This document shows positions 1 through 32,757 of a stretch of DNA of 32,757 nucleotides, one piece after another. Origin of the DNA: Candidatus Bipolaricaulota bacterium. Its GTDB lineage: Bacteria > Bipolaricaulota > Bipolaricaulia > UBA7950 > UBA9294. The notes beneath the pieces were generated by a model. That model saw nothing but the letters and a program-made list of their open reading frames with translations, did not search any database and was not told where the DNA came from. The number at the start of each line of letters is the position of its first letter. The first letter of the stretch is position 1. The position numbers were made by a program, and so were the translations under genes. The stretch spans positions 1-32,757 of the forward strand of contig JAGGSO010000102.1 in assembly GCA_021159055.1 (NCBI GenBank). The letters are read 5' to 3'.

Positions 1-232
1 GCCATAACCTATCTTCTACAGTTGCAAATTGAAGTTGCCTTTTAAAGGGCGTTATAGGGCCTGGGCTGAGGGCTTGGCACCACGCTCGGTCTTTTGCTTG
101 CTGTACCAGTGGCAGGATTGTTATCCTTGTTCCCGGCAGCACCTTGCCGCATACGCCCTTAAGTGACGTTCGGAGCGGATCCGCTTTCCTTAATGGCGCA
201 CCTTCTCTCGATCCGATGGTAGATCCTGTAGT
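1..232. other. Edge region, no recognised gene
   Basis: This is the stretch downstream of the diguanylate cyclase gene, running to the window edge. It is visibly less GC-rich than most of the window. The minus strand stays open in the cyclase frame after that gene's TGA stop, but the translation has no motif I recognise and no start codon context. I see no clear terminator hairpin with a T tract. It could be intergenic DNA or the decayed end of another gene. Confidence 0.4.
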
Positions 233-2938
233 TCAGCTTTGCGACGTGTGCTTCCTCTTTGCGCGATACATGGCCTCATCGGCCTCGCGCAGGAGTTGAT
301 CGACCGATTTCTCCACACTCGGGTCCCAGATCCCCACACCTGTACTCAACCCGATCTTCAACTCGTCCAGGCCCTCTTCGGCACACCAACGGGCGAAAGC
401 CCGGCGCAGTCGAGTCGCCACACACTGAGCGCTTCCATTCATCTCGGGGAGTATGATCAAGAACTCATCGCCGCCATAGCGGAACAGGAGATCGGTCTCC
501 CGGACGGTCCGGCAAATGAGTTGGGCCACCCCCTTCAGCACCTCATCCCCGCGGAGATGGCCGAACCGGTCGTTTATCAGTTTGAAATTGTCGATATCCA
601 TGATCAAAAGGGCGAACGGGTGTCCGTAGCGCTTAGCCCGCTCCCACTCCCGCTCCAGCATCTCAGCCAGATAGCGACGATTGTACAGGCCGGTGAGCGG
701 ATCGCGGATGGCCTGGGCTCGTAGCTCGTTCTCCAGCTCCACGCGCCGCAGGGCCTCCTCCACGTGGCCGACGAGGAGCTCGGCCATCCTCACGTCGTCT
801 TCAGTGAACGCGTTTTCCCGTTTCGCGGCCGCTTGAAAGACCCCCCGCTCACCGATGGGGACGCTGATGAATGAACGGTACTCCTCAGCGGCCACGGCCT
901 CAGGAAAGTCCGCTGGGTCCCCGAACAGGGTCCTTCCCTCCTGAATGGTCCGCCAGGCGATTCCGCCTTGATCTTTATGGATCCGTGGCGCCCCAGGAGG
1001 GGAAAGCCCCTCCAAATTAGCCCGGCTCACCAGCTCGTCCCCCTCCCGCACTGCGAGGTCACATTCGTCGAATCCCAGAATATTCCTCGCCGCCCTGATG
1101 GCGTTTCTCCATACCTCCTCTTCACTCGCGCAAGCCCCGAGCTCACGGGCAGCAAGGTGAAGCTCCTCCAGACGACCACGGAGTTCGCGCTGGGTCTGCT
1201 CCGACTGCCTAACGGCCTCCATTGCCTCCTGCGCTGCGAGGGCTACGGCCGCTTGGTTAACGAGTGCCCCGAACAAGCGGATGTCCCCGCGGGAAAAGCC
1301 GTTCGGTTCCGTGGAGACCGCGGCGAACACTCCAAGGATCTTTCGTTTCACCATCAGCGGGATGAGAAGCTTGGCCCCTTCCCCAAACAGGTCCTCATCC
1401 CCAAATGCGCTTGCTGAAAGATCGGGAAGGTAGAGCCACCTACCGGTCCTAATCACCTCTGCTACGGGACTTGCCCCGTGCGTAAGATCAACTGTACGCC
1501 CGATACTCTCCTGCGGAAGCCCATAGGCGGTTACCAGCCGAAGCTCCTTCGCCTCCTTATCCAGGAGGAAGACTGCACACACCTGCGCACCAAGGAGATG
1601 GTGGCCGATCTGAACCACCCGCTCACAGACCTCATCTTTGCTTTTGGAAAGAGCAAGCCCACGGGAGAGCCGGTACACGCCCCGTAGACGCGCCTCTGCT
1701 TTCTTACGCGCGGTCACGTCACGGTTGACCGACAAGGTCGCCGGCCTTCCCTGGTACTCGATCAGGGTCACCGCACACTCGGTCCAGTACTCGACTCCAT
1801 CTTTGCGCCTCTTCCTCTCTTCGAAGTAGATGGTCTCCCCCCGCGCCAGCTTCTCGTTAGCCGTTTCATAGGTAATTGCAGGCTCCTCAGCCGCAAGGTC
1901 GCGCATGATGTTCATGCCGATGAGCTCCTCGCGGGTGTAGCCGGACTGCCGGGCAGCGGCGGGGTTGGCCTCGAGGATTGTGCCATCGAAGCGGGTGATG
2001 TACACCGCGTCGGCGAGCCGCTCGAAGAATAGCTGGAATCTCCTCTCGCTTTCCCGGAGCCTCCGTTCAGCCTCCACCCGGGCGGTGAGGTCCCGCCCCA
2101 CCCCGACAAAGCACCTTCGGCCTTTCCCTTCATAAGAGGCAATGGCCCACTGAACGGGGAACCTCGTCCCGTCCTTCCGCAGTCCCTCCACCTCCAGAAG
2201 ACGGTGTTCTGCACGGCCGTTGGCAAGATTCTTCTTAAACACCTCTTCATGGCGTTTCTTGTACTCTTCCGGCATGAGAAGCGTTACCGGCCTTCCTAAG
2301 ACTTCCTCTTGCGAGTAGCCGAAGAGCTTGGCTGCCCCGGGGTTCCAGGAGCGGATCCTTCCTTCCGCGTCGATGGTCACCACGGCATCCGGGAGGGCAC
2401 TAAGTAGATTCCGGAGCTCGGACTCCCTTTCGGCGAGCCGCTCCCGGTCCATGGCTGCCCGAACCGCTAGGGCGATCCCCTCCCGTACCCCTTCCAGGCG
2501 CTTGAAATCTGACTGCGAAAAAGCGTTTGGATCCTGCTTGTTGTCGAGGTTGAAATAGGCAATAATTTTTCCTTCGTAAGCGATGGGAAAGGTGAGAAAC
2601 GCCGCCACCGGAAATTCAGCTAGCATCTCTGCAACTTCCTTGGGGAGGTACTCTCTGTTCAGTTCGTGCGGGTTGCGGACGATGGCGGGGGTGTCCTGAT
2701 ACAGGATCTTCTGGAGCATCTTGTCCTTCGGGATCCTTGCTTGGGAGAGCTTTGCCAGGTTCCATCCCACAGCGGCCCGGAACTTAAAAACGCCTTCCGC
2801 TTCGTCAAGCACAAGGAGGGTTCCAGTTTGGGCCTGCGGGACAAGGGAGATGGCATGTTCCAGCAAGAGCTTACCCAGGGCCCTGAGGTCACGGGTGCGG
2901 TTGAGTGCCTTCAGAAACTCAAGTGGTACATTCTCCAT
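233..2938 (-). CDS. GAF/PAS multi-sensor diguanylate cyclase
   Basis: A 901-residue, apparently cytoplasmic signalling protein predicted to make cyclic di-GMP from two GTP. Domain order from the translation: GAF at about residues 12-165, PAS at about 175-290, PAS at about 300-415, GAF at about 435-575, GAF at about 600-735, and a GGDEF domain from about 745 to the end. The GGDEF signature is intact at residues 822-826. An RxxD inhibitory site (R813-D816) lies five residues before it, so product inhibition is expected. No membrane segment or EAL domain is seen. The PAS and GAF domains suggest sensing of a small ligand or redox state, but the ligand cannot be read from sequence. The ATG start has no good Shine-Dalgarno at normal spacing (an AAAGGAG lies about 18 nt upstream). 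Base composition is less GC-rich than the downstream genes, so acquisition by transfer is possible. Confidence 0.93.
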   Translation of the reverse strand: MENVPLEFLKALNRTRDLRALGKLLLEHAISLVPQAQTGTLLVLDEAEGVFKFRAAVGWNLAKLSQARIPKDKMLQKILYQDTPAIVRNPHELNREYLPKEVAEMLAEFPVAAFLTFPIAYEGKIIAYFNLDNKQDPNAFSQSDFKRLEGVREGIALAVRAAMDRERLAERESELRNLLSALPDAVVTIDAEGRIRSWNPGAAKLFGYSQEEVLGRPVTLLMPEEYKKRHEEVFKKNLANGRAEHRLLEVEGLRKDGTRFPVQWAIASYEGKGRRCFVGVGRDLTARVEAERRLRESERRFQLFFERLADAVYITRFDGTILEANPAAARQSGYTREELIGMNIMRDLAAEEPAITYETANEKLARGETIYFEERKRRKDGVEYWTECAVTLIEYQGRPATLSVNRDVTARKKAEARLRGVYRLSRGLALSKSKDEVCERVVQIGHHLLGAQVCAVFLLDKEAKELRLVTAYGLPQESIGRTVDLTHGASPVAEVIRTGRWLYLPDLSASAFGDEDLFGEGAKLLIPLMVKRKILGVFAAVSTEPNGFSRGDIRLFGALVNQAAVALAAQEAMEAVRQSEQTQRELRGRLEELHLAARELGACASEEEVWRNAIRAARNILGFDECDLAVREGDELVSRANLEGLSPPGAPRIHKDQGGIAWRTIQEGRTLFGDPADFPEAVAAEEYRSFISVPIGERGVFQAAAKRENAFTEDDVRMAELLVGHVEEALRRVELENELRAQAIRDPLTGLYNRRYLAEMLEREWERAKRYGHPFALLIMDIDNFKLINDRFGHLRGDEVLKGVAQLICRTVRETDLLFRYGGDEFLIILPEMNGSAQCVATRLRRAFARWCAEEGLDELKIGLSTGVGIWDPSVEKSVDQLLREADEAMYRAKRKHTSQS

Positions 2939-3234
2939 CTTCCCGAGCTTGCCACTCTCCTTTTCAATGATTGTAACAATTTAAGAGGTTGCATCCATCC
3001 CGTGGCTTGAGGGGAAAAGGCGAGAAAACCTCTCCCTAATCGCGCTGTTCCATTTTCAGATCGGTGAGAGCTTGTGCAATGGATTCACAGAGATGGGGTA
3101 AGCTTCTGCGAGCAGCGTTCGTTCATCCCTTTGTAAAGCGTCGATGGTCGGAATTTCATCCAGGAGAGGATCACACCATCCCTATTGGAGTCATCCCTCT
3201 GCACGCTCCCATTCACCTCCCAGAATCCAGTCTT
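2939..3234. other. Intergenic region, 296 nt
   Basis: This separates the diguanylate cyclase from the end of the riboflavin/hisS operon. Both neighbours are on the minus strand. The part nearest the cyclase is AT-richer and contains a TACAAT hexamer on the minus strand that could be a -10 box, but there is no convincing -35 at 16-18 nt. I see no RNA gene, repeat or strong terminator here. Confidence 0.4.
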
Positions 3235-3717
3235 CTACAGCTTGTACCCGATCTTGCGCAGGAACTCCTTGCGGGTCTGGATGTCGGCATCGGTCTCGAC
3301 GCCCTTGGGCGAATTCCCATCGATCACCCCGAGGATTCCGCGGCCCTGGTCGGTCTGCGCGACGATCACCTCGACCGGATTGGCGGTGGCGCAGTAGATG
3401 CGGCAGACCTCGGGCACGTCCTTGATCCGGTTGAGGACGTTGATCGGAAACGCGCCGTCGAGGAACACGATGAACATGTGCCCGGCTCCAATCGCCTGCG
3501 CGTTCTTCACCGCAAGATCGACCAACTTTTCATCGGTTCCGGTCTTGCGGACGAGGCACGGGCCGGATGCCTCGTTGAACGCGAGCCCGAACTTGATCCC
3601 AGGCACGGTCGTCACCAGCGCCTCGTGCAGGTCCTCGACCGATTTGATGAAGTGGGTCTGACCAAGGATCAGATTCAATCCATCGGGATTTTCGATCTTG
3701 ACGGTCGTAAGCTCCAT
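3235..3717 (-). CDS. Adenosine-specific kinase (DUF355 family)
   Basis: A 160-residue protein that aligns by eye over its whole length with the DUF355/adenosine-specific kinase family, small single-domain proteins known mainly from archaea and thermophilic bacteria. Recognisable blocks are the N-terminal NPDGLNLILGQTHFIK, the SGPCLVR segment, the AIGAGHMFIVFL segment and the GRGILGVIDG segment. The family is assigned adenosine binding or phosphorylation from structural work; the physiological role is poorly established. It starts one base after the hisS stop, with an AAAGGAGGA Shine-Dalgarno six bases before the ATG, so it is translated as the last gene of the rib-hisS operon. Its place here may reflect purine salvage alongside GTP-consuming riboflavin synthesis, which is inference. 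Confidence 0.85.
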   Translation of the reverse strand: MELTTVKIENPDGLNLILGQTHFIKSVEDLHEALVTTVPGIKFGLAFNEASGPCLVRKTGTDEKLVDLAVKNAQAIGAGHMFIVFLDGAFPINVLNRIKDVPEVCRIYCATANPVEVIVAQTDQGRGILGVIDGNSPKGVETDADIQTRKEFLRKIGYKL

Positions 3718-3718
3718 G

Positions 3719-5037
3719 TCATCCTCCTTTCAATTTCTCGGCGATCGCCTCTGGTTCGAGGGCGATCTCCGTCTCCTTACCGGTTTCCATCTCCTTCAGC
3801 CGTGCCGTGCCGGTTTTTACCTCGTCCTCTCCGATGACGATCACGTAGCGCGCCTTGATCTGGTCGGCGTACTTCATCTGCTTGCGCAACGACCGGCCGC
3901 GGTAGTCGAGGTCGACCCTGATTCCCTGCCGCCTGAGCGCGTGCGCCAGTTCCACCGCTGCATTCCGCGCCGCATCCCCGATGGTGACGAAGAAGAGGTC
4001 GACCCCGCTGCCGGATTCCGGCAGGAGTCCGCGCGCCTTGAGCACCAGGATCAGCCGCTCCATCCCACCAGCGAACCCGACTCCCGGAGTAGGAGGGCCT
4101 CCGAGCTGGGCCACCAGCCCGTCGTACCGCCCCCCGCCGAGGAGGGCGTCCTGCGCCCCCAGGTCCGTGGAGACGAGTTCGAATACGGTGCGCGTGTAGT
4201 AGTCGAGCCCGCGCACGAGCTTGGGATGACGAGCTCGAATACGGTGCGCGTGTAGTAGTCGAGCCCGCGCACGAGCTTGGGATCGATCCGGTAGGGGAGG
4301 CCGAGCTGATCGAGGTAGCCCTTGACCTTGTCGAAGTGGTCGCGGCACTCGTCGCACAGGTAGTCGACGCTCCCCGGCGCCCCGTGGATGTGCGGCTGAC
4401 AGATCTCGTTCTTGCAGTCGAGGATCCTGAGCGGATTCTCGGCGTAGCGGCGCTGACAGTCGGGGCACATCTCCTTTATCCGCGGGGCGAAGTACTCCCG
4501 CAGGGCATCGCGGTAGCGGACCCGGTCCTCCGGGCAGCCGATGCTGTTCAGCCGCAGCGACAGGCCCGTGAGGCCGAGCGATTCCATCAGTGTCCAGGCA
4601 AGGTCGATCACCTCAACGTCGAGCGCCGGATCGAGCGCCCCGATCGCCTCCACCCCGTACTGGTGGAACTGGCGCGATCTCCCCTTCTGCGGCTTCTCGT
4701 AGCGGAACATCGGGCCGACGTAGTAGAGCTTCTGGAACGGTTCGGTGTTGAACAGACCGTGCTCGACGTAGGCGCGCACCACCGATGCCGTCGCCTCCGG
4801 GCGCAGCGTCAGGGACCTTCCCTTCTTGTCCGGGAAGGTGTACATCTCCTTGTTGACGACGTCGGTCGCCTCCCCGATCCCGCGCGAGAACAGCTCGGTA
4901 TGCTCGACGATCGGAGGGCGGATCTCGCGGTAGTTGAACGCGCGCGCGATCTCGCGAATCCTGGCCTCCACCGCGGCCCAGTACGGGGTCTCGTCCGGGA
5001 GGATGTCGCGCATCCCCCGCACCGACTCGTACGCCAT
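3719..5037 (-). CDS. hisS: Histidyl-tRNA synthetase, frame broken by a 56-bp tandem duplication
   Basis: A class II aminoacyl-tRNA synthetase that charges tRNA-His. Class II motif 2 is present (FRYEKPQKGRSRQFHQ), as are the HisRS-specific LVRGLDYYTRT block and motif 3 near GFAGGMERL, followed by an anticodon-binding domain. As written, the gene cannot be read through. A 56-bp direct duplication (4172-4283) shifts the frame, so the N-terminal part and the C-terminal part lie in different frames. Deleting one copy gives a continuous 420-residue protein, the usual HisRS length. The ATG at 5037 overlaps the ribH stop as TGATG; a TTG one codon earlier is possible but less likely. Because hisS is essential and normally single-copy, I think the duplication is an assembly artefact or strain mixture rather than a true pseudogene. 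Confidence 0.93.
4172..4283. repeat. 56-bp tandem direct duplication inside hisS
   Basis: Copy 1 is 4172-4227 and copy 2 is 4228-4283, immediately adjacent. They differ only at 4178 (t) versus 4234 (c), which is a synonymous GAA/GAG difference in hisS. The flanking bases do not match, so the unit is exactly 56 bp. It encodes the LVRGLDYYTRTVFELV block. 56 is not a multiple of three, so the duplication breaks the reading frame. Confidence 0.95.
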
Positions 5038-5501
5038 CAAAGCTCCTTCAGCAGGTTCATCATCTCGATCAAGGCCTCGGCCGCCTGGGCTCCCTTGTTC
5101 CCGAGCTTGGTCCCGGCCCGCTCGATCGCTTGATCGATCGTGTCGGCGGTGATCACCCCAAATGAGATCGGAACGTCGACCTCGAGGTTGAGGCGGGCGA
5201 GCCCCTTGGTGATCTCGCTTGCCACGTACTCGAAGTGCGGGGTCGCCCCCCGGATCACTGCGGCAAGCGCGATCACCCCGTCGTAGCGGCCGGAGGCGGC
5301 CATCCGCTGCGCCGCTTTCGGAACCTCGAACGCCCCCGGCACCCAGGCGACGTCGGTCGCTTCTTCCTCCACCCCGGAGCGGCGCAATCGGTCGAGGGCG
5401 CCGTCGAGGAGCCTTCCCGTGATCAAGTCGTTGAACCGGGAGACGACGATCCCGACCCGCAACCCCGCTCCGATGAGACTTCCTTCGTATACCTTTCCCA
5501 T
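5037..5501 (-). CDS. ribH: 6,7-dimethyl-8-ribityllumazine synthase
   Basis: A 154-residue lumazine synthase, the typical family length. It condenses 5-amino-6-ribitylaminouracil with 3,4-dihydroxy-2-butanone 4-phosphate, the penultimate step of riboflavin synthesis, usually in a hollow 60-mer or pentamer in the cytoplasm. Hallmarks are VVSRFN near the N-terminus, WVPGAFEVP, the [11 protein letters not shown] segment with the catalytic His, and [11 protein letters not shown] followed by an [10 protein letters not shown] phosphate-binding loop. A TAAGGAGGT Shine-Dalgarno overlaps the ribBA stop codon ten bases upstream, and its own stop overlaps the hisS start. Translation is therefore coupled in the order ribBA-ribH-hisS. 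Confidence 0.97.
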
Positions 5502-5511
5502 CCTGACCTCC

Positions 5512-6711
5512 TTACACGTGCTTCAACTGGTGGCCGAGCTTCTCCTTCTTCGTCCGTAAGTAATCCCGATTGTGCTCGTTCGGCGGGATCTCGATCGGGA
5601 TCTGCTCCACGATCTTCAGCCCGTAGCCGGCGAGGCCGATCACCTTCTTCGGGTTGTTGGTGAGGAGGCGGATCGTGGAAAGCCCGAGGTCGGCGAGGAT
5701 CTGCGCCCCGATCCCGTAGTCGCGCAGGTCGGCCGGGAACCCGAGCCGCTCGTTCGCCTCCACCGTGTCCAGCCCTTGGTCCTGGAGCCGATAGGCGCAG
5801 ACCTTGTTCTTCAATCCGATCCCTCGCCCCTCCTGGCGCATGTACACGATCACCCCGCGCCCCTCGGCCTCGATCAGCTCCATCGCCCGGTGGAGCTGGT
5901 CACCGCAGTCGCAGCGCAGCGACCCGAACACGTCCCCGGTCAGGCATTCGGAATGCACCCGCACCAGGACGTTCTCCGCCCCGGCGACCTCCCCCTTCAC
6001 CAGTGCGACGTGCTCCTTGTCGTCGAGCGGGCTTGCGTAGCTGACGATGCGGAAGTGTCCGTACTTGGTGGGGAGGTCCGCCTCGGCGACCCGAGTCACC
6101 AATTTCTCCGTGCGCTTGCGATGGGCGATCAAATCGGAGATCTTGACGATCCCGAGGTCGTGTTCTTTCGCGAGCCGCTCGAGCTCGGGGAGACGGGCCA
6201 TCGATCCGTCCTCGTTCATGATCTCACAGATGACCCCGGCCGGTTTCAGCCCGGCGAGGCGGGCGAGATCGACCGCGGCCTCGGTGTGCCCGGCACGGCG
6301 AAGGACCCCGCCGGGGCGGGCGACAATTGGGAACACGTGCCCGGGCCGGGCGAGGTCATCCGGCGTGGAGTTTTCGTCGATCAGGACTTGAATCGTGTGT
6401 GCCCGGTCGTAGGCGGAGATCCCGGTCGTCACCCCTCTTGCCGCGTCGACCGATACGGTGAAGTTCGTCCCGTGCAGCGCGGTGTTCTCCGGGGCCATTG
6501 GGGTCAGGTTGAGGGCCTTCGCCCTCTCCTCGGTGATCGGGACGCAGATCAGTCCCCGTGCCACCCGGGCCATGAAGTTGATCGCCTCCGGGGTGGCGTG
6601 CTCGGCCGCGATCACGAGGTCGCCCTCGTTCTCCCGGTCCTCATCATCCACGATGATGAGCATCCTCCCGGCCTTGATCCTCTCGATCGCCTCTTCAATC
6701 GTGATGAACAT
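5512..6711 (-). CDS. ribBA: Bifunctional DHBP synthase / GTP cyclohydrolase II
   Basis: A 399-residue fusion that supplies both riboflavin precursors. The N-terminal half (about residues 1-200) is 3,4-dihydroxy-2-butanone 4-phosphate synthase, with the [11 protein letters not shown] acidic metal-binding motif and the [16 protein letters not shown] segment. The C-terminal half is GTP cyclohydrolase II, with zinc-binding cysteines in the [18 protein letters not shown] segment and the RQEGRGIGL catalytic block. Both active sites look intact, so both activities are expected. The start overlaps the end of ribE by 17 bases. No ribD (deaminase/reductase) is present in the window and it must lie elsewhere. 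Confidence 0.97.
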
Positions 6712-7282
6712 TCAGCATCCTCTCCACGTATTTCCCCAGGATATCGAACTCCAGGTTCACCGCATCCCCGGGGTGACGGTCGCGCAGGTTCGTGTTCTCA
6801 TACGTTTCCGGAATCACCGCGCAGACGAACCGCGCCGCCGTGACCCCGAACGCGGTCAGGCTGATCCCGTCGACCGCGATCGACCCCTTCTCCACCAGAT
6901 AACGCGCGTACTCCGGCGGGTAGCCGAACACGAATTCCCATCCGGTCTCCCGTCGCACCATCTTCTCCACCCGCCCGATCGCGTCTACGTGTCCGAGGAC
7001 GATGTGCCCATCGAGCCCGTCCTCCGGCCGGAGCGGGAGCTCCAGGTTCACCCGCGTCCCCGGACGGAGCTTCCCCAGGGTGGTGCGGACCGCCGTCTCA
7101 CCGGATACGTCCGCGGTAAATCGCCTCCCGGTGAGGGCCCGCACCGTGAGGCAAACCCCATTCACCGCTACGCTTCCCCCCGGCCTGAGACGGGGGGCGA
7201 TCCCCTCGGGGACATCCACCGTGATCGCTCCCGCTCCCGCGGCAACGACGGTCCCCACTTCACAAGTGATTCCTGTAAACAT
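6695..7282 (-). CDS. ribE: Riboflavin synthase, alpha chain
   Basis: A 195-residue riboflavin synthase that dismutates two lumazine molecules into riboflavin, the last step of the pathway. The two tandem lumazine-binding barrels are visible: MFTGI at the N-terminus, [13 protein letters not shown] in the first, then [12 protein letters not shown] and [14 protein letters not shown] in the second. It is the first gene of a minus-strand operon, ribE-ribBA-ribH-hisS-adenosine kinase. There is no good Shine-Dalgarno before the ATG. The upstream region is shared with the divergent hrcA promoter and is only about 115 bp long. I found no FMN riboswitch in it, so the operon is probably not RFN-controlled. 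The symbol follows the ribE usage; some genomes call this gene ribC. Confidence 0.96.
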
Positions 7283-7352
7283 CGGTATTTTCGAGTTTAG
7301 CGGAACGGTTTTCCATTATCAACGAATTCGTCTTGGTGCGCCGCGACAAGCA

Positions 7353-7381
7353 TTGACAAACTTTCCCATCCGGGCTATTAT
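7353..7381 (+). promoter_or_regulatory. Sigma-70 type promoter of hrcA-grpE-dnaK-dnaJ
   Basis: TTGACA at 7353-7358, a 17-base spacer, then TATTAT at 7376-7381: a near-consensus housekeeping promoter. Transcription would start around 7388, inside the CIRCE operator. Confidence 0.9.
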
Positions 7382-7408
7382 TTAGCAAACAACATGTGAG
7401 AGTGCTAA
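7382..7408 (+). promoter_or_regulatory. CIRCE operator (HrcA binding site)
   Basis: TTAGCAAAC (7382-7390), nine bases, then GAGTGCTAA (7400-7408). The right arm is a perfect CIRCE half-site. The left arm matches consensus TTAGCACTC at seven of nine positions. It follows the -10 box directly and covers the expected transcription start, so HrcA binding would block initiation. This is the standard autoregulation of hrcA-grpE-dnaK-dnaJ operons. Confidence 0.93.
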
Positions 7409-7410
7409 CG

Positions 7411-8481
7411 ATGGCGAGTGAGGAGCTTTCCGAGAGGCGTAGGCTGATTTTGAAGGAGATCGTGGACCGGTATATTCGGTTCCGCGAGCCCGTATCCTCG
7501 CGTATGATCCTCGAGGATTACGGGCTGCGGGTCAGTTCCGCCACGGTGCGGAACGAGATGAACGCCCTCGAGACGGCGGGATACATCGAGAAGCCCTACT
7601 CCTCCTCCGGGCGGATCCCGACGAAGAAGGGATACCGGTTCTTCGTCGATTGGCTCCTCGACCTGTCCGAGCTCAGTAAGAAGGAGCGACGGGAGATAGT
7701 GGAGGCCTATCAGATCCGCTGTCTGGAGGTGGGGGAGACGATGCGCCAGACCGCGTTCCTCCTTGGGAACATCACCGGTTACGCGGGATTTGTCATCCCG
7801 CCGCAGTGGGCGCGGATGCGCCTCGACCGGGTGGTCCTCGTCCCGATGGAGCCGCGGTTGGTCCTGCTCGTTGTCGTCTCCGAGATCGGGGTGGTCGAAC
7901 ACGGGCTGATCCCGCTCGAGTTCGACCTGACCGAGGAGGAGGTGGCACGGGCGATGGAGGCGATCAACGACACCCTGCGCGGAATGACCCTGGACGCGGT
8001 GCGCGCCGCGGCCGGGCGCGACGCCCCGGAGGGCTGGTACGACCGTTCGGTCCGGGTCGCCCTCCTCGTGATGCGCCGGCTCCTCGAACGGCGGACGCGG
8101 GAGCGCCTCTACCTGGAGGGACTCCTCAACATGGTCGACGACCTGCGCGCGGTGGTCCCGGATCAGGCCCTCGATCGGTTCGTCGGCCTGATCCACGCCG
8201 TGCAGGACGAGGAGCGGTTCATCGCCGCTGTCCGGGAGACTCGGGGCGAACGGGATGGCCTGGTGGTGAACGTGGGTGACTTTCCTCTCCCCGGGTTGGA
8301 GGAGTTCAGTGTGATCACCCACGATTACCGCCCCTACTCCGGAGTGATCGGGGTGATCGCCCCGCTGTGGATGGACTACAGCCGTGCCCTGTCGGCAACG
8401 AGCTACATCGCCAACCGGCTGGAGGCCCTCCTCGTCGCGTCATGCAAAAGAACGGTAGGAGGAAGAGATGACGGAAGATAA
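7411..8481 (+). CDS. hrcA: Heat-inducible transcription repressor HrcA
   Basis: A repressor of class I heat-shock genes that binds CIRCE and depends on chaperonin for folding. The N-terminal winged-helix domain contains VSSATVRNEMNALE and GYIEKPYSSSGRIPT, which are highly diagnostic. The remainder is the GAF-like and inserted dimerisation region, to a total of 356 residues. I chose the ATG at 7411. A GTG at 7396 in the same frame would place most of the CIRCE right arm in the coding region and would add five residues. It is the first gene of the operon, and the operator it should bind lies just upstream, so it is expected to regulate itself. Its last 14 bases overlap grpE. Confidence 0.96.
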   Translation: MASEELSERRRLILKEIVDRYIRFREPVSSRMILEDYGLRVSSATVRNEMNALETAGYIEKPYSSSGRIPTKKGYRFFVDWLLDLSELSKKERREIVEAYQIRCLEVGETMRQTAFLLGNITGYAGFVIPPQWARMRLDRVVLVPMEPRLVLLVVVSEIGVVEHGLIPLEFDLTEEEVARAMEAINDTLRGMTLDAVRAAAGRDAPEGWYDRSVRVALLVMRRLLERRTRERLYLEGLLNMVDDLRAVVPDQALDRFVGLIHAVQDEERFIAAVRETRGERDGLVVNVGDFPLPGLEEFSVITHDYRPYSGVIGVIAPLWMDYSRALSATSYIANRLEALLVASCKRTVGGRDDGR

Positions 8482-9025
8482 AGATAAGAAGCTGAATAAG
8501 GAAGAAACAGAGGAAAAGCAGGAGCAGCCCCTGGAAGAACTCCTGCGCAAGAAGGATGAGGAGATCCAAAGCTACATCGACCGGCTCAAGCGCCTGCAGG
8601 CCGAGTTCGAGAACTACAAGAAGCGGGTCCTGCGGGACATGGCGAGCCTGGAGGAACGGGTCTCCGACCGGGAGGTCCTCGATTTCCTCCCCTTGTACGA
8701 CAACCTCGAGCGCGCGTTCGCGAGCTACAGCGGGAACAACGACGCGCAGTCGTTCATCGAGGGGATAGAGAGGATCTTCGCCCAGTTCGATCAGATCCTG
8801 AAGCAAAAGGGGATAACCCCGATCGAGGCCGAAGGGACCCTGTTCGACCCCGCGCTGCACGAGGCGCTGCTGAGCGTGGAGAGCGACCAGGAACCGAACG
8901 TGATCCTGGAGGAGTTCGAGCGCGGGTACCTTCGACGCGGCCGGGTCCTGCGGCCGAGCAAGGTGAAGGTGAGCAAGGGAAAGAGACAGGATACTAAGGA
9001 GGATGAAGATGGCGGACAAAGTTAA
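8468..9025 (+). CDS. grpE: Nucleotide exchange factor GrpE
   Basis: A 185-residue cochaperone that releases ADP from DnaK. The charged N-terminus and long coiled coil (about residues 1-75, with the [12 protein letters not shown] core) are followed by the beta-wing domain ([13 protein letters not shown] and FDPALHEAL blocks), as in the family. A GGAGGA Shine-Dalgarno lies about five bases before the ATG, inside the hrcA end. The 3' end overlaps the start of dnaK by 17 bases, so translation is coupled. Confidence 0.96.
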
Positions 9026-10877
9026 GGAGAAGATTATCGGAATAGATTTAGGAACGACCAACTCGTGCGTCGCCGTCCTCGAGGGCGGATCCCCGGAGGT
9101 GATTCCCAACGCTGAGGGAGAGCGGACCACCCCGTCGGTGGTCGCGTTCACCGAGAACGGGGAGCGCCTCGTCGGGCGGCTGGCCAAGCGCCAGGCGATC
9201 ACCAACCCAAACCGGACGGTCACCTCGATCAAGCGCAAGATGGGGACCGACTACCGGGTGCGGATCGAGGTGAACGGGAAGGTGGAGGAGTACACCCCGG
9301 AGCAGATCTCGGCGATGATCCTGCAGAAGCTGAAGGCCGACGCCGAGGCGCATCTCGGTGGTAAGGTCAAGAAGGCGGTCATCACCGTCCCGGCCTACTT
9401 CAACGATGCGCAGCGTCAGGCAACGAAGGACGCAGGGAAGATCGCCGGGCTCGAGGTGATGCGGATCATCAACGAGCCGACCGCGGCCGCCCTTGCCTAC
9501 GGCCTGGATAAGGCCGAGGAACAGACGATCCTCGTATACGACCTCGGGGGAGGGACGTTCGACGTCTCGATCCTCGAGATCGGAGACGGGGTGTTCGAGG
9601 TGGTGGCGACCGACGGTGATACCCAGCTCGGAGGCGACGACTTCGACCGCCGGATCATGGACTGGCTCGTGGACGAGTTCCGCGCCGATACCGGGATCGA
9701 CCTGACCAAGGATCCGTCCGCGATGCAGCGGCTGAAGGACGCGGCCGAGGCGGCGAAGAAGGAGCTCTCGAGCCGGATGGAGACGACGATCAACCTCCCG
9801 TACATCAGCGCCGACTCCACCGGGCCGAAGCACCTGGAGCGCAAGCTCACCCGCGCCAAGTTCGAGCAGATGATCGAGGACTACCTGAACCGGACGATGG
9901 ACATCGTGGAGGGTGCGCTCAAGGCAGCAGGCAAGACGGAGAAGGACATCGATCAGGTGGTCCTGGTGGGAGGATCGACCCGCATCCCCAAGGTGCAGGA
10001 GTTGATCGCGTCCCGCATCCCGGGAAAGATCAACAAGGAGATCAACCCGGACGAGGTCGTGGCGTGCGGCGCGGCGATCCAGGGCGGAGTCCTCGCCGGT
10101 GAGGTGGACGAGATCGTGCTTCTCGACGTGACGCCGCTGACGCTCTCCATCGAGACCCTCGGTGGGATCGCCACCCCGCTCATCGAGCGGAACACCACCA
10201 TCCCGACCGAGAAGACGAAGACGTTCACCACCGCCGAGGACAACCAAACTACGGTGGAGATCCACGTGGTCCAAGGGGAGCGGAAGATGGCGGCGGACAA
10301 CAAGTCCCTCGGCAAGTTCCAGCTCACCGGGCTTCCGCCTGCTCCGCGCGGGGTGCCGCAGATCGACGTGACGTTCAGCATCGACGCCGACGGGATCCTG
10401 CACGTGACCGCGAAGGACAAGGCGACCGGGAAGAGCTCCTCGATCACGATCAAGGAGACCTCGCGCCTGTCCGAGGCCGAGATCGAGCGGATGCGGAAGG
10501 AGGCCGAGGAGCACGCCGAGGAGGACAAGCGCCGCGCCGAGGAGATCGAGGTCCGCAATCAGGCCGACCAGCTCGTCTACCAGACCGAGAAGGCGCTGAA
10601 CGAGCTCGGGGACAAGGTCCCGCAGGCGAAGCGTGCCGAGCTCGAGGACCAGATCCGTCAGCTCAAGGAGAAGCTCTCCAGCAACGCGCCGGTGGATGCC
10701 CTGCGCCGGGCGATGGAGGAACTGGCCAAGAGCGCACAGCAGCTCGGAGCAGAGGCGTACAAGCAGGCGTCGACGGAGCAGCAGGCGAGCGGGGCCGGGT
10801 CTTCGTCCGAAGAGTCCGAGCCCAAGCCCGGCGATTACGTCGACGCTGAGTATGAGGACAAGGACGAGAACAAGTAA
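9009..10877 (+). CDS. dnaK: Chaperone protein DnaK (Hsp70)
   Basis: A 622-residue Hsp70 that binds unfolded segments in an ATP-driven cycle with DnaJ and GrpE. The ATPase domain shows [14 protein letters not shown] at the N-terminus, [13 protein letters not shown], the phosphate-binding [11 protein letters not shown] and [11 protein letters not shown]. The interdomain linker is in [12 protein letters not shown]. The substrate-binding and lid domains follow, ending in an acidic tail. The ATG at 9009 is preferred to the one at 9003 because TAAGGAGG ends at 9002, leaving six bases. The protein has no visible lesion. Confidence 0.98.
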
Positions 10878-10917
10878 AATGCGGTCTTAGATCACAGCTA
10901 CGGAGGAAGGGGGCGGC

Positions 10918-12036
10918 GTGACCAAGCGAGATTACTACGAGATCCTCGGTGTCTCCCGTGACGCGAGCCCGGAGGAGATCAAGCGCGCTTATCGCCGTAA
11001 GGCGAAGGAGTTCCATCCGGACCGCAACCCCGGCGACCGCAAGCGCGCGGAGGAGGCGTTCAAGGAGGCGACCGAGGCGTACGAGGTCCTCTCCGACCCG
11101 GAGAAGCGGGCCCAGTACGATCGCTACGGTCACGCCGGCCCGGCACAGGGGTTCGACTTCTCTGGGAGCGACTTCCGCCGCGCGCGCGAGGCGTGGTCGG
11201 AGTTCGGGTTCGGTGGGTTCGACGACATCTTCGACTTCTTCTTCCGCCAGGGAGCGCCGCAGACGGCGACGCGGACTCAACGCGCCCGGGTGCAACGGGG
11301 TGAGGACATCGAGTACAAGCTGCGGATCACCCTGGAGGACGCCGCCACCGGGACCCGGATGCGGATCACTGCCCCGCGGCTGGTCAAGTGCGATCACTGC
11401 AACGGGACCGGGATGGAGCCGGGGACGAGCAAGCGGGTCTGTCCGACGTGCGGCGGTCGCGGCCAGGTGGAGTACCGCCAGCAGAGCCTGCTCGGTAGCT
11501 TCGTCACGGTGCGCACCTGTCCCGAGTGCAACGGGACCGGGGAGGTGATCGAGCATCCGTGCTCCCGCTGTCATGGAACAGGACGGGTCAAGGAGCGGAG
11601 CAAGATCTCGATCAACGTCCCCGCCGGGGTGGACAACGGCTCCCGCCTGCGCCTCAAGGGGCAGGGGAACGCGGGGCCGAACGGCGGACCACCCGGTGAT
11701 CTGTACATCGTGATCGAGGTCATCCCCCACCCCAAGTTTCGCCGCGAGGGACGCGATATCCACTCCCAGATCAAGGTGAGCTATCCCCAGGCCGTCCTCG
11801 GGGCGAAGGTCACGGTCGAGACCCTATGGGGAGAGGAGACGGTGACGATCCCGCCGGGGACGCAGCCCGGGACGGTGATCAGGTTAAAGGGGAAGGGAAT
11901 GCCCGAGCTGAACGGCCGCGGCCGCGGTGATCACTACATCGAGGTTCAGGTCGACGTGCCGCGCAAGGTCAATTCGGCCCAGCGCCGCCTCCTCCTCGAG
12001 CTGCAGCGGACCCTCCCTCCGCCAGAAGGGTCTTGA
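10918..12036 (+). CDS. dnaJ: Chaperone protein DnaJ
   Basis: A 372-residue type I Hsp40 that delivers clients to DnaK and stimulates its ATPase. It has a J domain with HPD at residues 33-35, a glycine/phenylalanine-rich segment around residues 75-110, and four zinc-finger repeats ([32 protein letters not shown]), followed by the two C-terminal beta domains. The start is a GTG preceded by GGAGGAAGG. A 40-base gap separates it from dnaK with no obvious promoter. The last 68 bases overlap the convergent rdgB gene, and there is no terminator between the two. Confidence 0.97.
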
Positions 12037-12604
12037 TGACCTCCCGCATCGCTCCGATCGCCCGGGCGCGGTGGCTGATCCGGTTCTTCACGTCCTCTCC
12101 CAGCTCGGCCAGGGTTTGGTCGTAGCCGTCGGGGATGAACAGGGGGTCATAGCCGAACCCCCCCTCGCCGCGCGGCGCGGTCGCAATCCTTCCGGATAGA
12201 ATCCCGTTGCACACGTACTCCCGTCCGTCCGGGAACCGAAGGACAGCGACGTCCACAAACCGGGCGCGACGATCGGTCACCCCGGTCAGATTCTTGAGCA
12301 GAAGTGCGTTGTTGCGCGCGTAATCGACCGGCTCGCCTGAGTAGCGGGCCGAGTATACCCCAGGGGCGCCGTCGAGGGCATCGACCTCGAGCCCCGAGTC
12401 CTCGGCGAGGACCGGAAGCCCGGTCTCGGCGCAGATCGTCCGTGCCTTGAGCCGAGCGTTCTCCTCGAACGTGGTCCCGGTTTCGGGAACGTCGGAGAAC
12501 GGGCGGTCGTGGAAGGTCAACAAGGAAACGCCGGAAAGATCGGAAAGGAGCTCCTTCAGCTCCCTGATCTTCCCGGCGTTCTTCGTCCCGAGGAGGATCC
12601 TCAT
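11969..12604 (-). CDS. rdgB: XTP/dITP diphosphatase (RdgB/HAM1 family)
   Basis: A 211-residue house-cleaning enzyme that hydrolyses deaminated purine nucleotides (ITP, dITP, XTP) to monophosphates. Family blocks are [11 protein letters not shown] at the N-terminus, [30 protein letters not shown] and GGFGYDPLF near the C-terminus, then ISHRARA. The ATG at 12604 overlaps the upstream oppF stop (ATGA), which sets the start and shows operon coupling. An upstream in-frame extension in oppF is not credible. The last roughly 20 residues, rich in glycine and alanine, lie antisense to the dnaJ end and probably are not conserved. Confidence 0.95.
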
Positions 12605-13647
12605 CCAGCGCGGACTGGCTGTAACTTCAGCTCGTCGGCGAAGTGACAGGCGACGAAGTGCTCGCCCCCGATGTCGCGGTACTCCGGCGCCTCGGTCTTG
12701 CAGATCTCCTTGGCATAGCGACAACGGGGATGGAAGTAGCAGCCCGACGGCGGGTTCACCGGCGAGGGGACGTCGCCCTCGAGCAGGATCCGCTCCACCT
12801 CGTAGTCCGGGTCCGGGACCGGTACCGCGGACATCAGCGCCTCGGTGTACGGGTGCTTCGGGTTGGTGAACAGCTCCTCAGTCTCGGCGAGCTCCACCGC
12901 CTTGCCGAGGTACATCACCGCCACTCGGTCGGAGATGTGGCGCACCACCGACAGGTCGTGGGCGATGAACAGATAGGTGAGCCCGAAGTCCTTCTGCAGG
13001 TCCTCGAGCAGGTTCAGCACCTGGGCCTGGATCGATACATCGAGCGCGGAGACCGGCTCGTCAGCCACGATCAGCTGGGGCTCGAGGGCGAGGGCGCGCG
13101 CGATCCCGATCCGCTGGCGCTGTCCACCGGAGAACTCGTGCGGATAGCGCTTCATGTGATCCGGCTTCAGCCCGACCGCTCCGAGGAGCTCCTGCACCCG
13201 CTGCTCCCGTTCCTTCCCCTTCGCCACTCCGTGCACGAGGAGCGGCTCACCCACGATCGCTCCCACCGTCATGCGCGGGTTTAAGGAAGAGTAGGGGTCC
13301 TGGAATATGATCTGCATGTCGCGGCGCAGCGCTTTCATCGTCTTGCGCGACGCTTTGGCCACATCGACGATCCTGTACTCCTCCCCTGGTTCGGCGAGGG
13401 CCTTAGAGCGGAAGTGAATCTCCCCCGCAGTCGGCTCGATCAGCCGCAGGATCGTGCGCCCGGTCGTGGTCTTTCCGCACCCCGACTCCCCCACCAATCC
13501 GAGGGTCTCCCCCTCCTTGATGAACAGGTCGACGTCGTCGACCGCCTTCACCTGGGCGACCACCCGGCGGAATACCCCTTTGCGCACCGGGAAGTACTTC
13601 TTCAGGTGCTTCACATCGAGCAGGACGTTATCGGAAGACAATCTCAA
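12601..13647 (-). CDS. Oligopeptide/dipeptide ABC transporter ATP-binding protein (OppF/DppF type)
   Basis: A 348-residue ATPase of the peptide/nickel ABC family that would energise uptake across the inner membrane. Walker A is GESGCGKT at residues 53-60, the Q-loop is in [12 protein letters not shown], the signature is FSGGQRQR, and Walker B leads into ADEPVSALD. The C-terminal extension typical of OppF/DppF is present ([12 protein letters not shown]), with cysteines that bind an iron-sulfur cluster in some relatives. It is paired with the OppD-type gene just upstream. No permease or binding protein gene is nearby, so the substrate cannot be inferred and the partners must lie elsewhere. Confidence 0.95.
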
Positions 13648-13656
13648 ATCACCTCT

Positions 13657-14637
13657 CTATTCGTACAGCCAGCAGGCCACTGTGTGACCGGGGGCTACTT
13701 CCTTGAGCGGTGGGACCTTGGTCTTGCAGATCTCCATTGCGTGCGGGCAACGCGGCTCGAACCCGCACCCGGCCGGGACGTCGAACGGATCCGGGACAAC
13801 CCCCTTGATCGGGGTGAGCCGTTCCTTCTTCGATGCGAGCGAGGGGATCGAGTTCATCAGCCCCTGGGTGTACGGGTGTTTCGGGTTGTGGAACACCTCG
13901 CGTACGTCGGAGCCCTCCACGATCTTCCCCAGGTACATGACGACGACATCGTCGGCCATATCGGCGATCACGCCGAGGTCGTGGGTGATGAACTGGATCG
14001 CGGTCTTGAACTCCTTGCGCAGGTCGTTCATCAGGTCGAGGACCTGGGCCTGGATCGTCACGTCGAGGGCGGTCGTCGGCTCGTCGGCGATGAGGAGGGA
14101 TGGGTTACAGGACAGGGCCATGGCGATCATCGCGCGCTGGCGCATCCCACCGGAGAGCTGGTGCGGGTACTCATCGACCCGCTGCTCCGGAACCGGGATC
14201 CCCACCGCGCGCAGCATCTCAATCGCCTTCTCCCGCGCCTGTTTCTTGTTCAGGTGCTGGTGAAGGATGATCGCCTCCATGATCTGGTTTCCGATTGTGT
14301 ACACCGGGTTGAGCGACGTCATCGGCTCCTGGAAGATCATCGCGATCTGATCCCCGCGGATGGAGCGGTACTCCTTCCCCTTCGGGTTGAGCTTGGTGAG
14401 ATCAGTGACCTTCCCGTCCTGGTGGAACAGGATCTCCCCCTCCTCGATCTTTCCCGGGGGCATCTGCACGAGCCCCATGATGGAGAGGGCGGTCACCGAC
14501 TTCCCACAGCCGCTCTCCCCCACGACGCCGAGCGTCTTCTCCGGTTCGATCGTGAAGTCAACCCCGTCCACGGCCCGCACGACCCCGTCTTCGGTGTAAA
14601 AGTAGGTCTTCAGTCCGTTAACCTCAATCAGCGGCAC
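13657..14637 (-). CDS. Oligopeptide/dipeptide ABC transporter ATP-binding protein (OppD/DppD type)
   Basis: A 326-residue ATPase, the partner of the adjacent OppF-type protein in a heterodimeric peptide importer motor. Walker A is GESGCGKS at residues 40-47, the Q-loop is in [12 protein letters not shown], the signature is LSGGMRQR, Walker B runs into ADEPTTALD, and the C-terminal [14 protein letters not shown] extension is present. It lies between secG and the oppF-type gene with short gaps. The context says only that the pair is transcribed with secG and rdgB, which is an unusual setting for a peptide transporter motor. Confidence 0.95.
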
Positions 14638-14667
14638 CGTTATTTCCCCTCCTCGCGTTTAGTCTCG

Positions 14668-14895
14668 TTAGTGCAGGATCGATAGGATGAACCCCAAGAG
14701 CAGGAACACGCCCGCCAACACAGAGGTCAGGGTCCTCTTCGGGTCTTTGGTCTCATCCCGGCCGAACACCGTGCTCGACATCCCCGCACCGAATGCCCCT
14801 CCGAGGCCGGAGTGCTCGCTCATCTGCATGAGGATGAGGCCCATCATGGTGAAGGAATCGATGAAAAACAGGATCTCAAGAATCAATCTCAGCAT
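14668..14895 (-). CDS. secG: Preprotein translocase subunit SecG
   Basis: A 75-residue inner-membrane protein of the SecYEG channel. Two hydrophobic segments (about residues 3-22 and 55-74) flank the conserved polar loop with the SGLGGAFG-G motif. I chose the ATG at 14895; the upstream in-frame extension lies in the leader and does not look like SecG. A near-consensus promoter lies about 50 bases upstream. secG is the first gene of secG-oppD-oppF-rdgB. Confidence 0.92.
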   Translation of the reverse strand: MLRLILEILFFIDSFTMMGLILMQMSEHSGLGGAFGAGMSSTVFGRDETKDPKRTLTSVLAGVFLLLGFILSILH

Positions 14896-14947
14896 GTCCC
14901 GATCGGTCCTTTCTTTCCTCCCAGGAAAAAATAAGGTTAGGTACCGC

Positions 14948-14976
14948 ATTATAACACGAGGCAAACTCCGTGGCAA
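14948..14976 (-). promoter_or_regulatory. Promoter of secG operon
   Basis: On the minus strand: TTGCCA (14976-14971), a 17-base spacer, then TATAAT (14953-14948), a perfect -10 box. The leader to the secG ATG would be about 45 bases. Confidence 0.85.
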
Positions 14977-14990
14977 CTTCCATTACCGCC

Positions 14991-15019
14991 TTGCAAGTAC
15001 CCTTCTCGGCCTGTATTCT
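14991..15019 (+). promoter_or_regulatory. Promoter of pyrG operon
   Basis: TTGCAA (14991-14996), a 17-base spacer, then TATTCT (15014-15019). The expected start point falls near 15026, so the mRNA would begin almost at the GGGAGGA Shine-Dalgarno. It is divergent from the secG promoter, with only 14 bases between the two -35 boxes. Confidence 0.7.
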
Positions 15020-15035
15020 CACCCCGGGAGGAAGC

Positions 15036-16646
15036 GTGCGCAAATTGATCTTCGTCACCGGGGGGGTTCTCTCCGGGCTGGGAAAAGGGGTTATCACCGC
15101 CTCGATCGGGCTTCTGTTCAAGCTGAGTGGGTACAAGGTCAGCCTACAGAAGATCGACCCCTACCTCAATCTGGATGCGGGCACGATGAACCCATACGAG
15201 CATGGGGAGGTGTTCGTCACTCGCGATGGAATGGAGACCGACCTCGACATCGGCCGCTACGAGCGGTTCCTCGGGGAGGAGCTGACCGCGGTCAATTACA
15301 TGACCACCGGTCAGGTGTACTGGAACGTGATCCGCAAGGAGCGGGCTGGGGAGTTCCTCGGGAAGACGGTCCAGGTCATCCCCCACATCACCGACGAGAT
15401 CAAGGGGCTGATCCTGAGGGCGGTGGAGGGTGCGGAGATCGGGGTGGTCGAGATCGGGGGGACGGTGGGTGACATCGAGAGCCTCCCGTTCCTCGAGGCG
15501 CTGCGTCAGCTCCGGGATGACCTGCCGCGCGAGGACACGTTTTTCGTCCACCTCACCCTCCTCCCGCGTCTCTCTTCCACCGATGAGCTAAAGACGAAGC
15601 CAACGCAGCACTCGGTGAAGGAGCTGCGGGCGATCGGGATCCAGCCGGACGCGATCGTCGCCCGTGCCGACGGGCCGCTCCCGGACGGGGTACGGCGGAA
15701 GATCGCGCGGTTCTGCGACGTCCCGATGGAGAACGTGATCGAGGATCCGGACCTCGACTCGATCTACGCCGCCCCGCTCGTCCTTCACGACCAGGGCTTA
15801 GATGACCGTATCTCCTGCCGGCTCGGCCTTCCCGCCGTCCAGCCGGACCTCTCCGCCTGGACGGAGCGCCTTGCGCGGTTGCGGAACCCAACCCGGGAGG
15901 TGCAAATCGGGATCGTGGGAAAATACGTAGAGCTCGAGGATTCCTACATCAGCATCCGCGAGGCTCTGATCCACGCCGGGATCGCCAACGACGCCCGGGT
16001 GGAGATGCTGTGGATCCCGGCCGAGGCCGTGGCGCGGGATGGTCCGGAGAAGCACCTGGAGGGGATCGACGGTCTCCTCGTCCCGGGCGGGTTCGGCGAC
16101 CGGGGGATCGAGGGGAAGGTGGAGGCAATAAGCTACGTGAGAAAACGCAAGATCCCGTTCTTCGGGATCTGTCTCGGTCTCCAGTGTGCGGTGATCGAGT
16201 TCGCCCGCGACCGCCTCGGCCTTCCGCAGGCGAACAGCTCGGAGTTCGATCCCCACACCCCGGACCCGGTCATCGACCTTCTCCCTGATCAGGCCGATGT
16301 GCGGGACAAGGGAGGGACGATGCGCCTCGGGGAGTACGAGACCGTCCTGAAAAATGGGACGAGGGCCTATGACTGCTATCGGGCCGATCGGATCCGGGAA
16401 CGCCATCGCCACCGCTACGAGTTCAACCCTGCCTATCGAGAGGCATTCGAGGCGGCAGGGATGGTCGTCTCCGGGACCTCACCCGACGGAAGGCTGGTCG
16501 AGATCATCGAGCTTCCGGATCATCCGTGGTACGTCGGGGTGCAGTTCCATCCCGAGTTCACCTCCCGTTTTCTCTTTCCCCATCCGCTCTTCTCCGGCTT
16601 TGTCGAGGCATGTCTAAGGCGAAGGGATTCGTCCTCGTCTTCCTGA
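15036..16646 (+). CDS. pyrG: CTP synthase
   Basis: A 536-residue enzyme that converts UTP to CTP using glutamine and ATP. The N-terminal synthase domain starts with KLIFVTGGVLSGLGKG (P-loop) and has DPYLNLDAGTMNPYEHGEVFV and the EIGGTVGDIES segment. The C-terminal glutaminase domain has the nucleophile Cys379 in GICLG and the His/Glu pair in VQFHPEF. The GTG at 15036, three bases after GGGAGGA, gives the family N-terminus; an earlier ATG would add 22 unrelated residues. The 3' end overlaps the LptC-like gene by 37 bases. I see no attenuator hairpin in the very short leader, unlike Bacillus pyrG. Confidence 0.97.
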   Translation: MRKLIFVTGGVLSGLGKGVITASIGLLFKLSGYKVSLQKIDPYLNLDAGTMNPYEHGEVFVTRDGMETDLDIGRYERFLGEELTAVNYMTTGQVYWNVIRKERAGEFLGKTVQVIPHITDEIKGLILRAVEGAEIGVVEIGGTVGDIESLPFLEALRQLRDDLPREDTFFVHLTLLPRLSSTDELKTKPTQHSVKELRAIGIQPDAIVARADGPLPDGVRRKIARFCDVPMENVIEDPDLDSIYAAPLVLHDQGLDDRISCRLGLPAVQPDLSAWTERLARLRNPTREVQIGIVGKYVELEDSYISIREALIHAGIANDARVEMLWIPAEAVARDGPEKHLEGIDGLLVPGGFGDRGIEGKVEAISYVRKRKIPFFGICLGLQCAVIEFARDRLGLPQANSSEFDPHTPDPVIDLLPDQADVRDKGGTMRLGEYETVLKNGTRAYDCYRADRIRERHRHRYEFNPAYREAFEAAGMVVSGTSPDGRLVEIIELPDHPWYVGVQFHPEFTSRFLFPHPLFSGFVEACLRRRDSSSSS

Positions 16647-17398
16647 TCCTGGGCCTTGCGGCGGGGGGATACTTCCTCCTTAGAACCCGCCCCGGCCCAC
16701 CGCCCGCCGAGGACGCCATGACCGGCGTGGTCCTCTTCGGGTACGATCCCGACGGGAACCCGAGCTGGCGGGTGGAGGCGAAGGAGGGGAAGATGGAGCG
16801 GGATAAGGGTGAGCTCAAAGACGTGACCCTGACCCTCTACGAGGCCGGGGATCCCCGGCTCACCGTATCGGCCCCGGGCCTCTCCTTCGCCGGAGATCGG
16901 GCGAGGTTCACCGGCGGGGTGACGGTGCTCCTGGACGGGGAAGACCGGTTGATCACCGATGAGATCGCCTGGACCAGGGATACCGGGGCCCTGTCCGGGG
17001 GTAAGGTGGAGATCGTCTCCTCCGCCGGGCGGATCGCGGCCGAAGGGTTCTCCTACGATCCGAAGGCCGGGAGGCTCTCCCTGGACGGCGGGGTGCGAGC
17101 CGAGCTGAGCGATCCCGAGAAGATAAGCGCCGTCGGAGACGTTGCGGAATACGATTCCGGGCGGATGACCATCTCCGGGGATGTGCAGATCACCACTCCC
17201 GGAGAGACCTACCGGTGCAAGGCCGCGCGGTACGATTCCAGGACGGTCCTCCTCTCCGGAGGGGTGAAGGGAAAGATCGAGAACGGGACGCTCGCGGCGG
17301 ATGAGGTCCGGGTGGACGACGAGGGGGTCACCGCCTCCGGCGGGGTGCACCTGTCGCTGAAGCTCGGTTTCTTCGGGAGGATTGGGAATGGCGCTTGA
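16610..17398 (+). CDS. LptC/LptA-like lipopolysaccharide transport protein
   Basis: A 262-residue periplasmic protein with an N-terminal anchor (hydrophobic at about residues 5-24). The first part (about 37-95) looks like LptC: GVVLFGYDPDGNPSWRVEA is followed by alternating strands. The rest is a run of OstA/LptA-like strand repeats (FTGGVTVLL, LSGGKVEIVSS, LSLDGGVRAEL, ISGDVQITT, LSGGVKGKI). This reads as an LptC and LptA merged in one chain that would form part of the bridge moving lipopolysaccharide from LptBFG to the outer membrane. The immediately following lptB gene supports this. The ATG at 16610 starts inside the pyrG end. Sequence identity in this family is low, so the exact LptC/LptA split is inference. 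Confidence 0.8.
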   Translation: MSKAKGFVLVFLILGLAAGGYFLLRTRPGPPPAEDAMTGVVLFGYDPDGNPSWRVEAKEGKMERDKGELKDVTLTLYEAGDPRLTVSAPGLSFAGDRARFTGGVTVLLDGEDRLITDEIAWTRDTGALSGGKVEIVSSAGRIAAEGFSYDPKAGRLSLDGGVRAELSDPEKISAVGDVAEYDSGRMTISGDVQITTPGETYRCKAARYDSRTVLLSGGVKGKIENGTLAADEVRVDDEGVTASGGVHLSLKLGFFGRIGNGA

Positions 17399-18101
17399 GG
17401 CGAAGGGATTGTGCAAGAGCTTCTCCGGGAGGAAAGTCGTCGATTCCCTCTCCCTCTCCGTCGCGCCGGGGCAGGTGATCGGACTCCTCGGGCCGAACGG
17501 GGCGGGGAAGACGACGAGCTTTCACATGATCATCGGGTTTCTCGCCGCCGATGCCGGTGACGTGTTCCTGGACGGGCGTGCGATCTCCCGGCTCCCGTTC
17601 TACCGGCGGGCGCGGCTCGGGATCGGGTATCTTCCCCAGGAGCCGTCGGTGTTCACCCGGGCGAGCGTTCAGGAGAACCTCGATCTGGTCCTGGAGGTCA
17701 CTGCCACGCGCGGGCGGGAACGCGTCCGGGAGGAGCTGCTCGCCGAGTTCGACCTCGCTCCGCTCCGCCGCCAGCGGGCAGGGAGCCTCTCCTCGGGAGA
17801 ACGGCGCCGGCTCGAGATCGCGCGGGTCCTCGCCCTGTCCCCGCGGTACATACTCCTCGACGAGCCGTTTTCCGGGATCGACCCGATCTCGGTCGCTGAC
17901 CTGAAACAGGAGATCGGCAAGCTGCGCGATCGGGGGATCGGACTGGTGATCACCGACCACAACGTGCGGGATGCCCTGTCGATCACCGACTACACCTATC
18001 TCATCTATTCGGGTAAGGTGATCACCGCGGGAACGCCGGATGAGATCGTCACCGATCCGCTGGCGCGGAGGTTCTATCTCGGGGAGGGGTTTCAGGCGTA
18101 G
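17388..18101 (+). CDS. lptB: Lipopolysaccharide export ABC transporter ATP-binding protein
   Basis: A 237-residue ATPase that powers extraction of lipopolysaccharide from the inner membrane with LptF and LptG. Walker A is GPNGAGKTT at residues 35-43, the Q-loop region is GYLPQEPSVF, the signature is LSSGERRRLEIAR, Walker B is YILLDEPFSGIDP and the H-loop is in ITDHNVRD. GYLPQEPSVF and GERRRLEIAR are typical of LptB rather than of amino-acid transporters. The ATG at 17388 lies seven bases after GGGAGG; a TTG at 17382 is too close to it. The start overlaps the lptC end by 11 bases. The 3' end overlaps the convergent lgt gene by 53 bases. Confidence 0.95.
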   Translation: MALEAKGLCKSFSGRKVVDSLSLSVAPGQVIGLLGPNGAGKTTSFHMIIGFLAADAGDVFLDGRAISRLPFYRRARLGIGYLPQEPSVFTRASVQENLDLVLEVTATRGRERVREELLAEFDLAPLRRQRAGSLSSGERRRLEIARVLALSPRYILLDEPFSGIDPISVADLKQEIGKLRDRGIGLVITDHNVRDALSITDYTYLIYSGKVITAGTPDEIVTDPLARRFYLGEGFQA

Positions 18102-18891
18102 TTCGCTCGTACAACCGCCGCGCAAGGATGAACGCCCCGAACCCGATGATGAGGACCGCGCTTATCACGTGCGCCGCCCGAATCGGCCCGAGCCACAGGC
18201 TGTCCCCGCGGGTGAAGCTGACGATCCCCCGGGCGATCGAGTACAGGATGAAGTACATCGCAGTCAAAAACCCGTCCTTGTACCCCTTCTTTCTGATCCG
18301 CCACAGGTAGGCGAAGATCATGAGGTTCAGGATCATCTCGTAGATCATCGACGGGTGGGTCGCCTGGCCGGGGTAGGCCATCCCGGCCGGGGAGTCGGGC
18401 GGAAAGTGGATTCCCCACGGGAGGGTGGTCGGGGTTCCGTAGGCATCCCCGTTCATCAGGTTTCCGATCCTCCCGATCGCCTGGCCGAGGATCATGGCCG
18501 GGGCGAGGGAATCGGTCAGCGCCCAGAAGTTGATCCGCTTAATCCGGCAGAAGGCGTAGACCGTCGCCGCCCCGGCGATCACCCCGCCGTGGATTGCAAG
18601 CCCGCCTTGCCAGATCTTCACGATGTCCCCGAGGTGGCGGGAGTAGTACCCCCACTGGAACGCGACGTAGTAGATCCGCGCCCCGATGATCGCGATCGGG
18701 ATCGTCCACAGGAGGAGATCGATGAGATCGTCGATCGAAACCGGACGGCGGCTCTCGCCTTCCCCCACGGTGAGCCGCTTGCGTCGCACCTCCCGGGCCG
18801 TGAGGTAAAACCCGAGGCTGATCGCGATCACGTACATCAGCCCGTAGTAGCGAATCGTGAGCGGTCCGAGCTTGATCAGGATCGGATGCAT
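18049..18891 (-). CDS. lgt: Prolipoprotein diacylglyceryl transferase
   Basis: A 280-residue inner-membrane enzyme that transfers diacylglycerol to the lipobox cysteine of prelipoproteins, the first maturation step. About seven hydrophobic segments are visible. The RYYGLMYV region, GGLAIHGGVIAG and the Lgt signature GQAIGRIGNLMNGDAYG are all present. The ATG at 18891 has a GAGGGGGAG Shine-Dalgarno and gives the family N-terminus MHPILIKLG. The last 17 or so residues, which are polar and proline-rich, lie antisense to lptB and are probably a dispensable tail. It is divergent from lnt, separated by 33 bases. Confidence 0.95.
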   Translation of the reverse strand: MHPILIKLGPLTIRYYGLMYVIAISLGFYLTAREVRRKRLTVGEGESRRPVSIDDLIDLLLWTIPIAIIGARIYYVAFQWGYYSRHLGDIVKIWQGGLAIHGGVIAGAATVYAFCRIKRINFWALTDSLAPAMILGQAIGRIGNLMNGDAYGTPTTLPWGIHFPPDSPAGMAYPGQATHPSMIYEMILNLMIFAYLWRIRKKGYKDGFLTAMYFILYSIARGIVSFTRGDSLWLGPIRAAHVISAVLIIGFGAFILARRLYERTTPETPPRDRTSAPADR

Positions 18892-18924
18892 GATCTCCCC
18901 CTCGTCTGCTATCATGCGTAGTAT

Positions 18925-20391
18925 ATGATCGCGAAACCCAAAATGGAAGCCCTACTCGCCTGCGTTGCCGGGATCGGCCTCGCCCTCTCCATGCCCGGCT
19001 TTCCGTTCGGGCCCGTGGTTTTCGTCGCCCTTGTCCCGTTGTTCTTCGGGCTCGGAGGGAGGCGGAGCTTCTGGCGGGGATACCTGGCCGGGGCTGTCTT
19101 CTTCGGGCTCGACCTGCGCTGGGGCCTCACCCTCACCCGATTCAGTCCCCTCGCCGTTCCAGGGATGATCCTCCTTGTCGCCTACCTCGCGCTCTACTTC
19201 GGCCTGTTCAGTTGGGGAACGGAATTCGTCCGCCGTCGGCTCGGGGAGTCCTGGGCGTTCCTCGCGTTCGGACCGCTCCTGTTCACCGGGCTCGAGATCC
19301 TGCGCGCGCACGGCCCGCTCGGATCGTGCTTCTCCGATCTCTATCTCGGACTGTACCGGTTCCCGTCCCTTATCCAGGGGGCGAGCATCGTCGGACCATG
19401 GGGGATCACCGCCGCGATCGTGTTCGTGAACGGGGCGGTCTACCTCGGAATGAAACGGAGAAATGCGGTCTATCTCGCCGCTGCAGCGGGGATGATCGGA
19501 TTGATGGCCGCCGGGCTCCTCCTCCCCACCCCCACCGGGACTCCGATCAAGGCGGCGGTCGTGGCCTCGACCGTCCCTCAGGAGGAGAAGCTCGAGGCCC
19601 GCAACCTCCTTCTGCTCGCTTCGAAGTACGGCTCCCTTGGGCAGGAAGCGGCTGCGCTTCACCCGAATATCATCGTCTACCCTGAGTCGATCCTCCCCGG
19701 GTACATCCTGCAGGATGAGGCCCTGCTCGAACGGTTCTCTTCGCTGGCGAAACAGGGAGGATGCTCGGTCCTGTTGGGAACGGGGGATCTGCGGGCCGGG
19801 AGGATCTACAACAGCGTTGCCTTGATCTCCCCGGACGGGGAGGTCTCAGGGGTGTACGACATGGTTCACCCGGTCCCGTTCGGGGAGTACATCCCTGGTC
19901 GGCGGTTCCTCGAGCGGATCGGGCTCGGGCGGCTCGCTGCCTCCTTCCTCCCGGTTGATCTCACCCCAGGGGAGGGGTTCATCCCGCTCGGAAAAATCGG
20001 GACCCCGATCTGCTTCGAATCGACGTTTCCCGCCCCGGCACGAGGGTTCGTGCGGAACGGGGCCGACCTCCTCGTCACCGTGACGAACGATGCCTGGTTC
20101 TCCGGGAGCTCCGAGCTGCTGGATCACTTCGCGTTTGCGGTCTTCCGCGCGGTGGAGAACCGCCGCTGGGTGATCCAGGCGGCGAACGGCGGGATCTCCG
20201 GGGCGATCGACCCGCGCGGGCGGATCGTGGAGCACACCCGGGATGAACTGGTGTTCGCGGTTAACGCGGAGCGAGAAAGCGGCCGCTCCCCCTACACCGT
20301 GGCGGGGGAACGGCCGCTCTATGCCTGCTTCGGTCTAGTCCTCTTTGTCTCCGGGCTCCTCCGCGTTCACAAATGGAAGCGCGGGAGATGA
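18925..20391 (+). CDS. lnt: Apolipoprotein N-acyltransferase, catalytic Lys replaced by Met
   Basis: A 488-residue inner-membrane enzyme that N-acylates the lipidated cysteine of apolipoproteins, the last maturation step. The first roughly 200 residues contain about six to seven hydrophobic segments. The rest is a nitrilase-like periplasmic domain. By comparison with E. coli Lnt (E267, K335, C387) the expected triad maps to Glu254 (in YPES), residue 313 and Cys363 (in PICFES). Residue 313 is Met, not Lys: the text reads YDMVHPVPFGEYIP where relatives have YDKxHLVPFGEYVP. The codon is ATG at 19861-19863, one base from AAG. Either the base is wrong or activity is impaired or altered. No Shine-Dalgarno is seen; the ATG lies close behind a TATCAT that could be a -10 box. 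Confidence 0.93.
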   Translation: MIAKPKMEALLACVAGIGLALSMPGFPFGPVVFVALVPLFFGLGGRRSFWRGYLAGAVFFGLDLRWGLTLTRFSPLAVPGMILLVAYLALYFGLFSWGTEFVRRRLGESWAFLAFGPLLFTGLEILRAHGPLGSCFSDLYLGLYRFPSLIQGASIVGPWGITAAIVFVNGAVYLGMKRRNAVYLAAAAGMIGLMAAGLLLPTPTGTPIKAAVVASTVPQEEKLEARNLLLLASKYGSLGQEAAALHPNIIVYPESILPGYILQDEALLERFSSLAKQGGCSVLLGTGDLRAGRIYNSVALISPDGEVSGVYDMVHPVPFGEYIPGRRFLERIGLGRLAASFLPVDLTPGEGFIPLGKIGTPICFESTFPAPARGFVRNGADLLVTVTNDAWFSGSSELLDHFAFAVFRAVENRRWVIQAANGGISGAIDPRGRIVEHTRDELVFAVNAERESGRSPYTVAGERPLYACFGLVLFVSGLLRVHKWKRGR

Positions 20392-20422
20392 CCCTGCGGG
20401 GCGAAGGAGGCGCCCCGCAGGG
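20392..20422. terminator. Perfect hairpin between convergent genes, probable bidirectional terminator
   Basis: CCCTGCGGGGCG (20392-20403), a seven-base loop, then CGCCCCGCAGGG (20411-20422): a 12-bp GC-rich perfect stem. It starts at the base after the lnt stop and ends six bases before the end of the convergent lipoprotein gene. No clear T tract follows on either side, so terminator function is inferred from position. Confidence 0.7.
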
Positions 20423-20428
20423 GCCTGC

Positions 20429-21751
20429 TTACCTGCGTGACGCGGGCGACAGGTTGTCCCCGGTCGTCGTCAGCTTGGTCACCGATCCGTCGGCGAACGA
20501 CACGAAGTACAGGTTGAACGAGTTTGTCCCGTCCTTCCGCACGAACGCCATCCCGGAGCCGTCCTCGAGCCAGTACGGGCAGAACTCATCATCACTCGAG
20601 GTGATCGTGCCGGCGGTCACCGGGCTGGCGAGCAGTCCGTTGACGTAGTCCTCCAGCGTCTCGGCGTTCGTCCCATCGGAGTCCATCACGTAGATGTCGA
20701 TGTTCCCACTCTGATCAGTCGAGAACGCGATCTTGCTCCCGTCCGGGGACCAGGCTGGCTTGGAGACCCCGGCGTTCGGCGGCAGGTTGAGTGCAGTCCC
20801 CAGGGTCGCCGGATACCCGGCCGAGGAGACATCGCCGTCGCGCCCGGTCGAGTCGTAGAGCTCGGTTGCAGTGGCGGTCGCGCTATCCCACTTCCAGATC
20901 GAGCTTCCACCGCTTGCGTTCTTATCGGAGACGAAGACGATGTCGTTATCGATCGGCGAGTAGGCCGGGGCGATCGCCCACGACGGGCTCTGGGTCGTCA
21001 GCTTGGCCTGTCCCGTCCCGTCGGCGTTCATCGTCCAGATCTCCCACGTGGTCGCCGATGGGGTCTGCGCGGCGTTCGATGCATACGCGATCTTCGCTCC
21101 GGTGTACGACCAGCTCGGCTCGATCTGCTGCGATGCGGTTTGAGTGGTGAGCTTCGTGTTGCTCAGCCCCGCCACCGTCATCTTCCAGATGTTCCAGGTC
21201 GTCCCGTCCTCAGCGGCGTACGCGATCTTGTCCCGCGTCCCGCGGAGGAGATCGGGGAACAGCTCGTCGTCAGCCGTGTTGAGGACCACGGCCTGGTCGC
21301 TTCCGTCCGCCTTCATCCGGTAGATATCGTAGTCCCCGTCGCGGTTGCTGGCGAAGTTGATCATCGCCGGACCGATCATGACCGCATCTGTAGCCATCCC
21401 GATCCGCCCGTCGTTGTCCGTCACCGTCAGGGTGACGGTGTACGTCCCGGCCGCGGTGTATTCGTGGGTGATCGCGGTCGCGGTCGTCACGTCCGTCCCG
21501 GTGGCGTGGGGGGAACCGTCCCCGAAATCGAGCTCGTAGCTTGTGATCGTCCCGTCCGGATCGTTGGATTGTGAGATGTCGAACGTGATCGTCACCGGCA
21601 CCTCGTGGTCATCCGTCGGTTGGATGACGAGGAGGGCGATCGGGGCCTGGCCGAAGAACCCGCGGCAGGCGGAGATCCCGGCGAGTACCGCGATCACCAT
21701 GACCGCGATGAGCAGGTATTTCCCTCTCTTCTTGCTTCCCGTTGCAGGCAT
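20429..21751 (-). CDS. Lipoprotein with PKD domain and PD40/TolB-like beta-propeller
   Basis: A 440-residue predicted lipoprotein. A basic start (SKKRGK) precedes a hydrophobic segment and the lipobox ISAC with the acceptor Cys29. A PKD domain covers about residues 40-128 (YELDFGDGS and GTYTVTLTVTD). WD40-like PD40 repeats cover about 130-430, seen as repeated INFASNRDGDYDIYRM-like strands ending in the SPDGSKIAFSTD type. This fold is shared with TolB and usually mediates protein-protein contact in the envelope. The Shine-Dalgarno GAAGGAGGT lies six bases before the ATG. It would be a substrate of the neighbouring Lgt and Lnt. A specific partner is not evident. Its PKD unit resembles those in the large protein at 24-26 kb. 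Confidence 0.87.
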   Translation of the reverse strand: MPATGSKKRGKYLLIAVMVIAVLAGISACRGFFGQAPIALLVIQPTDDHEVPVTITFDISQSNDPDGTITSYELDFGDGSPHATGTDVTTATAITHEYTAAGTYTVTLTVTDNDGRIGMATDAVMIGPAMINFASNRDGDYDIYRMKADGSDQAVVLNTADDELFPDLLRGTRDKIAYAAEDGTTWNIWKMTVAGLSNTKLTTQTASQQIEPSWSYTGAKIAYASNAAQTPSATTWEIWTMNADGTGQAKLTTQSPSWAIAPAYSPIDNDIVFVSDKNASGGSSIWKWDSATATATELYDSTGRDGDVSSAGYPATLGTALNLPPNAGVSKPAWSPDGSKIAFSTDQSGNIDIYVMDSDGTNAETLEDYVNGLLASPVTAGTITSSDDEFCPYWLEDGSGMAFVRKDGTNSFNLYFVSFADGSVTKLTTTGDNLSPASRR

Positions 21752-21885
21752 TTAAAACCTCCTTCGCATAAGCGCGCTTTTCAGCATGATCACCTGGCGG
21801 TGAGAGTCTACTCCGATTGACGGACTTTCTCCCAGGGACCGGGGGACGGAAGGAGTGGAGGGTTCGTCACAGCCGGAGGTGACGG

Positions 21886-22512
21886 ATGTCGGGGCGAAAC
21901 TTAGACGGGCATTTGGTGTATATTGGGAGCAAGGAGGAAAATGACGGCGTGTACCACAATACAAGCGAGGTGGATCTATTGCGCGCAGCGTTGGCTGGAG
22001 ATGTGGATGCATGGGGGGAGATCGTCCTCCGGTACAAGGACGCGGTCTTCGGGCTGTGCCTTGGGTTCGTGCGAAACCGGGCCGATGCCGAGGACTTGAC
22101 TCATGACACGTTCATCCGCGCCTACGAGAACCTGCGGCGCTACCGGTTGGACAAGAAGTTCTCCACCTGGCTGTTCACCATCGCGTCCAACCTGAGCCGC
22201 AACCGCCTCCGGCACCGGCGCTACCACCCGGTCGTCTCCCCTCCGGATCAGATGGTGGGCGGGACCGACCCGGCCGCGATCGTGGCGCGGGAGGCACGGC
22301 AGGCGCGGGTGAAGGCGGCCCTTGATTCCCTTCCTCCGGGATATCGGGAGCCGATCGTACTTAGGTATTACAACGAACTTTCGTACAAGGAGATAGCTGA
22401 TGTCCTCTCCATTCCGGAGGGGACGGTTAAGACGCGGATCCACCGCGCCAAGGTGATGCTGAAGGAGCGGATGGAGCGCAGCGGGGTGATGAAAAATGAA
22501 GCCAGAGGATGA
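21886..22512 (+). CDS. ECF-family RNA polymerase sigma factor
   Basis: A 208-residue group 4 (extracytoplasmic function) sigma factor. Region 2 is at about residues 35-105 (ADAEDLTHDTFIRAYENL and the KFSTWLFTIASN segment). Region 4 is at about 140-195 (LDSLPPGYREPIVLRYYNELSYKEIA followed by IPEGTVKTRIHRAK, the helix-turn-helix). The ATG at 21886 has GGAGGTGA close upstream. A GTG at 21949 behind AAGGAGG is an alternative that would remove the non-conserved first 21 residues. A GAAACTT with TATATT 16 bases downstream (21896-21924) could be an autoregulatory promoter if the later start is right. The next gene overlaps by 17 bases and has the layout of a membrane anti-sigma factor, so regulated release of this sigma by an envelope signal is expected. 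Confidence 0.93.
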   Translation: MSGRNLDGHLVYIGSKEENDGVYHNTSEVDLLRAALAGDVDAWGEIVLRYKDAVFGLCLGFVRNRADAEDLTHDTFIRAYENLRRYRLDKKFSTWLFTIASNLSRNRLRHRRYHPVVSPPDQMVGGTDPAAIVAREARQARVKAALDSLPPGYREPIVLRYYNELSYKEIADVLSIPEGTVKTRIHRAKVMLKERMERSGVMKNEARG

Positions 22513-23083
22513 CTTGGATAGGCTGTTGCGGGATACCCTGAACCAGGAGGTCGTGCAGCACGCATACCTGCTCGAGGGGTTGGAGGATCGGATACGGAGC
22601 GAACTCGCCGGCCGTCTGCCTCGGGCCGGCCTCGGGGACCTGTTCCGGCGCCTCCTTGCCCCGACGCGGGGAGCGCGGATCGCCCAACTTGCGGTGGTCG
22701 GTGCGACGGCCGTGGTATTCCTCGTCCTCGGGGTGTTCCTCGCCGAGAAGGTACTCCCGACCGGGGGAGGGAGCTTACGCCACGCCGCGGTCGCCGCTGC
22801 AGGAACAACCGATGAAGATGTGTTGTTCGTGATGCCGGCCCCGGACGCCAAGAGCGTCGCCGTGGTGGGGAACTTCAACAATTGGTCCCCCACTCCGCTC
22901 TCCGATCCGGACGGGGACGGGATCTGGACGGCACGGATCCACCTCTCCCCAGGGAGGTACGAATACGCGTTCGTGGTCGATGGCCACTGGTGGGGACAGG
23001 ACCCGCTCGCCGACGACTACGTGCGTAGCTTCGGCCAATACAACTCCGTGCGCTACGTGGGCCGGGCCGGGGAGGGAGCATGA
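22496..23083 (+). CDS. Probable anti-sigma factor with external CBM48-type domain
   Basis: A 195-residue single-pass membrane protein. Residues 1-60 are a charged, largely helical cytoplasmic part. A hydrophobic segment spans about 62-83. The C-terminal part, about 108-188, is a CBM48/isoamylase N-terminal (AMPK-beta glycogen-binding-like) domain with VAVVGNFNNWSPTPL, WTARIHLSPGRYEYAFVVDG and a final WGQDP, including Trp130, Trp144 and Trp165. The positive-inside rule puts the CBM outside the cytoplasm. No His-Cys zinc anti-sigma motif is present (there are no cysteines at all). The anti-sigma role is inferred from the overlap with the ECF sigma gene and the topology. The CBM could sense or bind an alpha-glucan or cell-surface glycan. 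Alternatively it could be a structural E-set domain that no longer binds sugar. Confidence 0.75.
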   Translation: MKPEDDLDRLLRDTLNQEVVQHAYLLEGLEDRIRSELAGRLPRAGLGDLFRRLLAPTRGARIAQLAVVGATAVVFLVLGVFLAEKVLPTGGGSLRHAAVAAAGTTDEDVLFVMPAPDAKSVAVVGNFNNWSPTPLSDPDGDGIWTARIHLSPGRYEYAFVVDGHWWGQDPLADDYVRSFGQYNSVRYVGRAGEGA

Positions 23084-23796
23084 CCCGTGCGATCGCGCTC
23101 GTACTCGGGATTGCGCTCTTGGCATCCGTGGCCGCGGTTGCAGCCACCGCGCCGGACGCCGTGTATCGCGCCCTCTCCGGGATACCCCTCGTTCATCATG
23201 ATGAGATCGTAAAGGCGTTTGAGATCGGATTTTCCCTCGGGAGGCTCTCTCCGGACCGGATGCTCCCGCTGGTGAACCGGCTCGCGGCCGGAGCCGGGAA
23301 CCCACAGGAGAAAGAGGGGATCCTCCTCGTGATCGCGCAGGCGTTGGAGGACGATCTCCCGGTCGACCTGCTCGTGGACAAGGCGGAGGAGGGGCTCGCC
23401 CGTCGGGTTCCGCTTGCGGTGATCCTGGACGGGTCAGTGGGGCAGTCGCGGATCTTGGGGCTCATCCAGCGCAAGGAGATCTTGGAGGCGGTGCGGGATC
23501 TCCTCTACTCCAAGGGGATATTCTCCGCCTCGGGGAAGGGAAAGGCGGTCGCCACCTATCTCCCGATTGGGAGATTCGACCGAATTGTGACCGAGGTTGC
23601 TGATGTGTTGTGCGATTACATCGAATCGGGCGGGAGCCCGTTCGACGGACACGTGATTTACGGGGATGTTCAGGCCCGGCTTGAGACTCTATCCCAACTG
23701 TGCGAGCCGCCGTTCCTACCTGAGGATGCGGCGCTCGTGTTGGCGAGGATCTCGGCCGGCGATTTGACGAGCGTCATTCTAAAGGTACTAAAATGA
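23080..23796 (+). CDS. Secreted protein of unknown function
   Basis: A 238-residue protein that I do not recognise. A signal peptide is clear (residues 1-22, a long alanine-rich hydrophobic core ending near VAAVAA). The rest is mainly helical and soluble-looking, with one cysteine pair in the C-terminal half (Cys204 and an earlier one near DVLCDYIESG). The ATG overlaps the upstream stop (ATGA), so it is translationally coupled to the ECF sigma/CBM48 pair. The name cannot go beyond the operon context: a periplasmic or surface partner of the signalling system. Confidence 0.72.
   Translation: MTRAIALVLGIALLASVAAVAATAPDAVYRALSGIPLVHHDEIVKAFEIGFSLGRLSPDRMLPLVNRLAAGAGNPQEKEGILLVIAQALEDDLPVDLLVDKAEEGLARRVPLAVILDGSVGQSRILGLIQRKEILEAVRDLLYSKGIFSASGKGKAVATYLPIGRFDRIVTEVADVLCDYIESGGSPFDGHVIYGDVQARLETLSQLCEPPFLPEDAALVLARISAGDLTSVILKVLK
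23764..23791 (+). promoter_or_regulatory. Possible promoter of the PKD surface-protein gene
   Basis: TTGACG (23764-23769), 16 bases, TACTAA (23786-23791), within the end of the upstream gene. An alternative -10 is TAAAAT with a 19-base spacer. A strong Shine-Dalgarno AAGGAGG follows at 23801-23807. Confidence 0.45.
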
Positions 23797-23812
23797 CAAA
23801 AAGGAGGAAACA

Positions 23813-26508
23813 ATGAATAAACGAAGTTTAACGGTACTGGTTCTCCTCGGGCTGATCAGCCTGTTCGGGCTGGTCGCGTTCGGGGACAGCAACGCCCCGG
23901 TCGCCCCGAAGGGGATAATCCCCACCCCGCCGGAGAGCGACGCTCTCCAGGTGCAGATCTGGGTCGACAAGGGGGCGTACGCGGTCGGAGAACCGATCAC
24001 GATTCACTACCGGGTGAACAAGCAAGCGTACGTGTACATCTGGGACATCGAACCGGACGGGACGGCGCATCCCCTGTTCCCCAACACCCGCCCGGGCGGT
24101 GATCAGAACTACGTCGGACCGGGGGAGCACGTCGTTCCCGGCGATTGGAAGGTCGCTCCGCCATTGGGGACGGAGTATCTTCAGATCCTCGCCACCACCA
24201 CCCCGATCGATCTGTTCTCGCTCCGCCGTTGGGGACGGAGTATCTTCAGATCCTCGCCACCACCACCCCGATCGATCTGTTCTCGTTCATGACAAGCGAT
24301 CCCGATCAATTTCGGCAGCAGGTACAGGCGCACGTCCTCGGGATTGTGCCGGTGGAGGAGCGGAGCTGGAACTTCACCAGCTTCGAGATCGTCTCCGGCA
24401 CCCCGCCTGCATACGGGACTCTCGTCATCAACTCGACTCCGAGCTTCGCGTTGGTTTATCTCGATGGCGTATACGTTGGGTACACTCCGCGCACGGTGCA
24501 CGTCCGGCAGGGCTACCACCAGCTCCTGGTGCGCAAGGCCGGGTACAACGATTGGGCGAAGGGGGTGTTCGTGATCGCCGGGTTCACCCGCACGATCAAC
24601 GTGAACCTCACCCCGAGCGCCCCGGCGAACCAGCCCCCGACGGCGGCGTTCACCTTCTCCCCCGCAAACCCGATGGTCGGACAGCAGGTCCTGTTCAACG
24701 GGTCCAGCTCTTCCGATGCTGACGGAAGCGTTGTCTCCTATCGCTGGGACTTCGGGGACGGGACGACGAGCGGACCGTCCGGAGCGAGCTCCGTCTACCA
24801 CGCGTTCGCGGCCGCGGGGACATACACCGTCACCCTCACCGTCACCGACGACGGCGGATTGACCGACTCTACGTCGCAGACGGTCCAGGTCGGGGCCCCG
24901 AACCAGCCGCCGGTCGCCGCGTTCAGCTTCTCCCCGGCGCACCCGATGGCAGGTGACTGGGTGCAGTTCGACGGTTCAGCATCGTTTGACCCCGACGGAA
25001 CGATCACCGCCTACTCCTGGAACTTCGGCGATGGTTCGACCGCGAGCGGGGTCAGTCGCTACCATCAGTTCACGGCACCGGGGACGTACACCGTCACCCT
25101 CACCGTCACCGACAACGGCGGGTTGACCAACTCCACCACGCAGACGGTGCAGGTCGGTAGTCCAAACCAGCCGCCGGTCGCCGCGTTCAGCTTCTCCCCG
25201 ACGCATCCGGGGGTCGGCCAGTGGGTGCAGTTCGATGGATCGGCGTCGTTCGATCCTGACGGCTCTATCACCGCCTACTCCTGGAACTTCGGCGACGGTT
25301 CGACCGCGAGCGGGGTCAGTCGCTACCACCAGTTCACGGCGCCGGGGACGTACACCGTCACCCTCACCGTCACCGACGACGGTGGGTTGACCAACTCCAT
25401 CACGCAGACGGTGCAGGTCACCGCCCCGAACCAGGCCCCGACGGCGGCGTTCAACTACTCCCCGACCAACCCCGGAGTGGGGGCGTGGGTGCGATTCGAT
25501 GCATCCAGTTCCGCCGATCCGGATGGGTCGATAACGGCCTATTCCTGGAACTTCGGCGACGGGAACACCTCGACCACCGGTCCGGTCGTCTACCACCAGT
25601 TCACGGCGCCGGGGACGTACACCGTCACCCTGACCGTGACCGATGACGGTGGACTGACGAACTCCGTCTCCCACACCGTGCAGGTCGGGCCGACGAACCA
25701 GCCGCCGGTCGCTGCGTTCAACTATAGCCCGCCTGCCCCGAATGTGGGTGAGGCGATCACCCTGAATGCCGCGGCATCCTACGACCCGGACGGATCGATC
25801 ACCGCCTATCGCTGGGACCTCGACGGCGACGGGGTCGACGATACGACAGGGCAGATCATCTCCGTCCGCTACTACAACCCCGGGGTGCACCAGGTGCGGC
25901 TCACCGTGATCGACAATCAGGGGCTGTCCGCCTCCACCACCCAGGGAATCATGGTCGGTGCCGGTGGCGGGGTCCCGGGACCCGGACCGGCGATGGACGG
26001 AACCCCTGGGATCTTCGTATGGGGTACCGACACCTGGCACGTGACGGTTAACGCCGGGACCGGCTGGACCAGCCCGCACGCTTACCGACTCGAGCTCCGC
26101 ACCGACGGATCGTTCACCAACGTCAACCGCTCAGAGAGCGGCGGGGTCGCCCCAATGGGGGTCATCCCGTCCCCGTCCGACAGCGGCAAGACCCTCGTCT
26201 TCGACGGGAGCCTGCAGCAGGGGCGCGTCGACTACACGTTCAAGGTCTCCGGATCGAAGAGCATCTACATGAGCCTGAAGCTGGACGTGGACGGCAACGG
26301 TACCCTGGATGAATCACCCGGGTTCATCCACCTGCGGGACCTGATGGTTAACCCGCCGACCGCTCCGTTCGTCGTCGGACTCCCCCAGGGGAGTTCCGGG
26401 CCGCTCGTCCCGAGCGTGAACTTCCGGATCGGGCGGGCGCTTCAGTACACGAGCACGGTCCGGTTCGTCATCTACATAACCGACATCGAGACCCTGGAAG
26501 GGATCTAA
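23813..26508 (+). CDS. DUF4384/PEGA/PKD-repeat surface protein, frame broken by a 65-bp tandem duplication
   Basis: A large exported protein, 876 residues if one copy of the 65-bp duplication at 24155-24284 is removed. As written, the frame shifts there: the first part ends after about 137 correct residues and the rest is in another frame. Signal peptide at residues 1-24. DUF4384-like domain at about 38-150 (VQIWVDKGAYAVGEPI and HPLFPN). PEGA domain at about 180-245 (PSFALVYLDGVYVGYTP). Five PKD domains at about 251-693. A C-terminal domain of about 180 residues contains an EF-hand-like DVDGNGTLDE loop. PKD and PEGA modules are common in cell-surface adhesion or scaffold proteins. It is in the ECF sigma operon and is the likely output or target. 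The ATG has AAGGAGG five bases upstream. A rho-independent terminator follows at 26523. Confidence 0.9.
24155..24284. repeat. 65-bp tandem direct duplication inside the PKD protein gene
   Basis: Copy 1 is 24155-24219 and copy 2 is 24220-24284, adjacent. They differ only at 24163 (a) versus 24228 (g), a synonymous CCA/CCG proline difference. The unit covers the APPLGTEYLQILATTTPIDL block. 65 is not a multiple of three, so the frame is broken. Deleting one copy restores it. Confidence 0.95.
24628..25956 (+). repeat. Tandem PKD-encoding repeats, five units
   Basis: Units start near 24628, 24901, 25165, 25429 and 25696, with lengths 273, 264, 264, 267 and about 260 bases. The second and third are close to identical at DNA level, for example the shared CCGGGGACGTACACCGTCAC block. 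Each encodes a PKD domain with the FGDG and GTYTVTLTVTD hallmarks. Such units can change number by recombination or be miscollapsed in assembly. Confidence 0.92.
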
Positions 26509-26522
26509 CCGGAATCGTCAGG

Positions 26523-26555
26523 GCGGGGCCGTATACGCGGCCCCGCTTTTTATTT
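26523..26555 (+). terminator. Rho-independent terminator after the ECF/PKD operon
   Basis: GCGGGGCCG (26523-26531), a six-base loop, CGGCCCCGC (26538-26546), then a T-rich tail CTTTTTATTT. The stem is nine perfect GC-rich pairs. It starts 15 bases after the PKD gene stop. Confidence 0.95.
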
Positions 26556-26583
26556 GCCCCTCCGGTCGGGCCGGGTGTAAGAT
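26554..26583 (+). promoter_or_regulatory. Possible promoter of the nuclease-like gene and mraY
   Basis: TTGCCC (26554-26559), 18 bases, TAAGAT (26578-26583). The start point would fall near 26590, within a few bases of the ATG at 26593, so the mRNA would be leaderless or nearly so. Confidence 0.5.
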
Positions 26584-26592
26584 AGCCTCACC

Positions 26593-27924
26593 ATGACCGG
26601 AAGGATCCTCGCCCTCGACTGGAAGCTCCCCCATCCCCGGGTGGTGGCCGGGGAGTTCTTCACCGCCGATTCCATCTCCGCGTTCACCGCCGCGTTCATC
26701 GACCCTGATGAGATACCGACCCGGTGGACCTACGCGGTCCCGCCGGAGCGGGACGGGGTGAGACGCACCTATCTCGATCAGGACCGCGGATTCGGGCGCG
26801 TCCTCTCCCGCGCCTTCGCCCGGCGGCGGGCGGAGGCGGCTGACCTCCTGTACAAGGGAGGTGGAATCCTTGTCTGTCGCCTCCGCCCGCGTGGCGACCC
26901 GCTCGAGCTCGTCACCCCGGACGGACCGCTCGAGCGGCTCGATCGCTACAGCTTCCTCCCCTCCCTCTCCCTCGTCGACCGCCAGCACCAGCTCTCGTTC
27001 CCGGCGAACGCCCGGTTCGTCCCCCGCCGCGGGAGCGACGTGATCGTAACCGGGGTCGACGACCCGTTCGCCGATTACCTGCGCGAGTTCTCCGGAAGGA
27101 TCTCCTACCGCGCTGTCTACCAGGACATCCTCGAGACCCCGCTGGAGCGGTTCGCGACCGTTCTCGCCCACAACCGGGTCGGGGACGTGGTCGGGCTCTC
27201 CCTCCCGTTCGACGAGGGAAGGCTCGTCCTCCTCCCGCCCCTGGATGGGGTCCCGCCGGAGCGCGAGGCCGCGGCCCTGGTGGAGGCGGTCGACCAGATG
27301 AGCATCCGCCCCCCGTTCGTTCCGGTCCCAGACTGGCTCTCCGGCTATTCCCTCCCAGGGGAGGACGCCCTCGCCGACGAGCTGCGGAGCCTGATCGAGC
27401 GGCGGGACAAGCTGGCGGCGAAGGTGGAGGAGGTGCGGACCCGCCTCGAGGAAGCGAGCAGGTACAAGCGCCTTCTGTACACAAAAGGACGGTTCTCGTT
27501 CCTTCCCGCAGTCCGGGACGCGTTTCGCGCCCTCGGGTTCGAGGCCGAGGAGGCCGGGGACGAGCTTGTGGTGCGCAGTCCCGAGGGGGACGCGATCGTC
27601 GCCGCCGCGGCCGCGGACTCCGGCCCGGTCGGTCTCCCCTCCTACCGCCGACTCCTCGCCCGGGTCGACCAGGCCCGCACCGACGGGACCGGCCCGCACA
27701 AGGGGATCCTCGTAGTGAGCGGTGGAATCGGGCTCGATCCCAAGCGGCGGAAGACCGAGTTCACCCCCGAGGTCCTGCGCGGCTGCAAGTCACAGGGGTT
27801 CTGTTTGATCACCGCCTACTCCCTGTACAAGCTCGTCCGCGCCGCGCTTGCGGCACGGGATGAGGAGGGGAACGCGACGGTCAGAAAGCGGATCCTCGAG
27901 TGCGAGGGGGAGTTCCGCGAGTGA
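26593..27924 (+). CDS. Uncharacterised protein with coiled coil and degenerate nuclease-like C-terminus
   Basis: A 443-residue cytoplasmic protein with no name I can assign. Residues 1-250 form a domain that starts LALDWKLPHPRVV. A coiled coil lies at about 257-297. Residues 298-443 resemble a PD-(D/E)XK restriction-endonuclease-like fold: an AFRALGFEAEE helix, a GDELVV strand, then LPSYRRLLARVDQA, GILVVSGGIG and the closing LITAYSLYKLV helix. The strand that would carry the catalytic E-x-K reads IVAAAAADSGPVG, so the catalytic Glu and Lys are absent. It may bind nucleic acid or serve as a scaffold rather than cut. This similarity is from memory of the fold pattern. There is no Shine-Dalgarno. 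The TGA overlaps the mraY GTG. Confidence 0.72.
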   Translation: MTGRILALDWKLPHPRVVAGEFFTADSISAFTAAFIDPDEIPTRWTYAVPPERDGVRRTYLDQDRGFGRVLSRAFARRRAEAADLLYKGGGILVCRLRPRGDPLELVTPDGPLERLDRYSFLPSLSLVDRQHQLSFPANARFVPRRGSDVIVTGVDDPFADYLREFSGRISYRAVYQDILETPLERFATVLAHNRVGDVVGLSLPFDEGRLVLLPPLDGVPPEREAAALVEAVDQMSIRPPFVPVPDWLSGYSLPGEDALADELRSLIERRDKLAAKVEEVRTRLEEASRYKRLLYTKGRFSFLPAVRDAFRALGFEAEEAGDELVVRSPEGDAIVAAAAADSGPVGLPSYRRLLARVDQARTDGTGPHKGILVVSGGIGLDPKRRKTEFTPEVLRGCKSQGFCLITAYSLYKLVRAALAARDEEGNATVRKRILECEGEFRE

Positions 27925-28897
27925 GTCCGGTCGCAGCCGCAGTCCTGTTCGTGATCCTCGTGCCCGTGAGCGGTGCCGGCTCCGCCCTGTTCGCCGGGTG
28001 GATGCGGCGGGCCCGCCTCGGCCAGGCGATCCGAGACTACGGACCGCGGTTGCACGAGCAGAAGGCGGGTACCCCGACGATGGGAGGGGCGGTCGTCCTC
28101 GCCCTGTGGGGGATCGCGGTCGGGGCAATACCCGAGCTTCGGACCGGTCCCGGGGCATTCGTGCTCGGGGCCGGGCTCCTCGCCGGGGCGGTCGGGGGAA
28201 TCGACGACCTGATCGCCCTGCGGCGGGGACGATCGCTCGGGCTCAGGCCCTATCAGAAGATCGTCCTCCTCAGCCTGGCGGCCGGGGCCCTGTTCCTGGC
28301 GTTCCCCGAGATCGGAAGGATCCCGTTTGCCATCCCGTTCTCCCGCGCGGAGGTGATCCTCCCGAGCTGGGCCGCGTTCCTCGTCTACTGGCTCGTCTTC
28401 CTCTCCGCGACGAACGGGATGAACCTGACCGACGGCCTCGACGGCCTCGCCGCCGGGACGACGGTGGTGATCATTTCCGGGTTCCTCCTCATCGCCCCCG
28501 GCGCGGCGGCCCTCTTCCCCCTCGTTCCGATCCTCATCGGCTTCCTGTGGGTCAACTCTCACCCAGCGCGCCTGTTTCTCGGGGACGTGGGCGCGTTCGG
28601 GCTCGGGGGGGCGGTCGCCGGGGCGGCGATCGTCACCGGGACTTCGTTCCTCCTCCCGCTCCTCGCCGGGCTGGTGGTCCTCGAGGCCGGGTCGGTCATC
28701 CTGCAGGTGGCATCGTTCAAGCTCTTCGGCAGGAGGGTGTTCAAGATCAGCCCGCTGCACCACCACTTCGAGCATGCGGAGGGGATCGATTACGAGTTCT
28801 TGCTCCCGGATGCGGAGTGGCCGGAGGAGAAGATCGTGATCAGGCTCTGGATCGTCGCCGGGCTGTTCGCCGCCCTCGGGGTGATCGCGGCCCTGAC

Positions 28898-28919
<22 letters not shown>
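27921..28919 (+). CDS. mraY: Phospho-N-acetylmuramoyl-pentapeptide-transferase
   Basis: A 332-residue inner-membrane enzyme that makes lipid I from UDP-MurNAc-pentapeptide and undecaprenyl phosphate, the first membrane step of peptidoglycan synthesis. About ten hydrophobic segments are visible. Hallmarks are KAGTPTMGG, the GGIDDL acidic pair, NGMNLTDGLDGLA, the FLGDVGAFGLGG aspartate and PLHHHFE. The GTG at 27921 overlaps the previous stop (GTGA); a longer GTG start at 27900 has no support. It stands outside a recognisable mur/fts cluster. The last 22 bases lie antisense to the 3' part of tRNA-Leu, so the C-terminal GAGGGT tail is read from the tRNA T-arm complement. Confidence 0.94.
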
Positions 28920-28986
<67 letters not shown>

Positions 28987-28998
28987 TCGACACGGGAA

Positions 28999-29027
28999 AG
29001 TTTAATTTCCCGCGGGAATCCTGTCAA
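28999..29027 (-). promoter_or_regulatory. Promoter of tRNA-Leu, with palindrome in the spacer
   Basis: On the minus strand: TTGACA (29027-29022), 17 bases, TAAACT (29004-28999), starting about 12 bases before the tRNA 5' end. The spacer holds the 12-bp palindrome TTCCCGCGGGAA (29007-29018). An overlapping inverted repeat CGGGAAA/TTTCCCG (28993-29012) includes the -10 box and may form a hairpin in read-through RNA from the upstream cysC operon. Confidence 0.85.
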
Positions 29028-29237
29028 CTAGTCGATATAACCCAGGTCGCGCAGGCGCCGCTCCACCTCTGCCTCCTCTTCCGCGGAGTACGGGGCGAGG
29101 TAGCCTGCCTCGGTCAGGGCCGTCCGCAGGAGCGCCTCGACGTACTCGGAGACGGATCCGGCCGAAAGCTCGGAGAGGTGGTCCTCGATCGCCTGGACGA
29201 GATCCTCGGAGATCTCGAGCGTGCGTTTGTCGGTCAT
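29028..29237 (-). CDS. Small ribbon-helix-helix-type protein (RHH2)
   Basis: A 69-residue protein. Its N-terminal TLEISEDLVQAIEDHL strand-helix and the second helix (SVSEYVEALLRTAL) fit a ribbon-helix-helix (CopG/MetJ-like) DNA-binding fold. The C-terminal 20 residues end in ERRLRDLGYID. It is a paralogue of the 69-residue protein at 32261-32470, which has the same length, layout and LGY tail. It is the last gene of the operon; its ATG overlaps the stop of the AP-superfamily gene by four bases. It may regulate the operon or modulate an operon enzyme, which is inference. Confidence 0.75.
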   Translation of the reverse strand: MTDKRTLEISEDLVQAIEDHLSELSAGSVSEYVEALLRTALTEAGYLAPYSAEEEAEVERRLRDLGYID

Positions 29238-30580
29238 TCCTCCTCCTTCAGCCCGAAATGCTCGAGGATCATCCCCTTGATCTCAAGCAGGGACCGACCC
29301 GTTTTTGTATCCCCGGGGCGGGAGATCAGGATCCCGTACGGAGCGTGGTTGGCATCGTCCGGGCCGGTGTCGTTCTCGTGGAAGTGGATCCTGTTCCAGC
29401 CGATCGTCCCGATCGACCGCCAGCGCAGATCCCCGAAGTAAACGAAGAGATCGGGCGGGATCCCGTTCACCTCGGAATAGAGCTCCTCCGGGCGCAGGAC
29501 GCGCGTCCCGATCGGCTTTTCGTCTTCATCCGGGATCGCGGCGATCGCGGCCGCAAGCTCGGCCCGCACCCGGTCGTAATCCCCCGGCGGGACGATCCCT
29601 TCCGGTTCCCTCCCCGCGACGTTCAGGAACACCCGGCCGTAGTACCCTCCCTCGCCCCACGCCACCGTGCGCGACCAGTCGACGAGCCCGGCCTCGATCA
29701 GCTCCCCCATTCGGGTCGGCTTGTCCGGGTAATCCCGCAACGTTAAGTACCCCTCCTGGATCAACCACTCGTTGATCCCGATCCCGCCCTCCATCCGTTG
29801 CGCCCCATGGTCGGAGACAATGAGGACCCGGGTGTCGGCCGGCATGGCGTCGAGGAGCCGTGCGATCTCGGAGTCGATCAGGCGGTAGTAGGCGGGGATC
29901 GCGTCGTGGAACGGGCTTGTTGGATCGTATTTCCGGTGAGCCTTGTCGTAGTGCGACCACAGGCCGTGATGAATCCGGTCGGTCCCGATCTCGACCATCC
30001 CGAAGAAGTCCCAGTCGTGGTGCGTGACGAGGTGGCGGGCGAGCGCGAACCGCCTCTCCGTCATCCGGCGCAGCTCCTCGATCAGCCACGGCTTGTCGTC
30101 GGTGCGGAACCCGCGCACGTCGAGGATGTACTCCCCGACGGCACGGGAGATCTCGTCCCGCAGCGCCGCGGGGTAGGTATACCCGGAATCGGTCCCCGGG
30201 GCGAGAAACCCGGATACCAAAAGCCCGCGCACCGGCTTGGGAGGGTAGGTCCCGGGGATCCCGAGGAGGATCGACCTGAGCCCGTGCCGTCCGAGGACGT
30301 CCCAGACGGTCTCGGCGCGAAACGCGGCCGATGTGGCAATCCGAAGGCCGGTGTAGGAGTAATCAGCGCGGTTCCTGAACCCGTACACCCCGAACTTTCC
30401 CGGGTCGACCCCGGTCATCATGCTCATCCATGCCGGGATCGTGATCGGCGGGTCGACCGAGCGCAAGCGCCCGAAGCTTCCTTCCTCCACCAGGGCGGAG
30501 AGCGTGGGCAGCTGGGGGAGGAGGTCACGCAATAGGTCCGGGTCGGCGCAGTCGAGCCCGATCAGCGCAAGCCTACTCAT
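29234..30580 (-). CDS. Alkaline phosphatase superfamily phosphohydrolase/phosphodiesterase
   Basis: A 448-residue member of the type I phosphodiesterase/nucleotide pyrophosphatase branch of the alkaline phosphatase superfamily. The first metal-binding region is GLDCAD near the N-terminus (Asp10). The probable nucleophile is Thr47 in PPITIPAWMSMMTG. Further metal ligands are seen in IGTDRIHHGLW, VSDHGA and the NHAPYG segment, so the active site looks complete. No signal peptide is present, so it acts in the cytoplasm. The substrate is unknown; the superfamily cleaves phosphate or sulfate esters. It overlaps sat by eight bases and RHH2 by four, so it is an integral part of the sulfate-activation operon. 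This suggests a substrate such as a nucleotide or a sulfo-/phospho-ester produced by the pathway. Confidence 0.88.
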   Translation of the reverse strand: MSRLALIGLDCADPDLLRDLLPQLPTLSALVEEGSFGRLRSVDPPITIPAWMSMMTGVDPGKFGVYGFRNRADYSYTGLRIATSAAFRAETVWDVLGRHGLRSILLGIPGTYPPKPVRGLLVSGFLAPGTDSGYTYPAALRDEISRAVGEYILDVRGFRTDDKPWLIEELRRMTERRFALARHLVTHHDWDFFGMVEIGTDRIHHGLWSHYDKAHRKYDPTSPFHDAIPAYYRLIDSEIARLLDAMPADTRVLIVSDHGAQRMEGGIGINEWLIQEGYLTLRDYPDKPTRMGELIEAGLVDWSRTVAWGEGGYYGRVFLNVAGREPEGIVPPGDYDRVRAELAAAIAAIPDEDEKPIGTRVLRPEELYSEVNGIPPDLFVYFGDLRWRSIGTIGWNRIHFHENDTGPDDANHAPYGILISRPGDTKTGRSLLEIKGMILEHFGLKEEE

Positions 30581-31691
30581 TCCATCCCCGTTTCAGGATC
30601 TCGGCCACCTCCGGCCGGGTGAACTCCGCCGGAAGGTCCTTCCCCGCTTGCAGCAGTTCCCTTACCTTCGTCCCGGAGAGGAAGACGTGATCCTCGTTTC
30701 CGTGCGGGCATGTCTTGGAGGTCGCCATCTGGCCACATTTTTTGCAGTAGAACGCATGCTCGAACTTAAGCGGCGTGATCCCTAGTTCGGTCGGATCGAA
30801 GCGATCGAAGACCTCCTGCGCGGCGTAGGTCCCGTAGTAGTTCCCCACCCCGGCGTGATCGCGGCCGATGATGATGTGGGTGCACCCGTAGTTGCGCCTG
30901 CAGATCGCGTGGAAGACCGCCTCGCGCGGACCGGCGTAGCGCATCGGTGCGGGGAACGTCCCGAGGAACACTCGGTCTTCAGGGAAGTAGTTTTCGATTA
31001 TCGCTTTGTAGCACTCCATCCGCACCCGGGCCGGGACGTCCCCGGGCTTCGTCTCCCCGACGAGCGGGTTGATGAACAGGCCGTCGGCCATCTCCAGGGC
31101 GCACTTCTGCAGGTATTCATGCGCGCGGTGGATCGGGTTTCTCGTCTGGAAGGCGACGATCGTCTTCCATCCCTTCTCCGCGAATACGCGCCGCGTCTCC
31201 GCCGGGTCGAAGCGGTGGGTGGGAAATTCCGTCGGGACCCGCTGCAAGAGCTCGATCTCACCCCCGATGAGGGTCGTTGGCTCGGAATAGAGCCGCGCCA
31301 CCCCGGGGTGGTTCGGGTCATCCGTCCCGTAGACGAGGGCCGCCTCCCGGGCGGGATCGCGGTGGTAGACAGCGCTCACGCGCATGGTCCCGTACACCGT
31401 TCCGTCCTGGCTTGCAAGCGCAACCCGATCACCGGAGGGGGGAGTGTCAACCGGGAGGACGATCGGGATCGGCCAGATCGTCCCGTCGGGGAGGCGCCAA
31501 TTCTCGAGGACGGATTCGTACGCCTCGTTGTCCATGAACCCGGAGAGCGGGCTGTACAGGCCGGAGGCGATGTTGTCGAGCTCGGAGAGATGGAATCGGG
31601 ATAACGTGAGCACGGGGAGCCCCTCAACCCGGGGGCGGTCGGAGTCGGCCAGGATGCGATTCACGAGGGTGCCGCCGTGAGGAGGAATCAT
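30573..31691 (-). CDS. sat: Sulfate adenylyltransferase (ATP sulfurylase)
   Basis: A 372-residue homomeric-type ATP sulfurylase that makes adenosine 5'-phosphosulfate (APS) from ATP and sulfate. Hallmarks are the N-terminal PPHGGTLVNRI, the QTRNPIHRAHE ATP-binding segment and GRDHAG. A probable zinc site follows (CKKCGQ then CPHG). This type occurs in both dissimilatory and assimilatory pathways, unlike the CysDN heterodimer. It overlaps cysC by four bases, so APS would be passed on to PAPS. No aprAB, dsrAB, cysH or sulfite reductase is in the window, so the direction and end use of sulfate activation are not shown here. Confidence 0.96.
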   Translation of the reverse strand: MIPPHGGTLVNRILADSDRPRVEGLPVLTLSRFHLSELDNIASGLYSPLSGFMDNEAYESVLENWRLPDGTIWPIPIVLPVDTPPSGDRVALASQDGTVYGTMRVSAVYHRDPAREAALVYGTDDPNHPGVARLYSEPTTLIGGEIELLQRVPTEFPTHRFDPAETRRVFAEKGWKTIVAFQTRNPIHRAHEYLQKCALEMADGLFINPLVGETKPGDVPARVRMECYKAIIENYFPEDRVFLGTFPAPMRYAGPREAVFHAICRRNYGCTHIIIGRDHAGVGNYYGTYAAQEVFDRFDPTELGITPLKFEHAFYCKKCGQMATSKTCPHGNEDHVFLSGTKVRELLQAGKDLPAEFTRPEVAEILKRGWNE

Positions 31692-32251
31692 TTCGCCTCC
31701 CGCGCCGGGACGCGGGCCGGGATCAGGCCGCGGTCCTCGAGGTAGCTCAGGATCTTCCCGAGCGATTCTTCGACCGTCTCCTTGTCCGTGTGTACGACAA
31801 TCTCCGCGTCCTCCGGCGGTTCGTACGGGTCGTCGATCCCGGTGAACCCGGTGATCTCCCCGGCAAGGGCTTTCTTGTACAACCCCTTCGGGTCGCGGGA
31901 GATCAGGGTCTCAAGCGGGCATTCCACATACACCTCGATGAAGTTGTGGCAGCGCCTCCGCGCCTCGGCCCGCGCTTCCCGGTACGGGGAGATGAACGCA
32001 CATGTCGTCGCCACCCCGTTCTTGCTCAACAGCTCAGCGACGAACGTGACGCGACGAATGTTCTCGTCCCGGTCCTCCTTGGAGAAGCCGAGGTCGCGCG
32101 TCAGGTCCTGGCGGACCACATCCCCGTCCAACCGCTGTACGAACCGAATCCCCCGCTCCCGCAGGGCCCGCTCCAGTGCCATGGCAAGGGTCGTCTTCCC
32201 CGACCCTGATAGCCCGGTGAACCAAACCACAAACCCTTCTCGCATTCCCAT
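31688..32251 (-). CDS. cysC: Adenylylsulfate kinase (APS kinase)
   Basis: A 187-residue kinase that phosphorylates APS to PAPS. The P-loop is GLSGSGKT at residues 13-20, followed by LDGDVVRQDLTRDLGFS, the DRDENIRRV segment, FISPYREAR and RDPKGLYKKA, then the FTGIDDPYE block. All are conserved in CysC, so it is likely active. Together with Sat it gives PAPS, the donor for sulfotransferases or PAPS reductase. It lies nine bases after the first RHH gene in the operon. Confidence 0.96.
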   Translation of the reverse strand: MGMREGFVVWFTGLSGSGKTTLAMALERALRERGIRFVQRLDGDVVRQDLTRDLGFSKEDRDENIRRVTFVAELLSKNGVATTCAFISPYREARAEARRRCHNFIEVYVECPLETLISRDPKGLYKKALAGEITGFTGIDDPYEPPEDAEIVVHTDKETVEESLGKILSYLEDRGLIPARVPAREAK

Positions 32252-32260
32252 CCTTTCGTG

Positions 32261-32470
32261 TTACAGGTAGCCCAGGTTACGGAGCCGGGTGCGCACGAGC
32301 TCGATCTCCTCTGGAGTGAGGCCCGTGGGCCGTTCCCCCTTGGCGGCGACAAGGTCGCGCAGCACGTACACCACGAACTCGTTCACCGAGCGGAACCCGG
32401 TTCCTTCGATCACCTGCTGCAGCTGCTCATACAGCGGCCGCGGGATCTTAAGCGTCACTCGTTCGGCCAT
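32261..32470 (-). CDS. Small ribbon-helix-helix-type protein (RHH1)
   Basis: A 69-residue protein with an RHH-like N-terminal half (VTLKIPRPLYEQLQQVI strand-helix, then GFRSVNEFVVYVLRDLV) and a C-terminal TPEEIELVRTRLRNLGYL tail. It is a paralogue of RHH2 at the other end of the operon. It is the first gene of RHH1-cysC-sat-AP-RHH2. No Shine-Dalgarno precedes the ATG; the promoter lies so close that translation is probably leaderless. Its position as the first gene suggests autoregulation, which is inference. Confidence 0.77.
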   Translation of the reverse strand: MAERVTLKIPRPLYEQLQQVIEGTGFRSVNEFVVYVLRDLVAAKGERPTGLTPEEIELVRTRLRNLGYL

Positions 32471-32479
32471 CGTACTCTA

Positions 32480-32508
32480 TTTATAGCCCAATCGTATTAC
32501 AGAAGCAA
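32480..32508 (-). promoter_or_regulatory. Promoter of the RHH1-cysC-sat operon
   Basis: On the minus strand: TTGCTT (32508-32503), 17 bases, TATAAA (32485-32480). The expected start near 32473 is about three bases from the RHH1 ATG at 32470. Confidence 0.8.
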
Positions 32509-32530
32509 CCGCACGTGTTTAAAAAGCGCA

Positions 32531-32757
32531 TCACATCGGCGGGAATTGGTCGCGAGGAGGGTCCTGGTTCGAATCGAGGAGTCCCACGAGCACACCGTTT
32601 TCGGTTAGGTAGGCACGGAGGAGCGCGGAGAAGAGTCTCCCGTGATGAGGAATCTTCAGGTGCAGAAGCTCGTGCACGATCACCTCAGCGCGGACCCCCG
32701 CCGGTTGACGGAGAAGTCCTGTGTCGAAGGTCAGCCTTCCCCGGGAGGAGCAGCTTG
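32531..32757 (-). CDS. YgjP-like/SprT-like metallopeptidase, C-terminal part
   Basis: An open frame enters from the window edge on the minus strand and stops at 32531 (TGA), giving the last 74 residues. It has VIVHELLHLKIPHHGRLF, in which HELLH matches the HExxH zinc motif. A third His lies in the PHHGRLF segment, as in YgjP (DUF45)/SprT-like peptidases. The tail beyond is acidic and proline-rich. The N-terminal part is outside the window, so the full domain cannot be checked. The downstream gene RHH1 has its own promoter, so the two are probably separate units. Confidence 0.72.
   Translation of the reverse strand, partial: SCSSRGRLTFDTGLLRQPAGVRAEVIVHELLHLKIPHHGRLFSALLRAYLTENGVLVGLLDSNQDPPRDQFPPM

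Follow-up and report, generated by a model that had tools for sequence, protein, structure and literature searches.

Sigma factors of the SigW type recognise promoters of the GAAAC-N16-CGTA class, and the class I anti-sigma domain (ASDI) comprises an N-terminal three-helix bundle together with a fourth helix that binds the sigma factor. Anti-sigma factors which sense glycans outside the cell are known mainly from cellulolytic clostridia, and the SigI/RsgI pairs of C. thermocellum, the nearest described system to the one considered here, carry external CBM3, PA14 or GH10 sensors (PMC4711584). The literature that we searched, mostly outside subscription papers, held no paper on a CBM48 or glycogen-binding sensor joined to an anti-sigma factor, and within the same scope none discussed sigma factors of Bipolaricaulota. 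According to our analysis, a locus in a genome of this phylum (formerly Acetothermia) probably encodes an autoregulated switch of an ECF sigma factor and a membrane anti-sigma factor that governs exported proteins.

The locus lies on contig C102 (32,757 nucleotides, the window) of a 1.62-Mb Candidatus Bipolaricaulota MAG. Its first gene (21949..22512, + strand, GTG start, 187 aa) encodes a sigma factor with regions 2 and 4 alone (Pfam r2 1.8e-17, r4_2 1.6e-19), the architecture by which ECF factors are recognised; TIGR02937 is matched above its cut-off, and the best-scoring NCBIfam model is SigW, with a score below that model's cut-off. Upstream of the gene there is an ECF-type operon promoter, GAAAC-N16-TGTATA (21896..21922, + strand; -35 at 21896-21900, -10 at 21917-21922), which resembles the SigW-type class in its GAAAC-N16-TGTA core and is the sole match within the window, where 0.03 would be expected by chance. 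The motif is found 5' of the sigma gene at a near-constant position across the phylum, in 54 of 83 loci by the strict pattern and in 68 of 83 by a relaxed one, and the AAC in the -35 element of this predicted self-promoter (GAAAC-N16/17-TGTATA in the 54 strict loci) is a further ECF hallmark, here a computed sequence motif. It bears on the gene start as well: the earlier note had let the sigma reading frame begin at 21886, which we do not uphold, since the phylum-conserved promoter falls inside that longer ORF, and a start at GTG 21949, behind a ribosome-binding site AAGGAGG (21931-21937), is the most likely one, the ORF from 21886 being over-extended. Considering the position of the promoter, we infer that the sigma operon is autoregulated.

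The next gene (22496..23083, + strand) overlaps the sigma gene, as the earlier note had it, with 17 nt in common, and encodes our candidate for the membrane anti-sigma factor: a predicted cytoplasmic N-terminus (residues 1-60), a single transmembrane segment (residues about 65-85, nt 22688-22750, + strand) and a CBM48/AMPK1_CBM domain predicted to lie outside (residues 107-188, nt 22814-23059, + strand). Pfam matches to AMPK1_CBM (1.5e-9) and CBM_48 (5.6e-7), both above the Pfam cut-offs, cover approximately residues 107-170, and the same profile is matched by all 49 members of the family that we compared. The AlphaFold2 model of the domain is confident (pLDDT above 90), and Foldseek aligned it with the AMPK-beta glycogen-binding domain over 85 columns (E 2.5e-7, rmsd about 1.7 A). 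Two further statements of the earlier note, that the CBM48 faces outward from a single-pass protein and that the zinc anti-sigma motif is missing, agree with the family-wide comparison. In 45 of 49 homologues the stretch ahead of the transmembrane segment carries more positive charge than the one behind it. By the positive-inside rule this predicts the domain to be outside, and we rejected a cytoplasmic CBM48; the HxxxCxxC motif occurs in 0/49, and a zinc anti-sigma factor was likewise rejected.

The putative anti-sigma function of this protein may be considered from its N-terminus and from its genomic setting. The model places helices at residues 4-26, 29-38 and 46-53 before the transmembrane segment, with pLDDT mostly 58-81, and the gene lies directly beside an ECF gene, which is one of the marks of ASDI proteins. 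One may suppose instead that the CBM48 protein is a co-transcribed surface protein, and that the sigma factor is controlled transcriptionally or by another protein. Such a view could appeal to the low confidence of the model over residues 1-60, to the Pfam search, in which no anti-sigma domain was recognised in the N-terminus among the 49 members (one of them hits RskA_C weakly), and to the covariation between the sigma factor and the CBM48 protein, which in a set of little power (85 pairs, Neff 49) was not centred on the N-terminus and gave top pairs reflecting clade differences. We consider it improbable, as the layout of overlapping genes and N-in single-pass topology typical for sigma-anti-sigma pairs is conserved, the N-termini share a conserved motif L-x2-LLR...LxGLExRV, and the CBM48 gene is the sole candidate between sigma and the third gene. 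Moreover, zinc-free anti-sigma factors are no rarity, making up about 44% of class I (PMC7406223).

The pair of an ECF sigma factor and a membrane anti-sigma factor with an outside CBM48, as proposed in the earlier note, is thus well supported as a prediction by conservation, topology, the autoregulatory promoter and a secretome-biased motif described below. Of 100 Bipolaricaulota genomes, 91 have a match to the CBM48 membrane protein, as do 37 of the 38 good ones; since other CBM48 proteins account for a few of the 91 matches, full-length sensors are somewhat fewer. In nearly all compared loci the sigma gene stands immediately 5' of the CBM gene, usually with a 4-17 nt overlap and in some cases abutting, and in Bipolaricaulota a gene for a PKD-type exported protein usually comes next. 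One Bipolaricaulota family also has ORFs, about 700-800 aa long, that are each matched several times by CBM48 (G068:C77, G085:C24, G090:C85) and possibly encode enzymes or surface proteins with multiple CBM48 domains. The Bipolaricaulota cassette occurred, besides, in public MAG records titled Neomarinimicrobiota (L071, JAJRTG010000172.1, and L113); for L071 that name is probably wrong.

The earlier note suggested a search for the pair in other phyla, and it is present in five Desulfobacterota MAGs (L141, L142, L143, L145, L146), where the sigma gene, the TM-CBM48 gene right after it and a gene for an exported protein similar to the third gene of the window, orf3, follow in the same order. By hhalign, the match between the two phyla has E 7e-29 for the CBM regions and E 1.7e-10 for orf3. 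The Desulfobacterota clusters differ from the window in a divergent N-terminus, in loss of the second CBM tryptophan, in Gly-rich tails of some orf3-like proteins, and in that no DUF4384-PKD gene was seen adjoining them. Two of the loci, in Syntrophobacteraceae (L142, L143), have in addition a second exported CBM48 protein encoded just 5' of the sigma gene.

In the window orf3 (23080..23796, + strand) encodes an exported all-helical protein, modelled confidently (pLDDT 90.8), for which no Pfam family was matched and a PDB fold search gave nothing below E 0.24. It is translationally coupled to the CBM gene, the commonest gap being -4 (a 4-nt overlap), and no homologue was detected in many of the Bipolaricaulaceae-type loci compared. 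Two exported proteins had been noticed downstream of the CBM48 gene, and two there are, orf3 and then a DUF4384-PEGA-PKD protein; the latter is not the most conserved partner, and the trio of sigma, CBM48 and orf3 is shared with Desulfobacterota. Judging by these comparisons of sequence, it is orf3, and not the PKD protein, that is the partner of the sigma/CBM48 pair conserved beyond Bipolaricaulota.

The fourth gene (23813..26508, + strand) encodes an exported protein with DUF4384, PEGA and five PKD domains. It appears as two separate ORFs, DUF4384 at 23813-24292 and PEGA/PKD at 24145-26508; we rejected the existence of two genes, since the break in the frame coincides with a 65-bp exact tandem duplication (24153..24285, + strand), whose length is not a multiple of 3, and relatives (L035, L039, L049) have DUF4384-PKD as a single ORF of about 870-885 aa. 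A second exact tandem duplication of 56 bp (window 4172-4283) splits the histidyl-tRNA synthetase gene hisS into ORFs 4051-5040 and 3719-4468, both on the - strand, and because it breaks an essential gene both duplications are probably assembly artefacts of the MAG. An intrinsic terminator with a 13-pair stem and a T tail (26520..26549, + strand), predicted by a consensus scan alone, would end the operon. On the other side of the sigma gene lies a conserved divergent neighbour, an exported protein with PKD and a TolB-type propeller (20429..21751, - strand) bearing a lipobox-like ISAC, and this gene is adjoined by that of apolipoprotein N-acyltransferase (18925-20391).

We scanned the 100 genomes for the strict promoter motif, with a rearranged pattern as a control (25 sites). 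The set of sites other than the self-promoters comprised 78 fetched sites, two of them present twice, and an ORF start within 200 nt was counted; signal peptides and ribosome-binding sites were called by simple home-made rules. An ORF with a signal peptide stands behind 43 of these 78 sites, compared to 1 of 23 control sites (Fisher p 7e-6, a value that is indicative, given the mutual dependence of the sites and the home-made rule for signal peptides) and 7% of random positions. Many target ORFs begin 10-40 nt past the -10 element. The encoded proteins represent about 11 families unrelated to one another, including Cys-rich exported proteins, DUF4384 proteins, CsgG/CARDB, VIT-VWA, subtilase and chagasin-like inhibitors as well as unknowns, and for four target families the promoter is seen in two bacterial families alike. 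Within the genome of the window the strict motif is confined to the operon site, and genes orthologous to the targets lie behind near-consensus sites at a distance of 50-96 nt. The same promoter precedes standalone genes for DUF4384 proteins that are homologous to the DUF4384 of the window. A control of the PKD/PEGA surface protein, suggested earlier, is therefore upheld in so far as surface proteins are the predicted targets of this secretome-biased motif, with PKD/PEGA being one among several. Other ECF sigma factors could share GAAAC-N16/17-TGTATA. Small exported Cys-rich proteins with CCCCC runs and FlgD-Ig-like features (L182, L231, L258 and relatives) were repeatedly observed behind a promoter of the sigma type.

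The near-universal sigma/CBM48 pair and a promoter before many exported-protein genes give this system the look of a core surface-sensing switch. The computed evidence consists of the order and overlap of the genes, the topology signal, the fold of the CBM48 domain, its presence in nearly the whole phylum, the conserved upstream motif and the enrichment of this motif before signal-peptide genes; from it we infer the following course of events. In the resting state, the CBM48 protein would bind the sigma factor through its short cytoplasmic N-terminus and keep it at the membrane. A ligand outside the cytoplasm, most likely a glycan, or an altered state of the envelope would act on the CBM48 domain, and the sigma factor would be set free, probably via regulated intramembrane proteolysis, which the presence of a member of the M50 site-2-protease family allows. 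Free sigma, if the motif indeed belongs to it, would then transcribe its own operon, that is sigma, anti-sigma, orf3 and the DUF4384-PEGA-PKD gene, and also other exported-protein genes from GAAAC-N16/17-TGTATA promoters.

What the outside domain perceives may be approached through the residues that bind glucan in AMPK. The equivalent of AMPK beta1 W100 is W130 in the window protein, and tryptophan is found here in 47 of 49 members; for W133, 46 of 49 have a tryptophan at residue 165 or 166, and N183, the counterpart of N150, is kept in 29 of 49. Together with the presence of the domain in every member, this conservation makes the sensing of an alpha-glucan plausible from the sequences. A specific recognition of alpha-glucan, whether starch, maltodextrin or a glycogen-like surface polymer, is nevertheless somewhat doubtful, as the position of K126 is taken by A158 here and by Ala or Gly in almost all of the 49, the Desulfobacterota anti-sigma factors keep W100 and have lost the second tryptophan, and the predicted targets are surface proteins and not amylases. 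We rejected the presence of GH13 as a proxy for such a ligand, no link to the sensor being seen: GH13 was not found in the sensor-bearing groups f3 and f1 g7 and g10, so the sensor does not track GH13 metabolism. In view of the replaced K126, the lost tryptophan and the sensor groups with no detected GH13, alpha-glucan is one option of several, and a protein partner, for instance orf3, deserves equal weight. The outside domain would in the latter case be an E-set scaffold for orf3 or an outer-envelope lipoprotein, reporting the state of the envelope or of secretion. This is a real possibility, if short of an even chance; it is in keeping with orf3 being exported, coupled to the CBM gene and co-conserved in two phyla, with the separate exported CBM48 protein beside the pair in Syntrophobacteraceae, and with the mixed exported proteins of the predicted regulon, whereas the aromatic glucan-site residues are more conserved than a pure scaffold requires, and orf3 itself escaped detection in the Bipolaricaulaceae-type loci mentioned above.

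Taking the switch of sigma and anti-sigma as our preferred reading, we tentatively suggest that an outside CBM48, serving an ECF anti-sigma factor as its sensor, sets the composition of surface and exported proteins via GAAAC-N16/17-TGTATA with orf3 as an obligate partner, and that it may be a part of core signalling in Bipolaricaulota, shared with Desulfobacterota. If true, this would extend the idea of external glycan sensing by anti-sigma factors to an ECF sigma factor with a CBM48 sensor, near-universal in a phylum that is largely uncultured. Bipolaricaulota, a poorly known phylum, would gain a first predicted regulon and promoter. It would also name the uncharacterised exported orf3 family as a conserved partner, and the question of the ligand can be tested directly on small soluble domains.

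In comparison to known systems, the sensor domain shares with the AMPK-beta glycogen-binding domain and CBM48 its fold and most residues of the glucan site; it differs in the change of K126 to Ala, in being fused to a transmembrane helix with a predicted extracytoplasmic location, and in that neither a kinase nor a GH13 enzyme is attached. The system is similar to SigW/RsiW of Bacillus in having SigW as the closest NCBIfam model (below cut-off), a membrane anti-sigma factor and a protease of the M50 family, and is unlike it in the missing zinc motif, the CBM48 sensor, and another regulon and phylum. With SigI/RsgI it shares a membrane anti-sigma factor with a cytoplasmic N-terminus, one transmembrane segment and an external carbohydrate-binding domain (PMC4711584), as well as overlapping genes, an autoregulated sigma factor and exported targets. 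Membership in the RsgI family was rejected, since the partner is an ECF factor and the RsgI_N domain had no Pfam match in the window protein or the 49 members. Unlike in SigI/RsgI, the sigma factor here is a two-domain ECF and not SigI, cellulosomal enzymes are not among the targets recognised, and the place of CBM3, CBM42, PA14 or GH10 outside the cell is taken by a domain of the CBM48/AMPK type.
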